Below, piece after piece: positions 1-64,000 of a DNA stretch of 64,000 nt; the first letter of the stretch is position 1; the number at the start of each line of letters is the position of its first letter. This DNA comes from Pseudomonadota bacterium (GTDB lineage: Bacteria; Desulfobacterota; Desulfobulbia; Desulfobulbales; Desulfurivibrionaceae), in contig JAHJRQ010000010.1 of assembly GCA_018830485.1 (NCBI GenBank), forward strand, positions 1-64,000. Reading direction: 5' to 3'. The position numbers were made by a program, and so were the translations under genes. The notes below the pieces were generated by a model. That model saw only the letters and a program-made list of their open reading frames with translations. It was not told where the DNA came from and ran no database searches.

Positions 1-39
1 GCTAAAAATAGTCGGGGTATTATCTGTCTACCTGACACC

Positions 40-198
40 ATGGAGCATTACAAGCAATTTATTCTTTCAAGACGGTTGGTTACAGAAAAAAAGGCCCCTT
101 ATTTCCTGGCATGGGTGAAGAGGTTTGTGGCCTTTCATGGTTTGAGCGCCGAATCGCTCCCGCTTGTTAATGAGCCGAAACGAATTCCGGGGACATAA
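40..198 (+). pseudogene. integron-integrase-like N-terminal fragment
   Basis: This 52-codon frame opens at ATG 40 and stops at 196-198. Its product (MEHYKQFILSRRLVTEKKAP..., then YFLAWVKRFVAFHG) resembles the N-terminal SAM-like DNA-binding segment of integron-type tyrosine recombinases. No catalytic domain with its R, H, R and Y residues follows. The last codons, encoding KRIPGT, run through the motif AATTCCGGGGA, so the gene seems to have been cut and joined to that sequence. I read it as a remnant. The family assignment is from memory of integrase N-termini and is only moderately sure. Confidence 0.4.
183..193. repeat. left copy of 11-bp direct repeat AATTCCGGGGA
   Basis: The same 11 bases recur at 948-958, bracketing the toxin-antitoxin pair. 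The longer context (AATTCCGGGGACATAATAC) resembles sequence I associate with REP-associated transposase neighbourhoods. That link is from memory and unproven. Confidence 0.5.
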
Positions 199-223
199 TA
201 CCTATTCCCTCTTCCTGCCCCTG

Positions 224-245
224 TTTTTCTGAAAATACAGAAAAA
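224..245 (-). terminator. weak hairpin after vapC
   Basis: An 8-bp perfect stem (TTTTTCTG / CAGAAAAA) with a 6-nt loop lies just past the toxin stop codon. The stem is AT-rich, so it is at best a weak terminator. Confidence 0.35.
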
Positions 246-252
246 TGGAGCC

Positions 253-648
253 TTACCAAACCGTTTTAAGATGGGGATAACTGCGCAGCTTATCGTCCTT
301 GGTCACCAACGCCGCTCCCAGTGATAAGGCGGTGGCCGCGATGATCCGGTCGGCCGGGTCGGCGTGCGGGAAGTCCGGCAGCCGAACGGATTCGACGGCA
401 ATGGCGTTGCTCACCGGGACGAAGGCAAGAAACGGCAAGGCTTCGCAGCGGCAGAGCCAGTCGCGCACATCCACGGCAAGACGCAAACGCCCCCGCTCCA
501 CCAGCATGGCTATCTCCCAGGAACTGATGCAGGATACATGGATCGATCTTGAGGTTATCGCAGCATCAATCGCCTTTTTCGCCGGTTTGCTCAGGGTTGC
601 CGTACCATTAACCCACCAAAGCAGAACGTGCGTATCAAGGACGATCAC
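253..648 (-). CDS. VapC-family PIN-domain toxin
   Basis: The product is a PIN-domain ribonuclease of about 131 residues, the usual VapC length. It starts VIVLDTHVLLWW, which carries the first catalytic aspartate. It has a central SSWEIAML motif with the second acidic residue and a C-terminal DPADRIIAATAL motif with the remaining acidic residues. I chose GTG 648 because it overlaps the antitoxin stop as GTGA, typical of coupled translation; an ATG at 663 is possible. Family knowledge says the toxin cleaves RNA (often initiator tRNA or rRNA) and is held inactive by the upstream antitoxin. No damage is visible in the frame. Confidence 0.9.
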   Translation of the reverse strand: MIVLDTHVLLWWVNGTATLSKPAKKAIDAAITSRSIHVSCISSWEIAMLVERGRLRLAVDVRDWLCRCEALPFLAFVPVSNAIAVESVRLPDFPHADPADRIIAATALSLGAALVTKDDKLRSYPHLKTVW

Positions 649-878
649 TTCAGCGCCTCCCAATCCTCCTCACCTACCGGCTCCAGAGGAGCGTCATATT
701 TCAAGACGGTATTGCGCAGACCCCGGAAACACTCCTCCGGATCCTCGACAAAAGGGATAACCTTGAGGACCGGACGGCCATGATCGGTAATGATCAACTC
801 CTCGCCGGTCTGCTCGATCTTGCGGAAATACTCCAACGAATGGGGCTTGAACTGGGATTTTGACACGGCTTGCGGCAT
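645..878 (-). CDS. Phd/YefM-type antitoxin
   Basis: This 77-aa protein lies directly upstream of the PIN toxin and shares a 4-base overlap with it. The segment LIITDHGRPVLKVIPF matches the Phd/YefM fold, in which the N-terminal half forms the DNA-binding dimer and the C-terminal tail wraps the toxin. A ribosome-binding site (AGAGGTG) precedes ATG 878. A perfect palindrome 15 bp upstream is the likely site where the antitoxin, alone or with the toxin, represses its own operon. Confidence 0.88.
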   Translation of the reverse strand: MPQAVSKSQFKPHSLEYFRKIEQTGEELIITDHGRPVLKVIPFVEDPEECFRGLRNTVLKYDAPLEPVGEEDWEALK

Positions 879-892
879 GGATCACCTCTCTT

Positions 893-924
893 GTATTATG
901 ACCATAGTATCATGGTCATAATAC
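893..924. promoter_or_regulatory. palindromic operator of the toxin-antitoxin operon
   Basis: Perfect 13-bp arms (GTATTATGACCAT at 893-905 and its reverse complement at 912-924) flank a 6-bp centre. The site lies immediately before the antitoxin start, where Phd-type autoregulators bind. Confidence 0.7.
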
Positions 925-947
925 ACATACAAGGAAAACTAATGCAC

Positions 948-958
948 AATTCCGGGGA
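948..958. repeat. right copy of 11-bp direct repeat AATTCCGGGGA
   Basis: This matches 183-193 exactly, 765 bp away and in the same orientation. It marks the right edge of the stretch holding the toxin-antitoxin pair. Confidence 0.5.
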
Positions 959-1243
959 GATCAATCTGCTCCGGTGCGGGAGGCACTCCTGAACCATCCT
1001 TGCGGCGGCTCAATCTCCCGATATTCACGTGGATGTTCCCAGAAGTCCACGGAGAGCTTTCCCCATCCATGGCATGGGCATAGCACCCCTAACGGCTGCC
1101 GACTTGCTTTGCTTTGAGTGCGTTCGTGGCGGGGAAAGCAAGTTTGTTCCGGACACGCAAGGTCTTCGGATAATGGCAGATCGCAGGCAGACGCGGCGAG
1201 AAAACCTAAGGCAAAGAAGATGGTGTGCAAAACAGTTCCAGGT
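959..1243. other. 285-bp spacer with no supported gene
   Basis: Short overlapping frames exist on both strands, but none has a recognisable motif and a convincing ribosome-binding site together. The longest, on the minus strand from 1275, would overlap the 3' end of cheZ. I see no clear terminator. Confidence 0.5.
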
Positions 1244-1879
1244 TCAGAAGCCGAACTCGGCCAGAAGATCATCAACCAGGTCCTGCTTCAAGGAAGAAGG
1301 CGCGCTGGGGGCATGAACCCCCCGCAACAATTCCTTCTTTTTCTGTATGTTTTCAAGGGAACCATCTTTCTTGATGTTGAGAATTAGCAGAACTTCAAGG
1401 AGCCAGTCTCGGATCTGATTGAGATCAACGATGATTTTCTCCATCTTCTGCCGGGCAACATCCTGATACGACTGGGAGGCAATGATATCGTACATGGCGG
1501 CCTTCATTTCGGTGACAACCGCCTTGGCCCGGGCGTCATTCCCGCCTGTCTGGCGGAGCATGTTCTCAAGCTCTTCGATCTGCAGGATAATCCTGTCGGA
1601 TTTATCAAGAACCGCACTGGTGGATTGCTCCATGAGCTGCACCACATCCAGGGCATGGCTCAGCACGAAAGGCGCCTGTTCGCCCGCACTGGCCAGGGGG
1701 ACCTGCACGGTCTTCATGTTGACCAGCATGGTGTTTATTCTCTTGGTCAACATCGAAAGCACGCCCTCGGCGTCAACCTCCGGGATCTCTCCCTTGTAAT
1801 CACCCCGCAAAAAAGAATCGGTGATCTCCACCAGGGAGGCGATGCTTTTTTCCAAGTGTGAATCATTGACCTTTGCCAT
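1244..1879 (-). CDS. cheZ: CheZ-type CheY-P phosphatase
   Basis: The 211-aa product is largely alpha-helical. It holds the CheZ catalytic segment SQSYQDVARQKMEKII, with Asp140 and Gln144 in the DxxxQ arrangement that aligns with E. coli Asp143 and Gln147. Its last residues, QDLVDDLLAEFGF, match the C-terminal CheY-binding peptide. It should speed dephosphorylation of CheY-P and reset flagellar switching. The start at 1879 is preferred over 1906 because AAGGGA sits 6 bases before it. No other chemotaxis or flagellar gene lies nearby, so it is an orphan here. Confidence 0.85.
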   Translation of the reverse strand: MAKVNDSHLEKSIASLVEITDSFLRGDYKGEIPEVDAEGVLSMLTKRINTMLVNMKTVQVPLASAGEQAPFVLSHALDVVQLMEQSTSAVLDKSDRIILQIEELENMLRQTGGNDARAKAVVTEMKAAMYDIIASQSYQDVARQKMEKIIVDLNQIRDWLLEVLLILNIKKDGSLENIQKKKELLRGVHAPSAPSSLKQDLVDDLLAEFGF

Positions 1880-2068
1880 GTTGTTCCCTTTTTGCTGACT
1901 GATCATCCCATGAAACGTTCAAGGCAACTCCCTGAGCGGCCAAGGGCTTTTTGCTTCCTTGTGCGACGATTTAACACTAAAACCCTACCGAAAGATCACG
2001 GGAAAAGCAACTGAAATGGTTGATTTTTCACAAAAACCACCACACAATCCCCCTTCAGCGGCAGCAGC

Positions 2069-3805
2069 CTATCGGTAGCGGGAAGCCGTGGCATAAAACC
2101 GTTCTTTGGCGGCATACATTTGCCTGTCGGCCTCCTTGGCCAGAGCTTCGGGAGGATGCTTGTCGGTTGCAGCCTTGCCCAGACTGACCGTGACCGGAAA
2201 TTCGCTCCCGTCCGGCAAGGGAAGGGTGAGGCTGGAAAAAACCCGGGTTTGCAGCCTTTCGATAAAATACCCCGCGTCCTCGTCCGCGCTGTTGTTGAGC
2301 AAAACAATGAATTCATCACCGCCGGTCCGCGCCGCGATATCGGTATTGCGCAGGGTGCTCCGCAGGGCCTCGGCAACCGCAACGATCAGCCGGTCCCCGG
2401 TTTCATGGCCGTATTGATCATTGATTTTCTTCAACTGGTTGACATCCCCCAGCACCAGGGCATGATGGATTCCGTATCCATGAAACTTTTCCTGCGCCTC
2501 TTCCAGGGACTGGGTCAGATAGCCGCGGTTGAAGAGGCCGGTCAGGGCATCCTTGTTCGCCTTTTCCTCAAGCTGCCGCAGCAGGAGCTGGTTCTGGAAA
2601 TAGGCGCCCAACGGTTCGGTGACCAGGCGGAGAATGCCCAGCGCCTCTTGGTTGATGCTTCCTTCCAGCAACACCAGCCCCACCCTCTGCCCCTGGGCTC
2701 CCATGAGGGGAATCTGCGTGCTGTTCGGCCAAGGGAGAACCGTGTCGGCGAGAAGCCGGTCGGACTTGAATCGTTGCTGATCCCGGGACATGCAAGCCTT
2801 GGTCACGGTCTTCCACTCCTCGGTGGTCATCCCGCTCTGATGGGAAAGCCAGATATTTCCTGCCCGGATGTCGTTGATTATAAGGCCGGCCGCACCGGCA
2901 TGGAGATCCGGCAGGATCGCGTCGAGAAAATAGCCGGCCACCTCTTTGATCCCGGCCTCCTTCTGCATGTAGATACCGAAATCCACGAGAAGAGAGAGGA
3001 CCTTGTTCTTGCTTGCGATCTCTTCACGCTGCCCGCGAATCTGACCGATCAACTCGACCTGACGGGTAATATCCCGAAAGAGCAGCAACCCGCCTTTGCC
3101 GTTGGGGGCGACGGAAAATATTTCCGTGTAGACCCGCCCCCCTGTTTCGTGGCTTTTTTTCTGCCCGTTGGCCTCGCTGAAACCGCGTTGGGCAGGGCAG
3201 TCAGGGCAGGGGACGCTGTTGCCGAACAGAGAATAGCAATGGGCTGCCATTTGCCGGGGAAACAGGTCATGAACCGCCTTGTTCTGCCGCTGCACCAAAA
3301 AATTCTCGTCCACGGCGAGCAGGGCTTCCGGAAGGTTGTCCATGATCTGGGTGAGAAACTGCTGCTCTTCCTGGTTCAACCGCCGCCGGCGTTCGAGGAG
3401 GATGTTCTTGGCCTGCAATTCCTTGCGGTCAAGATCGCTGCGCCTGAGAAGGCTGATCTCCTGGGAAACATCGTGGAGTGTGAGCAGGCATTGTCCCTGC
3501 CAGACCTGACAGAATATCTTCAGGTAGATATCGCCCTCATGCGCCTTGAGGGTAACCGCCTGGCGCTTGCCCTCAAGGCCGGCTCTCTCGACCGGACATC
3601 CTTCGCACCGCGCCTCGCTGCAGAACAAGGCCTTATGGCAGGGCTGCCCGATCGCCTCCAGCCCCGCTCGGCTAAAAAAATCCTGGGCAACGCTGTTGGC
3701 AAAAGTGACCGAACATCCTCCATTGCAAAGCAAAACCCCTGTTTGCACAGCATGGAGAAGCTCTTGAATCTCCGTATCCGGTGAGAAAAAATCCGTTTTT
3801 TCCAT
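2069..3805 (-). CDS. PAS/GAF-like diguanylate cyclase (GGDEF)
   Basis: The product is a cytoplasmic signalling protein of about 578 residues with no evident membrane helix. Two PAS-like sensor segments fill the N-terminal half; each contains a cysteine cluster (CSEARCEGC and CPDC) that could bind a metal or cofactor. A GAF-like region follows, then a C-terminal GGDEF domain with the active motif TGGDEF. An RNTD inhibitory site lies five residues before GGDEF, so product inhibition by c-di-GMP is expected. The reaction is two GTP to c-di-GMP. ATG 3805 is favoured because the sensor region begins there; an upstream start at 3865 is possible. Confidence 0.88.
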   Translation of the reverse strand: MEKTDFFSPDTEIQELLHAVQTGVLLCNGGCSVTFANSVAQDFFSRAGLEAIGQPCHKALFCSEARCEGCPVERAGLEGKRQAVTLKAHEGDIYLKIFCQVWQGQCLLTLHDVSQEISLLRRSDLDRKELQAKNILLERRRRLNQEEQQFLTQIMDNLPEALLAVDENFLVQRQNKAVHDLFPRQMAAHCYSLFGNSVPCPDCPAQRGFSEANGQKKSHETGGRVYTEIFSVAPNGKGGLLLFRDITRQVELIGQIRGQREEIASKNKVLSLLVDFGIYMQKEAGIKEVAGYFLDAILPDLHAGAAGLIINDIRAGNIWLSHQSGMTTEEWKTVTKACMSRDQQRFKSDRLLADTVLPWPNSTQIPLMGAQGQRVGLVLLEGSINQEALGILRLVTEPLGAYFQNQLLLRQLEEKANKDALTGLFNRGYLTQSLEEAQEKFHGYGIHHALVLGDVNQLKKINDQYGHETGDRLIVAVAEALRSTLRNTDIAARTGGDEFIVLLNNSADEDAGYFIERLQTRVFSSLTLPLPDGSEFPVTVSLGKAATDKHPPEALAKEADRQMYAAKERFYATASRYR

Positions 3806-3936
3806 ATATGGCGGCTTATCCTGACAGGGGGCAGATCTCGACCAAACGATTTCGCAACCTAGCAATAAAACGGTTTTTTTTCACACCCAAAATATTCTGC
3901 CCAAAAAAATACAGAGAAGTAAGTAGCAGCGAGCAT

Positions 3937-6900
3937 TCAACAGAGCTGGTCAATCTCCTGCCATTTCTTTTCAAGGCGCTTGGCGGAAACCGGCACGGCT
4001 GTCCCCAGCTCTTGGGCAAACAGGGAAACCTTGAACTCCTCGATCATCTCCTGGTATTCATGCAGCCGTTCCAACAGGGCGCCGGAGAGATCATTGCCCG
4101 CGGCGGCCGCGGCATAACGCTCCTCATGGATTGCCACCTGCTGCGCCTTGAGCGCATCCTTGCCCGGGGAAAGCCGAGCCCGCTCAAGCCGGATACGCAG
4201 GGCTTTCAAATACCGGCACATGGCCGGCAGCCTGGAAAGGGGCGTTTCCCGCAAAAAATCAGCAGGCACAATCCGCGCCACTTGCCGTCGGTAGTCGGCA
4301 AGCCGAGCCTCCTCTCCGCTTACCAAACCGCCCTTGCCGGAAAGCCTGGCAATCGCGTCCAGGGTTGTTCGCCGCTCCTGCAATACCTGGTCGACCGCCG
4401 CAAAGATTTCCCGGCAGAGAGGGGAAAGCCCCTGTCGCCGCACCTCTTCGATCTTGGCGGCGAATTGCCCGGCAGAGGGCGGCAGGCCGTCACGAATGTC
4501 AAACACCGTATACACAACAAAATTCCAGACATCATGATTGATCTGCTCGTGGGTGCCCAATCCTTCATACAACGCCCAATGCGAGCGAGGAATAGCCAGA
4601 TCCTTGCGCAAGGATTTGAACTGGAGCGCAAACTCCTTGGAATACAAAGACAGCAGCGCCAGCCTGGTGCTTTGCCGCGCTTCGTTTTCCTGAACAAAAA
4701 GACGCTGCCCCAAACCCTCTTGCTCATTATAGCACAGACCGGGATAAACATAGCCCTGTAATGTCCCGTTAACCCCTGGAACCGGCAGGGATGCCGGCGT
4801 CTGGCCCAACTGGGCCGGAGTGAGATTTTTTTGTTCCCAACGCGCCTTCAGCCCGGCCATTTGCCCGGAACCAAATGCCTGGGTCTGCCCCGTTGCCCCG
4901 CTTTTCAAGGCGCTCAACTCCCTGGTCGCGCTGACGATCTTCCCCTGCCCATCCAGCAGGCAGAAGCGGAATCTGAGGTGGGGCGGCAGATCGGCCAGGG
5001 GCCAGTCCCGGGCGGCAATGCGCAGCTTGAAAGAGTCGGCGATCACCTGTTCCAAGGCCCGGTACAATGAGCCCCGGCCAAAGGGCAGATCCCGGACAAT
5101 CTCCGCCGCGGTCTGGGGAATGGGCACCAGTTGCTTGCGCAGCCCCTTTGGCAGCCCCTTGAGCAGGAAAACCACCTTTTCCGTCAGCATGCCCGGCACC
5201 AGCCATTCAAAAAGATCAGCGCGCAGATGCGGCGCCAGACTGAGGGGAATCCCGGCCGTCACTCCGTCGTCCTCCTCCCCGGGGGAAAAGCGGTAAGAAA
5301 GCGCCAGCTCACACTCGCCAGCAGGCAAGGTTACAGGAAACTGCTCCAGCACTCCAGCCTCGGGCAATTGCCTCCGGACATCATCGGCGGTCATAACCAG
5401 GAGTGCTTGAGCGCCTGGATTTTTCAGCCACTGATTCAGGCTTCGCTGATCGCGGACCTCCGGGCCAAGGCGCTCCTCGTAAAATTCACAAAGGGTCTGG
5501 TCATCCACCATGATGGTGCGCAACCGCAGCCGGTCTTCCATCTCCTGCAGCTCCGCCACCAACGCCATGTTCGCGGCAAGAAAGGGGTATTCCCCCTTCA
5601 GTTCCCCCTCCACGAGGGCGGACTGGATAAAAATCCGCCGCGCCTCCTCCGGCTTGATCAAGCCGAAATTCACCTTGCGCCTCGGCACGATAACCAGCCC
5701 GAAAAGGCTGATCTTGGCAAAGGCAACCACCTGGCCCCGCCCCTTTTCCCAATGGGGTTCGGAATACGACGAGCGGCACAGTTCCCCGGCCAGGGGCTCG
5801 ATCCACTCGGGGTTGATCTCGGCCACGGTGCGGGCATACAGGCGCGAGGTCTCCACCATTTCGGCGGCCATGAGCCAGTCCCCGGTCTTGCCGTATTGGC
5901 TGGAGCCGGGAAAGATCATGACCTCCCTGCCTCCCCCGGTCTGATAGAGATTCTTCTCCTTCTTCACCGCGATGTTCCTGAGGTTGCCGCTCAAGATCGC
6001 GCGATGGATGGCCTCGGGCGAGGCGGGCTGGGTGTTTAGGACAAATCCGGGCTCCTCGCCAAGTACCTGACAGATCTGCTCGTGGATATCGCGCCATTCG
6101 CGCATCCGCAAAAAGGAGAGATAATGACTGACGCAGAACTTGCGCATCCGGGAAAGGCTGTGCAGCGTGTCAAAGGTGGAGTGGTACCCGTCCCAGAGGG
6201 CGAGGAAAAAAAGAAAATCCGAGGGAACCTTGGTGAAACGGGCATGGGCCGCATCCGCTGCCGCCTCCTTGTCCGCGGGCCGAACCCGCGGGTCCTGGAT
6301 ACTCAACCCCGCGGCAATGATTGTCACCTCCCGCAAAGCGTTGTGGTCCCGGGCCTCGATGATCATCCGGGAGATCCTCGGGTCCAGGGGCAGACGGGCC
6401 ATGAGCCTGCCGTGCGCGGTAAGGCGGTGCCTGCGGTCCAGGGCGCCGAGCTCGGTGAGCAGTCCATAGCCGTCCTGGATGGCCCGGCCCGAAGGCGAAT
6501 CGAGGAATGGGAACTTGGCCGGCTCACCCAACTTGAGACTGATCATCCGCAGGATGACCTCGGCCAGATTGGTCCGCAAAATTTCAGGCGGGGTGTATTC
6601 GGGCCGGTTGGCGTAATCCTCCTCGCTGTATAGACGGACGCAGACCCCCGGCCCCACCCTGCCGCAGCGGCCCTTGCGCTGGTCGCAGCTCGCACGGGAA
6701 ACAGCAACGATGGGCAGCTTGCTGGTCCGGGCCCGGACGTTGTAGCTCGCCATGCGGGCCAGGCCGGTATCCACCACATAGCGGATGCCGGGCACGGTGA
6801 TGGAGGTTTCGGCCACGTTGGTGGCCACCACGATCTTCCGTCCTTTCACCGGCTGGAAGATCTTCTTCTGGTCGCCAGGAGAGAGCCTGCCGAACAAGGG

Positions 6901-7683
6901 CAAGACCACGGGCGCGGCGTGGCGCCGGCCAAGCCTGGCGTGCAGCGATACCACGGTTTCCAGAATATCCCGCTCGGTGGGCATGAAGACCAGGATATCC
7001 CCCTCCCCTTCCTGCTGGTGCAAGGCGCAGACCGCTTCCACCGCCTGATCCACATAGCTCTGCTCTCCTTCCTCCTCCTTGGCCGGGTCCAGGGGCTGGT
7101 AGCGGACCTCCACCGGATAGGTCCGTCCTGAAACCTCGATCACCGGGGCATTGGAGAAATGCTTGGCAAACCGGGCCGTGTCGATGGTGGCCGAGGTAAT
7201 CAGCAGGGTGAGATCCGGGCGGCGGGCCAGAAGCTGCTTCAGCAGGCCGAGGAGGAAATCGATATTAAGGCTCCGCTCGTGGGCCTCGTCGATGATGATG
7301 GTATCGTAGGCGGAAAGATTCCGGTCGTGGTGCGCCTCGGCCAGCAGGATGCCATCGGTCATGAATTTGAGGCGGGTATTCCGGCTGGTCTGGTCCTTGA
7401 ACCGGATCTTGTAGCCGGCCAAGCCCCCATGGACTCCCATCTCCTCGGCAACCCGCTCGGACACGGTAATGGCCGCAATCCGCCTGGGCTGGGTGCAGCC
7501 GATCCTTTTTTGCCTGCCGCGCCCGGCCTCAAGGCACATCTTGGGCAACTGGGTAGTCTTGCCGGATCCGGTGTCCCCGGCAACCACCACCACCTGACTT
7601 GCGCGGATCGCCGCGATGATTTCCTGCCGGTGCGCCACGATGGGCAGTTCCGCCGGATACTGAATGTTCCTTTCCTGTTCCAT
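3937..7683 (-). CDS. hrpA: DEAH-box ATP-dependent RNA helicase HrpA
   Basis: At 1248 residues this is close to E. coli HrpA. The helicase core is complete: Walker A GDTGSGKTT at about 36-44, CTQPRR, DEAH at 132-135 followed by ERS, LLITSAT, and motif VI near QRKGRCGRVGPG. Helicase-associated and OB-fold regions and the long HrpA-specific C-terminal extension follow. The family unwinds or remodels RNA and in E. coli helps rescue collided ribosomes and process some mRNAs. The gene stands alone, divergent from the actin-like gene, with 295 bp between them. No frame damage is visible. Confidence 0.93.
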   Translation of the reverse strand: MEQERNIQYPAELPIVAHRQEIIAAIRASQVVVVAGDTGSGKTTQLPKMCLEAGRGRQKRIGCTQPRRIAAITVSERVAEEMGVHGGLAGYKIRFKDQTSRNTRLKFMTDGILLAEAHHDRNLSAYDTIIIDEAHERSLNIDFLLGLLKQLLARRPDLTLLITSATIDTARFAKHFSNAPVIEVSGRTYPVEVRYQPLDPAKEEEGEQSYVDQAVEAVCALHQQEGEGDILVFMPTERDILETVVSLHARLGRRHAAPVVLPLFGRLSPGDQKKIFQPVKGRKIVVATNVAETSITVPGIRYVVDTGLARMASYNVRARTSKLPIVAVSRASCDQRKGRCGRVGPGVCVRLYSEEDYANRPEYTPPEILRTNLAEVILRMISLKLGEPAKFPFLDSPSGRAIQDGYGLLTELGALDRRHRLTAHGRLMARLPLDPRISRMIIEARDHNALREVTIIAAGLSIQDPRVRPADKEAAADAAHARFTKVPSDFLFFLALWDGYHSTFDTLHSLSRMRKFCVSHYLSFLRMREWRDIHEQICQVLGEEPGFVLNTQPASPEAIHRAILSGNLRNIAVKKEKNLYQTGGGREVMIFPGSSQYGKTGDWLMAAEMVETSRLYARTVAEINPEWIEPLAGELCRSSYSEPHWEKGRGQVVAFAKISLFGLVIVPRRKVNFGLIKPEEARRIFIQSALVEGELKGEYPFLAANMALVAELQEMEDRLRLRTIMVDDQTLCEFYEERLGPEVRDQRSLNQWLKNPGAQALLVMTADDVRRQLPEAGVLEQFPVTLPAGECELALSYRFSPGEEDDGVTAGIPLSLAPHLRADLFEWLVPGMLTEKVVFLLKGLPKGLRKQLVPIPQTAAEIVRDLPFGRGSLYRALEQVIADSFKLRIAARDWPLADLPPHLRFRFCLLDGQGKIVSATRELSALKSGATGQTQAFGSGQMAGLKARWEQKNLTPAQLGQTPASLPVPGVNGTLQGYVYPGLCYNEQEGLGQRLFVQENEARQSTRLALLSLYSKEFALQFKSLRKDLAIPRSHWALYEGLGTHEQINHDVWNFVVYTVFDIRDGLPPSAGQFAAKIEEVRRQGLSPLCREIFAAVDQVLQERRTTLDAIARLSGKGGLVSGEEARLADYRRQVARIVPADFLRETPLSRLPAMCRYLKALRIRLERARLSPGKDALKAQQVAIHEERYAAAAAGNDLSGALLERLHEYQEMIEEFKVSLFAQELGTAVPVSAKRLEKKWQEIDQLC

Positions 7684-7978
7684 GCGTATGGAGAGCCTGT
7701 TCCCAAGAAGATGGCCGGAAAATACACAACCGGCTGCACCTCTGATCCGCCATGCGGAAGATATTTTTTATAATTTCTTCAAGAAGAATGCTGAACCAGT
7801 CGAAAATAATGTAGAATTTTTACAGTGAGATAAGTACAATAATACCAATTTTCCTGGAAAACCGCAGGAAAGAACGCAACAACAGGCAGAAAAAACATCG
7901 GCGGCACGCAGGCGGCAGGCTATGGGGCAGGCACACCACTCTCAGACGGGGAAGAGAGGACCAAGGAGGAGCATACGA
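7684..7978. other. divergent intergenic region, hrpA / actin-like gene
   Basis: This 295-bp spacer must hold the promoters of both flanking genes. It is AT-rich around 7760-7850, but I cannot point to a clear -35/-10 pair. A strong ribosome-binding site (AAGGAGGAG) ends the region ahead of ATG 7979. Confidence 0.5.
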
Positions 7979-9064
7979 ATGACGGACGAAATGGGAAACA
8001 TTGACAATGCCATTGAAGCATCGCAGAAAACCGTGGTCTCCCGTGAAAAGGAAACCGGCGAGGATGCCGAGCGCCCCAAGGGCCCGGTAGGCCTCGACAT
8101 CGGCACCAGCCATATTGTCATGGCCCAGAACAAGGGCAAGAACATCCACACCATCAAGCAGCTCAATGCATTTTTCACCATCCCCTATTCAAAATTCACC
8201 AAGAAGATTCTGGTGGACAACGAGGTAACCTTCTTTGAAAAGGGTGACATGTTTTACATCCTCGGCTATTCCGCCGAGAATTTCGCCAACATGTTCAACA
8301 CCAACACCCGGCGCACCATGGAAAAAGGGTTGCTCTCCGCCCGCGAGGACGAAGGCATCAACGTGCTCCAGGCCATCATCGGCACCCTGATCAAGCGGCC
8401 CAAGAATCCGGGCGAGGTCATCTGCTTCAGTATGCCGGGCACCCCGGTGGACAGCGGCCAGTCCGTGGTGTACCACGAATCCATCATCAAGATGTACCTG
8501 GCCACCCTGGGCTACAACCCCATCTCCATCAACGAGGGTCTGGCCACGGTCATGGCCGAACTGGCGGAAGACAACTTCACCGGCATCGGCATCAGCATGG
8601 GCGGCGGCATGTGCAACATCTGCCTGGCCTATCTCTCCGTGCCAGTCATCACCTACAGCATCCAGAAGGGCGGCGACTACATCGACCAGATGGTCGGCAT
8701 CTCTGTGGGCGAACCGGCCACCAAGGTCAAGACCATCAAGGAAAGCACCTTCCGGCTGGCAAAACCCCCGAAGAACCGGGTTGAAACCGCCCTGCAGATC
8801 TATTACGACGACCTGATCCACACCCTGCTCCACAGTCTGCAGGATGTGCTGCACTCTTCCGACAAGATTCCCAAGATCGCCAAGCCCATCCCCATCGTGC
8901 TGGCAGGCGGCACCGCCCTGCCCACCGGTTTCAAGGAGCACTTCGAAAAGGCGTTGAAGGATTTCAACCTGCCCATCGAGATTTCCGAGGTCAGGATTGC
9001 CGAAGACCCCCTCAACACCACGGCCAAAGGCGCCATGGTCATGGCGCTTTCCGAAGAAATCTAA
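7979..9064 (+). CDS. actin/Hsp70-fold ATPase, MreB/FtsA-like, function unknown
   Basis: The 361-aa product has the three nucleotide-binding signatures of the actin superfamily: phosphate-1 VGLDIGTSHIVMA (about 37-49), phosphate-2 GIGISMGGGMCNI (about 202-214) and the adenosine motif VLAGGTALPTGF (about 307-318). A charged 30-residue N-terminal tail precedes the fold. There is no signal peptide or amphipathic FtsA-type C-terminal helix, so it is probably a cytosolic filament former. The start follows AAGGAGGAG. No mreC/D, ftsZ or parR neighbour is present, so it is an orphan. It is not clearly MreB, ParM, MamK or FtsA. Confidence 0.75.
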   Translation: MTDEMGNIDNAIEASQKTVVSREKETGEDAERPKGPVGLDIGTSHIVMAQNKGKNIHTIKQLNAFFTIPYSKFTKKILVDNEVTFFEKGDMFYILGYSAENFANMFNTNTRRTMEKGLLSAREDEGINVLQAIIGTLIKRPKNPGEVICFSMPGTPVDSGQSVVYHESIIKMYLATLGYNPISINEGLATVMAELAEDNFTGIGISMGGGMCNICLAYLSVPVITYSIQKGGDYIDQMVGISVGEPATKVKTIKESTFRLAKPPKNRVETALQIYYDDLIHTLLHSLQDVLHSSDKIPKIAKPIPIVLAGGTALPTGFKEHFEKALKDFNLPIEISEVRIAEDPLNTTAKGAMVMALSEEI

Positions 9065-9070
9065 CGGAAT

Positions 9071-9226
9071 GTTGAAAAAAGCCGTCCTGGCTTTTTTCAA
9101 CCACGATCGGCCAGAAGTGAATTCTGGCCAATCTCACAATTTCGACGAGTTAAAACTCGTCGAAATTGGCGATCCATCCCTGGATCGCACGCAGGGCATC
9201 GAAAAACGAGTTTTTCAACACCCTGC
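9071..9226. repeat. cluster of five hairpins, probable dispersed element
   Basis: Five inverted repeats lie side by side: 13-bp arms at 9071-9083/9089-9101, 8-bp arms at 9109-9116/9122-9129, 14-bp arms with a 2-base loop at 9138-9151/9154-9167, 8-bp arms at 9169-9176/9181-9188, and 7-bp arms at 9201-9207/9210-9216. The last is nested in GCAGGG/CCCTGC (9191-9196/9221-9226). This is far more structure than one terminator needs. It looks like a repetitive intergenic element, though only one copy is seen here. Confidence 0.65.
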
Positions 9227-9254
9227 TAGAGCGAAACAACACAGAGTTTACGAG

Positions 9255-9285
9255 GGCGCAGCCGAGTGGCTGCGCCTTTTTTTTT
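9255..9285 (+). terminator. intrinsic terminator
   Basis: A perfect 9-bp GC-rich stem (GGCGCAGCC / GGCTGCGCC) with a GAGT loop is followed by nine T residues. It ends transcription from the actin-like gene. Confidence 0.85.
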
Positions 9286-9354
9286 GGACAACTGGGGAGA
9301 AAATCACCCCGGCGCCTTTGCCTCGCAATCACCCTGGCCTCACGGGCCCGCTGC

Positions 9355-11925
9355 TTACAAGATAGCACCGTCCTTGGCAAGACTGACTTCCAACTGCTTG
9401 CCCTTCACGACCTCAAAGCGCTGTTCCCCTATCTTCCGGTTCTGGTGAAAAAACTGGACCGTCCAGGTTCCATGCACCGGCATCTTTTCCGTGATGGTAA
9501 GAGCCTCGACCAGACGCTGCATGTACTTGACCTGCTGATTTGAGGCGCGCACCAGCTTTCCGTCCGGCCCGAACCAACGGATAACCAAGGGCAGATCCTG
9601 GTCCACCGGCAGAAAATTCACCGAGTACAGCGCTCCCAAGGTGGTCCCGATCCTGCCGGGAATATTGTTCGCCCCCCCGGCAAACATCTGGAGCTTTTTC
9701 ATGTTCAATTCGATATCGCGGACATTTTCATAGGCAGCACTCAGTTCGGAAACCTGCTGAAACGGCTGCTGCACCAGGCCGGCGCTTTCGATCTGCAGAC
9801 CCCAGATCTTCACCGGACGAGCCGGCTCCGTCGATGCGCCCGGTTCCCCGGCCGGGTGCCCGGCCGCGGCGACCTTGCTGCTCCGCGAGGCAGTCGTCGC
9901 CCCCAAACTGCTCTCCGGGCCGGGAGGAGTGAACCCCTTTACCGTGTTGATCTTCTTGGCCCTTGTGATATTTTTCACATTCAACAGGGTGGCCTTGGTC
10001 AGGTCGGCGCCCTCCAGGTTGGTCCTGTTCAGGTCGGCGTCATTGAGGTTGGCATTGACCAAAATGGCGCGGGACAGGTCGGCGTCGGTAAGATCCGCCC
10101 AGCGCAGATCTCCATCCCGGAGATTGGCGCCGGCAAGCACGGCATTGGTCAAATCGGCGTTGGCCAGATCCACATTGGCAAGATCGGCATTGCTCAGATC
10201 GGCGTCGATAAGATTGGCGTTCCGCAGGTCGAGGCTGACCAGCTTTGCATCGCTCAACACGGTTTCGCGCAGATTCTTGAGATCGAAATGTTTCGCCGCC
10301 GTCAGGTTGATTCCGGAGAGGTTCGCGCCCTTCAAATCGGCGTTGCTCAAATTGGCATTGGCCAGTTCGGCCTTGGCAAGATTGGCCCGGTTCAGATAGG
10401 CATGATTCAGTTTTGCCTTGGTGAGATCCGCGCCTTCGAGATTGGCGTTGTTCAGATTCGCCCCGGTGAAATCGGCCGTGTTCAGCCGGGCCTTAGCCAG
10501 ATCGGCATTGGTGAGGTTGGCTTTCACCATGAGGGTGCGGACACCGAAATCTACACCGGACAAACGAGCGCCGGTGAGATTGGCCTCGGTCAGATCAACC
10601 CGCCCCATCAGAGCTTTTTCGCAGTTGGCCTCGGTGAGATTGGCCTGCTGGAAATTCGCGCCGCCAAACTCCCCGGATGCCAAATCGGCCCTGGTGAGAT
10701 TGGCTCCCCGGAAATTGGCTTTTTCAGCGGTTACGCCGGTCATGGTCGCGCCGTTGAGATTGGCCTGCACTAAAACCGCCTCATTCATCTTCGCTTTAGC
10801 CAGGTTTGTTCCGTTGACACTCGCCTCGGAAAAATTCGCCTCTTTCAGATTTGCCCCCTGCATATCCGCGCCATCGAGATTCGCCCGGATCAAATTCGCC
10901 TTGGCCAAGGCAATTCCCTGCAGATGCGTGCGACGCAGATCCACCCCATTGAGCATGGCGCCGGACAGATTCACCCCCGTAAGAATCGCGACGGTGAGAT
11001 CGGCATTCCCCAACCTTGCTTCGCTCAGGTTGGCAGAGGTAAGATTGGTTTTCGTGAAGGTCGCCCCGGAAAAATCTGCGCCGCGGGCATCGCTTTCGGT
11101 CAAATCCGATTCAAGCAGGATGGCGCCCGCCAGCACCGCCTCCTGGAGATCCGCCCCGCGGAGATTACTCCGGGCAAGATCGGCATCGGTCAGGTTTGCC
11201 TCGGCCAGCCGGGCCTGGGACAGATCGGCTTTTTGCAGTCTACAGCCGGCAAGGATGGCGCCCCTGAGGTCGGCCTGCCTGAGATCGGCATTCACCAGGT
11301 TTGCCTGGCTGAAATTCACCCCGCGCAAATCGGTATCACGCAGGTTCGCCCCTTCAAAATTGGCGTTCCGGAAATTGAGTCCCCGCAAATTCTTGCCGGA
11401 AAAATCCGCGCCATGAAAATCCTTGCCGGCAAAACCGGAAGGTTCGACAACGCCTGTTGCCGTGGAGGGAGCCACATTTTCCGCAGGCTTGGCTTCACTG
11501 GAAAAACTGCCCGGCGCAGGGGAGGAAGCAGCAGAAAACCAAGAGGGCAATCCAACTCCTGCCTGGCCAAAAAAAAGAAACCCTCCGCCTCCAGCCAGGG
11601 CAACAACAAGAACCGCGGCGATCCCGAGCCCGAACCTGGAAGAAAAAGACCTCCCCCCATCCCGTTGGCCTACAGCCTGGACAAGGGTTTTTTCCGAGTG
11701 GCATCGCGGGCAGGGCGCTTTTTTGCCGACAAATGCACCGGGCACCATCTGCTGAAATCCGCACCTGCCGCAGGAAAACTTAGCCCGGTTGGCTTCGCTT
11801 GCCGCTGCGGGCCAATTTTTCCCCACGACAACGGTATGCCTGCACTTCGGGCACGGCACCGACTTGCCGGCATGGCGGTCTTCAACCTCCACGGAATACC
11901 TGCATTTATCGCAATAAAAAATCAT
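9355..11925 (-). CDS. membrane-anchored giant pentapeptide-repeat protein with two zinc ribbons
   Basis: This 856-aa protein has a rare architecture. Two N-terminal zinc ribbons share the same spacing, C-x2-C-x16-C-x2-C (Cys5/8/25/28 and Cys52/55/72/75). One transmembrane helix at about 99-120 is followed by a low-complexity linker. From about 169 to 655 there are roughly 97 tandem pentapeptides of the A(D/N)Lxx type (ADLRQADLRG and similar). The 190-residue C-terminal domain may resemble DUF3859. Pentapeptide repeats fold as a right-handed quadrilateral beta-helix, here about 24 coils. Topology suggests cytosolic ribbons and an outward rod, but this is inferred. The start follows GAGGA. Function is unknown. 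Confidence 0.85.
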   Translation of the reverse strand: MIFYCDKCRYSVEVEDRHAGKSVPCPKCRHTVVVGKNWPAAASEANRAKFSCGRCGFQQMVPGAFVGKKAPCPRCHSEKTLVQAVGQRDGGRSFSSRFGLGIAAVLVVALAGGGGFLFFGQAGVGLPSWFSAASSPAPGSFSSEAKPAENVAPSTATGVVEPSGFAGKDFHGADFSGKNLRGLNFRNANFEGANLRDTDLRGVNFSQANLVNADLRQADLRGAILAGCRLQKADLSQARLAEANLTDADLARSNLRGADLQEAVLAGAILLESDLTESDARGADFSGATFTKTNLTSANLSEARLGNADLTVAILTGVNLSGAMLNGVDLRRTHLQGIALAKANLIRANLDGADMQGANLKEANFSEASVNGTNLAKAKMNEAVLVQANLNGATMTGVTAEKANFRGANLTRADLASGEFGGANFQQANLTEANCEKALMGRVDLTEANLTGARLSGVDFGVRTLMVKANLTNADLAKARLNTADFTGANLNNANLEGADLTKAKLNHAYLNRANLAKAELANANLSNADLKGANLSGINLTAAKHFDLKNLRETVLSDAKLVSLDLRNANLIDADLSNADLANVDLANADLTNAVLAGANLRDGDLRWADLTDADLSRAILVNANLNDADLNRTNLEGADLTKATLLNVKNITRAKKINTVKGFTPPGPESSLGATTASRSSKVAAAGHPAGEPGASTEPARPVKIWGLQIESAGLVQQPFQQVSELSAAYENVRDIELNMKKLQMFAGGANNIPGRIGTTLGALYSVNFLPVDQDLPLVIRWFGPDGKLVRASNQQVKYMQRLVEALTITEKMPVHGTWTVQFFHQNRKIGEQRFEVVKGKQLEVSLAKDGAIL

Positions 11926-12384
11926 CCGACATCCTCAACAAAACAAAAAAACCGTTATCACCGCAAACAGCCGAGGCTGAAGCAACAGCTACACCAATCA
12001 TCGACCATAACCAAAAAATACTTCATCTATTTTTCCAATTGCCACAAAAACAGCGATTACGGCAGAAAGCCTCACCGGCCGGCGACGGTTGCGGCTCTAT
12101 TCCTGTGCAATTCAGTGTACGGATCTGCTGCCTTGAGCCTTTTTCCCGCCTCCGGCATATATTTCGACACGTTCAAGAGCAGTGCTGTAAAAATTGTTCA
12201 GATAGAGTATTATAACACTTTACCTGGGGGGTAGCAGAATCTTGCCGAAGCCAAGCAAAAATCCCCCCGCAGTCCATGATGCGCCCGGCGCATTTTTTGG
12301 TCCTGTTTGGCCTGTAGTATTTGAGATGACCACCGAGGGTGGCTGAACATTACCCTGAAGCAGAATCCGAGGCCTTAACTTTCC
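11926..12384. other. 459-bp divergent intergenic region
   Basis: This region lies between the pentapeptide gene and the peptidoglycan synthase gene and must hold both promoters. It is AT-rich at 11930-12060 and has a TATAA-rich stretch near 12208-12220. I see no clear promoter pair, RNA gene or convincing ORF. Confidence 0.5.
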
Positions 12385-15231
12385 GTGCAGAAACCAGAGC
12401 AGCCAGAGTCTCCTCAAACAGAAGGCAAGACCGACCCCCAAGGGACGCGGAAAATCTTCGACCCCAGGGAACAGGCCATAAAATACAAGGCCTACCGTCA
12501 TATTTTCTCGGACAAGGACGTCAAAAAGGGCCTTGACGAAAAAGCCATCATCCGCAAGATCAAAAAAAGCAAAAGCCTCAGCGGCCGCTACCGCCAGTAC
12601 CTGGAAATGCGGGACGACGACAAGCGCGGCAGCCAGACCTATCCCTGGCAAAACCCGTTCAACCGCGTCCTGTTCTGGTCCGCTTACTGGCTTCCTCGTT
12701 TCATGAAATGGGGCGCCCTGCTTGCCGTCACTCTTTTCGTCATTAACTACATCCCCGGACCGACCCAACATATCATCGAGGTGCTCATCGCCCGCTCCAT
12801 CTATGACACCGCCCCCATCGAACGGCTGCCCGACGACTTGGAAACCTATGCCCACTCCGCCGACATCAAGGACAGCCGGGGCGCCATCATCAAATCATAC
12901 GGAAAACGCAAGGTTACGGAGCAGCTTCCCGCCTCCGCCCAAAAGGCCCTGCTGGCTTGCGAGGACCATTATTTCCTGCCGCACCCCGAAAACAGATGGT
13001 ATGAAAATCTCTTTCTGATCCACCCCGGGGTCAGTTGGCTGAATCTGGTCGGCGCGGTGAAAGACACCCTGCAGGGCGATCCCCGCGGCGCCAGCACCAT
13101 TGTCATGCAGAACGCCAAGAAGATCCTCGGCAACGAGGACAGGACCATTGCCAACAAGCTGGAGGAGATCATCATCGCTTACATGATGGTGGCCAAATTC
13201 GGCAAGGAAAAAAACCTCAACTTTTACATCAACACCGTGCCGGTGGGGGCCAACATCTATGGCTTCCCGGCCGCTGCCACCAGCTATTTCAAGAAAGACC
13301 TGGCCGCCCTCAACATGCAGCAACTGGTGACCATCGGCTCCTTCATCCCCAACCACAACCGCCAAGTCGCTTTCTATGAGATCGTCAACGGCAAGAACTT
13401 CGGAGACCTCTCCCCTGCCATGCAGGGCCATGCCAAAAGCGCGATCAACAAGGTCAATCTCGCCCTCACCCACCTCTGGAAACAGAAGGAAATCCCGGAC
13501 GACCAGTACCGGAGCTGGCTGCTGACCGACGAAGAATCCATCCGCCACATCGGTTTCCGCGATTTCCGCTCGCCCTTGTACGGGGAGGAGGAATGGACCT
13601 CCTGGAACGTCATCAAGGAGGTTTCCTCCCGCACTTACACCATCAATGGCCGTGAGGTTTCCGGCACCCAGCTCCTGCTGGAAGAAAAAGGGGCCGTCTC
13701 CATCGAAACCGGCACCGATCTGGCCCTGATCGAAAAGATGAAGGAAATCATCGGCGAATTCCTGCAGAGCAGCTACTTTAAGGAGATTCTCGCCGCCGGC
13801 AACCAGGGGAGCTGGCAGCGCGACAAGGAACGCTACACCTCCCGCGGCCTTACCCCGCCCTACACCGATTTCAACAGTTTTCTCGAATACCTGCAGCGCA
13901 ACATCAATGTTGGCATCCTTGCCGTCAATCAAAAGGGCGAGATCGTTGCCTATGTGGGCGGCAAGGAGTTTCTGCAGAGCAAAAACAGCGAAAAATACGA
14001 AGAAGAGGAAGAAGCGCCGGATCCCAACGAAGCCGCCACCGACACCGGCGCCGGCCCCCGCTCCAACCAAGAATCGGTGATCATCGACATCATGAACCGG
14101 AAGGCAAAGATCACCCCCTCCTCCACCATGAAACCGATCATTGCCTACTACGCCATGGTGGCGAACAATGCCAAGATGAGCGACCGTTTTGCCGACAAGC
14201 CCATCGAGTACAAGTATGTGGCCAGCGAAGGCAGACAAACCTGGATGCCCCGCAACTGGTACAACTACGACGGAGCCCATCCCATGGGCAAGGAATACAA
14301 CCTGCTGGAAGCACAGGTGATCTCCGTCAACACGATCTTTGCCAGGCTCTACACCAACCCCATGCTCCGCAACGCCATGCTCCAGGGCTTTGACCAGGTC
14401 GGCCTTGACTACAGCAAGGAAGACGCCAAATACTGGCCCTTCGGCATCGGCTCTTCGGCGGTGTCGGTGCAGCAATGGCTTGGCATCTACAACGCCTTTC
14501 TGGACGGCCAGTACCGCGATCCCTCCTTTGTGCGCCGGATACAGATAAACGGCAAGACGGTGTACGACCGGGACCTCGACGACCAGTACGCCAAGATCCC
14601 GCTTTTCGACGCAAAAAAGGAACGAGAGGCGGAGATGAACGCCCTGTTCGAGATCTGCAATCGCGGCACCGGCTCCTCCATGAAAACCGAATTCAAGCAT
14701 CACAAGAATCTGGTCTCCGGCAAGACCGGCACCGCGCCGATGAACAAGTCCGCCCTGTTCATCAGCCATTTCAACCCCTACCGCGACCGGGAGGCCCACA
14801 AGGAGGACACCATCACCATGCTCGTTTCCGTAACCACCAACACGGGCGGCTTCAAGAGCGTGGGCACCTCGGGCAACGCGCCGACCAAGATTGCCGGCCG
14901 CATTTACAACCATCTCTTCCAGCAGGAAATGCAGGAGATGATGGACAAGAACATCGACAAGGCAAAGCGCGAGGATACCCATTTTCGCAACAACCAGGTG
15001 TACTGGGCCAATGTCAACCGGTACATGGACACCCTTCTCTCCGGCAAATGCGGCAACAGCCCCATCTCCGACAACATCATCGGGGTTGACGACTACGGCG
15101 AAGCCCTGGTGCAGATCCTAAACAGCAACACCAAGATCTACACCGGCCGCGATGAAGTATTCTCCCAACTTGTGCAGTATTACTGCGACCAGGAGAAGAT
15201 GGTCCGGATGGACTCGTCGCCGGCGAACTGA
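12385..15231 (+). CDS. bifunctional PBP1-like transglycosylase/transpeptidase
   Basis: The 948-aa product has a charged cytoplasmic N-terminus, one membrane helix (about 110-130), a GT51 transglycosylase domain and a penicillin-binding transpeptidase domain. GT51 signatures are the Glu193-Asp194 motif (CEDHYF) and GASTIVMQ. The transpeptidase triad is intact: S580-T-M-K583, S647-V-N649 and K780-T-G782. In the last GT51 motif the usual Glu of the IxExYLN block is replaced (NLNFYIN), so it is divergent. An acidic, Pro-rich insert lies near 530-555. It should polymerise and crosslink peptidoglycan at the inner membrane. The start is GTG. Confidence 0.85.
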   Translation: MQKPEQPESPQTEGKTDPQGTRKIFDPREQAIKYKAYRHIFSDKDVKKGLDEKAIIRKIKKSKSLSGRYRQYLEMRDDDKRGSQTYPWQNPFNRVLFWSAYWLPRFMKWGALLAVTLFVINYIPGPTQHIIEVLIARSIYDTAPIERLPDDLETYAHSADIKDSRGAIIKSYGKRKVTEQLPASAQKALLACEDHYFLPHPENRWYENLFLIHPGVSWLNLVGAVKDTLQGDPRGASTIVMQNAKKILGNEDRTIANKLEEIIIAYMMVAKFGKEKNLNFYINTVPVGANIYGFPAAATSYFKKDLAALNMQQLVTIGSFIPNHNRQVAFYEIVNGKNFGDLSPAMQGHAKSAINKVNLALTHLWKQKEIPDDQYRSWLLTDEESIRHIGFRDFRSPLYGEEEWTSWNVIKEVSSRTYTINGREVSGTQLLLEEKGAVSIETGTDLALIEKMKEIIGEFLQSSYFKEILAAGNQGSWQRDKERYTSRGLTPPYTDFNSFLEYLQRNINVGILAVNQKGEIVAYVGGKEFLQSKNSEKYEEEEEAPDPNEAATDTGAGPRSNQESVIIDIMNRKAKITPSSTMKPIIAYYAMVANNAKMSDRFADKPIEYKYVASEGRQTWMPRNWYNYDGAHPMGKEYNLLEAQVISVNTIFARLYTNPMLRNAMLQGFDQVGLDYSKEDAKYWPFGIGSSAVSVQQWLGIYNAFLDGQYRDPSFVRRIQINGKTVYDRDLDDQYAKIPLFDAKKEREAEMNALFEICNRGTGSSMKTEFKHHKNLVSGKTGTAPMNKSALFISHFNPYRDREAHKEDTITMLVSVTTNTGGFKSVGTSGNAPTKIAGRIYNHLFQQEMQEMMDKNIDKAKREDTHFRNNQVYWANVNRYMDTLLSGKCGNSPISDNIIGVDDYGEALVQILNSNTKIYTGRDEVFSQLVQYYCDQEKMVRMDSSPAN

Positions 15232-15323
15232 CCCCAGGACCAACAAAAGAGATGCACGCACGGCTTTACAAACCATGCCGGGCATGGCATAGTGGCAGAG
15301 TTTGAAGGCCAGGCAACAACTGC

Positions 15324-15397
15324 CCCTTCGACGGGCTCAGGGCGAACGGAGGTTATCGTAAATGTATTGCTAATCCGTTCGTGCTCAGCAGTCGAAG
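15324..15397. repeat. REP-like inverted pair
   Basis: The sequence CCCTTCGACGGGCTCAGGGC plus GAACGG (15324-15349) is mirrored imperfectly by CCGTTCGTGCTCAGCAGTCG plus AAG (15375-15397) around a 25-bp AT-rich centre. The motif TTCGAC..CTCAGG.CGAACGG is one I recognise as a widely dispersed intergenic repeat in proteobacteria. Confidence 0.6.
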
Positions 15398-15488
15398 CAC
15401 CTGTTTGAAACAAATTCCCAGTTGTTGCGAGTCCATCACGCGTTGCCCAAACATAAAAACCACACACACTCCAATGAGAGACCCCCAT

Positions 15489-16004
15489 ATGACCAAGATA
15501 GGAAGAAATGATTTGTGTTTCTGCGGCAGCGGCAAAAAATTCAAGAAATGCTGCCAGACCACCGGCGCCAAGGCAGCGGCCGGAGCCGCGCCCCCCTCGG
15601 TCACAATTGAAGTCGAAAAGATTCAGGCAAGCGCCTGCGCCAAGAAATCCGCCGTGCTGGCCCTGGGAGTTTTCGTTCTTTTCTCCACCACCGACGGCGA
15701 TGCCTGGCTTCTGGAGGTCACGGACATGGACGCCATTCAGGTGGCCAAGGACGGTGAAAAACTTCCGGTGCAGATCGAGGAAAACCCTGAAACCATCGAA
15801 ATCAACTGGACCCATAAGTTCGACGTCAAAAACAAAAAATTCGTCCTCATCTCCTATAAAGACAAGAGCGAAGAGATCCGCGACGATTATCCGGGCCACA
15901 CTATTCTTTCCACGGTAAAAAAGATCCGCAGCCGTATTCCACCCGAACTGATCAGCACCATCCATCTGGACAACGAGGAAGAGAGCCAGCCACAGGCGGG
16001 TTGA
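15489..16004 (+). CDS. SEC-C zinc-motif protein, function unknown
   Basis: The 171-aa product opens with a complete SEC-C motif (GRNDLCFCGSGKKFKKCC), a small zinc-binding module known from the SecA C-terminus and from many unrelated proteins. Ala-rich linker sequence and a mixed alpha/beta region of about 120 residues follow, with a short hydrophobic stretch (AVLALGVFVLFS). I do not recognise the second domain. The ATG at 15489 is preferred because it places SEC-C at the very N-terminus; ATG 15474 is an alternative. It is not obviously in an operon. Confidence 0.75.
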   Translation: MTKIGRNDLCFCGSGKKFKKCCQTTGAKAAAGAAPPSVTIEVEKIQASACAKKSAVLALGVFVLFSTTDGDAWLLEVTDMDAIQVAKDGEKLPVQIEENPETIEINWTHKFDVKNKKFVLISYKDKSEEIRDDYPGHTILSTVKKIRSRIPPELISTIHLDNEEESQPQAG

Positions 16005-16124
16005 GTGCGGACTACCCGACATCCGCTGAAAACGAAAAAAAGCATAGGGCGGATAATTTCTCGTCCCGTGTTTTTTTCAGGGTAACCAGCGCCGTGTTGC
16101 CAAGAAAAAAGACTTTCTGAACCC

Positions 16125-16913
16125 ATGAGCTATCTCATCATCTGCAGCGTGGCCCTCGCAGTCTCCGGCCTGACCCTTTTCTCCGGTTTCGGCCTGGGCA
16201 CTCTCCTGATGCCGGCCTTTGCCCTGTTCTTCCCATTGGAGGTGGCGGTGGGGGCTACGGCCATGGTGCATCTGGCCAACAATCTTTTTAAAGCGGCCCT
16301 GTTCGGCAAACACGCCGATCCCGGGATCGTTCTCAAATTCTCCCTGCCCGCGGCCCTGGCTGCCGTACTCGGCGCGCTGCTGCTCAACCGGCTCAGTGGC
16401 ATGGAGCCGATCATGCACTACAACCTGGGCAATCACCTCTTCACCATCACCTGGCTCAAATCGGCCATCGGGGTGCTGATCATGGGCTTTGCCCTGGCCG
16501 AATTATGGCCGGGCCTGAAGAAACTCTCTTTCCCGCCGCGATACATACCCCTCGGCGGGATCATTTCCGGTTTCTTCGGGGGGCTGTCCGGCCATCAGGG
16601 GGCATTGCGCACCGCGTTTCTGCTCCGGGCCGGACTGAGCAAGGAGGCCCTCATCGGCACCATGGTCCTCTCCGCCATTGTTGTTGATCTCAGCCGAATG
16701 CTGGTGTATGGCACGACCTTTTTCGTCCGGGATTTTGCTGTGCTGCAGGCAGAAGGGATTTTTGGCCTGGTGGCGGCAGGAACCATTGCCGCCTTTCTGG
16801 GAACCTTCTGCGCCTCGCGCTTTCTGAAAAAAATGACCCTGCACATGGTGCAGACCCTGGTGGGCGGACTGCTTCTGCTACTGGCCGTGGCGCTGGGGGC
16901 GGGAATACTGTAA
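16125..16913 (+). CDS. TauE/SafE (TSUP) family membrane permease
   Basis: The 262-aa protein has about eight hydrophobic helices in two pseudo-repeats, the second introduced by GGIISGFFGGLSGHQGALRT, a TSUP signature. Members export sulfite, sulfoacetate or related organosulfur anions, but the substrate cannot be read from sequence. A sulfur anion would fit a sulfur-metabolising host. The gene is followed 16 bp later by a small membrane protein that may be co-transcribed. The ribosome-binding site is weak. Confidence 0.8.
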   Translation: MSYLIICSVALAVSGLTLFSGFGLGTLLMPAFALFFPLEVAVGATAMVHLANNLFKAALFGKHADPGIVLKFSLPAALAAVLGALLLNRLSGMEPIMHYNLGNHLFTITWLKSAIGVLIMGFALAELWPGLKKLSFPPRYIPLGGIISGFFGGLSGHQGALRTAFLLRAGLSKEALIGTMVLSAIVVDLSRMLVYGTTFFVRDFAVLQAEGIFGLVAAGTIAAFLGTFCASRFLKKMTLHMVQTLVGGLLLLLAVALGAGIL

Positions 16914-16929
16914 ACACGGGAGAACACCC

Positions 16930-17274
16930 ATGAAGCTGCTCGCACTGTTGCCCGTTATCCTCAGCATGCTGGTGCTTGGCGCCCATTTCTACCGGGCGGG
17001 GCATCTCCTTCTTGCCGGGGGAGCGCTGCTTGCCCTTGGCCTGCTCTGCCTCCGTCAGCCGCTGGCGGCCAGGCTCATGCAAGGGCTGCTCGCGGCAGGC
17101 GCGGTGGAGTGGCTTATTACCGCAGGTCAGCTTGTCATGTTCCGCCAGTCCCAGGGACTTCCCTGGTTGCGTCTCGCGCTGATCCTCGGGTTGGTCGCCC
17201 TCTGCACCCTGCTCTCCGCCTTGGTTTTCAGAACACCCACGCTCAAGAACCATTTTAACCTGGACAAGAATTAA
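16930..17274 (+). CDS. small four-helix membrane protein, unknown
   Basis: The 114-aa product has four hydrophobic segments (about 3-18, 25-42, 48-68, 82-102) and a short polar tail. No family is recognised. GGGAG precedes the ATG with good spacing. The position 16 bp after the TSUP permease suggests co-expression. Confidence 0.65.
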   Translation: MKLLALLPVILSMLVLGAHFYRAGHLLLAGGALLALGLLCLRQPLAARLMQGLLAAGAVEWLITAGQLVMFRQSQGLPWLRLALILGLVALCTLLSALVFRTPTLKNHFNLDKN

Positions 17275-17339
17275 GAAAAGACTTAAATTACATTCATGCA
17301 TGGAAGCAGAACCGATCCGCAATTTTCAAGGAGACCGAC

Positions 17340-17555
17340 ATGCCCATCTATGAATACCGCTGCCAGGACTGCAAGGCCTTGTTCGAAACCATTGTCACCT
17401 CGGCAGAAGCCGCGACCGAAGTGGTTTGCCCGAAATGTTCCAGCAGCATGGTGAAAAAAACCATCTCCGCCTCAAGTTTCCGGATTTCCTCCGGCTCAAA
17501 CTCCATTCCCTCCGGGGCGCTCTCGGGCTGTTCGACACAGTCGGGGTTTTCCTGA
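17340..17555 (+). CDS. FmdB-family zinc-ribbon protein
   Basis: The 71-aa product starts MPIYEYRCQDC and has a second CPKC pair, together forming the FmdB/CxxC zinc ribbon. A Ser/Gly-rich tail with one further cysteine follows, as is usual in this family. The family was named for a putative regulator near formylmethanofuran dehydrogenase genes, but its role in most bacteria is unknown. AAGGAG lies 6 bases before the start. Confidence 0.85.
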   Translation: MPIYEYRCQDCKALFETIVTSAEAATEVVCPKCSSSMVKKTISASSFRISSGSNSIPSGALSGCSTQSGFS

Positions 17556-17625
17556 GCCTGAAAACGATGCGGCCGGTCCGGCTGCACCAAAAAATAAATT
17601 TTCAAAGGGCCTCCCAACTCCTGGT

Positions 17626-18864
17626 TCAGTAATAGACACGAAAAACGCAGGCGAGGGTTGCAGGGGAACTGCCGAATTCCGAACCGAGGGAGTCGCTTGC
17701 CGCATGATCGCCTCTGGGAAGAGACAGAGTCACCGCCAGCTCCGCCTCATCGGAGAGCGAATACACCCCATAGAGGCTCAGCAACTGGGAATGATCGCTC
17801 CAGTTGGCAAGCAGCAGCACCTGCCCGGTAAACAGCGGAGAAAACTCGTAGCTTGCGCCAAAGGCGGTGTAATCCCGCCCCGTATATCCCTCCCGCAGAC
17901 TGCCTGAGACAAGAGCCTGCCCCAGGGCCTCGGTTGAGCTGCATCCTTGGCCATGATGGAACTGTTCCAGACGCAGCTCCAGGCTGTTGGCAAAACGATG
18001 CTCGATTCCCGCGCTCACCTCGGTCCCGCCGGAGAGCCCCTCCTGTTCCGGGGCTGCGTAATGCCCTTCCACCCTAACGCCCAACCAATCATACAACTCG
18101 CCCTGCACGGAACCGCCGGTTATCCGATGCTCACGCACCGTGCCGCCCAGCAGAGCCCATTCCCAATCATTGCGATTGACGGCAAGCCTGGCCAGCAGCG
18201 AGTTCCGACTCCAATCGGGCCGGTTTCGCCACTCGCTATCCACTATACTTTCAGGAGAATATCCCAGCACCCCGACCAGGCTCAACTGGGAAAGGTTTCC
18301 AAGACCCACTTCGACGCGTCCGCTATCCACCCCGGGCTTATAGGCCCGGTAAAAGGTTTGCGCAGCAAAGGGGGCAAAAAAATCATTGGGGGAAAAATAC
18401 ATGGTAGTGGCCAGATTCACCGGTTGCCGTCCAGCGCTCCACTCGATGTTCTGCTGGGTATAATGAAAAGCGGCGGTGTCCACGCTCAAATTCGCCTCGG
18501 AATTGTTACTGGCATGCTGCTGCCAGGAAAGCAACCCGCTCCGCTCTGCTCCGGCAGGGTTGGCGCCAAATACCGGACTCGGCGTGGCACGGATATTTTG
18601 CAACACATTCAAATCAAAGCGGGTATTTTCCCGGTATTTTGCCGTAGCCAAAAGCCGCTGGTCCAGATCCCAAAGCAAATCTTCCCGGCTGTCATAAAAT
18701 ACTGCCGCCTCGGGATTGCGACCATAGCTGACACCCAATCCGGTAAATCCCCGCAGACTGACAGAGGTCTCCTCGGACTGCCACTCGGCAAATGCATGCC
18801 CAAAGGCAGGGGACAGACAAACCGCTCCCCATAACACCGCAGGCAGAAAGGGCAATCCCCTCAC
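17626..18864 (-). CDS. outer-membrane beta-barrel protein, last gene of an ABC export operon
   Basis: The 412-aa product has a signal peptide (cleavage near GHAFA) and then many short alternating strands rich in Tyr, Trp, Leu and Arg. It ends FRVYY, an aromatic C-terminus as expected for a barrel recognised by BamA. Its first codons overlap the stop of the upstream ATPase (ATGA at 18861-18864), so translation is coupled. This makes an outer-membrane function tied to the ABC system likely. I cannot place it in a named family. Confidence 0.7.
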   Translation of the reverse strand: MRGLPFLPAVLWGAVCLSPAFGHAFAEWQSEETSVSLRGFTGLGVSYGRNPEAAVFYDSREDLLWDLDQRLLATAKYRENTRFDLNVLQNIRATPSPVFGANPAGAERSGLLSWQQHASNNSEANLSVDTAAFHYTQQNIEWSAGRQPVNLATTMYFSPNDFFAPFAAQTFYRAYKPGVDSGRVEVGLGNLSQLSLVGVLGYSPESIVDSEWRNRPDWSRNSLLARLAVNRNDWEWALLGGTVREHRITGGSVQGELYDWLGVRVEGHYAAPEQEGLSGGTEVSAGIEHRFANSLELRLEQFHHGQGCSSTEALGQALVSGSLREGYTGRDYTAFGASYEFSPLFTGQVLLLANWSDHSQLLSLYGVYSLSDEAELAVTLSLPRGDHAASDSLGSEFGSSPATLACVFRVYY

Positions 18865-19556
18865 CCGCGCACCTCATCGTACTCCAGCCGACCGTCCCGG
18901 AGATGGATGAGCCGGTGGGCCCGATCCATTACCCGCTGGTCATGGGTGGAAAAAAGAAAGGTTATCCCCTGCCCATGGTTGAGGCGTTCCATGAGCTCAA
19001 GGATGGCATCCGCCGTGGCCGAATCCACATTGGCGGTGGGCTCGTCCGCCAGGACAATGGCGGGGCGGGAAACAATGGCCCGGGCAATGGCAACCCGCTG
19101 CTGCTGGCCGCCGGAAAGCTCATCAGGCCTGCGCTGGGCCAGCTCGGCCATGCCGACTTCGGCCAGCACCTCCATGACCAGCTTGCGTCGCTCGGCTTTG
19201 GGGATATTCTGCAGGGCCAGGACAAACTCGGCATTTTCGCAGGCGGTCAGCACCGGATTGAGATTATAGGACTGGAAGACAAAACCGATCCGGTCGCGCC
19301 GCAGCCTGGCCAGATCGCTGCGCCCCAGCTCGGCAAGATCGCGCCCTTCCAGCCGCACTTTGCCCAAGGAAGGTGCATCCAAGGCGCCGATGAGATTGAG
19401 GATCGTTGTTTTCCCCGAGCCGGACGGCCCGCAGAGCACACTGAATTCCCCCCCCTGCACCGTAAGGGAGAATTCCGTCACCGCAGCGACCTGCACCTTG
19501 CCCTGCTGGTAGATCCTGCTGACATTTTCGAGCTGCACCAGCGGCGTGTTGTTCAT
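18861..19556 (-). CDS. LolD/MacB-type ABC transporter ATPase
   Basis: The 231-aa subunit has Walker A GPSGSGKTT, Q-loop FQSYNL, the ABC signature LSGGQQQR, Walker B IVLADEP and the switch histidine in STHD. The pattern and size fit the MacB/LolD subfamily, whose permeases carry large periplasmic domains and act by mechanotransmission rather than by forming a channel. Two such permeases are encoded upstream on the same strand, separated from this gene by a 301-bp non-coding insert. The likely substrate is a lipoprotein or lipid, by analogy. Confidence 0.9.
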   Translation of the reverse strand: MNNTPLVQLENVSRIYQQGKVQVAAVTEFSLTVQGGEFSVLCGPSGSGKTTILNLIGALDAPSLGKVRLEGRDLAELGRSDLARLRRDRIGFVFQSYNLNPVLTACENAEFVLALQNIPKAERRKLVMEVLAEVGMAELAQRRPDELSGGQQQRVAIARAIVSRPAIVLADEPTANVDSATADAILELMERLNHGQGITFLFSTHDQRVMDRAHRLIHLRDGRLEYDEVRG

Positions 19557-19857
19557 GATCTGCTCTTTAATCCCCGGTTAAATCCCAATACCCTTTTCTG
19601 ATTACGAAGTAATCTCAGACAAGTCCTTTATTCCCATGCAGTCAAAATCCCATTGGCCCGCAGCCGAGCACAGGAGAGGCTGCCAAAAAAGGGCTTTGCG
19701 CTGTTTGAGGCGAAGCCGAGTTTGCAAAGCCCCGGCAGCATCGAGGAGCGCAGGGACTCCCGCCAACGGCGGGACAAGGGACACAGGGTGCCCTTTCTAA
19801 TGAACGAAAAAGCAAAGCATTCCTCGGGCTGCGAGATAGCTTGGCAATCAGACACTC
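19557..19857. other. non-coding insert inside the ABC operon
   Basis: All other junctions in this operon are tight or overlapping, yet 301 bp separate the ATPase from its permease gene. The stretch contains a structured repeat (see 19679-19790) and no ORF with coding character. It looks like a later insertion. Confidence 0.55.
19679..19790. repeat. structured dispersed repeat, truncated copy
   Basis: A long hairpin pairs GCTGCC..GGGCTTTGC (19679-19699) with GCAAAGCCC.GGCAGC (19724-19739). A second hairpin, CCCGCC-AAC-GGCGGG (19759-19773), and the motif GGGTGCCCTTT follow. The order of motifs matches, from memory, a repeat found between genes in many proteobacteria. Confidence 0.55.
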
Positions 19858-21099
19858 TTACCCCTGCTTCAGATTCTCCACCGGCGTGGTCCTGCCCGCC
19901 TTGAAGGCCGGAAAGATCCCGGCCAAAATGGTCAAGGAAAACACTGCCGCGGCTATGCACAGAGCGCTTTCCCAGTAGAGCCGGAATTTCATGACCGGGT
20001 CCACCAACACCCCGCCGGCGCTGTAATCCTTGCCTATCTGCCCGCTGAAATCAATACCGATCCTGGCCATATAGAGAAACCAGGGCGTGGTGATGACCAC
20101 CCCCACAGCCAACCCCAGAATCCCGAGCCAGCAGGACTCCAGCAGCACCAAGCGCACGACCTGGCCCGGCATCATCCCCAGGGCCACCATGATTCCGAAT
20201 TCCCGCTGTCTTTCCATGACGCTCATCAGCAGGGTGTTCATGATCCCGGCAGCGATGACCAATCCCACCAAAAATTGGAGCAGGTAGTTGAACAGCCGAT
20301 CCACCGCGATAAGTCCGGCCAGATCGGGCTGGCTCACTTGCCAGGTGAGCACGGTAATTTCCTTGCTCCGGCACCAAAATCGGCTGAGCATGCCCCTGAC
20401 CGATTCGGCCTTCCTGTGGTCCTTAAGAAAAATCGCCACCAGGGAAGCAGCGTTGGGCTCGTAACCGAGGCCCTTACGCACCAAAGCCAGGGGCAAAAGA
20501 ACCACTGCCCCGTCCACCGAATCGTCCCCGGTCTTAAAAATGCCGCTCACCCGACCAAGCTCGCTGACCAGCTCCCCATCCTTATCGGTCATGGTGAAGA
20601 TCAGCTTCTTGCCCAACCGCAGATTGAGCTTTTCCGCCATCTTTGCCCCGACCACCACCCCATGTTCCTCGTCGGGAGAAAAACACTGTCCCTCAACCAG
20701 GGTGCGCAGGAAGATGTTATGGGCCGGAGTTTCCTGGGCCGGATCGATGGCGATAAAGGCGCCGCCCACGCTCTTGGCGCCGCTGGCAAACATGGCCTGC
20801 CCCATGATGCGGATCTGCGCAGCGGTAACTCCCGGGGTGTACAACGCCCTCTGCTGCACCGCGACCGCATCGCGCAAATATTTGTCCAGGGTCGGGGTAT
20901 CCTGGTACTCCGGATGCTCAACGCTCAGATGGCCCAGCCCCATCACCGCACTGGTATTGATCATGTTGGTGTAGGTATAATCGCCGGAGGCGGTAAAGGT
21001 CACGGAGAGCAAAACACCGAACGCCACGGAAAAGGAGGTGATCACACTCCGCCGCTTGTTGCGCATCAGGGTTCGCCAGGCCATGGTAGCAAGCTGCAT
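19858..21099 (-). CDS. MacB/LolE-type ABC permease
   Basis: The 413-aa product has the MacB_PCD/FtsX layout: one N-terminal helix (after RNKRRSVITS), a periplasmic domain of about 200 residues, and three C-terminal helices including the motif VMERQREFGIMVALGM. ATG 21099 was chosen because AGGGGAG lies just before it, which leaves 10 bp after the upstream permease stop; longer frames run into that gene. It pairs with the neighbouring permease to form a LolCE-like heterodimer, an inference from arrangement. Confidence 0.85.
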   Translation of the reverse strand: MQLATMAWRTLMRNKRRSVITSFSVAFGVLLSVTFTASGDYTYTNMINTSAVMGLGHLSVEHPEYQDTPTLDKYLRDAVAVQQRALYTPGVTAAQIRIMGQAMFASGAKSVGGAFIAIDPAQETPAHNIFLRTLVEGQCFSPDEEHGVVVGAKMAEKLNLRLGKKLIFTMTDKDGELVSELGRVSGIFKTGDDSVDGAVVLLPLALVRKGLGYEPNAASLVAIFLKDHRKAESVRGMLSRFWCRSKEITVLTWQVSQPDLAGLIAVDRLFNYLLQFLVGLVIAAGIMNTLLMSVMERQREFGIMVALGMMPGQVVRLVLLESCWLGILGLAVGVVITTPWFLYMARIGIDFSGQIGKDYSAGGVLVDPVMKFRLYWESALCIAAAVFSLTILAGIFPAFKAGRTTPVENLKQG

Positions 21100-21109
21100 C
21101 AATGCTCCC

Positions 21110-22333
21110 CTAACGATGGTAAATAGCATCAAGCGGCTTGAGCATCGCCGCTTTGAGCGCGGGGTAGAGAATGGCCAACCCTGCAATCAGATAGAGAAAG
21201 AGGATGGGCAGCACCACACTGTTGACTGTGACCACACAGTACCATTTCGCATCCAGGGCGACCCCGGCAATGGTGGAGGAGGATTGGACAAACCCGGAAA
21301 AGTCGATGGGATGCGTACTGAAATACAAGGAAAGGGGCAGACCTGCGGCCAGGGCCAGGCCTGCGGCCACGGTGACCTGAAGCAGGCTCTCCGCTACGAT
21401 CATGGCAAAAAGCCCCCAGGGGGAAAACCCCAGGGCCTTCATCACCCCGAACTCGGGGATCCGCTCAAAGACGCTCATCAACAGAGCGTTAAGGGTCAGA
21501 ATGCCCACGGCGGCATAGGTGATGAGCAGCATGATCACCAGGGCGATATCGCTCATCTCAAAAAGGCGGGCCAGCACCGGCTGGAGCTGCCGCCAATTGC
21601 ACACTTCATAACCGGGCAGCAATCGCGCCAGCCTGGCGGTGGCCTGAGTCAGATTCTCGGTGGCCTGCTGCCGCTTGACCACGATTGCATGGGCTCCGTC
21701 CGGCACGATCATCATGCGGCGGAAGGTGGAGGCGGGCATAAGAAACCCGCTGCGATCCACCCCTTCGGCCACCGACTTCAGGATGCCCCGCACCCGAAAA
21801 AGCTCATTGGCCGTGGAGCCGTCCGCAGCCTGGGCCACAACCACCACCTCGTCTCCCACCGCAAGGCCCAGTATCCTGGCCAGCTTGCGGCCAAGCACCA
21901 CCCCGGCCTGATCCTGCCCGTCAAGCCATTGCCCCTGCCAGACATGCTCATTGAGGGCGGTGACCAGCCCCTCCCGCGCCAGATCAACGCCCCGCAGCTC
22001 GATGCCGCTTGAGGCGTTGCCCGCCGCAGCCAAGCCGCTTGCATACAGCCGGGGGGCGGCAACAAAACCCTCTTTCCCGATGAGGCTCAGCACCTGCTCT
22101 TGCCCGGCAATCCGCTTATAGAGGTCAGGATCGGCGCGAAAACCGTGGGCATGCACCTGGAACTCCCCGAGATCCATGCCCACGGCATTTTTTTCCATGC
22201 CTGCAAGCCAGCCTTCCAAAAGGCTCGCGTAAAAGATCATGATCCCGCAGGCAAAACCCATGGCCCCCACGGTGATCCAGGTTCTGGTTCGGGCGCGGTT
22301 GAAATTTCTCAGGGCAAAGAAAAGAATCTGCAC
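21110..22333 (-). CDS. MacB/LolC-type ABC permease
   Basis: The 407-aa product has an N-terminal helix, a large periplasmic domain and three C-terminal helices, with the FtsX-family motif VFERIPEFGVMKALGF. It starts at GTG 22333 behind GGAGAGGTG. It lies between the LolA-like gene and the second permease and should share their transcript. With the LolD-type ATPase it would form a machine that extracts a lipidated substrate from the inner membrane or powers an envelope process. Confidence 0.85.
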   Translation of the reverse strand: MQILFFALRNFNRARTRTWITVGAMGFACGIMIFYASLLEGWLAGMEKNAVGMDLGEFQVHAHGFRADPDLYKRIAGQEQVLSLIGKEGFVAAPRLYASGLAAAGNASSGIELRGVDLAREGLVTALNEHVWQGQWLDGQDQAGVVLGRKLARILGLAVGDEVVVVAQAADGSTANELFRVRGILKSVAEGVDRSGFLMPASTFRRMMIVPDGAHAIVVKRQQATENLTQATARLARLLPGYEVCNWRQLQPVLARLFEMSDIALVIMLLITYAAVGILTLNALLMSVFERIPEFGVMKALGFSPWGLFAMIVAESLLQVTVAAGLALAAGLPLSLYFSTHPIDFSGFVQSSSTIAGVALDAKWYCVVTVNSVVLPILFLYLIAGLAILYPALKAAMLKPLDAIYHR

Positions 22334-22364
22334 GTGTCACCTCTCCACGAACACTCGGTTCCGA

Positions 22365-23165
22365 TCAGCGGCGTCGCAGCTCCAACAGGGAAAAAAGCGA
22401 TTCCGGCAGATCCAGATCAAAACGCATGGCCTCATAGACCAGTTCCGTATATTCGCCGGGCTTGTCCGTGGGCACGACCTTGAGCAGAGCGGGCAGGAGG
22501 CGGCCCCCCATATTCTTGACCTCGCTGAAATAGATGGTGCGGGCCAGGGCATTGTCCTCGTCGTAGTAGGTGGCGAGCAGGGGCAGATGGCCCTGGGCCG
22601 TTACACTCATGACAATTCTGCCCCAGACCACGGCGGCATCGGGGCGCGGCTGCAGGGTAAATTCGATGATCTCCTTCCCGTCTCGTCTCCCCCGAAAGCT
22701 GATGCGCGGGTTATAATCCTCGGCCAGCTGCGACTCCTTGACCAGATCGTCGTTGGTGAAATGGCTGCCCATCCAGGAGCTCATCATCATGCTGGAGGTG
22801 AGGCGGATGGTGCGGTCGGTCTTGGGGAGATAGGTGTACATGGTGTTGCCGGTTTTCAGGCTGGCGGTATCTTTTTCCTTGAGGGGCGAGACGATGCGGA
22901 CCAGAGATTTGTCCTTGCCCTTGGACCAGATATCCATAAGCATGGTCCGGGTGTAGTTGGCGGTTTTCACCTCCATGCGCACCCTGCCCTGGGAGCTGGT
23001 GGCGCGCCAGAGGTCGTCGATCTCCAGGAGAATGGCGCGGGCCTCCTGTTCGTCGGGGGATGGAGGGAATGGAGCAGAGACAGCACCCCCTGCCAGCCCG
23101 AAAATCCCCCCGCCCACAACCAGCAGGGCCAGAAAAATACAGGCAGGGAAAGATGCCCGGTTCAC
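22365..23165 (-). CDS. LolA-like periplasmic protein (outer-membrane lipoprotein-sorting type)
   Basis: The 266-aa product has a signal peptide (cleavage near GAVSA) followed by an acidic start and a beta-rich body. Stretches such as MDIWSKGKDKSLVRIVSPLKE and TMYTYLPKTDRTIRL are typical of the LolA-like family annotated as lipoprotein-sorting proteins. That fold is an open half-barrel that carries acyl chains. GTG 23165 overlaps the U32 stop as GTGA. Together with the LolCDE-like genes downstream it suggests a dedicated lipid or lipoprotein export route. Confidence 0.8.
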   Translation of the reverse strand: MNRASFPACIFLALLVVGGGIFGLAGGAVSAPFPPSPDEQEARAILLEIDDLWRATSSQGRVRMEVKTANYTRTMLMDIWSKGKDKSLVRIVSPLKEKDTASLKTGNTMYTYLPKTDRTIRLTSSMMMSSWMGSHFTNDDLVKESQLAEDYNPRISFRGRRDGKEIIEFTLQPRPDAAVVWGRIVMSVTAQGHLPLLATYYDEDNALARTIYFSEVKNMGGRLLPALLKVVPTDKPGEYTELVYEAMRFDLDLPESLFSLLELRRR

Positions 23166-25498
23166 AGCAGGGTGCCCGTATAGTTGAAGGTGCTGAGCCT
23201 GCGCCCTCCGCGCCCCGGCTGGCCCGACTGACGAAAGGCAACGACCAGCTCGTCTGGATTCGGGCGCATGTGGGAGAGATCAACCACACCAAAGGCGACA
23301 CCCCGGGCGGCAAGCTCGGTGCTGTATGGCACAAGGGAAAAGGGCAGATCGGCCACGGCCACGGTCTGGCCCCAGCACTGCTTGAGGACGATCACCTCGC
23401 CCTTGGGGCTGACCAGGGGCTGATCGTATTTAAAAAACGGCGAGGCCAGCCGGGCGGTGAAGAGCGGTGGCAGGCCATAGATGGTCATGCCTATTGGCAG
23501 CGCGTTTTTGCACCCGCGGGGTATAAGTTTCGTTTGAGCAGGCAAGCTGCTCAACTCAGCTATATGCCCAAAAACATCGAAGAGATTTTGCCGGTCGGTT
23601 TCAATGGCCAGCTGGGCATTGTTCAGCCCCAGTCCGGCAAGGGCCTGCACGCTCATGCTGTTCAAGACATTCAGGGTATAATCGCCAAAGAGCAACAATC
23701 TCTCGGAAGGCGGCGGACCTGGCCGGCCTTTTCTCCGGCCCGCCGGAAGATTCGCATCGCCAGCCTCTCCCGGCTGCGCCGGGACGCTCTCCGCAAACAA
23801 CAAGCGCTGACCTATATGCCCGATCTGCCAGGCGTTATACCCGCTACCGCGCAGATGTCCGATGGCCTCGCGATAAAACTCCAGGTCAGCCTCAAAAATC
23901 ACCGGGGGCAGGGCCCAGACCAGCCGCCGCCGATAGGGGGTCAACCGTTTCTGCTGCCGTCCGTATTGGGCAAAGGTCTGGCGGCTCAGGGTGATGATGA
24001 GGCGCGACGGCGGTGTGGGCAACTGCACCTTGAGTGATTCAAAATCATCGATCTTGAGCCACCATTCCATGGGCAACTGCACCTGGGGCACGCCCCTGCG
24101 CCCCCCCTGGGCCTGGCTGTAGACTGGGGCCTGCACCTTGCCGCGGGCAGGCCGTTGCTCCCTGGTCTTGGCCGCCGCAGTCGGCCTGCTGACCGGCTTG
24201 CCCAAAAAATGGGCGATCTGGGCGAGCTTGCGGGGATCAACCAGATTGGCCACCTTCTTGCTAAACAACCCCGGCTGAATAGCCTTCTTGGCCCCCTGCT
24301 GGCGGCGCTCGCCCAAGTCCACCTTGTAAAGGCTGTCGCCCCATTGCGCGCCAGGCGGCAGATCCACCTGCACCTTGCTGCCAGCCTTGGCCTTTTCCAG
24401 AGCCACCTTCCCCTGCCACAAACCTTTCAGGGTAAAGGACTGCCGCTCGCCCGAGCCTTCCTGGTGGATACGGAGCCGGTCGCCGATCGTAAGCGGTTCC
24501 TTCAGGGTCATCTGGGCGCGGTTGGCAGTGACCTTCTCGATCTTGCCCAAAAACAGGCCGACATTGCCCGAATGCTGGGGGGCAATGATATCCGCTGGTT
24601 GGGCCTTCTTGAAATAGCCCAGCGTAGGTTTGCGGCCCATGGCCTGCTCCAGCAGCTCTTTCGCCTCGGCCAGCACTGCGGGGGTCGCAGGGTTATCCAG
24701 GGCCAGCCGATAGGCCTTGACCACCGAGGCCACGTACTGGGGGCTGCGCATCCGCCCTTCGATCTTGAGCGAACTGACCCCGGCCTGCCGCAATTGGGGG
24801 ATCAGCTCCAACCCGGCCAGATCGTTCATGGAAAAAAGATACCCGGCCGGCGCCCCACTCCCGCGCCCCTTACCGCCCCAGGTGTACCGCCTGCGGCAGG
24901 GCTGAACGCACCTCCCCCTCAGGCCGCTTTTCCCGCCGAGATAGCTGCTGAACAGACACAACCCGGAATAGGCGAAACACAGGGCGCCGTGCACAAACAC
25001 CTCAAGCTCCACCGGGCATTGCTCATGGATCTGGCCTATCTCGCTTAAGGTCATCTCCCGGGCCAGCACCACCCGCGCAAAACCCATCTCGGCAAACTGC
25101 CGCACATTGAGGGAATTGTGCGCACCCATGAGGGTGCTGGCATGCAACCGCAAGCCGGGAAAAAACTTGCGGGCCAGGTAGGAGATGCCGAGATCCTGGA
25201 TGATCAGGGCGTCGGCCTTGAGCGCTTCGAGCGCAGCCAACTCCTCAACCGCCTTGCTGATCTCGTTTTCCTTCATCAGGCTGTTCATGGCCAGATAGAC
25301 CCTGACCCGGTTCCTGTGGGCATGGTCGATCATGGCCGCCACCTCGGCCAGGGAGAAATGGCGGGCCAGAGCCCTGGCATTGAAGGCCGGAGCGCCGATA
25401 TAAATAGCATCGGCCCCGCTCTCCACCGCCGCCTCAAAGGCCTCGATGGTGCCGGCCGGCGCAAGCAGTTCCATGTTCCGTGCAGAATGTTTTTCCAT
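23162..25498 (-). CDS. U32 family peptidase / RlhA-like protein
   Basis: The 778-aa product opens ELLAPAGTIEAFEAAVESGAD, the hallmark of U32 proteins. It has the family cysteine set around GLCLFSSYLGG and GRCVQPCRRRY, which in relatives binds an iron-sulfur cluster. Some U32 members hydroxylate 23S rRNA cytidine (RlhA) or tRNA (TrhP); others are collagenase-like, so the exact substrate is open. The length matches the long bacterial form with C-terminal domains. It is the first gene of the minus-strand ABC operon, though that link may be positional only. Confidence 0.85.
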   Translation of the reverse strand: MEKHSARNMELLAPAGTIEAFEAAVESGADAIYIGAPAFNARALARHFSLAEVAAMIDHAHRNRVRVYLAMNSLMKENEISKAVEELAALEALKADALIIQDLGISYLARKFFPGLRLHASTLMGAHNSLNVRQFAEMGFARVVLAREMTLSEIGQIHEQCPVELEVFVHGALCFAYSGLCLFSSYLGGKSGLRGRCVQPCRRRYTWGGKGRGSGAPAGYLFSMNDLAGLELIPQLRQAGVSSLKIEGRMRSPQYVASVVKAYRLALDNPATPAVLAEAKELLEQAMGRKPTLGYFKKAQPADIIAPQHSGNVGLFLGKIEKVTANRAQMTLKEPLTIGDRLRIHQEGSGERQSFTLKGLWQGKVALEKAKAGSKVQVDLPPGAQWGDSLYKVDLGERRQQGAKKAIQPGLFSKKVANLVDPRKLAQIAHFLGKPVSRPTAAAKTREQRPARGKVQAPVYSQAQGGRRGVPQVQLPMEWWLKIDDFESLKVQLPTPPSRLIITLSRQTFAQYGRQQKRLTPYRRRLVWALPPVIFEADLEFYREAIGHLRGSGYNAWQIGHIGQRLLFAESVPAQPGEAGDANLPAGRRKGRPGPPPSERLLLFGDYTLNVLNSMSVQALAGLGLNNAQLAIETDRQNLFDVFGHIAELSSLPAQTKLIPRGCKNALPIGMTIYGLPPLFTARLASPFFKYDQPLVSPKGEVIVLKQCWGQTVAVADLPFSLVPYSTELAARGVAFGVVDLSHMRPNPDELVVAFRQSGQPGRGGRRLSTFNYTGTLL

Positions 25499-25590
25499 TG
25501 GCCTACTCTACCAGATCGGGAGCCGATCCGCCCCTGGCAAAATCAGATTCCCAGGCTGCTGCCGCCTCCGTTGCGAGCATTTTTTCTCAA

Positions 25591-25619
25591 TTGACATCAC
25601 AGACGGAATTCTCCATGAT
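25591..25619 (+). promoter_or_regulatory. sigma70-type promoter for the 25759 gene
   Basis: TTGACA (25591-25596), a 17-bp spacer and CATGAT (25614-25619). The -35 is perfect and the -10 matches four of six. Confidence 0.5.
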
Positions 25620-25758
25620 GATAACAAAGCGTTTGCCTGACCATTTTTTCAACGCTAAATCGTGCAAATACAGCGTAACGCAACAACGGCGCTACCCCGC
25701 TCCCCATAAGGGTGTGGGGCTTGGCATGTTTCCGTCACCCAAACTCACAGGAGGCATT

Positions 25759-26142
25759 ATGCTGAAAAAAATGGTACTTCTCTCCGTGGCAACAACCGCT
25801 CTGACGCTTTCTCTCGGCATCGCGCTGGCAGCCGAGCAGGAACGCGCCCAACAACAAACCCAAGCACAAGAGCAGATTTACGGCAGTCAGATGATGACGC
25901 CGCAGGAGCGCGAAGAACATCGCTTGAAAATGCGCGCCGCCAAAACAGCGGAAGAACGCGAACAAATCCGGAAGGAACATCACGAACGGATGAAGACCCT
26001 TGCCAAGGAACGCGGCATCACCCTGCCCGATGAACCTCCGGCAATGGGTGGGGGCATGGGCCCCGGTGGCGGAGGGATGGGCCCTGGCAGCGGCATGGGT
26101 CCTGGCGGGGGTATGGGGCCGGGCAAAGGCCGCAATCGCTAA
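25759..26142 (+). CDS. small secreted Gly/Met-rich protein
   Basis: The 127-aa product has a clear signal peptide (MLKKMVLLSVATTALTLS, cleavage near ALA-AEQE). A Gln/Glu/Arg-rich helical middle has the repeated motif EEREQ..KEHHERMK, and a low-complexity tail repeats GGGMGPG. The His/Met content would suit metal binding or a periplasmic chaperone-like role, but this is speculative. ATG 25759 follows AGGAGG; longer frames lack signals. No named family is recognised. Confidence 0.7.
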   Translation: MLKKMVLLSVATTALTLSLGIALAAEQERAQQQTQAQEQIYGSQMMTPQEREEHRLKMRAAKTAEEREQIRKEHHERMKTLAKERGITLPDEPPAMGGGMGPGGGGMGPGSGMGPGGGMGPGKGRNR

Positions 26143-26200
26143 CCACGCTTACAGGCCTGACCTCCGGCTAATGATGGCATAAGACACAAGGAACAAAACG

Positions 26201-26773
26201 ATGTTGATGGAACGGACAAAGATCGCATTAGGCGCTCTGGTGCTCGCCTGCCTGCTGACGGGCTGCGCCACGACCACCGGGACAACCACCCAGGACAAGC
26301 GCAAGGCGGTGCTTGCCATGCGCGACGAGGTGCTGACCGAGCTGTACAAGGTTCGGCCCCAGGCAAAGGCGGAAATTGCCAAGGCCCCTGGTTATGCGGT
26401 GTTCAACAACGCCGACATCAATGTGATCTTTGTCAGCGTCGGTGGCGGCCATGGGGTTGTCACCGACGCCAGGGCCAGCAAGCCCGTGTTCATGAAGATG
26501 GGGGCGGCCGGAATCGGCTTGGGGCTTGGGGTTAAGGATTTTCGCGCCGTCTTTATCTTCCACGACCGGGCAACCCTGAGGAAATTCATCGACAGCGGCT
26601 GGGAATTCGGGGGGCATGCCGATGCCGCGGCCAAGGCCAGCGACAAAGGCGCGGCCGTGGGAGGCGAGGCCTTGTTCAACGGAATCACCATCTACCAGTT
26701 AACCCAGAGCGGCCTGGCGCTTCAGGCCACGGTCAAGGGCACCAAATACTGGCAGGATGATGAGTTGAATTGA
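26201..26773 (+). CDS. SYLF/YSC84-domain lipoprotein
   Basis: The 190-aa product has a lipoprotein signal with lipobox LLTGC (Cys22). The mature part shows the SYLF/Ysc84 pattern: KAPGYAVFNNADI, GGGHGVVTD, then GAAGIGLGLGVKDF and GGEALFNGITIYQL. SYLF domains bind phosphoinositides in eukaryotes; bacterial forms are envelope lipoproteins of unclear role. It follows the previous gene by 58 bp and may share its promoter. Confidence 0.82.
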   Translation: MLMERTKIALGALVLACLLTGCATTTGTTTQDKRKAVLAMRDEVLTELYKVRPQAKAEIAKAPGYAVFNNADINVIFVSVGGGHGVVTDARASKPVFMKMGAAGIGLGLGVKDFRAVFIFHDRATLRKFIDSGWEFGGHADAAAKASDKGAAVGGEALFNGITIYQLTQSGLALQATVKGTKYWQDDELN

Positions 26774-26793
26774 GCGCGAAGTGAATTGGGAGG

Positions 26794-27492
26794 CTACCGC
26801 TCGCCGAACAGGGCCGTGCCCACCCGCACCAGGGTGGCGCCTTCCTCGATGGCCACCTCGAAATCCCCGGACATGCCCATGGAGAGCTGCACCATCCCAT
26901 GCCGGCCGAGGAGTCCCTGGGCGGCAAGCTCGTCCCCCAGCAACCGAAGCCGGCGGAAATAACCGCGGCTTTCCTCGGGGTCTTCGAAAAAGGGCGGCAT
27001 GGTCATGAGCCCTTGCAGCCTCAGATGCGGAAACTGTTGCAGCTCACGGCAGAGTTGCCCGGCTTCCTCCGGGGTAACCCCGGCCTTTTGCGCCTCGCCG
27101 CCCACGTTGATCTGCACCAGAACCGGCATGGTCTTGCCCAGCTCGGCGAGCCTGATTTCCAATGCCTTGGCCAGCTTGAGCCGGTCGATGGTTTCGATGC
27201 AGTCGAAAATCTCCGCCGCGATCCGGGCCTTGTTGGACTGCAAGTGCCCGATGCAATGCCAGGCCAGACCCTGACCCAAGGCCGCAACCTTCTCCTCGGC
27301 CTCCTGCAGATAGTTCTCGCCGAACACCGTCTGCCCGCACGCCATGGCCTCACGGATTACCTCAAGCGATTGGCGCTTGCTCACCGCCACCAGCCGCACC
27401 GAATCGGGGTCACGACCGACCCGCTCCGCAGCCCCCCGCATCCTGGCCCGGATTGCCTCGATATTCTCCGCCACCATTCCCATCTGCTTCAC
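26794..27492 (-). CDS. YggS/PROSC family PLP-binding protein
   Basis: The 232-aa product matches the YggS/PLPBP family: RLVAVSKRQ carries the PLP lysine, GENYLQEAEEKV and WHCIGHLQSNK are conserved, and LSMGMSGDFEVAI is the C-terminal phosphate-binding signature. The family maintains pyridoxal phosphate homeostasis and has no known catalytic activity. It starts at GTG 27492, overlapping the TatD stop as GTGA; ATG 27483 or 27477 are alternatives. Confidence 0.92.
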   Translation of the reverse strand: MKQMGMVAENIEAIRARMRGAAERVGRDPDSVRLVAVSKRQSLEVIREAMACGQTVFGENYLQEAEEKVAALGQGLAWHCIGHLQSNKARIAAEIFDCIETIDRLKLAKALEIRLAELGKTMPVLVQINVGGEAQKAGVTPEEAGQLCRELQQFPHLRLQGLMTMPPFFEDPEESRGYFRRLRLLGDELAAQGLLGRHGMVQLSMGMSGDFEVAIEEGATLVRVGTALFGER

Positions 27493-28319
27493 CGTCCTTC
27501 CAAGCCAAAAAGATGTACGGCATTGATGGTGGTCTGCCGGGCCACCTCCTCAAGAGAAACCCCTTTCAACTCCGCCACCTTCTGGGCGGTAAAAAGCATG
27601 AGCTGCGGCTCGTTGCGCCTGCCGCGCTTGGGCACAGGGGCAAGGAACGGCCCGTCCGTCTCAAGGACCAGCGAGGCAAGGGGAATCTCCCGCACCGCTT
27701 CGTGGAGCATCTCGGCCTTGGCAAAGGTCACCACCCCAGGGATGGAGATATAAAAACCCAGAGCAAGGACCCGCCGGGCAAAGACCGCATCCCCGGAAAA
27801 GCAATGCATCACCCCTCCGGCGGGAAACGGCCCGGCAGCCTCAAGGATTTCCATGACATCGTCATGGGCCTCGCGGTCATGGACCACCAGGGGCAGTTGC
27901 AGTTCCTTGGCCAGGGTGACCTGCCGGGCAAAATGCTCCTTTTGCAATGCAATTGGCGCATAATTTTTCACATAATCAAGACCGATCTCGCCGTAGGCCA
28001 CGACCCTGGGGTGGCTGCACAGCCCCCGCAACTCCGTATACGATTCCTCGCCAAGTTCCGCGACATTATGGGGATGCACCCCCACCGTGGCATAGATGCC
28101 TTGGTGCTGTTCAGCCAGAGCAATGGCCCGGCGCGAGCTTTCCAGATCGATGCCCACGGTGATGATCCGGGTGACCCCCGCAGCCGAAGCCCGTGCCAGC
28201 ACCGCATCATAATCCGCCGCATAGGCCGACATGTCGAGATGACAATGGGTATCGATCAGCACTGCCCCGTTGCCTGGAACCGGCAGGGCAATCTCTATTT
28301 TCCGGGTTGTTTTTTCCAT
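27489..28319 (-). CDS. tatD: TatD-family metal-dependent hydrolase/DNase
   Basis: The 276-aa TIM-barrel protein has the TatD ligands: THCHLD near the start, YGEIGLDY, VVHDRE, MHCFSG and LETDGPFL. TatD proteins are Mg-dependent 3'-5' exonucleases and have D-aminoacyl-tRNA deacylase activity in some organisms. It is translationally coupled with the YggS gene downstream. The N-terminal extension before IDTHCH (about 22 residues) is longer than usual, so an internal start is possible. Confidence 0.9.
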   Translation of the reverse strand: MEKTTRKIEIALPVPGNGAVLIDTHCHLDMSAYAADYDAVLARASAAGVTRIITVGIDLESSRRAIALAEQHQGIYATVGVHPHNVAELGEESYTELRGLCSHPRVVAYGEIGLDYVKNYAPIALQKEHFARQVTLAKELQLPLVVHDREAHDDVMEILEAAGPFPAGGVMHCFSGDAVFARRVLALGFYISIPGVVTFAKAEMLHEAVREIPLASLVLETDGPFLAPVPKRGRRNEPQLMLFTAQKVAELKGVSLEEVARQTTINAVHLFGLEGR

Positions 28320-28391
28320 GAAGCCTCCCTGGCCCCAGTTACTAACAGGTTTTTATTTCTTGCGCAATACAGGCAGCCCCACGGAAACCGT

Positions 28392-28421
28392 TTGACAAAC
28401 CCTTGCCCAACCGACTATGAT
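28392..28421 (+). promoter_or_regulatory. sigma70 promoter for the nitroreductase gene
   Basis: TTGACA (28392-28397), an 18-bp spacer and TATGAT (28416-28421). It is a strong match about 75 bp before the ATG. Confidence 0.65.
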
Positions 28422-28494
28422 TTTCTTGAAATTTCAGGGTGTTCCGAACAATTATCCATCTATAATACTTACAGCGCGACCCGCCCTCATCCCC

Positions 28495-29004
28495 ATGCCT
28501 TCACCGATTCTTGAAGCCATCGAACAACGGCGCAGTATCCGAAACTTCACCGAGCAGACGGTGGACAGCAACACGCTCTATGAAATCATCCAGGCCGGGG
28601 TCTGGGCGCCTTCCGGCCTGAACAACCAGCCCTGGCGGTTTGCCATTATTAGCGATGCGGCAATCCGCGGCAAGCTGGCCGAGCAGACCACCTACGGCCA
28701 TATCATCCTTGGTGCTCCTGCCCTGATCGGGGTCTATCTTGACAGGCAGGCCATGTATGACGATCTTAAAGACGCGCAATCGGCCGGGGCCTGCATCCAG
28801 AACATGCTGCTGGCCGCCGAGGCTCTCGATCTGGGAGCTGTCTGGCTCGGGCAGATTTTGAAAAACCGGGAAAAAGTCCGCAGAATTCTCGGCCTGGCCG
28901 AAAATATGGAACTGATGGCAGTCATCGCCATCGGCCACCCGAGTCGCCGCGACCAGCAATCACAGAGAAAACCCTTGGCGGAATTCATCGTCAAGGAGTT
29001 ATAA
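28495..29004 (+). CDS. nitroreductase-family flavoprotein
   Basis: The 169-aa product has the short nitroreductase fold. The FMN-binding start ILEAIEQRRSIRNFT is followed by APSGLNNQPWRFAII, then AGACIQNMLLAAEALDLGAVWLG and a C-terminal AIGHPS. The enzymes are FMN-dependent NAD(P)H oxidoreductases; the natural substrate is not deducible. ATG 28495 was chosen because homologues begin just before SPILEAI, although no good ribosome-binding site is visible. The longer frame from 28417 would begin inside the promoter. Confidence 0.85.
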   Translation: MPSPILEAIEQRRSIRNFTEQTVDSNTLYEIIQAGVWAPSGLNNQPWRFAIISDAAIRGKLAEQTTYGHIILGAPALIGVYLDRQAMYDDLKDAQSAGACIQNMLLAAEALDLGAVWLGQILKNREKVRRILGLAENMELMAVIAIGHPSRRDQQSQRKPLAEFIVKEL

Positions 29005-29041
29005 CCGTATTGTCTTTCACCCCATTACCAGGAGGCCTTTC

Positions 29042-29572
29042 ATGACAACCCCTTGCAGACCGTTTCGCACTGTTTTTCTCACAACCATTCTTGCGCTCGC
29101 AAGCCTTGCCGCCTTGAGCGGCTGCGCCGAATTGGGTATGGGCGCCAGCACCGACCAAGGTGTTTCCTCGGATCCCTTCGCCTCGTCAGCCGCTTCTTCC
29201 ACGGGACAGCCCTATCGGGCCAATGAATTCTCCGACATCCTGATCCCCAGCGAATTCGACTGGGACCGGGAAAAAAGCATGGTCGTCCGGACCGACTCCT
29301 TTGCCGGCGGGGTATTGCAATACAACGGCCGGGTCGACATCTCCTCGTCCGCCGATTTTTTCAGCAACAACATGCCCAGAAACGGCTGGAAGCTTGCGGG
29401 CTCCACCCGGTACAAGAACGTGTTGCTGGCCTTCACCAAACCGAACAAAACCTGCACCATCGTCCTGACCGAGAATAAACTGCTCATGCGCACGGAGATT
29501 GCCATCTATGTCACGGAAGACATCGCGGCAGGCCGCGTCAATTCGGCAAATCCCTTCGGTTCCGGCTTATAA
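29042..29572 (+). CDS. small lipoprotein, unknown function
   Basis: The 176-aa product has a lipoprotein signal peptide with lipobox ALSGC (Cys28) and a Ser-rich linker. The compact C-terminal domain of about 110 residues includes FNNMPRNGWKL-like sequence and KPNKTCTIVLTE. The start follows AGGAGG. It lies between nitroreductase and coaBC on the same strand with short gaps, so it may be co-transcribed. I recognise no family with confidence. Confidence 0.7.
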   Translation: MTTPCRPFRTVFLTTILALASLAALSGCAELGMGASTDQGVSSDPFASSAASSTGQPYRANEFSDILIPSEFDWDREKSMVVRTDSFAGGVLQYNGRVDISSSADFFSNNMPRNGWKLAGSTRYKNVLLAFTKPNKTCTIVLTENKLLMRTEIAIYVTEDIAAGRVNSANPFGSGL

Positions 29573-29593
29573 AAAATCAGCAGGCGCGAAGCC

Positions 29594-30805
29594 ATGTCTC
29601 TTCTCACCGACAAAAAGATCCTTTTCGGGATTACCGGAAGCATTGCCGCCTACAAGGTGGCGGACTGGGTTCGCGCCCTGCGCCGGGAAGGCTGCCAAGT
29701 CACCGTGGTCATGACCGAATCTGCCTGCCGGTTCATCAGCCCCCTGACCATGGCGGCCCTTTCCGGCAATCCGGTGCATACCGATATGTTCAGCGCCATA
29801 GCGCCGGAGACCATCCCGCACATCACCCTGGCCAAGGAGCACGACCTGCTGCTCATCGCCCCGGCCTCGGCCCAGACCATCGCCCGTCTGGCCCATGGCC
29901 TGGCCGATAATCTGCTGGCCACCATCGCCTTGGCCTCCTCCGGGCCAGTCCTGGTCTGCCCGGCCATGAACAGTGTCATGTTCCAGCATCCGGCCACCCA
30001 GGCAAACATTGCCGCCATCAGATCCCACGGGTATCAGATAATCAAGCCCGACTGCGGAAAAATGGCCTGTGGCGACGAAGGCCCCGGTCGCCTGACAGAG
30101 TGGGAAAACGTCCGGCAGGCGATCCTCACCGCCTTTGCCCCCCAGGATCTTGCCAACGAACAGGTGCTCATCACCGCAGGCCCCACCAGGGAGCCCTTTG
30201 ACCCGGTCCGTTTCTTGAGCAATCCCTCCACCGGCAAAATGGGCTATGCCCTGGCGGCCACGGCCAGACAACGGGGGGCAACGGTCACCCTGATCAGCGG
30301 CCCCGCCTCCCTAAACGTTCCGCCCGGGGTCCGGTGCATCCAAGTCACCACCGCCGCTGAAATGCAGGCGCAGGTCATGGCCAGTCTTGAAACTACGACC
30401 ATTGTCGTCAAGGCGGCCGCAGTTTCCGACTACCGGCCCGCCGAACCCCAAGCCCACAAAGTGAAGAAAGGGAAGGCCGCACTCTCCCTGCCCCTGATCG
30501 CCAACCCGGACATCCTGAAAGAACTGGGGGAACGCAAGCGCGACTCCGCGAAGTTCCCCGTGCTCATCGGCTTTGCCGCGGAGAGCCGGGATCACCTCAA
30601 GGAGGGAGCGAGAAAACTGCAGGAAAAGAATCTTGACCTGATCGTGGTCAACGATATTAGCGGAACGGAAACCGGTTTTGCGGCCGACACCAACCGGGTC
30701 ACCCTGCTTGACCGCAATGGCGCCCAGGAAGAGGTGCCGCTCTTAAGCAAGGAGGAAGCAGCCCACCGGATCTGGGATGCGGTGACCAGGCTGCTTGAGG
30801 CATAA
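29594..30805 (+). CDS. coaBC: bifunctional phosphopantothenoylcysteine decarboxylase/synthetase
   Basis: The 403-aa fusion makes 4'-phosphopantetheine from phosphopantothenate and cysteine in CoA synthesis. The N-terminal CoaC flavoprotein has GITGSIAAYK, the histidine in IPHITLAKEHD, PAMNSVM and the substrate clamp MACGDEGPGRL. The C-terminal CoaB half has ITAGPTREPFDPVRF, SNPSTGKMGYALA, and AAAVSDYRP with a following lysine. The length is standard. CoaE is encoded elsewhere in this window (50853-51473). Confidence 0.95.
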   Translation: MSLLTDKKILFGITGSIAAYKVADWVRALRREGCQVTVVMTESACRFISPLTMAALSGNPVHTDMFSAIAPETIPHITLAKEHDLLLIAPASAQTIARLAHGLADNLLATIALASSGPVLVCPAMNSVMFQHPATQANIAAIRSHGYQIIKPDCGKMACGDEGPGRLTEWENVRQAILTAFAPQDLANEQVLITAGPTREPFDPVRFLSNPSTGKMGYALAATARQRGATVTLISGPASLNVPPGVRCIQVTTAAEMQAQVMASLETTTIVVKAAAVSDYRPAEPQAHKVKKGKAALSLPLIANPDILKELGERKRDSAKFPVLIGFAAESRDHLKEGARKLQEKNLDLIVVNDISGTETGFAADTNRVTLLDRNGAQEEVPLLSKEEAAHRIWDAVTRLLEA

Positions 30806-30808
30806 CCG

Positions 30809-31291
30809 TTATTTTTTGGTGCGCCGCTGCATTTCCTCGTGAAAATCCGGATAGAGCTTCTTGACGCAGTCCGGACAGATGCCGTGACTGAACAGGGCGC
30901 TGGAATGCTTGCTGATATATTCCTCTATCTGACTCCAGTAGCCGCTGTCATCCCGGATCTTTTTGCATGAGGCGCAGATGGGCAGAAAGCCGCTCAAGAC
31001 CTTCACCTCCTGCATGGCCTTTTGCAGATGGATAATGAGCTGCTCTTTCTCCGCCTCTGTCCGTTTGCGTTCCTCTATTTCCTGAACAAGTTTCCCGTTG
31101 ACGGCGTCAAGCTCCCTGGTCCGCTCGCCGATCTTCTTTTCCAGATTGCAATAGATATCCAGGTACTTGGAGGTGGCGTCCTCATATTCTTCCCTGGTCA
31201 GGCGAAGCTCGTTGCCAAGGTGACGCACCTCTGTTTCAAGCTCCTGAATACGCTGGATGCGTTGCTGAAGATCCGCTTCGCTGCAGCTCAT
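30809..31291 (-). CDS. coiled-coil protein with C-terminal Cys module
   Basis: The 160-aa product begins with a long coiled coil (about 5-100, containing EKKIGERTRELDAVNGKLVQ). It ends with the module FLPICASCKKIRDDSGYWSQ..., then GICPDCVKKLYPDF. That C-terminal module is common at the end of PAS/response-regulator proteins in this phylum, where it often follows a helical linker. The CxxC pairs may bind a metal. ATG 31291 overlaps the HDOD stop as ATGA, so it is coupled to that gene. It looks like a free-standing signalling output or adaptor. Confidence 0.75.
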   Translation of the reverse strand: MSCSEADLQQRIQRIQELETEVRHLGNELRLTREEYEDATSKYLDIYCNLEKKIGERTRELDAVNGKLVQEIEERKRTEAEKEQLIIHLQKAMQEVKVLSGFLPICASCKKIRDDSGYWSQIEEYISKHSSALFSHGICPDCVKKLYPDFHEEMQRRTKK

Positions 31292-32172
31292 GCGATCAGA
31301 TATCCTTTCTGCTCGATTTTCCCCAGATCCTCCCTGACGATCTCGATGATGGCGCGCAAGGCATACCACTGGAGGCCAAGATCCCGGACATACTGCTGGA
31401 GAATCTCCCGGTCGGGAAGCGGTATGGCGACGTAACCATATCCCTGTTCAAACATGAGATAGTCGGCGATGAAGATTGCTTTTACAAACAGGCGGTGTTC
31501 TTCCCTGGCGCCCTCGGGATTGTGATGAAAGCCTATGCCGTCGATGAGTTCCGCCGGAAAATTCCAGTTCTCGGCCAACCCCTTGCCGACCAAGCCATGG
31601 TCGTAGCCAAAGCAGGAAATTTCACCGTCGGTCAGCTGTTGGGGTGTATCCTCCAAGATCCGCACCAGATGGATGAATTCCCGGTGCAGGAGCTGATCTT
31701 CGACAATGACTCCGATGTCGTGCATCAACCCGGCGGCATAGGCATTGTTTCCTTTCTCGCCGAACTCCCGCCGGTAAATGGTCTTGGCAAGAAGGGCGAC
31801 GCCCAGGCTGTGGCGCCACAACTGCAACCGCGAATAGCCGCAGGCGGGCGTGCCGCCACGGTAGAGTTCGCTCATCTTCTGGGTGAGGATGATCTCCTTG
31901 AGCGTGTCAAACCCTATCCAGATCAGGGCCTGCTGGATATCGCTGATGGTCTTGGAGGTGGCGTAGTAGGATGAATTGGCGACCCGAAGAATCTTTGCCG
32001 TCAGCGGCGGGTCAAGTTCAATAAGCCTTATGAGATCAGAGGATCTGGCGGCAGGATCGCTGATCAGGGACAATATCCCGCCCACCGTCCCTTTGATGGA
32101 GGAAAGGGTCGAGGTTTCGACAAGTTCCAGCAGACGGGACAGGGAAACGTTGGGGTTTTTCTCGGTATCCAT
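31288..32172 (-). CDS. HDOD-domain signalling protein
   Basis: The 294-aa product has the HDOD layout: helical start, LIRLIELDPPLTAKILRVANSS, then WRHSLGVALLAKTI, AGLMHDIGVIVEDQLL and FGYDHGLVGKGLAENW. An HD pair is present in LMHDIG, but most HDOD proteins are not phosphohydrolases and serve as regulators in signalling cascades. It is translated in tandem with the coiled-coil protein, suggesting a working pair. Confidence 0.87.
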   Translation of the reverse strand: MDTEKNPNVSLSRLLELVETSTLSSIKGTVGGILSLISDPAARSSDLIRLIELDPPLTAKILRVANSSYYATSKTISDIQQALIWIGFDTLKEIILTQKMSELYRGGTPACGYSRLQLWRHSLGVALLAKTIYRREFGEKGNNAYAAGLMHDIGVIVEDQLLHREFIHLVRILEDTPQQLTDGEISCFGYDHGLVGKGLAENWNFPAELIDGIGFHHNPEGAREEHRLFVKAIFIADYLMFEQGYGYVAIPLPDREILQQYVRDLGLQWYALRAIIEIVREDLGKIEQKGYLIA

Positions 32173-32277
32173 GGAGCTCGCCTTCGGTGAGGATTAAGAG
32201 AGCAAAAACGGCTCCTGCCTCCGGGGAGTTCGCCTTTTCCCCTCTCCCGGGAAAAACCAAAAACAGGGACGGATATC

Positions 32278-33336
32278 CTACAAAACCGGAGGGCCGACAA
32301 CATCTCCCCGGCGCACCTCGTGAGTGCTCCGTTTCGTCACCACCGCAGCCGCGGTCGTTGCCGAAACCCGCAGGATCATAATCTCGCCGGAAGCCCTCCC
32401 CTCGGATGGATCCGCCCCGACAACCGACAACAGGTGTCCGGGCGCAAGACCCTGATCCGCGCCGATATTGAGATAGACAAGATCCTCGGGCCCGGCAAAT
32501 TGACGCATCATATGAAACGCCACAACCGATCCAGTTGCAGAGGCTGGCCCGGGCTGGATCGGAAGCTCGGAAACATTAGGGAACGCAGGAACCTGCCCCA
32601 AAAGATCACCGGTTTTCACCTCGGCAAAAACGCGCCGGATAACCCCCTGCTGCCGGGTCCCGTCCGAGACAACAACCTCGATAACGCCGATATCCGCCAG
32701 CAACCGTCCAGGACTAGAACCGAAATAGGAAAGGGATTCGACCTTGCCCATATCCCGGTATACCCCGAATTGCTGGCCAATCTGCGCACCGGGGGCAGAG
32801 ATCAGAATGGTCTCGCCGAGAGCCGCGCCATGCCAGCCCTGTTCGGTATGCAACACCCGCCCCGCGTTGGGCATATCGTTGGTGACCATGCCTACTCCCT
32901 GGGTATCATAACGGGCCGGGATATTGCCCATGCCTGCCCGGGCCTGTTCCCCGTTACCGGGCAGATCTTTTTTCACCACCACAATGGGCAGCGGTTCGGA
33001 AGAAGACGTCATTCCGGCCCGGGCAAGGGCGGAAGGCCCCGACTCAACCGGAGCGACATTCTCCCCGCCGGACATTGCCCGTGCCGGAGCTGAATCCAAG
33101 CCGGGGATCCTGACGATCTGGCCGGGCAGGATCAGGTCGGGGTTGGAAATTTCAGGATTAAGCCTCCAGATTTCCGGCCAGAGCAGCGGATTATTGAGGT
33201 AGCCCCCGCTCAAATCCCACAGGGTGTCGCCCTTTTGCACCGCATGCGTGGTGTTATTTTCCGCCAAAAGATCCCTGACGCCAAAAACTCCGCAGACAGA
33301 GGCGATGATAACCGTACTCGCAACAATTTTTTTCAT
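32278..33336 (-). CDS. secreted LysM-domain protein
   Basis: The 352-aa product has a signal peptide (MKKIVASTVIIASVCGVFG). A LysM module near 30-75 (HAVQKGDTLWDLS and NPDLILPGQIVRIP) should bind peptidoglycan. The C-terminal 200 residues look beta-rich and are not recognised. ATG 33336 was chosen because AAAGGAG precedes it and the signal peptide begins there; the longer open frame to 33657 runs back into the copper ATPase gene. It probably acts in the periplasm. Confidence 0.82.
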   Translation of the reverse strand: MKKIVASTVIIASVCGVFGVRDLLAENNTTHAVQKGDTLWDLSGGYLNNPLLWPEIWRLNPEISNPDLILPGQIVRIPGLDSAPARAMSGGENVAPVESGPSALARAGMTSSSEPLPIVVVKKDLPGNGEQARAGMGNIPARYDTQGVGMVTNDMPNAGRVLHTEQGWHGAALGETILISAPGAQIGQQFGVYRDMGKVESLSYFGSSPGRLLADIGVIEVVVSDGTRQQGVIRRVFAEVKTGDLLGQVPAFPNVSELPIQPGPASATGSVVAFHMMRQFAGPEDLVYLNIGADQGLAPGHLLSVVGADPSEGRASGEIMILRVSATTAAAVVTKRSTHEVRRGDVVGPPVL

Positions 33337-33473
33337 GCAATGCTCCTTTCGAAACGGACACGAGACAAACGGGGAAAACCAGCCGCACATTACGAGACCA
33401 ATTGTATCATCTACGCAAGATTTCAGAAGATTGTCAAGCCGAGGCTGTGAATCTCCGGATTTTAAAACGCCGG

Positions 33474-35987
33474 TTAATGGCTTCTGTTGACGGTCGGCGG
33501 ATTGAAAAAGCGCAAACGCAGGGCATTGGAAACCACGGAAACCGAACTCATGGCCATGGCCCCGCCGGCGATCATGGGGTTCAAGGTCGGCCCGCCGAAG
33601 AGGTACAAAACCCCGGCGGCCACCGGAATGCCGATGATATTGTAGATGAAGGCCCAAAAGAGATTCTGCTTGATATTGCGCATGGTGGCGCGGCTCAAGG
33701 AAAGCGCGGCGAGCAGACCGGAGAGGTGGCCCTTCATCAGTACGATATCGCCGGACTCGATGGCGACGTCGATGCCGGTGCCCATGGCAATGCCGACATC
33801 CGCCTTGGCCAGGGCCGGCGCGTCGTTGATGCCGTCGCCCACCATGGCTACCCGGAATCCCTCTGCCTGGAGGGCCGCCACCTTTTCCACCTTCTGGTCC
33901 GGGAGCACCTGGGCAAAGACCTCGCTGATCCCGGCCTGGGCAGCAATGGCCCGGGCGGTAATCTCATTATCGCCGGTAAGCATGAAGATCTTGATTCCCA
34001 TTCCCTGCAGAGCGCTGATGGTCGCGGGCACCTCTGCCTTCAGCCGGTCGGCGATGGCCAACAGGGCGATAAGCCTGCCCTCGGCCGCACAGTAAAGCGC
34101 GGTCTTGCCGTCCCCGGCAAAACCGTGGGCGATTTGCTCAACCGCCATGCCAAACCCGGTCAGATTCTGCTCCGCCATGAACTCCCGGTTGCCGAGCAAA
34201 ATATTCTGCTCGGCAACCATGGCCCGGATACCCCGGCCAGGAACCGCCTCGAAATACGAAGGCTCGGCCAGGGTCAAGCCCTTTTCCCTGGCCGCACTGA
34301 CAATGGCCTCGGCCAGGGGATGTTCCGAGCCGCTCTCGGCGCTGGCAACCAGGAAGAGGATATGGCCGGCATCCATCTCCGCGGCGATCGGTTGCAGGTC
34401 GGTCAACTCCGGACGGCCATGGGTCAGGGTTCCGGTCTTGTCAAAAACCACGGCATTGATCTTCTGCGCCATCTCCAACGCCTCGCCGCTTTTCACCAGC
34501 ACCCCCAACTGAGCCCCGCGCCCGGTGCCGACCATGATCGAGGTCGGGGTGGCCAGCCCCATGGCGCAGGGGCAGGCAATGACCAGCACGGCGATGAAGA
34601 TCCGCAGGGCAAAGGAAAACTCGGCCTGACCGATGAAATACCAGGACAACCCGGCGAGAATGGCAAAAACGATGACAGTGGGAACGAAATAGAGGCTGAT
34701 GCGATCCGCCAGGTTGGCGATGGGCGCTTTGGAGCCTTGGGCCTCGCGGACCATGGTGATGATCCGGGCCAGCACCGTGTCTTGGCCCACCTTCTCGGCC
34801 CGCATCTGCAATAAGCCGTTTTTGTTCAAGGTGGCGCCCACCACCGAATCGCCGGCCTCCTTGGAAACCGGCAGGGATTCGCCGGTGAGCATGGACTCGT
34901 CCACACTGGAGCGGCCCTTGATCACCGAGCCGTCCACCGGGATGCGCTCACCCGGCTTGACCAGCAGGATATCGCCGGCCTCGATCTCGGCCACGGGAAT
35001 CTTTTTCTGCTCCTCCCCTCCATCCACCAGCAAGGTGGCCTCCTCCGGCGCCAGGGCCATGAGCTGGCGGATGGCGTCCGAGGTGCGCACCTTGGAGCGG
35101 GCCTCCAGGTACTTGCCCAGGGAAACCAGGGCGATGAGCACCCCGGCCGACTCAAAATAGAGATCCATGACCCTGGCCATAACCTCGATGCCCAAGCCGA
35201 TCTCGATCAGGTTCCAGGTGCTGTAGACAAAGGCGGCCCCGGTGCCGACGGCGATGAGCGAATCCATGTTGGGCGCGCCGCGCCAGAGAGCCGGAAAACC
35301 GAGCTGATAAAAATTCCGGCCCGACCACATGATCGGCAGCACCAGAAGAAACTGGACACAAGCGAAGGTGAACGGCGCGTGATGGGGGGCGAGAAACACG
35401 GGCAACGGTAGCCCGGCCATCTCACCCATGGAAAGAAGCAGCAGCAAGACGGCAAAGGCAAAGGCCGGATAGAGGCGTTTTTCCATGGCAACAAGCCGGA
35501 TGAGGGCCTCCTCCTGCTGCCGCGTAAAATCAGATCCTCCAGCCGGGCCAGCCACCTTGGCCTTGAAACCGAGGCGCTCGATACCCTCGCGGATCTGCCG
35601 CTGGCTGACAACCTTCGGGTCAAAAACCACCATTGCCGATTCGGTGGCGAGATTCACCTGCATACTCCGCACCCCGGCCATGCCCCCCACCACCTTTTCG
35701 ATCCGGGCGGAGCAGGAGGCGCAGGTCATGCCGGTGATGGCCAGAGCCAGCCTGGCTTCCTTCTCCGGCAGCACCAGCTCGAAACCAAGGGTCTTGACGA
35801 TTGCGGCGATATCGGCAAGGCTGAGCCGGCCCGGCTCCCACTCCACCTCCAGGCTCTCGGCGGCAAGGTTCACCGCTGCCGCCGCAATGCCCTCGGTGGA
35901 ACCAAGCACCTTTTCGATGCGGGAGGAACAGGATGCACAGTGCATGCCCCGGATGGCGACCCGCTGCTTGTCGGTTGACGGTGTCAT
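33474..35987 (-). CDS. copA: copper-translocating P1B-type ATPase
   Basis: The product has two N-terminal heavy-metal domains (GMHCASC near 14-20 and GMTCASC near 77-83), about eight transmembrane helices, the TGES phosphatase loop, the CPC metal motif ([11 protein letters not shown]), the phosphorylation motif DKTGTLT and the hinge [13 protein letters not shown] with these metal domains indicates Cu(I) export. ATG 35987 follows GGAG; the frame to 36026 is a less likely extension. A copper chaperone is divergently encoded upstream. Confidence 0.94.
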
Positions 35988-36063
35988 GTGTACATTGCTC
36001 CGGTATTGATTGCTTTTCCCTTGCACAGTTAAATTGCGCAGACGTGTAAAAAATCATTTGCGC

Positions 36064-36091
36064 CTGACAATACTTTAGTTTTTACTATAAT
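36064..36091 (+). promoter_or_regulatory. promoter of the copper chaperone gene
   Basis: CTGACA (36064-36069), a 16-bp spacer and a perfect TATAAT (36086-36091). The spacer is not the 19 bp typical of MerR/CueR promoters, and no CueR operator is evident. Confidence 0.55.
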
Positions 36092-36134
36092 CCTTTTCCA
36101 CCATTACTCTCAAACACATCCCAAGGAGTCTCCC

Positions 36135-36335
36135 ATGCCGACCATCCAGATCAAAGGCATGCGCTGCGGCCACTGCGCGGCTTCGGTCACTTCGGCCTTG
36201 AACACCATCGACGGCATCAGCGGGACAACCATCGCTTTGGACGCAGGCGAGGCCACCTTCAACCAAGGCAAGGATGTACCCATGGCCGACATCAAAAAGG
36301 CCATCGCCGCCATCGGCTTCGAGGTGGTGGAGTAA
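36135..36335 (+). CDS. CopZ-like copper chaperone
   Basis: The 66-aa single heavy-metal-associated domain has the Cu(I) motif GMRCGHC near residues 8-14 and the usual beta-alpha-beta-beta-alpha-beta length. It should hand Cu(I) to the ATPase encoded divergently next to it. AAGGAG precedes the ATG. Confidence 0.9.
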   Translation: MPTIQIKGMRCGHCAASVTSALNTIDGISGTTIALDAGEATFNQGKDVPMADIKKAIAAIGFEVVE

Positions 36336-36374
36336 ACGCAGGCCGCGCCGGACAGATTCCGGCGCGCCAAAAAA

Positions 36375-36668
36375 CTACAACACCATCACCACGGCCGAAT
36401 GCTCTTTGAAGGCCAGGTACTGAGCCTCGCGGTCCTCGGCGCTGCGCACCACCAGCTCCACGTCCAAGCAAAGATACTTGCCGTTACTGCTGGAATTGGA
36501 GAGTGACACCAAACATTCCCGCGCCTGAACAACCTCGGCAATGGCCCCCCGCAGCTCCCCCTGCTCCCTGCCGATGATCTTGTACACCCACGAACAGGGG
36601 TACTCCATTTCGATCTTTTGCTTGCAACCGTTCAACAACACCGCCAGCCTCCGCTCGGCATTTTTCAT
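36375..36668 (-). CDS. DUF493/YbeD-family protein
   Basis: The 97-aa product matches the YbeD/DUF493 ACT-like fold: EYPCSWVYKIIGREQGELRG, then SSNGKYLCLDVELVV and a C-terminal HSAVVMVL. In E. coli the gene sits next to lipoate synthesis, but its role is unknown. The frame is open further upstream to 36743. The ATG at 36668 is chosen because the fold begins shortly after it. Confidence 0.7.
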   Translation of the reverse strand: MKNAERRLAVLLNGCKQKIEMEYPCSWVYKIIGREQGELRGAIAEVVQARECLVSLSNSSSNGKYLCLDVELVVRSAEDREAQYLAFKEHSAVVMVL

Positions 36669-36776
36669 CCCGCATAAGGGGAAAACACTCGTAATTTTAT
36701 ACTTTACCAGACCACCCGCCTTTCGCCAACAGCAAGCCGGCAAACGAAAGCACGGACTTTACTTCCCGAAAAAAAT

Positions 36777-36805
36777 TACACCATTTTTGCTTTATTCTGT
36801 ATAAT
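36777..36805 (+). promoter_or_regulatory. putative promoter of the Slam-like/FecR/cyclase operon
   Basis: TACACC (36777-36782), 17 bp, then TATAAT (36800-36805). The -10 is perfect and the -35 is poor, as in activator-dependent promoters. It lies 54 bp before the first ATG. Confidence 0.45.
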
Positions 36806-36858
36806 TTATCATCCTACTAACCTTTTGGCCTTTTCGCAGGCCGTTTCAGGTACTCGTC

Positions 36859-38184
36859 ATGGCACAACTGAGATTTTTCGCTTTTGTCTTCATTGCCCTG
36901 CAACTTTCCTTCACGCCAATGGTCGGCGCTGCGGAGATGTCCGCGTCCTTTTCCTTGGGCAAACAGTATTTTGACCAGGGCCGGTTCGAGGAAGCGTACA
37001 CCGAGCTGCACAAAGCCTTTCTTCAGGATCCGGGGAACCAAGACCTCAATTTCGATCTTGGCCGAGCCGCATATGAAACCGGTCGATTTGAGGAAGCTAT
37101 CATGGCCTACGAAAGGGTGCTCATTGCCAATCCTGAGGCCAACCGGGTCAAGCTGGAAATAGCCCGGGCCAACCTGCAACTGGGCTCACGGGAGATAGCC
37201 AAGCAGTATTTCAAAGAGGTTCTCGCCACCAATCCGCCGGAGCAGGTATGGAAGAACATAGAAAAATTTCTCGCTTCCATTGAGGAGGCGGAACAAAAAC
37301 ATTTTGTCAACGGCACCTTCACCCTTGGTCACGCCTGGGATGACAACGCACGATCCGCCCCGGTGAGCGACCGGATCTCAGCCGGTCTTTTTGAATTTCA
37401 GCTCACCGGGCAAAGCGCCAGCCCCCAAAGCGACCAAACCAACAACGCAACCCTGATTCTCAATCATATCTATAAAAACGAGGAATACCCCTACCTGTGG
37501 AAAACCGCGGCAACCTCCTACAACGCTCTGTACCAAAGCCTGTATGATCTTGACGTGAACTATCTGGGATTGACCTCCGGCCCGGTTTTCCAGCAAGACA
37601 ATTTCGTCTGGGACCTGCAGGCGCTCGTCTCGCACATTGACGTCGAGCATGACCGCTACCAAGGCGCTTTTGGCGCGGCCTCCTCTCTAACCTATCTTTT
37701 CTCAAAGAATATCATGGGCACCGTCGCCATCAAAGCCGAGGAAAAAAACAACTATGTCGACCCTGGCCGGGACGCGCTCAATCTCATTCTTTCCGCGGGA
37801 CCGATTCTGCTTGTTGACCAGAATCGCCTGAGCCTCCTGTTCAACAAAGAAAAAGAAAACGCGGACAACGAAGTCAACAGCTACGATCGTTTCGGCTGGA
37901 AATTTCGCTACGACCGCAACCTGCCCTACGACTTTGCCGCTTTTGCCGGGCTTGGCTTCACCATCACCGACTATGACGCCCGGCATCCTTTCTTCTCGGC
38001 CTACCGCAACGACGAGGTTCAGGAACTTACTGCCGGGGTCTCCCGGCTGCTCTGGCAGGATGCGGCGAAAAACCAGGCACTCATCATGCAATTGGGCCAC
38101 ACCTATACCAACTCGGAATCCAATATTGATCTGTACACCTACAGAAAAAATGTAACCGAACTCAACCTCACCGTGAGTTTTTAG
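36859..38184 (+). CDS. Slam-like outer-membrane protein: TPR plus beta-barrel
   Basis: The 441-aa product has a signal peptide (cleavage near GA-AEM at 24-25) and a periplasmic TPR region (about 28-130; YFDQGRFEEAYTELHKA and similar). The C-terminal barrel of about 290 residues begins GTFTLGHAWDDN and ends LNLTVSF. TPR followed by a single barrel of this size is the architecture of Slam (surface lipoprotein assembly modulator, DUF560), which moves TbpB-type substrates across the outer membrane. The next gene encodes a protein with a TbpB-like C-terminus, which strongly supports the idea. Other TPR-barrel proteins are possible. It heads a four-gene plus-strand run. Confidence 0.7.
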   Translation: MAQLRFFAFVFIALQLSFTPMVGAAEMSASFSLGKQYFDQGRFEEAYTELHKAFLQDPGNQDLNFDLGRAAYETGRFEEAIMAYERVLIANPEANRVKLEIARANLQLGSREIAKQYFKEVLATNPPEQVWKNIEKFLASIEEAEQKHFVNGTFTLGHAWDDNARSAPVSDRISAGLFEFQLTGQSASPQSDQTNNATLILNHIYKNEEYPYLWKTAATSYNALYQSLYDLDVNYLGLTSGPVFQQDNFVWDLQALVSHIDVEHDRYQGAFGAASSLTYLFSKNIMGTVAIKAEEKNNYVDPGRDALNLILSAGPILLVDQNRLSLLFNKEKENADNEVNSYDRFGWKFRYDRNLPYDFAAFAGLGFTITDYDARHPFFSAYRNDEVQELTAGVSRLLWQDAAKNQALIMQLGHTYTNSESNIDLYTYRKNVTELNLTVSF

Positions 38185-38297
38185 AAGCCATAACGAAATA
38201 ACCATTGCCCTCCATTTCGTTGCGGCTCCTTATGCTGTTCAGAATGTTTCAATTGTGCTGTTGTTCGTGAACAGCGGCTTAAACAGCGAGGACAATC

Positions 38298-40403
38298 ATG
38301 AAAAAAAATATCTCCTTCACAACCATTATTGTGCTCCTCCTGCTGTGCATGGTCGCGCCGATTTCCGCCTCTGGCGCCGAACCGCAAGCCGTGGCCACCG
38401 TTGTAGCCCTCAGGGGCGCCGTGGTTGCCCAGAACAAGGCCGGCGCAAGCCGCAACCTCAGCATCAAGAGCCAAATCTTCCAGGAAGATGAGCTCAAAAC
38501 CGGTCCAAACGGCCAACTGCAGATCATATTCACCGACAATACCATCATCAGCTTAGGCCGCGGAAGCGAAATGAAAATCGCCGAATACCGCTGGCAGCCT
38601 GAGCGGAAAGATGGCGCTCTGAGAACCCAGGCAAAGGAAGGCACCTTCCGGGTGATGGGCGGAGCCCTTGCCAAGGATGCTCCCCAAAACGTCAAAACCG
38701 AAACTCCCACCGCCACCATCGGCATCCGCGGCTCCATGTACACCTTCAAGGCGACAAAGGACTCCCTTTCCATCGTTTTCCAGGGAGGCAAGGGCATTGA
38801 AATTTACAACGATCTCGGCAAGGTAACCATTACCGTTCCAGGCTTCGGCACCCGGGTTATGCTGAATGCCCCGCCGGCAAAACCTGCCAAATTCACGGAA
38901 CAGGACATCAAAGATCTGAACAGCCAGCTTAATGGCGGCGGAGCGAACGGCAATGGAGCGACCAACGGTGCCGGCCCCGGCAGTGCCAGCGGCGAAGGCG
39001 AAACAGAAAGCACCTCAACCGGCACGGACACGACCACCAGCACCCAGCCTCTCGCAGAAACCATTCTGCCTGCCCCGGCCGTGCCTCCCCCCCCGGTCCT
39101 GCCGCCGGCCAATGAACTGCCCACCGCCCCAGCCTTCCCCCCACCCCCAGCCCCCCCGGGCGATGGCATTTATGCTTTCAAGGGCGGCCTGGGCGGAACT
39201 TCGACAAAAACCGACGGTTCCACGGATACGTTTATCAACGATCTTTACTTGGGGGTGAACTGGTATAACCGCAAAATCTTCGGTGTTGCCTTTGATAATA
39301 CAGTCGAGGATGGCAAGCCGGTTTTTTTCTTCGGCTCGGTGAATGGTTCCACCGTTTCCGACATCAAGATTTTTGGTGCGGACAAGGGAGGCTCTTACCA
39401 AAACGACGACGACGCATTTATCAGCGGCAGCGGCTCGGGCCTCTTCACAGGCAGTGCCTATGATTTTTTCAGCTTCATCGCGACAGGAAGCTCCTTTCTT
39501 ATCAAAGGGTCGCCCACACAAACCTTGCTCGACTCCTGGACCGTTGCAGGCGGCGCCCAACAGGTGGTTGGCGAAATGGTCCCGACAGCCCCCAAGGGAG
39601 GCTCGGAAATCTGGAGTGGTTTTGTGGTGGGGGTCAGTGAAAACATGAATGACCGGCCCACCGACCGCCACCTCATATACAACACGAACCCGAACAGTTT
39701 CACCATGAACATCAACAAGGACGCAGGCACTATCCTCGGCACTCTGACCACCGACAGCAATATCGGCGCCGGCGAAGCGAACTACAATATTTCCGGCATG
39801 ACCGTGGGTGGCTCCTACGGCTCGGTATACCTCAACGACCAGCTTTTAGCTGCTCTGTTGGGTGGTTCTGCCGGCATCACGGCAAAAGAGTACGGCAACT
39901 ATATGGTGGTCGATCCGAAAAACCAGATCTCCCCCTATTTCACGTGGGGCTATTGGGAGGTTGCCTACGTCGATCCCACAAACTCCACTATCCAGCGCCA
40001 GATCCGGGTGCCTGAGTCCTTGTGGCTGGCGGGAAAACCTTCGAATAATTCGCTGATCAAGACGGGTTTTGTTGGGACTTACAACGGTAAGGCGTTCGGC
40101 ACCATGATCAACACGAACGACACCACCCAGATTACTCAAGTGTCCGGCTCAATGAATCTCACGGCCGATTTCGTCTCCACGCCCAGCATCACCGGCAGCC
40201 TGGCCTTTACGAACGGCCCCACTCTAACCATTAGCGGCGGCGCCTTTTCTGCCGACAGTTTGACCAACCAGTTCTCGGCAGGACTCACGGGAGGAAACAT
40301 CCAAGGCGCTTTTTACGGTCCCAATGCCGAGGCCGTGGGCGGCAACTTTTACAGCCTGACTGACGACAAACAGTACATCGGCATCTTCGGCGGCAACCGG
40401 TAA
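38298..40403 (+). CDS. FecR-domain protein with TbpB-like C-terminal barrel
   Basis: The 701-aa product has a signal peptide (cleavage near SASGA, 27) and a FecR domain at about 33-150 (VVALRGAVVAQNKAG, SLGRGSEMKI, ATIGIRGSMYTF). A Gly/Thr then Pro-rich linker spans about 213-288, and a beta-rich region runs from 290 to the end. The last residues (GAFYGPNAEAVGGNFYS, then IGIFGGNR) follow the closing pattern of transferrin-binding-protein-B barrels (FYGP.A.E.GG.F....G.FG..R), the part recognised by Slam. There is no consensus lipobox, so it may be secreted unlipidated. GAGGA precedes the ATG. A periplasmic sensing role is inferred from the FecR domain. Confidence 0.75.
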   Translation: MKKNISFTTIIVLLLLCMVAPISASGAEPQAVATVVALRGAVVAQNKAGASRNLSIKSQIFQEDELKTGPNGQLQIIFTDNTIISLGRGSEMKIAEYRWQPERKDGALRTQAKEGTFRVMGGALAKDAPQNVKTETPTATIGIRGSMYTFKATKDSLSIVFQGGKGIEIYNDLGKVTITVPGFGTRVMLNAPPAKPAKFTEQDIKDLNSQLNGGGANGNGATNGAGPGSASGEGETESTSTGTDTTTSTQPLAETILPAPAVPPPPVLPPANELPTAPAFPPPPAPPGDGIYAFKGGLGGTSTKTDGSTDTFINDLYLGVNWYNRKIFGVAFDNTVEDGKPVFFFGSVNGSTVSDIKIFGADKGGSYQNDDDAFISGSGSGLFTGSAYDFFSFIATGSSFLIKGSPTQTLLDSWTVAGGAQQVVGEMVPTAPKGGSEIWSGFVVGVSENMNDRPTDRHLIYNTNPNSFTMNINKDAGTILGTLTTDSNIGAGEANYNISGMTVGGSYGSVYLNDQLLAALLGGSAGITAKEYGNYMVVDPKNQISPYFTWGYWEVAYVDPTNSTIQRQIRVPESLWLAGKPSNNSLIKTGFVGTYNGKAFGTMINTNDTTQITQVSGSMNLTADFVSTPSITGSLAFTNGPTLTISGGAFSADSLTNQFSAGLTGGNIQGAFYGPNAEAVGGNFYSLTDDKQYIGIFGGNR

Positions 40404-40430
40404 CGGCATGACAAACAGCAACCGCACGAC

Positions 40431-42677
40431 ATGAATATCCGCCACCGGCTCAAAACGTTCTTCACCCTCTCCCCCTTCAAGGTCGGCTGCCTGGTTACCC
40501 TGGCAGCCGTCCTGCTTTTTGCCTCCTTTGGCCAGCAAAAACCGGAGATTCTCGAAACCCTGGACAACCGGCTGACCGACACCATGTTCCGCTGGCGGGG
40601 TACGGTCAAACCCAGCCAGCCCATCGTCATTGTAGATATCGACGAGAAAAGCCTGCGGACAATTGGCCAATGGCCCTGGCCGCGCAACACCGTGGCCAAG
40701 ATGGTTCACAATCTCAGCACAGGCGGGGCAAGGGTTATCGGTCTGGATATCGTTTTTGCCGAGGCTGACCGCACCTCGCCGAAAAACTTTGTCGACGAGT
40801 TGCAGCAGCTTTTGCCGATGCAGCTCCCGCCGGAAACCATGGCGGAACTGAAAGCAAAGGAAAGCCTGGATCACGATCTCGCCCTGGGCAAGGCTCTGGG
40901 AGCAACGCCCTCGGTGTTGGGCTATGTCTTCCAGACCCAGGATGACGGCCTGAAAAACCATACGGACCTCCCATTCCCCTCCGGCACCACTCGCCTTGTG
41001 CCTGACACCCTGCGCTACGATGATATTTCCCTCTTCCGGGCCTATCGGGCCATCACCAACGTAGTGGCCGTGTCCCAGGGGCGGAGCGAGGGCTTTTTCA
41101 ATGTGTTCCCCGATGCCGCGGGCACGGTGCGCAAGGTTCCGCTCTTCATGATGATGGACAACATCCCCTACCCATCCCTGGCCCTGGAAATGCTGCGCAT
41201 CGGCATCGGGGCGCAGGAGACGACCATCCAGGTCTCCCGGCAGGGGCAAACCTACCCCAGGGACGTCCTCGGCGTTGAATTGGGCACAACCTTTATCCCC
41301 ACCGACGAAAAAGGCCAGATCACCGTAAATTTCCGGGGGCCGGGTCAGACCTATCCCTACCTTTCCGCCGTGGACATCCTTGCAGGCAAGAATCTCGATC
41401 GGGTACAGGGCAAATATGTCCTGATCGGCACCTCCGCAGCAGGCCTTCTCGATCTCAGGGCCACGCCCTTTTCCAACATCTATCCGGGGGTGGAAGTCCA
41501 CGCCACCATCATCGACAATATCCTGAGCCGCGACCCCTTCACCCACGACATCTTCACCGAAATCGGCATCATCTACGCCCTGCTGCTGATCGGCGGCCTG
41601 GGATTAAGCGCTCTCCTCGCCTATGCCACCCCTTTGATCGGCGGCCTTGGCGGCCTTCTCCTCATCCTGGCCACCCTGGCCGGCAACTATTTTTTCTTTT
41701 TCAGCCAGAACCAGCTTGTCGGCCTCTCCTATCCGCTGCTGACCATCCTTACCCTCTTTCTGGTGGTCACCCTGTTCAACTATTTTTTCGAAGGGAGGCA
41801 AAAACGCTTCATCAGCTCGGCCTTCGGCCACTACGTTTCCCCCCAGATCGTGCACCAGCTCATGGAGCACCCGGAAAAACTCTCCCTGCAGGGGGAGCAG
41901 CAGAACCTCACCGTGCTCTTCAGCGACATCAAGGGCTTTACCACCATCTCCGAAAAAATGACCTCCGAAGAGCTTGGCCGATTCATGAATGAGTATCTCA
42001 CGGCCATGAGCCATATCGTTTTGCAACACAAGGGGACGGTTGACAAGTTCATCGGCGACGCGGTCATGGCCATCTGGGGCGCCCCCCTTGAGGATGAAGA
42101 CCACGCCGCCAACTCTGTGCGGGCGGCGTTTATGATGATGGCAAAACTCAAAACACTCCGGGCGGATTGGCAGAAACGGGATTTACCCGAGGTGGATATC
42201 CGCATCGGCATCAACACCGGGGTGATGAGCGTGGGCAACTTTGGCAGCGACCAACGCTTTGACTACACGGTCATGGGCGACAACGTCAACCTTGCTTCCC
42301 GGTTGGAAGGCGCGAATAAAGCTTACGGCACCAACATCATCATCTCGGAATACACCAAAGATGCGCTGGGAGAAGGATTTTACTGCCGCCTTCTCGATCT
42401 GGTCCGGGTTAAGGGCAAGGAAATGCCGGTGCGAATATACGAGCCCCTCTGCGAGGGCGAACCGGAGCCGGAGCTGAAAAAAGAAACAGAGGCCTTTACC
42501 GAGGCCCTGCGCCATTACGCAAACCGTGAATTTCAAGAGGCGACGGAAATCATCCTCGCCCTCAACACGACAACACGCTTAAAAATTTACGACCTCTATC
42601 TCGATCGACTCGCCCATTTCGCTATCAATCCGCCGCCGGACGATTGGGACGGCGCCTTCACCTTTACCACTAAATAA
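40431..42677 (+). CDS. CHASE2-domain class III adenylate cyclase
   Basis: The 748-aa product has one N-terminal helix (18-35), an extracytoplasmic CHASE2 sensor (about 40-370), three helices (376-397, 401-424, 430-452) and a cytosolic cyclase domain. Catalytic features are intact: metal Asp499 in FSDIKGF, the second metal Asp in GDAVMAIWG, substrate Lys in VDKFIGD, Asp in YTVMGDNVN, and the Asn/Arg pair in NLASRLEG. The Lys/Asp pair predicts ATP to cAMP. It begins 27 bp after the FecR-type gene. CHASE2 cyclases next to FecR-domain genes are a recurring pair, so signal transfer between the two is likely. Confidence 0.9.
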   Translation: MNIRHRLKTFFTLSPFKVGCLVTLAAVLLFASFGQQKPEILETLDNRLTDTMFRWRGTVKPSQPIVIVDIDEKSLRTIGQWPWPRNTVAKMVHNLSTGGARVIGLDIVFAEADRTSPKNFVDELQQLLPMQLPPETMAELKAKESLDHDLALGKALGATPSVLGYVFQTQDDGLKNHTDLPFPSGTTRLVPDTLRYDDISLFRAYRAITNVVAVSQGRSEGFFNVFPDAAGTVRKVPLFMMMDNIPYPSLALEMLRIGIGAQETTIQVSRQGQTYPRDVLGVELGTTFIPTDEKGQITVNFRGPGQTYPYLSAVDILAGKNLDRVQGKYVLIGTSAAGLLDLRATPFSNIYPGVEVHATIIDNILSRDPFTHDIFTEIGIIYALLLIGGLGLSALLAYATPLIGGLGGLLLILATLAGNYFFFFSQNQLVGLSYPLLTILTLFLVVTLFNYFFEGRQKRFISSAFGHYVSPQIVHQLMEHPEKLSLQGEQQNLTVLFSDIKGFTTISEKMTSEELGRFMNEYLTAMSHIVLQHKGTVDKFIGDAVMAIWGAPLEDEDHAANSVRAAFMMMAKLKTLRADWQKRDLPEVDIRIGINTGVMSVGNFGSDQRFDYTVMGDNVNLASRLEGANKAYGTNIIISEYTKDALGEGFYCRLLDLVRVKGKEMPVRIYEPLCEGEPEPELKKETEAFTEALRHYANREFQEATEIILALNTTTRLKIYDLYLDRLAHFAINPPPDDWDGAFTFTTK

Positions 42678-42689
42678 TAGGCATACACC

Positions 42690-43631
42690 ATGACGAACTC
42701 CACCCCCTACGACCTCATCATCATCGGCGGCGGCCCTGGCGGCTATACCGCTGGCATCTATGCCCAACGGGCCGCCCTGAAAACACTGCTCATCGAAAAA
42801 GGCATCCCCGGAGGCCAACTCAACAACACCGACGAGGTGGAGAACTGGCCCGGCACCGAAAAGATCAGCGGCGCGGATCTGGCCGTGAAATTTTCCCAGC
42901 ATGCCGCAGCCTATGACCTTGAGGTGATGAATCGCGAGGCAGTTGATATTGAACCCGGGCGGGATCACCACACCGTCACCCTGGACAGCGGCGAAACCCT
43001 TGCCACCCACGCGATTATTCTTGCCACCGGCGGCAGCCCGAAAAAGCTGGGCATTCCCGGGGAAGACCAGAATTATGGCCGGGGGGTTTCCTACTGCGCC
43101 GTGTGCGACGGCTTCTTTTTCCGCGACAGGACCGTGGTGGTGGTGGGCGGCGGCGACAGCGCCCTGGAGGAATCCCTCTATCTGGCCAAGCTGGCCAAAC
43201 AGGTGTACATCGCCCATCGCAGGGACGCCTTCCGGGCCGGGATGATCCTGCAAAAAAGGGTATTGGCTGAAAAACGGATCACCGTGCTCTGGAACACGGT
43301 GCTGGCGGAGATCCAGGCGGATGGTCAGGGGGTGAACGGGGTGATCACCAAGAATACCGTGGATGGAACAACCGCCCCCCTTGCCACCGACGGGGTCTTC
43401 GTATTTATCGGCTTTGAGCCGAACAATTCCCTGGTTCCGGCGGGAACCAAGATGAATGCCAACGGCTATGTAATCGCTGACGACAAATGCGAAACCAATA
43501 CTCCAGGCATCTTTGTTGTTGGGGATCTCAAGGAGAAATACGCCAAGCAGATCGTCACTGCCGCGGCGGATGGCTGCACCGCCGCCCTGGCCGCGGCCCA
43601 TTACGTGGAGGACAAAAAGGGCGGAGAATGA
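42690..43631 (+). CDS. trxB: thioredoxin-disulfide reductase
   Basis: The 313-aa flavoprotein has the FAD motif GGGPGGYTAGIYA, the redox-active pair CAVC (in YCAVCDG), the NAD(P)H motif VVGGGDSALEE and a C-terminal FAD motif GIFVVGDL. It reduces thioredoxin at the expense of NAD(P)H. It starts 12 bp after the cyclase gene with a weak ribosome-binding site, so it may be read from the same transcript. No thioredoxin gene is adjacent. Confidence 0.92.
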   Translation: MTNSTPYDLIIIGGGPGGYTAGIYAQRAALKTLLIEKGIPGGQLNNTDEVENWPGTEKISGADLAVKFSQHAAAYDLEVMNREAVDIEPGRDHHTVTLDSGETLATHAIILATGGSPKKLGIPGEDQNYGRGVSYCAVCDGFFFRDRTVVVVGGGDSALEESLYLAKLAKQVYIAHRRDAFRAGMILQKRVLAEKRITVLWNTVLAEIQADGQGVNGVITKNTVDGTTAPLATDGVFVFIGFEPNNSLVPAGTKMNANGYVIADDKCETNTPGIFVVGDLKEKYAKQIVTAAADGCTAALAAAHYVEDKKGGE

Positions 43632-43696
43632 GCGGAAAAATATCCGCCGCCCGGAGCAGGCTGATTCCATTGCACAACGACAATACGAATTCGAAA

Positions 43697-43756
43697 CGTA
43701 GGAGCGGCTTTAGCCGCGATATCTTGCGGTTTCGCGGCTGAAGCCGCTCCTACACG
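43697..43756. repeat. REP-like hairpin (GTAGGAGCGGCTT type)
   Basis: The arms TAGGAGCGGCTTTAGCCGCGA (43699-43719, broken here as TAGGAGCGGCTT and TAGCCGCGA) and 43732-43752 are near-perfect complements with one mismatch around a 12-base loop. The GTAGGAGCGGCTTnAGCCGCGA core is a dispersed element I know mainly from Gammaproteobacteria. It lies between convergent trxB and the rhomboid gene. Confidence 0.75.
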
Positions 43757-43769
43757 CTGCGTTTTCAAA

Positions 43770-44471
43770 TTACCCCCCCACCTGCCCTGCCTTTTTCCCG
43801 TTGCCCCGCTTGAAAAAATACAGCAGCAACACCCCGGTCACAAAGCCGCCGACATGGGCCCACCAGGCAACCCCGCCCTCGGCCGGCCTGGCCATTGCCA
43901 CCTGCTGAACAGCGCCTTGCAGAAACTGCAAAAGAAACCAGAAGCCGATAAAAAAATAGGCCGGAATCTCCACCAGATAAAAAAGAATGAAGATCGGAAC
44001 AAAGGTGAGTATCCGGGCGCGGGGAAAGAGAAAAACATACGCGCCCAGCACCCCGGCAATGGCGCCGCTCGCCCCGATCATCGGCACCTGGGCCCGGGGA
44101 TTGGACCAGAATTGGGCAAAGGCGGCGCCAACCCCGCAGAGCAAATAAAAGAGGAGATAGCGGCCATGCCCCATCCGATCTTCCACGTTATCGCCAAAGA
44201 TCCACAGCATCCACAGATTGGAAAAGACATGGAGCAGGCCGCCATGGAGAAACATGGCGCTGAAAATCGGGATGTAGCTGGCTAGGGACATACCGGTTTC
44301 CGCCTGTTCGGCGGCAAACCGGGCCGGAACAAAGCCATGGGCCATAACGAAGGCTTCCAGCTCCTGACCGAGGCTCAGTTGATAGACAAAGCAGAGGACA
44401 TTGACGATGATGAGCCAGAGAGTGACAACAGGGAAGCGCTGGGAGGGGATATCATCCTTCAGGGGAAACAT
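43770..44471 (-). CDS. rhomboid-family intramembrane serine protease
   Basis: The 233-aa product has six or seven membrane helices and both catalytic parts: the serine in IGASGAIAGV and the histidine in WWAHVGGFVTG. The L1-loop HGGLLHVFSNLW motif is also present. It should cleave single-pass membrane proteins within the bilayer; the substrate is unknown. The gene is downstream of a histidine kinase on the same strand with a 17-bp gap. Confidence 0.92.
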   Translation of the reverse strand: MFPLKDDIPSQRFPVVTLWLIIVNVLCFVYQLSLGQELEAFVMAHGFVPARFAAEQAETGMSLASYIPIFSAMFLHGGLLHVFSNLWMLWIFGDNVEDRMGHGRYLLFYLLCGVGAAFAQFWSNPRAQVPMIGASGAIAGVLGAYVFLFPRARILTFVPIFILFYLVEIPAYFFIGFWFLLQFLQGAVQQVAMARPAEGGVAWWAHVGGFVTGVLLLYFFKRGNGKKAGQVGG

Positions 44472-44488
44472 GCCTTGGCAGCGTCCCT

Positions 44489-45889
44489 CTATGCTTGATC
44501 AACAGGGACGTCGTTCGGATCGGGCAAGGGCAGAATAAAATAAAAGTTGTTCCCCTCTTCCGTAGCCTCGTAGCCGGCAACGCCGCCATGGATCTCCACC
44601 ACCTGCTTTATAAAAGCGAGACCATGCCCTGTTCCGGGCACAGCCTTGCTCCGTTCTCCCCGGACGCCATCGGCAAAAACGGTTTTCGCCTCGACCTCGG
44701 AAAGATGCTCCCCGGTGGTGAAAACGTTGAATTTGACTGCTGGCTTGCCGGGGCCGAAATAATCATCAAGCAACTCGCGGCCATAGGCCACAGCCTTTCT
44801 GACCTTTCCGTCACGGCTCGTTATCTCGCCGGTGTACTTCACGGCATTGGAAAAAAGATTGGCATAGACCTGCGACAACAACCCGACATCCACGCGCAGA
44901 AAGAGCTCTTCCCCCTGCATATCCTCCGGCCTCTCCACCACAATCCCCCGCGCCCCGAATCTGCTCAGGTAATGATCGAGCTGCGGGGTGACAATCTCCC
45001 GATCAATGGAGCATTTCCGCGGGCGCAGCACAAAACGGCCCTGGGCAAAATGATCCCGGCGGAACAGACTTTCCAGGAAGAGGCTGTAATTGGCATGGTG
45101 CTCCAACAGCTCCCGATGGTTCTCAAGCAGGCTCCGGTGCAGATTGCTCACCTTGCTGATCACCAGTTCGCAGCTTCCGCTGGGCACCCCGTGGGCTGCC
45201 TTGAACCCGGCAATCATTTTTTCCAGCTCGTCGATATCGCCGATGCGGGCCTTGAGCTGGTTGAAGAGATGCTTGAAATACATATTGGGGGTGATGACGT
45301 TGTGCTCGATGTCCATCACCAGATTGTTGATAAACCTCAGATGCCTGATGTTTTCGTGTGAAATCAGACGGTTGTGCAGATTGTAGCCGATGCGGTTTGC
45401 ATATTTGCGCAGGAAAAACCGATCGGCCTGGGAAATCTTTTCCAGGGGATATACTTCCAAAACCCCCATCACCTGCAGGTTGAGCGGCTGCTTTCCTTCC
45501 TCCTGCGTATCAGGAGAGGGCTTGCAGTGGATCGGCACCAAAAGCGAGTGCTCGCTCTCGTAGCTTTTAAAGGTTAACCGTACATGCTCCGGGGCTGCAA
45601 CCGGCTCCTGCAACAGCCCTTTGCGGCTGTCACAGGCTAAAACCAGCTTTTCCTTATCCTTGTCAAAAAAATACAGCCGACTGTGCAGTCCGAGAAACTC
45701 GGAAAGCGCCGCAACGCAGACCCGATAGAAATCCTCGTTGGAGTCGAACTCCTGGGCAAGATCGAAAAAGGCGCGCAGCAGGTCGTTTTGTGCTGGGCTC
45801 AGATTATAGCTCGCGTAGCTCCGCTGCTTTTCCCTGATCCGCAGCCTGATCTGCTGCAAATCCATGCATGGATGGGGTACCTGGCTCAT
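44489..45889 (-). CDS. GAF-domain sensor histidine kinase
   Basis: The product is a cytosolic kinase of about 466 residues with no clear membrane helix. A GAF-like sensor spans about 40-190, then a helical segment with a possible phosphoacceptor in MDIEHNVITP. A HATPase domain follows, with N-box YANLFSNAVKYT and G-box VPGTGHGLAFIKQVVEIHGG. The H-box is atypical, so the phosphorylation site is uncertain. No response regulator is adjacent. ATG 45889 is preferred over the TTG at 45907. Confidence 0.82.
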   Translation of the reverse strand: MSQVPHPCMDLQQIRLRIREKQRSYASYNLSPAQNDLLRAFFDLAQEFDSNEDFYRVCVAALSEFLGLHSRLYFFDKDKEKLVLACDSRKGLLQEPVAAPEHVRLTFKSYESEHSLLVPIHCKPSPDTQEEGKQPLNLQVMGVLEVYPLEKISQADRFFLRKYANRIGYNLHNRLISHENIRHLRFINNLVMDIEHNVITPNMYFKHLFNQLKARIGDIDELEKMIAGFKAAHGVPSGSCELVISKVSNLHRSLLENHRELLEHHANYSLFLESLFRRDHFAQGRFVLRPRKCSIDREIVTPQLDHYLSRFGARGIVVERPEDMQGEELFLRVDVGLLSQVYANLFSNAVKYTGEITSRDGKVRKAVAYGRELLDDYFGPGKPAVKFNVFTTGEHLSEVEAKTVFADGVRGERSKAVPGTGHGLAFIKQVVEIHGGVAGYEATEEGNNFYFILPLPDPNDVPVDQA

Positions 45890-45973
45890 GATCTCCCTGA
45901 CCGGCAAGAGCGCACTGCATAGTTACTGGCCTATTGAAAACATTGTATCACCGGGGCCTACACAGACAAAAGA

Positions 45974-46507
45974 TTAATTCCGGCCAACCAGCACGATTTC
46001 ATCAGCCCCGCTCTTTTCGGCAAGGTGGACATGGACATGCTCATCGGCCTTGACCGAAATGTCCATCCCCACATAATCGGGCTGGATCGGCAACTCACGC
46101 CCGCCACGATCCACCAGAACGGCCAGTTGGATGCACTGGGGCCGGCCGATATCCATCAGGGCGTCCATGGCGGCCCGGATGGTGCGGCCGGTAAAAATGA
46201 CATCATCCACCAGCACCACGACCATCTCTTCCATGGGAAAGGCGATGCTGGTTTTCTTGACGATGGGATTCTGGCTGGCCAGACTCCAGTCGTCGCGGTA
46301 GAGCGTGATGTCCAGGGTGCCGGTGGGCAGCTCGATATTTTCGCGATCCTGAATCAGCTTCTGGATTCGGTCTGCAAGAAAAACCCCGCCGGTATGGATG
46401 CCGATGATGGCCAGGTTGGCAACGCCGTGGTTGTTTTCCACGATCTGCAAGGCGATCCGGTGCAATGAGCGATCGATATCCTCTGCCGACATGATCCGTT
46501 TTTCCAT
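45974..46507 (-). CDS. pyrR: bifunctional PyrR regulator / uracil phosphoribosyltransferase
   Basis: The 177-aa phosphoribosyltransferase has the PRPP motif VVLVDDVIFTGRT and the PyrR-typical N-terminus (EKRIMSAEDIDRSLHRIA). PyrR converts uracil to UMP and in many bacteria attenuates pyr genes by binding mRNA. No pyr operon or PyrR-type leader is seen here, so its regulatory target would lie elsewhere. GGAGGAAAAAAG precedes the ATG. Confidence 0.92.
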   Translation of the reverse strand: MEKRIMSAEDIDRSLHRIALQIVENNHGVANLAIIGIHTGGVFLADRIQKLIQDRENIELPTGTLDITLYRDDWSLASQNPIVKKTSIAFPMEEMVVVLVDDVIFTGRTIRAAMDALMDIGRPQCIQLAVLVDRGGRELPIQPDYVGMDISVKADEHVHVHLAEKSGADEIVLVGRN

Positions 46508-46668
46508 CTTTTTTCCTCCAGAAGATTTAGGAGTGATGCGCTCGTAACAGTGAAGCCTCTCGCAAAAGCGCTAAGCGTGCAAAGTTGCTGCTCTGATTTT
46601 TCTTTGCCGTCTCCGCGCCTTAGCAAGAGCATAAGATGCGTAAGGTCATCAAGCGTGTCTCCGCCAGA

Positions 46669-47235
46669 TTATGGCCAGAAAGAATCGATGCCCCGCGCAA
46701 TCACGGTGTTGATCGCCTCGGGATACGCCTCGCATTCCGCGGCAAAAACCCGGGCCGCGATATCCTCGACCGTGTCGCTGTCTTCCACCGGTACGCAGCG
46801 CTGGACCACGATCGGCCCTTCATCGTATACCTCGTTGGCAAAGTGCACCGTGCAGCCGGTCACCTTGACCCCGCGCGCCTTGACCGCCCGATGCACCCGC
46901 ATGCCGTACATCCCGGCCCCGCAAAAAGACGGGATCAAGGAGGGATGGATATTGAGCACCGCCCGCTGCAGATGGGGTGGCGGCGCATAGAGCTTGAGGT
47001 ACCCGGCCAGCAGCACCAGCTCGATCCCGTAGTCCTGCAGGATAGCGTTGATGGCGCCATTGTCCTTGGCATGGAAGGCCGGATAGCCGTATTTTTGCGC
47101 CTTGGTCAGACCAAGGACCTCGGGCAGGCTGGAGAGCACCACCTCGATGCCCCCCTGCATGGCGCCGGAGGCAATCCGTTCATGGAAGTTGTCGAGGGTC
47201 CGGCCGGAGCCGGAGAGCAATACCGCCATCTTCAT
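46669..47235 (-). CDS. purN: phosphoribosylglycinamide formyltransferase
   Basis: The 188-aa enzyme formylates GAR with 10-formyl-THF in purine synthesis. It shows LLSGSGRTLDNF, the catalytic NIHPSLIPSF, then VTGCTVHFANEVYDEGPIV with the conserved His and Asp. ATG 47235 follows AGGTGG at good spacing, 9 bp after the stop of the cyclohydrolase gene, so the two are an operon. Confidence 0.93.
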   Translation of the reverse strand: MKMAVLLSGSGRTLDNFHERIASGAMQGGIEVVLSSLPEVLGLTKAQKYGYPAFHAKDNGAINAILQDYGIELVLLAGYLKLYAPPPHLQRAVLNIHPSLIPSFCGAGMYGMRVHRAVKARGVKVTGCTVHFANEVYDEGPIVVQRCVPVEDSDTVEDIAARVFAAECEAYPEAINTVIARGIDSFWP

Positions 47236-47244
47236 TGGCGCCAC

Positions 47245-47859
<615 letters not shown>

Positions 47860-48003
47860 GCTTTTCTCCCGGATCCTTAATATCATCACAAAACAACCTA
47901 TGCGTCTAGCGCAAACCTTGAACCGACACTGTAACGCAAAGCGGCGAAGACGCAAAGCAAACAGATGGGGGAGCGAAAAAAAACACCACAGCCCCCACGG
48001 TTC

Positions 48004-48396
48004 TTATTCCTCTTTCTTGGTAAACCTCCTGATCAGCCGCCGGTCCCGCTTGCCTGGACGCCCTGGCGGCGCGGCGCCGACAACCCGCAAAAGACGCCGG
48101 GTCTCCCTTGCCTCGGTGCGGGCCGCGATGCTTTCCGAAGTTTCCTCGTAGAGCAGTTGCGCTTCCGGCGCGCCCCGCCGCTGGCCGCTGACGGCCCGGA
48201 CAACAACAATGAATTCCTCCTGTTCCTTCTGGATGCGCAGACCGTCACCAACAGCCACCGCACGGGACGGCTTCACCCGCAAACCAGCCACCTGCACCTT
48301 GCCACCGGCCACTGCCTGGGATGCCTGGGCGCGGGTCTTGAAAAATCGGGCGGCCCACAGCCATTTGTCCAGCCGCACCTGTGCCTCCTCACCCAT
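48004..48396 (-). CDS. hslR: Hsp15-like S4-domain RNA-binding protein
   Basis: The 130-aa product has an N-terminal S4 domain (VRLDKWLWAARFFKTRAQAS, then GGKVQVAGLRVKPSRAV) and a basic tail rich in Arg and Lys. The first block is the hallmark of Hsp15, which binds 50S subunits with stalled peptidyl-tRNA in E. coli. ATG 48396 was chosen over the GTG at 48420 because GGAAGGAGG lies upstream and the S4 domain begins soon after. Confidence 0.88.
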   Translation of the reverse strand: MGEEAQVRLDKWLWAARFFKTRAQASQAVAGGKVQVAGLRVKPSRAVAVGDGLRIQKEQEEFIVVVRAVSGQRRGAPEAQLLYEETSESIAARTEARETRRLLRVVGAAPPGRPGKRDRRLIRRFTKKEE

Positions 48397-48534
48397 CGTT
48401 TGCCCTGCCTCCTTCCGCACTTTTTATAAACCTACCACAGTTTTCGGCCTGGGGCCAAGCCCCATCCACAGCCTGGCCTCCTCGCCGTTTACCGCTTTCC
48501 GCAGACAAGCAAATGGTGTATATATTTGTGCACC

Positions 48535-49269
48535 ATGAAGCTCAATACCGTCGGCATAAAAGATATCAGGTATCCGGTGCGGGTGCGCGAAAAATCCGGA
48601 GGCATCCAGCAAACCGTGGCCAGCATCAGCCTGCAGGTCAGCCTGCCGAGCCAGTACCGGGAATCCTGCGTCTCCACCTTCATCAAGGTTCTCAACACCT
48701 ACCAGGACGAGATGAGCAACCGGATCTTCAGGAACCTGCTGGCCGAGGTGAAGGAAGAGTTGCGGGCCGAATCGGCCCATGTGGAGATGACTTTTCCCTA
48801 TTTTCTGGAAAAAAGGGCCCCTGCCACCGGCACGCCCGGGCTCATGGAATACACCTGCCGGTTCACCGGCGGCATCGGCAAGGATGAGGCTTTCATCCTC
48901 TCGGTCTGGGTGCCGGTGACCACCCTGTGCCCCTGCTCACGGGAGATCAGCGATTGCGGCGCCCACAACCAGCGGGGCGAGGTGAACCTCATTGTCAAAT
49001 ATTCGGGGTTTATCTGGATGGAAGAGCTCATCGCCATGGCCGAGGCTGGCGGTTCGTGCGAGGTGTATTCCCTGCTGAAACGGCCGGATGAGAAGTACGT
49101 GACGGAAAAGGCGTACAACAATCCGATGTTTGTCGAAGACGCGGTGCGCAAGGTGGCGGAGCAGGCCATGGCCCATCCGGCCATCACCTGGTTTTCCGTG
49201 AGTGTGGAAAGTTTTGAGTCCATCCACAAGCACAGCGCCTATGCCTATGTGGACAGCGACGACCTTTGA
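48535..49269 (+). CDS. folE2: GTP cyclohydrolase FolE2 (type IB)
   Basis: The 244-aa enzyme makes dihydroneopterin triphosphate from GTP for folate or queuosine precursors. It shows the FolE2 signature around TTLCPCSREISDCGAHNQRG, with the active-site Cys, and matching N-terminal sequence (VGIKDIRYPVRVR). FolE2 can use metals other than zinc and often replaces FolE under zinc limitation. A TATATAT stretch only about 15 bp upstream suggests a very short leader. An upstream TTG at 48526 is less likely. Confidence 0.93.
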   Translation: MKLNTVGIKDIRYPVRVREKSGGIQQTVASISLQVSLPSQYRESCVSTFIKVLNTYQDEMSNRIFRNLLAEVKEELRAESAHVEMTFPYFLEKRAPATGTPGLMEYTCRFTGGIGKDEAFILSVWVPVTTLCPCSREISDCGAHNQRGEVNLIVKYSGFIWMEELIAMAEAGGSCEVYSLLKRPDEKYVTEKAYNNPMFVEDAVRKVAEQAMAHPAITWFSVSVESFESIHKHSAYAYVDSDDL

Positions 49270-49270
49270 C

Positions 49271-50659
49271 TCAGGCGGCCAGCCGCACCAGATTGCGGCC
49301 TGAGTGCTTGGCCGCGTAAAGCGCCTTGTCCGCCCGGTTGATCAGCCCGTCCATGCTCTCCCCCGTCTGGCATCCGGCAATTCCGCAGCTGATGGTGACG
49401 CCAATGGGCAGCTCCTCCACCCGTTGCCGCAGCTTTTCCGCTATGGCCACCGCATCCTGCGCCACGATCCCCGGGCAAAGCACCATGAACTCCTCGCCGC
49501 CCCACCGCCCCAGCGAATCCGTTTCCCGAATCTGCTTACCCACCGTGGCGGCAACCTCTTTTAAAACCTGATCGCCGATGGAGTGGCCAAAGGTGTCGTT
49601 GACCTTCTTGAAGAAATCAAGATCAAAGAGGAGGATGGTCAGGGGGCTGCCATATCGGGCGGCGCGGGCCATTTCCTGACGCAAGGACTCCTCGATTTTG
49701 CCGCGATTATAGATGCCGGTCAGGGTATCGGTGGTGGCAAGGCGGGTGAGCGCCTCTTCCATCTTTTTGCGCTCGGTGAGATCATGCAGGGTTTCTATGA
49801 CCGCGACAAGTTCCTTGTTGTGGTTATAGATAGGCACCGCGTCGCAGGCGAGATAGCGACGCTCTCCATCCACCGCATCCAGCCATTCCTCGACGTGGAT
49901 GCCCTCCTCCTGCAACTCGGATTTTTTTGCCGAGGCATACAGGGCATCGAGATCATGCCGGTCGGCGGAATCAATGACCAGATCGGCCAGGCACGGCCGT
50001 TTTTCCCCATAAAACGCCTGCCAGTGGTTTGACGTCCCCACCATCCGTTCCGCGGGAATGCCGGTGAGCATCTCGCAGGCCCGGTTCCAGTCGGTGACTC
50101 GGTGCCGCGGGTCCAAAACAAAAATGGGCACTGCGGAGTAGCGGATCAGTTTTTCCGTGAGCATTTTCTGATCCCGCAACAGGTCTTCCGCTGCTTTCCG
50201 CTTGCTGATGTCGCGGAATATTCCCCTGGTTGCAATCAGTTCGCCATCCTTGAAATCGGTGCTGATCTTTCCTTCCACCGGAATCCTGCGTCCGCTCTTG
50301 GCGACAAAGACCACCTCGTAGGTGTGCGAGATCTTGCCGGCGGCAATATCTCGAAACAGGGTAGCGCAATGCTCGCGGCACTCCGGGTCAAGGATATCGA
50401 AAACAGAAAGGGCGGCAATCTCGGCCTCATCATAGCCCAAGGTTTCCTGCCAGGCCCGGTTGACATAAAGGAATCGCCCGTTCCGGTCGATGCTCTGGAT
50501 CAGATCATTGGCACAATCAAGAAAGGTCTGCGAAAAACGGCTCCCGGCAAGATAAGACATTGCCGCCCGTTGGTGGGGCACGGAATCATTTTCCGAAAAA
50601 GCACATGCCTCTCCCCTTTCCGTATCTTCCGCCGAATCCTGAAAACTCGAACTTTTCAA
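49271..50659 (-). CDS. PAS-PAS diguanylate cyclase (GGEEF)
   Basis: The 462-aa cytosolic protein has two PAS domains (about 40-155 and 165-295; the first ends GIFRDISKRKAAE, the second TLHDLTERKKMEE) and a GGDEF domain. The active site reads RWGGEEFMVL. An RETD inhibitory site lies five residues before GGEEF, so feedback inhibition is expected. No transmembrane helix is seen, so it senses an internal or diffusible cue. It converges with folE2 with only 1 bp between stops. Confidence 0.92.
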   Translation of the reverse strand: MKSSSFQDSAEDTERGEACAFSENDSVPHQRAAMSYLAGSRFSQTFLDCANDLIQSIDRNGRFLYVNRAWQETLGYDEAEIAALSVFDILDPECREHCATLFRDIAAGKISHTYEVVFVAKSGRRIPVEGKISTDFKDGELIATRGIFRDISKRKAAEDLLRDQKMLTEKLIRYSAVPIFVLDPRHRVTDWNRACEMLTGIPAERMVGTSNHWQAFYGEKRPCLADLVIDSADRHDLDALYASAKKSELQEEGIHVEEWLDAVDGERRYLACDAVPIYNHNKELVAVIETLHDLTERKKMEEALTRLATTDTLTGIYNRGKIEESLRQEMARAARYGSPLTILLFDLDFFKKVNDTFGHSIGDQVLKEVAATVGKQIRETDSLGRWGGEEFMVLCPGIVAQDAVAIAEKLRQRVEELPIGVTISCGIAGCQTGESMDGLINRADKALYAAKHSGRNLVRLAA

Positions 50660-50852
50660 ATCAGTGTCACCTTATATCCGCTCTGTTGTCCGTCATTCGT
50701 TACCGCACAATACCTGCGCGGTCTCATGTCGCGGTATCTTACAACCTTAAACCATTTGCTTAAACACTTTTCTTCCCGCATCTTGCTGTTTCCTCGCAAC
50801 ACTTACCAGGAGACTCCGGAGGAACGCCGCCCTTGAGACCAAGGTCAACGCC

Positions 50853-51473
50853 CTACCACAGGAGATTTCGCAAATGCTCAACCTGCAAACAGGTGTCAGG
50901 CCAGGGACCGCTGTTATCAATGACGTAATCCGCAAGGAGAGCCTTGTCCGCCAAGGGCATCTGCGCCGCCATGGCCTTTACGGCCTCGGCCTCGCTTATC
51001 CGGTCCCGCAACATAAGACGGCGCAGACAGGTTTTCTCATCCGCATATGCCACCACAATCTGGGAGAAATCATGTTCCCAGCCCGCTTCATACAACAGGG
51101 GCACCTCGACCACGAAGCGAGTCTGTTTCCCGGAAGAGTGGCCGCTCTCCCTCTCGAGACAACCGTCTATCTCGTCTCGCACCAGGGGATGAAGGAGGGC
51201 GTCGAGCCTCTGGCGGAATTCGCGGTCCTCAAAAAGAACCGTGCGCAACAAGGGCCGATCGATGCGCTGATCCGCCAAAAAAAATCTCTCGCCGAAAGCC
51301 GTGCGCACGGCCAACCAACCGGCAGCCCCTGGTTCAAGGAGCTGACGGCAGAGGGCATCGGCACTAAGCCCCATGGCTCCGCCGATTTCACACAGATAGG
51401 CTGCTACGGAACTCTTGCCCGAGCCCATGCCCCCGGTAACGGCAACCACCGCTTTGCGCACCTGCTGCACCAC
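50853..51473 (-). CDS. coaE: dephospho-CoA kinase
   Basis: The 206-aa product has P-loop TGGMGSGKSS, the substrate region SADALCRQLLEPG, and EVPLLYEAGWE. It performs the last step of CoA synthesis, phosphorylating the ribose 3'-OH. It begins at GTG 51473 behind GAGGA. It lies about 90 bp after the pseudouridine synthase gene on the same strand. Confidence 0.93.
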   Translation of the reverse strand: MVQQVRKAVVAVTGGMGSGKSSVAAYLCEIGGAMGLSADALCRQLLEPGAAGWLAVRTAFGERFFLADQRIDRPLLRTVLFEDREFRQRLDALLHPLVRDEIDGCLERESGHSSGKQTRFVVEVPLLYEAGWEHDFSQIVVAYADEKTCLRRLMLRDRISEAEAVKAMAAQMPLADKALLADYVIDNSGPWPDTCLQVEHLRNLLW

Positions 51474-51564
51474 TGTCGAATCCTCGCAAATAACTCAAAT
51501 ACCATCGTCAACCAGGTGACGGAAACGGCGATGCTCAAGAAAAGAATCCCTTCCCTATCGACAG

Positions 51565-52500
51565 CTAATTGCCTCCCGCCTGTCGCAACAACTCCAAGGC
51601 CTGCAGCATATCCGGCCAGAGCGGCGCGGTAAACCGTAAATCCTCTCCGGTTCGGGGATGGGAGAAAGTCAGGGTATGAGCGTGCAAACATTGGCGGGTT
51701 ATGCCCAGCTCCTGATAACAGGGATTTTTCCGGCCATAGACCGGATCGCCGGCCACAGGATGGGACAGGGCGGCCATGTGCACCCGAATTTGATGGGTGC
51801 GCCCGGTTTCCAGGCCAAGTTCCAAAAGGGACAACCCCTGGGCAAAGCGCTCCAGCACCCGCCAGTTGGTCACGGCCTCCCGGCCATCTTCCCGAATCGC
51901 CATTTTTTTCCGATGCACCGGATGACGGCCAATGGGCAGCGCAACCCTGCCGGATTCACCGGTGAGCCTGCCGTCGACAAGGGCCTGATAGATCTTTGTC
52001 ACCTCGCGCTCCTTGAACTGCGCAGCCAGGGACTGGTGGGCATAATCCGTTTTGGCCACCACCATGACTCCGGAGGTGTCCTTGTCAAGCCGGTGAACGA
52101 TCCCGGGACGCAGGTCCCCATTTATCCCGGATAACCCCCCGCAATGATGGAGAAGGCCATGCACCAGGGTTGCCGTGCTGTGGCCGGAGGCAGGATGCAC
52201 CACGACTCCGGGGGGTTTAATCAAGACGATGAGATCCTCGTCCTCGTGGAGAGTAATAAAATCGACCTGCTCGGGAATCAGGTGGGACGGGATGTGCGGA
52301 GGGATCGTCACCGTAAGCACGTCCCCGGCCTGAAGAATATGTTTGGCCTTCAGGGGAATCCCGTTCACCAATACCATTGCGGTCCGGATAAGCTGCTGAA
52401 TCCGCGAACGGGTCAATCCTTCCCGCTCGAATCGGCTTGCCAGATACTGATCAAGACGCTGCCCCCCCCTTTCGATGGTAAACAGGCTCTTCTGAATCAT
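51565..52500 (-). CDS. RluA/RluD-family 23S rRNA pseudouridine synthase
   Basis: The 311-aa product has an N-terminal S4 domain (QRLDQYLASRF..LTRSRIQQLIR) and a catalytic domain with HRLDKDTSGVMVVAKT, carrying the active aspartate. Downstream motifs ETGRTHQIRVHMA and GDPVYG are also typical. The presence of S4 and the length fit RluD, which modifies helix 69 of 23S rRNA, though RluC-like specificity is not excluded. Confidence 0.92.
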   Translation of the reverse strand: MIQKSLFTIERGGQRLDQYLASRFEREGLTRSRIQQLIRTAMVLVNGIPLKAKHILQAGDVLTVTIPPHIPSHLIPEQVDFITLHEDEDLIVLIKPPGVVVHPASGHSTATLVHGLLHHCGGLSGINGDLRPGIVHRLDKDTSGVMVVAKTDYAHQSLAAQFKEREVTKIYQALVDGRLTGESGRVALPIGRHPVHRKKMAIREDGREAVTNWRVLERFAQGLSLLELGLETGRTHQIRVHMAALSHPVAGDPVYGRKNPCYQELGITRQCLHAHTLTFSHPRTGEDLRFTAPLWPDMLQALELLRQAGGN

Positions 52501-52527
52501 AGTATCCCGGGAAGAAAAAGTGGCGTC

Positions 52528-52562
52528 ATAAAAAAAATACCCGTGCTATCGAATGATAGCAC
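52528..52562 (-). terminator. intrinsic terminator after the CarD gene
   Basis: An 8-bp perfect stem (GTGCTATC / GATAGCAC at 52543-52550 and 52555-52562) with a 4-base loop is followed, on the minus strand, by a short GGGTA and a T-rich run. Confidence 0.75.
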
Positions 52563-52617
52563 AGGCGGGAAGGTCAAAAGCAATTTACGGAAAAACCATG
52601 GGCCAGACAGGCCTGGA

Positions 52618-53103
52618 TCAGGAAAAAATCTGCTCGATGTTCTTTTCCACCTGGGTCTCGGTTTCCCTGGCTTCGTTGGCAAGGGCGATTTCTTTCACCA
52701 AGAGGCTTTTGGCGGTGTCCATCATCTTGCGTTCGCCAAAGGAAAGATCCTTGTCCACTCGCAGAAGAAAAAGATCGCGAAGCACCGAGGCAATTTCGTA
52801 AACAGACCCGGTCTTGATCTTTTCCATGTACTCGCGGTACCGCTGGTTCCACGGCTGGGAGACGATGGCCACATCCTTTTCATTCAGGATATCGTAGATC
52901 TTGCTCACATCCTTGGAGCTGATGATATTTCTCAGCCCCACATTCTTGCACCCGGCGGTGGGGATCATGATCACCATGCTTGAATCGAGAATCTTCATCA
53001 CATAAAAGGATTGCTGCTTGTCCCCGACCTGCCGCTGCTCGATGGACTCTATCTTGCCAACGCCATGGGCCGGATATACTGCCATATCACCAACGTTAAA
53101 CAC
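52618..53103 (-). CDS. CarD-family transcriptional regulator
   Basis: The 161-aa product has an N-terminal CarD/RID Tudor-like domain (VFNVGDMAVYPAHGVGKIESIE) that binds the RNA polymerase beta subunit, and a helical C-terminal DNA-binding domain. Homologues start at MF.VGD, which matches GTG 53103, just after GGGAGG; the longer frame to 53169 seems spurious. CarD proteins stabilise open promoter complexes, often at rRNA promoters. It precedes a terminator and may be the last gene of the pth-side transcript. Confidence 0.9.
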   Translation of the reverse strand: MFNVGDMAVYPAHGVGKIESIEQRQVGDKQQSFYVMKILDSSMVIMIPTAGCKNVGLRNIISSKDVSKIYDILNEKDVAIVSQPWNQRYREYMEKIKTGSVYEIASVLRDLFLLRVDKDLSFGERKMMDTAKSLLVKEIALANEARETETQVEKNIEQIFS

Positions 53104-53261
53104 ACGTGCCTCCCTTTCACCTATTACGGAACACCCTGTTCCTTTTTGTACAAGGAAGCACTCCGACACCGGCGAAGAAATGAAGATTAGGAGGCACTAT
53201 ACCACAGATCTCGGAATTAACAATCCAAACTTAAAAAAATATGATATTACAGGGCGTTATA

Positions 53262-53831
53262 CTACAACTGCTCCGAATTGACACGGTTCATGGCAGCGGA
53301 GGTCCCTTGTTCCATGATAAGACGCACCCCGGTCTCAATGCGTTCCAGTTCTTCGCACACCATCACCGCTTCATCCTGGCCAAAGCGGGAAAGCACAAAA
53401 TCACTCACCCGCTCCGCATTGTCCGGACGCCCGATGCCAACCCGCACCCGCACGAAATCATTGCAGCCAAGATGCTCGATCAGGGAGCGGATGCCGTTAT
53501 GGCCGCCTGGCCCCCGGTTGAGCATGATCTTGGTCCGCCCCAGGGGCAGATCAAGATCGTCGTGGATCACGATGATCCGGCTGGATTCAATCTGATAAAA
53601 GTCGGCAATCGCCCGAACCGCAACGCCGCTTCTGTTCATATAGGTCTGCGGCTTGACAAAAAGAACCGGATAGCCCCAGGAAAGATCCTTCGCCGCTTTC
53701 GCCTGCCATTTTGTTCCCTTGAAAGCGAACCGGTATTTTTCCGCCAGATAATCGAGGAAAATAAAACCGATATTATGCCGGGTAGCAGCATATTCCTTGC
53801 CGGGATTTCCCAAGCCAACCACGACGTACAC
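53262..53831 (-). CDS. pth: peptidyl-tRNA hydrolase
   Basis: The 189-aa enzyme has GLGNPGKEYAATRHNIGF with the catalytic His, KPQTYMNRSG, HDDLDLPLG and RGPGGHNGIRSL. It frees tRNAs from dropped-off peptides. GTG 53831 gives the standard N-terminus (VYVVVGLGNPG) and follows GAGGG; the longer frame to 53930 would include the terminator of rplY, so it is rejected. Confidence 0.94.
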   Translation of the reverse strand: MYVVVGLGNPGKEYAATRHNIGFIFLDYLAEKYRFAFKGTKWQAKAAKDLSWGYPVLFVKPQTYMNRSGVAVRAIADFYQIESSRIIVIHDDLDLPLGRTKIMLNRGPGGHNGIRSLIEHLGCNDFVRVRVGIGRPDNAERVSDFVLSRFGQDEAVMVCEELERIETGVRLIMEQGTSAAMNRVNSEQL

Positions 53832-53886
53832 GATAGTGCCCTCTTTCCTCTTACGCCATCGGAACGCGCCTGCAGCCCAGCCCGAC

Positions 53887-53925
53887 AAAAAAAGCCGAAA
53901 AAAGGAAGCTCCTCTCTTCGGCTTT
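53887..53925 (-). terminator. intrinsic terminator after rplY
   Basis: The 9-bp arms AAAGCCGAA (53891-53899) and TTCGGCTTT (53917-53925) are followed on the minus strand by a T run. It separates rplY from pth. Confidence 0.75.
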
Positions 53926-53960
53926 GACAACGCTGTATTGAAGAAACGTATTTCCGGCGC

Positions 53961-54530
53961 TTACTCTGCAACGCCGGAGATGGAAACGCAAACAGCATCC
54001 GGGGCGGTCACCAGGGTTACGCCCGCGGAAAGACCGAGTTCCTTGCAAGTCAGAGCCACGCCCCGGTCCAGGGGAGCGACATCAACTTCAATAACATCGG
54101 GGATGTCAAGCAGCTTGCCGGAGACAGTGACCTTGTTCTTGACGATGGTCATATCGCCGCCCAGGTCAACGCCCTTGGCCTTACCGACATACTTGAGCGG
54201 CACCTTGAATACCATGGGCTTATCAAGGGAAACTTCATAGAAATCGGCATGCAGGACATTGTCCTGCACCGGATCGGTCTGAATCTCCCGGGTAATAACG
54301 TGGCGCACCGATTTCTTGCCGTCTTCATCAATCTCCAGATTGATGAAGGCATTCTTTCTGTGGATCGAGAGCAACCCCTGGGTGAGATCCTTGGTGTTGC
54401 ATTCCAAGGCAATCGGAGCGCCCAGCGGACCATAAATAACAGCAGGGGTGTTCCCTGCCCTGCGCATTGTCCTTGCCGCGCCTTTGCCAACAGTTTTCCG
54501 GACCCGCGCCGTCATATCGATTTGTAACAT
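53961..54530 (-). CDS. rplY: 50S ribosomal protein L25/TL5 (CTC form)
   Basis: The 189-aa product is the long L25 form with an N-terminal 5S-rRNA-binding beta-barrel (RKTVGKGAARTMRRAGNTPAVIYG, then FYEVSLDKPM) and a C-terminal TL5 domain (VPLKYVGKAKGVDLGG). GAGGAGG precedes the ATG. Its position between prs and pth is the common bacterial arrangement. Confidence 0.94.
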   Translation of the reverse strand: MLQIDMTARVRKTVGKGAARTMRRAGNTPAVIYGPLGAPIALECNTKDLTQGLLSIHRKNAFINLEIDEDGKKSVRHVITREIQTDPVQDNVLHADFYEVSLDKPMVFKVPLKYVGKAKGVDLGGDMTIVKNKVTVSGKLLDIPDVIEVDVAPLDRGVALTCKELGLSAGVTLVTAPDAVCVSISGVAE

Positions 54531-54563
54531 TGAACTGACCTCCTCATGTACCGATTCTCATAA

Positions 54564-54605
54564 CAAAAAACCAGCAACGGCCACAATGGCAGTGGCCTCC
54601 GGTTG
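54564..54605 (-). terminator. intrinsic terminator after prs
   Basis: The stem GGCCAC/GTGGCC, extended by CAAC/GTTG with a small bulge (54575-54584 and 54592-54605), is followed on the minus strand by six T residues. It separates prs from rplY. Confidence 0.7.
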
Positions 54606-54628
54606 TATAGATATCTCTGTCTTACTCA

Positions 54629-55567
54629 CTAGACAAATAATGAACTGACAGAATCCTCACTGTGAATCCGCTTCACCGCCTCGCCCAACAGCTTGCACAC
54701 GGAAAGCACCTTGATCTTCTTGCAATTCCGGGCGGCTTCGCTGAGGGGAATGCTGTCGGTGATGATCAGGGTTTTGATCTTCGACTTTTCCAGCCGCTCA
54801 ATGGCCGGCCCGGAAAGCACGCCATGGGAACAACAGGCATACACATCCTTGGCGCCCGCATCGATGAGGGCATCGGCCCCGGCGCACAGGGTTCCTGCGG
54901 TATCGACCATGTCGTCCAGCAAAATCGCGGTCTTGCCGGAAACGTCGCCGATGACGTTCATCGCCTTGCATTCGTTGGCCCGCTCCCGCCGCTTGTCGAC
55001 AATGGCCAGGCTGGCATTAAGCCGCTTGGCGAATGCGCGGGTCCGCTCAACCCCGCCGGCATCCGGAGAAACCATGACCACGTCGTTGCTCAGCTTCTGC
55101 GAGATGTAATCAAGCAGAACCGGGGCGGCAAACAGGTTATCCACCGGGATGTTAAAAAATCCCTGAATCTGCCCGGCGTGGAGGTCCATGGTCAGCACCC
55201 GCCGCACCCCGACCACCATCATCATCTCGGCCACCACCTTGGCGGTGATGGGCACCCTGGGGGCAACCTTGCGGTCCTGCCGGGCATAGCCATAATAGGG
55301 AAGCACCGCTGTAATCCGCCGGGCAGAGGCGCGCCGCATGGCGTCAACCATGATCACCAGCTCCATGAGATGGTCGTTCACGGGCGGGCAGGTAGGTTGG
55401 ATGATAAACACATCGCGGCCGCGGACGTTTTCGCCGATCTCGACAAAAATTTCCCCGTCGCTGAAGCGGCGAACCTCCGCCTTGGAAAGGGGCACCCCGA
55501 GATAGTTGCATATATCCCCGGCCAGGGCTGGGTTGGCGTTACCGGCAAAGACCTTCATATCTTTCAT
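54629..55567 (-). CDS. prs: ribose-phosphate pyrophosphokinase
   Basis: The 312-aa class I PRPP synthase makes PRPP from ribose 5-phosphate and ATP. Motifs: [38 protein letters not shown] (catalytic loop), [12 protein letters not shown] and the PRPP-binding [10 protein letters not shown]. It supplies PyrR, PurN and other phosphoribosyl enzymes. It sits between tRNA-Gln and rplY. Confidence 0.96.
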
Positions 55568-55649
55568 GCTGTTGCCTGCAGTTCGGGTTATCGTGTTTCC
55601 GCCGCTTCGACCCGCCTCGCCCAGATATGCGCGCCAGAAAATAAGAAAA

Positions 55650-55724
55650 TGGCTGGGGCGGCAGGATTCGAACCTGCGAGTGCAAGAGTCAAAGTCTTGT
55701 GTCTTACCGCTTGACGACGCCCCA
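55650..55724 (-). tRNA. tRNA-Gln (anticodon TTG)
   Basis: Read on the minus strand, a 75-nt cloverleaf begins TGGGGCG and ends CGCCCCAGCCA, with CCA encoded. The anticodon loop is CTTTGAC, giving anticodon TTG. The T-loop GGTTCGAATCC is canonical. Confidence 0.95.
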
Positions 55725-55729
55725 ACGCC

Positions 55730-56620
55730 TTAACGCTTTGCCTGTGTGCTCAGTGGCCGTGCCAGAAAGACATTCCGACCGAAACGCTGGGCAAATCGAG
55801 CAACGCTCTTCCGCGCCTGCGCTTCGTCTGCAAAAAGACCAAACACTGTGGGGCCGCTGCCGGACATCAATGCCCCGTGGGCGCCAGCAGCCAGAAGCTC
55901 GTCTTTGATACGGCCGAGCTCCGGATATTTCCCGATGGTCACGGCCTCTAAGTCGTTATATAAAGGAAGATTCCCCGGCCCGGCACATGCATCATTACCA
56001 TGCACGAAGTCGCGGCCTAAGATATATGGATTGCCACCCGTTGTCAACGTAAAATTCTCATACACCCACTTGGTGGACACGGAAAATCCAGGGTTTACCA
56101 GAACGATCCATCCGAAAAAGGGAATATCCTCGGCTTGGATCTCGTCGCCGATCCCGGTGGCCCAGGCCGCGGTGCAATCATGCACAAAAAACGGCACGTC
56201 GGCTCCCAGCGGCCGCGCCAAGTCCGCAAGCTGGCGCAAGGAAAAAGGGAAACCGTGGAGTGTATTCAGACCGCGCAGTACAGCGGCGGCATCACTGCTC
56301 CCTCCTCCCAACCCCGCGGCAATGGGGATTTTTTTCTCCAGTACGATATGCACGCCCCCGCCTCTGCCATGGGCGGCAAAAAACCGTTTCGCGGCCCGAT
56401 GGACAAGATTGCCTTCCCCGGCGGGCAGCTCGCTTCCCGGACACTCCACGGTGATGCCGGACTCCCGTCCGGCAAGACACAGACGATCCGCCAGGGTGAT
56501 TTTGAGCATCCGGGTTTCCAGGTCGTGAAACCCGTCCTCCCGTTTGCCCTTGATGGCAAGGTAGAGATTTATTTTTGCCGGAGCCTCACAGACAAGCTCC
56601 GTTGCGCTCTCGATTCCCAT
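55730..56620 (-). CDS. ispE: 4-diphosphocytidyl-2-C-methyl-D-erythritol kinase
   Basis: The GHMP kinase of the MEP isoprenoid pathway has PAKINLYLAIKGKREDGFHDLET, the ATP loop IPIAAGLGGGSSDAA and the C-terminal MSGSGPTVFGLF. The frame is open to an ATG at 56656, but that codon abuts the T tract of the terminator of the preceding gene and has no ribosome-binding site. ATG 56620 gives an N-terminus of ordinary length. The true start is uncertain. Confidence 0.92.
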   Translation of the reverse strand: MGIESATELVCEAPAKINLYLAIKGKREDGFHDLETRMLKITLADRLCLAGRESGITVECPGSELPAGEGNLVHRAAKRFFAAHGRGGGVHIVLEKKIPIAAGLGGGSSDAAAVLRGLNTLHGFPFSLRQLADLARPLGADVPFFVHDCTAAWATGIGDEIQAEDIPFFGWIVLVNPGFSVSTKWVYENFTLTTGGNPYILGRDFVHGNDACAGPGNLPLYNDLEAVTIGKYPELGRIKDELLAAGAHGALMSGSGPTVFGLFADEAQARKSVARFAQRFGRNVFLARPLSTQAKR

Positions 56621-56656
56621 CTTCAGCAACGGCTCGGTCCCTCTTGCGGGGGTCAT

Positions 56657-56702
56657 AAAAAAAAAGATCGCCTGATTTCAGCGGATTGAAAACCAGGCGA
56701 TC
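56657..56702 (-). terminator. intrinsic terminator after the DUF1844 gene
   Basis: The 9-bp arms GATCGCCTG (56666-56674) and CAGGCGATC (56694-56702) are followed on the minus strand by nine T residues. It abuts the longest possible ispE frame. Confidence 0.82.
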
Positions 56703-56727
56703 GTAACTATCAGAGTGCGTAAGAAAA

Positions 56728-57048
56728 TCAGCCGTTGGCAACCTTCACATAGCGCAGCTTCAAGTCGGCCAGCACATGACCGAGGAGCTCATCCTCCTTC
56801 TCGGACAAATTTCCCTTGGTCCGGTCCTTGAGCAATTGCAGGGTGTCAATGGTATGTTTGGCCAAAACAAGATCCCTGCCGGTCTGGCCTGTTTCAGGAT
56901 CCTGGAGCTCGCCCAAATGAAAAAGAGCCGAGGTATTCAACGACATGATCAGGGTGGTAAAGGTAACCTCCGGCAGCACGCATTTTCCGCCCTGCCGGAC
57001 ATACCCCTCCGGGCAGCATTCTTTCTCGTTTTTCTCGTTTTCGGTCAT
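56728..57048 (-). CDS. DUF1844 family protein
   Basis: The 106-aa product has a charged start with a small Cys pair (ECCPEGYVRQGGKCVLPEV) and the DUF1844 core FTTLIMSLNTSALFHLGE, then LAKHTIDTLQLLKDRTKGNL. Family members are short, helical and of unknown function. It follows serA with a 37-bp gap and ends at a strong terminator, so it is probably the last gene of that transcript. Confidence 0.88.
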   Translation of the reverse strand: MTENEKNEKECCPEGYVRQGGKCVLPEVTFTTLIMSLNTSALFHLGELQDPETGQTGRDLVLAKHTIDTLQLLKDRTKGNLSEKEDELLGHVLADLKLRYVKVANG

Positions 57049-57085
57049 GGACTATCCCAATGGGCAGAAGGAGAAAACCAAACCG

Positions 57086-58693
57086 CTAGGCCCCTACCAA
57101 CTCCGGCAACTCAAGCACCATGGCAGCATGGATGTTCGGCAGGGAACGGACCGTGTCCAGCAGGGCGGCAGGAACCACCTCATCGGTGTTGAGCAGGATG
57201 ACATTGAGGTTCATGTTCCCTTCCCGCTGCTTGCCGACGGTCATCCTGGCGATGTTCACCCCTGCGCTGCCGAGGGTGGTGCCGAGCAGGCCGATCACCC
57301 CTGGGACATCGTTGTTCTGCACAAAGAGCATGGGTCCGGCGGGCAGGGCTTCCATGCGGAATCCGTTGAGGCGTACCAGGCGCGGCTCGTTCTTGCCGAA
57401 TACCGTACCGGCCAGGACGTTTTCGCCCTCGGTGGTTTTCACCCGGATGTTCACCAGATTGAGGAAGTCGTCGCTCTTGGTGGTCTTGGCCTCAACCACC
57501 CGAATGCCCCGTTCCTGGGCGATGATGGGAGCGTTGACGTAATTGACAGCATCTTTGAGGATCGGGGTAAACAACCCCTTCAAAAAGGCAACGGTGATCG
57601 GGCTGGTGATCATTTCGGAGAGATCGCCGCAATACTCGATGGTGACCTCCTCAACCCCGCCCTTGGCTATCTGCATGTGGAAGGAGCCCAACATCTCGGC
57701 CAGAGTGATGTACGGGCCGACCTGGGAAAGAACCTCGGCGCTCACGGAAGGCACGTTGACCGCATTGGTGACCGTGCCGCGGAGCAGATAGGCCGCAACC
57801 TGTTCGGCGATGGCCACGGCGACATTCTCCTGGGCTTCCGCCGTGGAAGCCCCCAGATGCGGGGTGCAGATGAAATTGTCCAGGCTCAGCAGCTTGCAGT
57901 TTTCCTTGGTGGTGGGCTCCACCTCGAAGACATCGAGCCCTGCCCCGCGGATCTCGCCGTTTTTAAGAGCCTCGTACAAGGCCTCTTCGTCAACCACGCC
58001 GCCGCGGGCGCAATCGAGGAAGACACACTCTTTCTTCATCATCTTGAATTGCTCGGTGGAGAGCAGATGCTTGGTCTCCTTGGTGAGCGGCACATGCACG
58101 GAGATGAAATCCGCCCGCTTGCACAGCTCGTCCAGGCTCACCAGCTCCACGCCGATCTTCTCGACCAATTCCTTGGGCATATGGGGATCGAAAGCGATAA
58201 CCTTCATCTTCAAGCCCTGGGCCCGCTCGGCAAAGATGCTGCCGATCCGGCCGATGCCGACAATACCCACGGTCTTGCCGGTCACTTCCCGGCCGGAGAA
58301 CTTCTTCTTCTCCCACTTGCCTTCCTTCATGGAGGCCGTGGCCTGGGGGATGTTTCTGGTCAGCGACATCATCATGGCAATGGCGTGTTCCGCCGCAGTG
58401 GTGGCGTTGCCGTCCGGGGCGTTCATCACGATAATCCCCTTCTTGCTCGCCGCGGGGATGTTGACATTATCAAGACCGATACCGGCGCGGCCGACAACCT
58501 TCAGCTTTTCTCCCGCTTCGATGATCTCCTCGGTAACCTTGGAGGCGCTGCGGATAACCAGGCCGTCGTATTCGGGAATAATGGCTTTAAGCTCATCCGG
58601 GGAAAGGCCTGTTTTCACATCAACCTCAAGCCCGGCCTCCTCGAGAATCTGAACACCAATGGGCGACAGGTTGTCACTGATCAGAACTTTCAT
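57086..58693 (-). CDS. serA: D-3-phosphoglycerate dehydrogenase
   Basis: The 535-aa product is the long form with catalytic, NAD-binding, intervening (ASB) and C-terminal ACT domains. Visible features are the NAD motif VGIVGIGRIGS, catalytic RGGVVDEEAL and the His of TPHLGASTAEAQ, and an ACT domain near the end (VPGVIGLLGTTLGSAGVNIA). It catalyses the first step of serine synthesis. AAGGAG precedes the ATG. Confidence 0.96.
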   Translation of the reverse strand: MKVLISDNLSPIGVQILEEAGLEVDVKTGLSPDELKAIIPEYDGLVIRSASKVTEEIIEAGEKLKVVGRAGIGLDNVNIPAASKKGIIVMNAPDGNATTAAEHAIAMMMSLTRNIPQATASMKEGKWEKKKFSGREVTGKTVGIVGIGRIGSIFAERAQGLKMKVIAFDPHMPKELVEKIGVELVSLDELCKRADFISVHVPLTKETKHLLSTEQFKMMKKECVFLDCARGGVVDEEALYEALKNGEIRGAGLDVFEVEPTTKENCKLLSLDNFICTPHLGASTAEAQENVAVAIAEQVAAYLLRGTVTNAVNVPSVSAEVLSQVGPYITLAEMLGSFHMQIAKGGVEEVTIEYCGDLSEMITSPITVAFLKGLFTPILKDAVNYVNAPIIAQERGIRVVEAKTTKSDDFLNLVNIRVKTTEGENVLAGTVFGKNEPRLVRLNGFRMEALPAGPMLFVQNNDVPGVIGLLGTTLGSAGVNIARMTVGKQREGNMNLNVILLNTDEVVPAALLDTVRSLPNIHAAMVLELPELVGA

Positions 58694-58818
58694 TGTTTCT
58701 CCTTTATATAAGAAAAGCGGCCACGGTCATTCCCTGACCCTGGCAAATGGACAGCACACGGACATTACAGGCAAAAAAACCTGACACAGCCAGAATTTAT
58801 GGCACCATAAAATGGCGA

Positions 58819-58846
58819 ATATTATGTGATACGGGAAGTTTGTCAA
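58819..58846 (-). promoter_or_regulatory. promoter of serA
   Basis: On the minus strand, TTGACA (58846-58841), a 16-bp spacer and TAATAT (58824-58819), about 125 bp before the serA start. Confidence 0.45.
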
Positions 58847-58887
58847 GAATAAAACATGTACACCAGCCCTGCCTTGACGCGCCTCTC

Positions 58888-59355
58888 CTAGTCCTTGAAA
58901 CATGCGGAAAAATCCGCCGGTCCATCATCCGCTTCCCCCTCACCTTCTGCCTCCGGCAGGTTCCGGTAATGCCTGGCCGTGGCGCAGGCTTCACGAATCT
59001 CCGCATATTTGCGGGCAAAGAGCCTTTCGGGAAATTCCGGCTTGTTCAGGTAGATCACCATGTTGGCCATGATCTCGGTCACCATGCGTTCCACCAGCGG
59101 TGCCCGCTCGGTATCGGCGATGAAGGTCCGCTCTTTGGTGACCGAAAACGTGAGCGACCCTGCCATGATCTCGCGGACCTCTGCCTGCAGGGCGCGATCC
59201 TCCTCGGCCACCCGGGAAAAAAAACCCTCGTCAACCGGCAGTTTCGCCTCACAGATAATCTGTATCAGCCAACGGTCTCCGGCCATTCTTCTCGACTGGT
59301 CATAAACGGTCAGGGTCATGTTGTTTTCAAGTGTGCGTTGCTCAAGCATATCCAT
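58888..59355 (-). CDS. hypothetical cytosolic protein
   Basis: The 155-aa product is soluble and mostly helical, with an acidic tail (EAEGEGEADDGPADF). It contains TLTVYDQSRRMAGDRWLIQ and VTKERTFIADTERA, then MVIYLNKPEFPERLFARKYAEIREA. No domain is recognised. The ATG at 59355 follows GAGGA; a TTG at 59361 is an alternative. Its divergent position from cysS gives no hint of role. Confidence 0.7.
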   Translation of the reverse strand: MDMLEQRTLENNMTLTVYDQSRRMAGDRWLIQIICEAKLPVDEGFFSRVAEEDRALQAEVREIMAGSLTFSVTKERTFIADTERAPLVERMVTEIMANMVIYLNKPEFPERLFARKYAEIREACATARHYRNLPEAEGEGEADDGPADFSACFKD

Positions 59356-59614
59356 GGCCAAAAGTCCTCAACAGATCAACCGTTTGGGCAAAATCCCTGT
59401 TTTGAAATTTGCATATGCACGCAACAAGGCTTGCTCTCTTTCCTGGAAACGGGTATATAACATATCTTTTTACAAAGGGGATAACTCCTTTATCATAAAA
59501 TACAGAAACAATGCCGGGAAATGGCCCGAACATGGCAGAAGCGAGCTGTGGCATGCGAAAAACGCCCACTGCCCCGGTCTTTCTGCCTTGCATGGCAACT
59601 CGATGGAACAGACC

Positions 59615-61084
59615 ATGAGTATCGAGATCTACAACACCAAAACCGGGCGGAAATCCCCCTTCGTCACCCTGGAAGAGGGCAAGGTCAAGCTCTATGTCTG
59701 CGGCATCACCGCCTATGACTACTGTCATATCGGCCATGCCAGGTCCGCCCTGGTCTTCGACATGATCGTCCGCTACCTTCGCTACCGGGGATACGATGTC
59801 ACCTTTGTCCGCAACTTCACCGACATCGACGACAAGATCATCAAACGGGCCCAGGAACAGAACACCACCTGCGACGAGCTCTCCAGCCGCTTCATCGCCA
59901 TGTTCCACGAGGATATGGCTTCTCTCGGGACTCTCCCCCCCACCATCGAGCCCAAGGCCACGGAGCATGTGGAAGAGATCATCGGACTGATCGAAAATCT
60001 CATCCGCAAGGGACTTGCCTACCAGGTGAACACCGATGTCTACTACCGGGTGACCGGTTTCGGCGGCTACGGCTCCCTGTCCGGCCGCAACCTGGAAGAC
60101 ATGCAGGCAGGCGCCCGCATCTCGGTGAACGAGAAAAAAGAACACCCCATGGATTTCGCCCTCTGGAAAGGAAGCAAACCGGGAGAGCCCACCTGGGAAA
60201 GCCCTTGGGGCCCAGGCCGGCCAGGCTGGCACATCGAATGTTCGGCCATGAGCCGCAAATACCTCGGCGACTCGCTTGATATCCACGGCGGCGGCAAGGA
60301 CCTCGTCTTCCCCCACCATGAAAACGAAATGGCCCAGAGCGAAGGCGTCACCGGGGAAGAATTCGTCAAATACTGGGTGCACCACGGCTTTGTCACGATC
60401 AAGGACGAAAAGATGTCCAAGTCGCTTGGCAACTTCCTCACCATCCGGGAGGTGCTCGACAGGTTTTCCCCGGAATCCCTGCGGCTCTTTATCTTTTCCA
60501 CCCACTACCGCAACCCGCTGGACTACTCGGAAGCGGCCATGCTCGATGCGGTGGCCGGACTCAACCGGCTCTATACCTGCCTGGCCGAGATCGAGCAACT
60601 TCCACCCGGCGGCAGCGATCAGGCAGCCTCCGCCGTCTCCAAGGCGGACAGGGAGAAGATCGAAACCCTGACCGATCGGTTTCTCAAGGCCATGGACAAC
60701 GACTTCAACTCGGCCCAAGCCTTGGGGCATCTCTTCGAAGGGGTGAAGCTGCTCAACAAGATCCGTCAACATCTGCCCGGCAAACCGGTCGACTCCGACC
60801 TGCAACTGCTCAAAAACGGCGCCGTTACCATCAGGGAAATGGCCAACACCCTGGGGCTGCTCAGCGAGGAGCCGGTGCAATACATGCACACAGAGCAGGA
60901 GAAGATCCTCAAGACCCTTTCGATCACCCCCGAGGAGATCGAAAAAGCCATCGCGGACAGAACCGCTGCCCGTGAGGCAAAGAACTGGGGTCAGGCCGAC
61001 GAGATCCGAGACCGGCTTCTAGCCCAGGGCATTGAGCTGAAGGATGGCCCCACCGGAACCTCCTGGCAGGTTAAACTCCCGTAA
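59615..61084 (+). CDS. cysS: cysteinyl-tRNA synthetase
   Basis: The 489-aa class I synthetase has the zinc/active-site Cys in YVCGITAYD, HIGH as CHIGHARS, FTDIDDKIIKRA, the HGGGKDLVFPHHENE motif and KMSKSLGN. The length is typical for the family. ATG 59615 gives the usual start (SIEIYNT); 59603 is in frame and possible. Confidence 0.95.
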   Translation: MSIEIYNTKTGRKSPFVTLEEGKVKLYVCGITAYDYCHIGHARSALVFDMIVRYLRYRGYDVTFVRNFTDIDDKIIKRAQEQNTTCDELSSRFIAMFHEDMASLGTLPPTIEPKATEHVEEIIGLIENLIRKGLAYQVNTDVYYRVTGFGGYGSLSGRNLEDMQAGARISVNEKKEHPMDFALWKGSKPGEPTWESPWGPGRPGWHIECSAMSRKYLGDSLDIHGGGKDLVFPHHENEMAQSEGVTGEEFVKYWVHHGFVTIKDEKMSKSLGNFLTIREVLDRFSPESLRLFIFSTHYRNPLDYSEAAMLDAVAGLNRLYTCLAEIEQLPPGGSDQAASAVSKADREKIETLTDRFLKAMDNDFNSAQALGHLFEGVKLLNKIRQHLPGKPVDSDLQLLKNGAVTIREMANTLGLLSEEPVQYMHTEQEKILKTLSITPEEIEKAIADRTAAREAKNWGQADEIRDRLLAQGIELKDGPTGTSWQVKLP

Positions 61085-61109
61085 TCGCCTTGCAGTTGCA
61101 TTTATCTCT

Positions 61110-61139
61110 TTGATTCAGTAGTGCGTTCTGGGGTATAAT
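61110..61139 (+). promoter_or_regulatory. promoter of the Memo-family gene
   Basis: TTGATT (61110-61115), an 18-bp spacer and TATAAT (61134-61139), 54 bp before the start. Confidence 0.6.
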
Positions 61140-61192
61140 GGGTGAAACACCTTTCCTGCCTGTTTCCCCCGGTTGCGTCCTGGAGGTCCGCC

Positions 61193-61996
61193 ATGAAACG
61201 AGCGCCTGCGGTTGCCCATCAGTTTTACCCCGGAGATCCCGCCACCCTCAGAAGCACCCTCGAACGCCTCATTCCTTCCACAGCAACCAAACAAAAAGCC
61301 CTGGCCGTGGTCTCGCCCCATGCCGGCTACATCTACTCCGGCTCCGTGGCCGGGGAAACCTTCGCCGCGGTGGAGATACCCCAGGACATCGTGCTCCTGG
61401 GCCCCAACCACCACGGCTACGGCGCGCCGGTTGCCCTGATGCATACAGGCTCCTGGAGCTTGCCCCTGGGCGAGGTACAGATCAACACCGTCCTGGCCCA
61501 AATCCTCCTCGCCCGGACAGACCTCATCGAACCGGACACCCTGGCCCACCGTTTTGAACATTCCCTGGAGGTGCAGGTGCCGTTTTTGCAGTATTTCCGG
61601 CCGGACATGACCCTGACCCCCATAGTGATCTGCCATCTCTCCTTCAAAGCCTGCCAGACAGTAGGCGAGGCGCTCGCCGATGCAATCCGGAAATACGACA
61701 AGCCCGTCCTCATCGTGGCCAGCTCGGACATGACCCATTACGAATCACGGGAGTCCGCCACGGCAAAGGATTCCCTGGCCATCCGCCGGCTTGAGGCACT
61801 GGACCCGGAAGGGTTGTACAACACGGTGCTGGACAAGGGCATCACCATGTGCGGCATCATGCCCGCCACCATCGCCCTGGTCGCCGCCCTCCGGTTGGGA
61901 GCGACCAGGGCCCGGCTCATCCGCTACACCGATTCCGGCGAGGCCAGCGGCGACACCAACCAGGTAGTCGGCTACGCGGGCATGGTGATTTCCTGA
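61193..61996 (+). CDS. Memo/AmmeMemoRadiSam system protein B homologue
   Basis: The 267-aa product matches the MEMO1 family: HQFYPGDPATL, VVSPHAGYIYSGSVAGETFAA, LLGPNHHGYGAPVA, EHSLEVQVPFLQYF, VASSDMTHYE and CGIMPATIAL. The fold is related to class III extradiol dioxygenases, with metal-binding His/Asp/Cys residues. In the AmmeMemoRadiSam set it accompanies a radical SAM enzyme and an AMMECR1 protein, but neither is next to it here. GGAGG precedes the ATG. Confidence 0.9.
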   Translation: MKRAPAVAHQFYPGDPATLRSTLERLIPSTATKQKALAVVSPHAGYIYSGSVAGETFAAVEIPQDIVLLGPNHHGYGAPVALMHTGSWSLPLGEVQINTVLAQILLARTDLIEPDTLAHRFEHSLEVQVPFLQYFRPDMTLTPIVICHLSFKACQTVGEALADAIRKYDKPVLIVASSDMTHYESRESATAKDSLAIRRLEALDPEGLYNTVLDKGITMCGIMPATIALVAALRLGATRARLIRYTDSGEASGDTNQVVGYAGMVIS

Positions 61997-62024
61997 AAAA
62001 CCAAGGGAAACCCCACAATTCTCC

Positions 62025-62053
62025 TTGACATAATTGCCCTGTTCCTCTATTTT
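62025..62053 (+). promoter_or_regulatory. promoter of tRNA-Gln(CTG)
   Basis: TTGACA (62025-62030), a 17-bp spacer and TATTTT (62048-62053), ending 26 bp before the tRNA. Confidence 0.65.
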
Positions 62054-62079
62054 TCGACGGTTCTTTGCCCGGCACATAC

Positions 62080-62153
62080 TGGGGGATCGTCTAATGGTAG
62101 GACTGCAGACTCTGACTCTGCCTGTCGAGGTTCGAATCCTCGTCCCCCAGCCA
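62080..62153 (+). tRNA. tRNA-Gln (anticodon CTG)
   Basis: A 74-nt cloverleaf begins TGGGGGA and ends TCCCCCAGCCA with encoded CCA. The anticodon stem GCAGA/TCTGC encloses the loop CTCTGAC, giving anticodon CTG. The T-loop GGTTCGAATCC is canonical. Confidence 0.95.
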
Positions 62154-62162
62154 AGATATACC

Positions 62163-62197
62163 AAGGGTTTCCGTAAATAACGGAAACCCTTTTTTTT
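62163..62197 (+). terminator. intrinsic terminator after tRNA-Gln(CTG)
   Basis: Perfect 12-bp arms (AAGGGTTTCCGT / ACGGAAACCCTT) with a 5-base loop, then a T run. Confidence 0.88.
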
Positions 62198-62242
62198 GTG
62201 TTTGGTCGCAAATAGTCGCACCCTCTTCCAGTTTGTCAGAAA

Positions 62243-62285
62243 ATAAAAAGCCCCCGGATAGGTCGATAGAAACCTGTCCAGGGGC
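62243..62285 (-). terminator. intrinsic terminator after the radical SAM gene
   Basis: On the minus strand, a GC-rich imperfect stem pairs 62273-62285 with 62250-62262 (GCCCC and GGGGC ends), followed by TTTTTATTTT. It marks the end of the operon coming from the right. Confidence 0.65.
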
Positions 62286-62325
62286 GCCGATTCACCGGCT
62301 GATCCGGTGTTAACCCGTCTTGTTA

Positions 62326-63372
62326 CTACTCCCTCATTTCCGTTGCTTCATCCTTGAAACGTAACGCCTCCAGAAACCCCCTCTGAAGGGAAATCGCGTC
62401 GATTTTTTCATGGGCATGGCGCGTGATTGCAGTTCGGACATCGTCCCTGGTGAAGATGTCGTTGCAGAGGTGACAGTGGTTGACGTACTGCTTTTGAAAC
62501 GTAATCTCCGGGGCCTTTTCTTGGATGAAACTCATGATGCCGTAAGGCCCTTCAAGAGCCAGCCAGTTGGCAATCAGGTCGGTGTTCCCTTCGCAAACAA
62601 TCTCGGCCAGGGTCTGGTTCTCAAGACTGCCGACGGTGAGTTCCGGAACCCGCTGGTCAATCATACCGCAACAGATCCGGACATCCTTGGTGGGGGAAAC
62701 AATAATGGAACTGAGAATGCTGCTGCACGGGGAGCGGCATGCCGAGAGGCTTGCGGGGTAGATAATATGGTCATCCGGGTCAAGGGTTTTGGCGCCGTGG
62801 CCAATTGGTATTGTCAGGGATGAACTATAGAGGTCGGTCTTCTGATTTTTCCCGTCCTCCTTAAATTCTGTCAACTTTACTCCCAGAAAATCAGAGATGG
62901 AGTCGGGGGTGATCTGCCCGTTTTTCACCCGCTTATGAGCTATGAGAATCGGCAGATCAAGCTTCCTGGCTGCATGATAGGCATTGCGAACCCGCTCCAA
63001 GGGGATATGCTCCTGGTGGAGATCATCGCAACTGAAGTTGATTTCAGACAACCCCGCCTGCTTGAGCTCGCTCAGCGTATGCAGGGCAATATCAGGCGTT
63101 GTGGCCCAGAAGGAATTGGTAACGATGCGAGTCCACAGACGGTGTTGGTGCGCGTGGCTAATTGCCGCCTTCACATCATGCCGCTTGAGCAGAGGCTCCC
63201 CCCCCGTGAAGACGACGGAGATGAGACCCCCCATTTCCAGGGCCTGATCAATTACACTGCCCATGAAATGGGCCTCCAGCGCGGGGCCGTTCCACGGCCC
63301 CGACTCGGTCACGCAGTATTTGCAACTGATGGGACAATCGTAGGTGACGGAAAATACCACGCGTGAAATCAT
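62326..63372 (-). CDS. radical SAM enzyme with SPASM-like C-terminal cysteines
   Basis: The 348-aa product has the cluster motif CPISCKYC (CxxxCxxC), then FTGGEPLL for SAM binding and a partial TIM barrel. The C-terminal third holds extra cysteines (ACRSPC, RICCG, CHLC) that could bind auxiliary clusters, as in SPASM and twitch enzymes that modify peptides. AGGAGGAGG lies just before the ATG, 12 bp after the preceding 191-aa gene. A maturase for a peptide or protein substrate is the best guess, with the chemistry unknown. Confidence 0.82.
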   Translation of the reverse strand: MISRVVFSVTYDCPISCKYCVTESGPWNGPALEAHFMGSVIDQALEMGGLISVVFTGGEPLLKRHDVKAAISHAHQHRLWTRIVTNSFWATTPDIALHTLSELKQAGLSEINFSCDDLHQEHIPLERVRNAYHAARKLDLPILIAHKRVKNGQITPDSISDFLGVKLTEFKEDGKNQKTDLYSSSLTIPIGHGAKTLDPDDHIIYPASLSACRSPCSSILSSIIVSPTKDVRICCGMIDQRVPELTVGSLENQTLAEIVCEGNTDLIANWLALEGPYGIMSFIQEKAPEITFQKQYVNHCHLCNDIFTRDDVRTAITRHAHEKIDAISLQRGFLEALRFKDEATEMRE

Positions 63373-63384
63373 TTTCGCCTCCTC

Positions 63385-63960
63385 CTATTTTCCAAGCTCC
63401 TTGAGCTGACTGTCCATTTTGGCGATAAGCGTGCCCAAGGTGAGGGCGTCCAGCAGGGGAACATGCGTAAAGCGCTCTTCCGGGCGGGCGATTTCCTTGC
63501 CGCCCCACTTGGTGGTGCTCCAGTGATCGGTGCGACTCTCGGTAACGGCATCCTGGTTCTTGAACTCCGTGTTTGCGCCCCGATGACTCTCGGTTTGCTT
63601 TTCGGAATAGTACACATCCACGGAAGCTTCCGCCCTTGCCATGACGCCGACCTTGAGGGAGACATCCTTCAATTTCGGGTTTACCACCGCGATGCCGAAT
63701 AGTTCCTCAAATTTGGCCGAATTGATTTTTCCATTGATAACGAAATCATGGGCGCGGACCACCAGAAAGCGGAGCCGCATCAGAGCCTCTTCGGAAACAC
63801 AGGAATCCAACTCGATTCCGCTGTTTTTGAGAGCCCCGGCCGAGTTTTCCATAAACAGCGAAAAGGTCTCCTCGTCAAAGACCGCCTTGCGCAGAAACTT
63901 GCTGAACGCGTAAGAGGGAAGGACAATTTTGTGGGTGATCCGACTTTTACTGGCTGCCAT
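63385..63960 (-). CDS. unrecognised 191-aa partner of the radical SAM enzyme
   Basis: The product is soluble. A helical N-terminal half contains FMENSAGALKNSGIELDSCVSEE split by small acidic patches, then RLRFLVVRAHDFVINGKI. The C-terminal half is polar, with SEKQTESHRGANTEFKNQ, and it ends in a short helix. It has a single Cys (54). The first half faintly resembles leader-like modules of large modified-peptide precursors, but a structural or recognition role is equally possible. AAGGAGG precedes the ATG. The operon continues past the window edge. Confidence 0.65.
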   Translation of the reverse strand: MAASKSRITHKIVLPSYAFSKFLRKAVFDEETFSLFMENSAGALKNSGIELDSCVSEEALMRLRFLVVRAHDFVINGKINSAKFEELFGIAVVNPKLKDVSLKVGVMARAEASVDVYYSEKQTESHRGANTEFKNQDAVTESRTDHWSTTKWGGKEIARPEERFTHVPLLDALTLGTLIAKMDSQLKELGK

Positions 63961-64000
63961 GTGCTGCCTCCTTGACTTGGATAATTTTTATAAAGCCCTC

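Follow-up and report, generated by a model that had tools for sequence, protein, structure and literature searches.

Can a protein that is itself exported carry a signal from the cell surface to the synthesis of cAMP? This question is raised by three adjacent genes (A, B and C) within the window, i.e., the whole 64,000-nucleotide stretch of DNA analysed here. A first-pass annotation had read them as a Slam-like translocator, its FecR-domain substrate and a CHASE2 adenylate cyclase, an interpretation that was partly supported as a whole. The answer preferred here is that A, B and C may form a three-part trans-envelope signalling module, in which A would export the lobe of B while the FecR domain stays in the periplasm and reports to CHASE2; we judge the chances of this reading to be evenly balanced.

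Layout of the locus and the protein encoded by gene A

The three open reading frames were confirmed at the positions given below, on one strand, with intergenic gaps of 113 bp (A-B) and 27 bp (B-C), and the three-gene observation, comprising domains and order, is confirmed as real.

36859..38184 (+): gene A, TPR plus 14-strand outer-membrane beta-barrel protein of the SlipAM/DUF560 (type XI secretion) family, by profile and model
36943..37290 (+): TPR part of gene A, residues 29-144, taken as periplasmic (TPR matches, model helices)
37300..38178 (+): 14-strand barrel of gene A, residues 148-440 (model strands)
38298..40403 (+): gene B, FecR-linker-TbpB-like protein and probable cargo of A, with no lipobox (profiles, model, N-termini)
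38388..38933 (+): FecR/cell-surface-signalling domain, residues 31-212 (PF04773 at 64-160; alignment to PupR 6ovk)
38934..39152 (+): disordered Pro/Gly-rich linker, residues 213-285 (pLDDT, composition)
39153..39653 (+): beta-rich region within the TbpB-like stretch, residues 286-452 (strands, Foldseek)
39654..40037 (+): handle/pedestal-like region, residues 453-580 (model; TbpB C-lobe and fHbp alignments)
40038..40400 (+): C-terminal 8-strand TbpB-type barrel, residues 581-701 (PF01298, eight strands, NHBA and fHbp alignments)
40431..42677 (+): gene C, CHASE2 receptor adenylate cyclase (CHASE2 216 bits, Guanylate_cyc 99.7 bits)
40506..41600 (+): CHASE2 sensor region (profile; hydrophobic windows)
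41895..42422 (+): class III cyclase domain with adenylate-type residues K539 and T613 (CyaB 3r5g match, residues)

Profile searches of the host genome (2.9 Mb, 97.9% complete) found SlipAM in gene A only, TbpB_B_D in gene B only and FecR over its cut-off in gene B only, with one further FecR below the cut-off; a second CHASE2 was found away from the locus. Since the sole SlipAM, TbpB_B_D and over-cut-off FecR adjoin each other and the same order recurs in relatives, the linkage of A, B and C goes beyond chance.

Gene A probably belongs to the DUF560/SlipAM (Slam-like, type XI) family, as judged from profiles and a predicted structure, and is a putative translocator. SlipAM (PF04575) matched residues 223-437, scoring 32.9 bits (cut-off 22) and spanning profile positions 70-284 of 288. 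Such scores are modest, which counts against the module reading, as does a match to DUF2860 (26.3 bits) above its cut-off of 22.9. TPR_Slam (PF24575) was found at E 1.2e-5 and 26.1 bits, under its cut-off of 35.2. In an alignment of 38 members, the A protein of the window among them, SlipAM matched 30 and PF24575 matched 25 at E <= 0.001. The AlphaFold2 model (mean pLDDT 92.9) presented TPR helices at residues 29-144 followed by 14 long strands. These helices and the TPR matches agree with the TPR domain of about 140 residues ahead of the barrel, for which NilB, described in PMC8406197, is the reference. A plasmid tblastn search with A as query gave one partial match.

It was considered whether A could be a TPR-porin of another family, e.g., one that exports polysaccharide (BcsC, PelB, PgaA), since the Foldseek matches listed for the model were led, by E-value, by BcsC (2.9e-12), with PelB at rank 12. 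However, VIA-align placed CymA (Z 21.8) and OmpG (Z 20.8) first among its matches listed, and no polysaccharide gene was found among the seven proteins around gene A that were scanned with profiles. Slam structures were absent from the best 50 of both lists, which excludes nothing. The strand count separates DUF560 (14) from PgaA (16), according to PMC8406197, and the modelled barrel of A has 14 strands. Given this count and the SlipAM match over its cut-off, membership of another TPR-porin family is very improbable, and the placement in DUF560 made by the first-pass annotation held.

Gene B and the CHASE2 cyclase

Two profiles passed their cut-offs on B: FecR (PF04773; 28.5 bits against 24, residues 64-160) and TbpB_B_D (PF01298; 35.5 bits against 26, residues 594-701). 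The profile search therefore identified no anti-sigma part. Residues 61-214 aligned to PupR (6ovk) with Z 16.1 and 2.5 A over 138 residues. In FecR and PupR themselves, this domain is located in the periplasm and acts as a relay. In the model of B, pLDDT fell below 50 across residues 213-282 and eight strands were found at the C-terminus, while the arrangement of the domains is unreliable owing to a pTM of 0.60. Fold alignments were obtained with NHBA (Z 16.8), the TbpB C-lobe (Z 15.2) and fHbp (about 15; Z 14.5 for its C-terminal barrel), and HpuA was also among the matches. Foldseek matched B with TbpB over about 480-530 columns, and the TbpB C-lobe and fHbp alignments started near residue 435. 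The profile, strands and fold alignments bore out the TbpB-type barrel of eight strands that had been suggested for the C-terminus of B. B thus shows an effector-pedestal-8-strand-barrel plan, which is the layout of T11SS cargoes described in section 15 of PMC12282271. The pairing of A and B as translocator and cargo, predicted from domain content, is well supported. A retention module of RTX adhesins was also considered and set aside, its matches being weak (NF033682, 30.8 bits against 50; 5ix9, E 0.041).

The N-terminus of B, judged by eye, looks hydrophobic and Sec-type, and no lipobox was found in the 29 B homologue rows listed, three of which do not display a true N-terminus. The equivalog of Slam-dependent surface lipoproteins (NF041636) scored 51.1 bits, below its cut-off of 80, and B is not filed there. 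Lacking a lipobox, B falls outside the classic surface lipoproteins. Nothing observed here supported a reading in terms of iron or haem, which the first-pass annotation had mentioned as the ligands of known Slam-dependent surface lipoproteins.

The same 29 rows would agree with B being a wholly secreted soluble binder, like the haemophilins, in which case C would sense only the FecR domain of unexported, periplasmic B. It would be wasteful, however, to export a signalling domain that in FecR and PupR serves as a periplasmic relay. Soluble T11SS cargoes do exist (PMC12282271, section 6), and full secretion keeps some weight, but we regard it as unlikely.

Gene C is a predicted adenylate cyclase with intact class III catalytic residues, as had been proposed. 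Hydrophobic windows of 19 residues start at residues 10-18 and 373-437, and the top PDB match of the cyclase domain was CyaB (3r5g, E 1.9e-41). Residues D499, K539, D543, T613, N620 and R624 were kept in 9/9 aligned sequences, that of the window included.

Recurrence of the gene order and a possible route to cAMP

The claim that the three-gene order is real was upheld in relatives by a comparison of 26 loci, which were taken at an A match of E 1e-50 or better, with a degenerate one (L075) admitted by hand. FecR followed A in 25 of the 26, and the CHASE2 cyclase was seen in 18, with 7 of the remaining 8 reaching a contig end. One locus (L068) presented A and B and no cyclase in 4.4 kb, which counts against the module, as do the loci excluded from this count for a weaker A match: FecR was present in 13 of these 35 and absent from 22, including the Gammaproteobacterial A relatives at L082, L086, L089, L091 and L094. 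An apparent natural fusion of B and C in one genome (G261, L032/L057; a 1230-aa ORF) was rejected, since a run of N joins the two genes; this locus was kept in the A, FecR and cyclase counts. In an alignment of 19 members, picked because both HMMs matched them, Pfam found FecR in 19/19 and TbpB_B_D in 18/19.

A survey of the phylum (297 genomes) recovered 42 SlipAM places. FecR lay within 5 kb at 29 of them (two being weak, E 2e-3), and FecR together with a CHASE2/cyclase profile match lay within 8 kb at 20; when the ten places that had contributed to the HMMs were excluded, these counts became 19/32 and 11/32. In the phylum of the window, SlipAM-type barrels are thus mostly found near a FecR gene, and about half of them also near a CHASE2 protein. 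Two results count against the module, namely the 13 places with no FecR and the rarity of a TbpB barrel near SlipAM (8/42; 2/32 outside the HMM set). A few look-alike loci were observed in Campylobacterota, Gammaproteobacteria and Alphaproteobacteria.

The tie between C and B consists of gene order and domain content, so that A and B could be an ordinary exporter and cargo with which C is only co-regulated, with no physical contact; a TrxB-like oxidoreductase gene is also located 12 bp past gene C in this lineage. Against such an operon of convenience, FecR and CHASE2 recur without A, both in a Burkholderia operon combining FecR with a CHASE2 kinase (PMC5192318) and in 9 of the 30 top FecR loci, and a FecR gene also precedes cyaK. 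We consider mere co-regulation rather improbable.

Tandem B genes were found at two loci, in which the FecR domains were 85-88% alike and the lobes 39-55%. When B of the window was compared with the nearest-type copies, the values were 77-82% for FecR and 69-85% for the lobes; FecR is thus more conserved than the lobes, but not in every comparison. That FecR heads are more alike within than between genomes holds for the window against matching copies (77 and 82% between vs 85 and 87% within); concerted evolution of FecR is not claimed, because L054 and copy 1 of L059 gave 90%. Like FecR heads with unlike lobes in tandem B genes suggest that several ligands could feed one cyclase.

Returning to the trans-envelope module, A would act as a type XI (Slam-like) outer-membrane translocon and B as its cargo, whose C-terminal TbpB-type lobe would pass through A to the surface. 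The N-terminal FecR domain would remain in the periplasm, tethered by a disordered linker whose length would suffice to cross the barrel, and would contact the periplasmic CHASE2 domain of C. In this way, cAMP production by C may respond to a ligand on the exposed lobe or to whether B has been exported, and the cAMP would be read by CRP-type proteins; seven cNMP-binding matches in the host genome count in favour of such a cAMP relay. The FecR-CHASE2 signalling is what we infer from the PupR fold of the FecR domain and from the FecR/TPR gene directly before cyaK, presumed to be nsrA, on both of which the relay reading draws. A more specific version, which is tentative, holds that the cargo is left threaded in the Slam-type barrel, lobe outside and FecR inside, so that exporter and cargo would make up a signal wire from the cell surface to the CHASE2 cyclase, in which FecR heads of one common type would bear varied lobes. 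Export of B, if it occurs, would add FecR to the head domains of such cargoes and provide a physical route from a surface protein to cAMP; a cell may thus sense its surroundings via an exported protein.

Comparison with known systems

Signalling from an outer-membrane receptor to cAMP has been shown for NsrA and the CHASE2 cyclases that it feeds, CyaK and CyaD, in Sinorhizobium meliloti (PMC7529298, PMC13001267), NsrA being required for the cyclase signal (PMC7529298). The gene directly upstream of cyaK encodes FecR, TPRs and a large C-terminal part in one chain, and from its place and length we take it to be nsrA. As in the window, FecR and TPRs are thus encoded directly before a CHASE2 adenylate cyclase, whereas the window splits FecR and the TPR-barrel over two genes. 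The FecR domains of the presumed NsrA and B are related (hhalign 97%), and a profile search found no TbpB_B_D in the former. As a homologue of A it was rejected: the barrels are not detectably related (hhalign probability 0.1%, one sequence) and only the TPRs align.

By analogy, A could be a receptor and B a periplasmic adapter, whose TbpB-like lobe would dock on A from inside with no export. The union of FecR, TPRs and barrel in one chain in the presumed NsrA, of which only the barrel loops are considered to be exposed (PMC7529298), and the many SlipAM-linked FecR proteins without a recognised barrel speak for this. However, TbpB-type barrels are common to known and predicted T11SS cargoes (PMC12282271), and the lobes of tandem copies differ strongly, as exposed parts might. 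On balance, a receptor role for A is unlikely.

In Campylobacterota, a CHASE2 adenylate cyclase, a FecR-domain outer-membrane protein and a TPR protein are clustered, and one pathway was suggested for them (PMC9239204). The window has the same three kinds of gene, followed downstream by the TrxB-like gene. A phosphodiesterase belongs to that cluster, and in the text available the TPR gene is not described as SlipAM, nor is the FecR protein presented as a cargo with a TbpB barrel. In the literature searched, no paper was seen that identifies the TPR gene as encoding a Slam-type exporter or treats the FecR protein as what it exports. The earlier view that a Slam system paired with a cyclase would serve a new purpose is therefore only partly right, its novelty being reduced by this cluster and by the NsrA-CHASE2 precedent. 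The Burkholderia operon likewise places a FecR protein beside a CHASE2 receptor, which is a histidine kinase and not a cyclase; it includes a LysM domain, and no exporter is named in the account available (PMC5192318). The FecI-FecR-FecA and PupR cell-surface signalling systems share the FecR-domain fold with B, but no anti-sigma part was found in B, and neither a sigma factor nor a TonB receptor was found among the seven proteins scanned.

Known counterparts of A and B are found in type XI secretion (Slam, NilB and relatives; DUF560/SlipAM), in which a TPR plus 14-strand barrel protein neighbours a protein with a C-terminal 8-strand TbpB-type barrel. Unlike these systems, B has no lipobox, carries an N-terminal FecR domain that is not among the architectures given in section 15 of PMC12282271, and adjoins a CHASE2 cyclase.

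Gene organization and predicted products

The three genes of the module are arranged head to tail on the forward strand, with gaps of 113 bp between genes A and B and of 27 bp between genes B and C, and are placed among their neighbours as follows:

33474-36026, divergent upstream neighbour, P-type metal ATPase with two HMA domains
36859-38184, + strand, gene A, TPR and SlipAM/DUF560 (Slam-type) barrel protein, 441 aa
38298-40403, + strand, gene B, FecR head, linker and TbpB-type C-terminal lobe, 701 aa
40431-42677, + strand, gene C, CHASE2 adenylate cyclase, 748 aa
42690-43631, TrxB-like gene starting 12 bp downstream of gene C

The TrxB-like gene also follows the module in the homologous loci L052, L054, L055 and L058, while the DNA ends earlier in some others. 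The genome harboring the window (2.89 Mb, 26 contigs, same family as genome G240) presented in profile searches a single SlipAM, a single TbpB_B_D, and one FecR match over and one below the cut-off. It also encodes two CHASE2 proteins, the second at G000:C5:139312-140325, and gives seven cNMP-binding matches.

In gene A, Pfam recognized TPRs and SlipAM (PF04575; 32.9 bits vs a cut-off of 22), with DUF2860 likewise over its cut-off (26.3 vs 22.9) and TPR_Slam under it (26.1 vs 35.2). SlipAM was found in 9/9 members of the first alignment of the family (E <= 0.01) and in 30/38 of the wider one (E <= 0.001), the window being included in both. The AlphaFold2 model, built from 38 sequences (mean pLDDT 92.9), comprised helices at 29-144, after which came 14 long strands and a single short hairpin. 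CymA (Z 21.8) and OmpG (Z 20.8), two 14-stranded barrels, headed the VIA-align ranking, and Foldseek placed BcsC first by E-value. Gene A fits the description, in the relevant part of PMC8406197, of a 14-strand DUF560 barrel, distinguished there from the 16-strand PgaA, and of the TPR N-domain of NilB.

Gene B matched FecR (28.5 bits, cut-off 24) and TbpB_B_D (35.5, cut-off 26) in Pfam, and the NCBIfam slam_lipo model at E 1.8e-13 with 51.1 bits, under the cut-off of 80. Its model from 19 sequences (mean pLDDT 76.8, pTM 0.60) showed a beta domain at 31-188, disorder at 213-282, a beta-rich region at 291-579, and eight strands at 592-700. The first 25 PDB rows in Foldseek were TbpB or LbpB, and the next rows included FecR-type proteins, NHBA, haemophilin, fHbp and HphA. 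In VIA-align, residues 535-701 superposed on NHBA with Z 16.8 and residues 438-701 on the C-lobe of TbpB with Z 15.2; residues 61-214 matched the signalling domain of PupR, with Z 16.1 and 2.5 A across 138 residues. Since whole-length alignments with TbpB gave an rmsd of 16-18 A, the domain arrangement in the model is unreliable. The N-terminal stretches inspected in 29 rows of gene B homologues, of which L041, L075 and L156 do not display the true N-terminus, contained no lipobox.

Gene C combines CHASE2 and class III cyclase domains (Pfam), its closest solved structure being CyaB (3r5g, E 1.9e-41). Residues D499, D543, K539, T613, N620 and R624 were conserved in 9/9 aligned sequences, and the pairing of K with T is that of the adenylate type of class IIIb cyclases.

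Recurrence of the trio

The trio is a real, recurrent module. Scanning the gene A alignment against 84,980 genomes returned at least 61 loci, 26 of them with a strong homologue (E < 1e-50 by custom HMM), and FecR followed gene A in 25/26, including the degenerate L075, which was added manually. In the one remaining locus, L069, the DNA stops 185 bp past gene A. A TbpB end was present in 19/26 and a CHASE2 cyclase in 18/26, at a distance of 2.3 kb in L078. In the cyclase-less L056, L069, L070, L071, L073, L074 and L079, at most 753 bp was left beyond the last gene (417 and 308 bp in L074 and L079), and L068 had no cyclase in 4.4 kb. These 26 loci are not independent, because several share genomes with an earlier locus set and L056 and L059 belong to one MAG. 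Among the 35 weaker loci listed, FecR was seen in 13 and not seen in 22.

Variant copies were also observed: a degenerate module in genome G183 (L041/L075), a gene A broken into two ORFs in G186 (L040), and, by custom HMM, a 1187-aa FecR protein with two TbpB-type barrels (L068:6323-9886).

In other phyla, gene A occurred with FecR and a TbpB end (L074, L079) or with cyclase and FecR (L085, L090) in Campylobacterota, and with FecR and cyclase in Gammaproteobacteria (L081, L088), where five further loci (L082, L086, L089, L091, L094) had gene A and no FecR nearby. In alphaproteobacterial plasmids (Paracoccus aminophilus pAMI5; Shinella), TPR, FecR and CHASE2 cyclase proteins are encoded consecutively, with SlipAM and TbpB matches under the cut-off or absent. 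The P. aminophilus locus L180:2401-8046 keeps the gene order of the module, and its FecR protein contains a collagen-like stretch below the Pfam cut-off.

A SlipAM search in 297 genomes of the phylum of the window detected 42 places, spread over 37 genomes and in 39 cases scoring over the cut-off, with contig-end places counted and any strand accepted. FecR lay within 5 kb in 29/42 (two at E 2e-3), FecR plus a CHASE2/cyclase profile match within 8 kb in 20/42, and a TbpB barrel nearby in 8/42; without the ten places that were HMM sources, these counts were 19/32, 11/32 and 2/32. A chance FecR neighbour is estimated at about one place per hundred (three FecR genes in 3 Mb), and therefore it is typically FecR, more than TbpB, that lies near SlipAM in this phylum. 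CHASE2 is common by itself (182/297 genomes). Pfam verified FecR in 8 of 10 proteins checked at loci of this survey; it matched no family in the L043 protein and found TbpB without FecR in that of L176.

L043:7117-8835, between A-like and cyclase genes, is a FecR-like protein with a very long Asp-rich repeat end and no TbpB lobe, and L166:6223-7305, adjoining SlipAM and CHASE2, is a 360-aa FecR protein with a C-terminus barrel-like by eye and no Pfam barrel match. Immediately upstream of an A-like gene, L042:152-3454 encodes a 1100-aa VWA protein with a C-terminal TbpB-type barrel, a candidate for another type of T11SS cargo.

FecR heads and lobes of gene B

Among 19 gene B sequences, mean pairwise identity was 56% in FecR, 34% in the beta region, 37% in the handle and 40% in the barrel, and the stretch from FecR to the beta region varied from 34 to 464 residues. 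Two loci carried tandem gene B pairs (L053:2697-7342 and L059:9437-14256), whose FecR domains were 86 and 88% alike in this comparison (85-88% across two comparisons) and whose lobes were 39-48% and 44-55% alike. Over five compared pairs, FecR identity was 77-90%. Lobe identity was 69-85% where the window was paired with copies of its own type, and 39-65% in the other three pairs. FecR is hence not always more conserved than the lobes, yet it stays alike where lobe types differ, as expected if every head serves one partner. In the tandem copies, the four-fold sites of FecR agreed at 46/69 and 49/75, against 10/31 and 13/37 for those of the barrel; gene conversion or module exchange may accordingly have had a role. 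Concerted evolution of the heads is not claimed, and the model does not rest on it.

Proposed signalling model and comparison with known systems

The simplest account joining all parts, each link of which is inferred, is that the lobe of gene B would be exported by gene A while its FecR head would be retained in the periplasm, where it would touch the CHASE2 domain of gene C. Points for this mechanism are the PupR-like fold, the NsrA precedent, the head-lobe pattern, and the pairing of FecR with CHASE2 both with and without gene A. Among the 30 best FecR loci, CHASE2/cyclase lay within flanks of about 1.5 kb in 14, nine of these without gene A, and the gene A family occurred in 14.

On Sinorhizobium meliloti pSymB (CP140955.1), the gene directly upstream of cyaK, which from its place we take to be nsrA, is annotated as a FecR-domain protein of 1197 aa; it encodes FecR, TPRs and a C-terminal part that did not align with gene A. 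Its length also led to this assignment, as the NsrA barrel is placed at residues 600-1200 in part of PMC7529298. NsrA is described as an outer-membrane receptor which, together with the CHASE2 cyclases CyaK and CyaD1/D2, is needed for the cAMP rise in response to a plant signal (parts of PMC7529298 and PMC13001267). Related pairings appear in passages of other papers, such as a FecR-LysM protein with a CHASE2 kinase (PMC5192318) and a CHASE2 cyclase gene after mtxA (PMC4439547). In term counts on the available text of the T11SS papers PMC12282271, PMC8406197 and PMC5449769, FecR had no occurrence; cyclase was likewise absent from that of PMC5449769, and neither cyclase nor CHASE occurred in the main text of the other two. 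For the Campylobacterota cluster of a CHASE2 cyclase, FecR and TPR proteins, one pathway is proposed in the pertinent part of PMC9239204. The module is a proposed variant of FecR-CHASE2 outer-membrane-to-cAMP signalling, partly in print already, and its novelty lies in bringing together a putative Slam-type exporter, a probable FecR-headed TbpB-barrel cargo and a CHASE2 cyclase.
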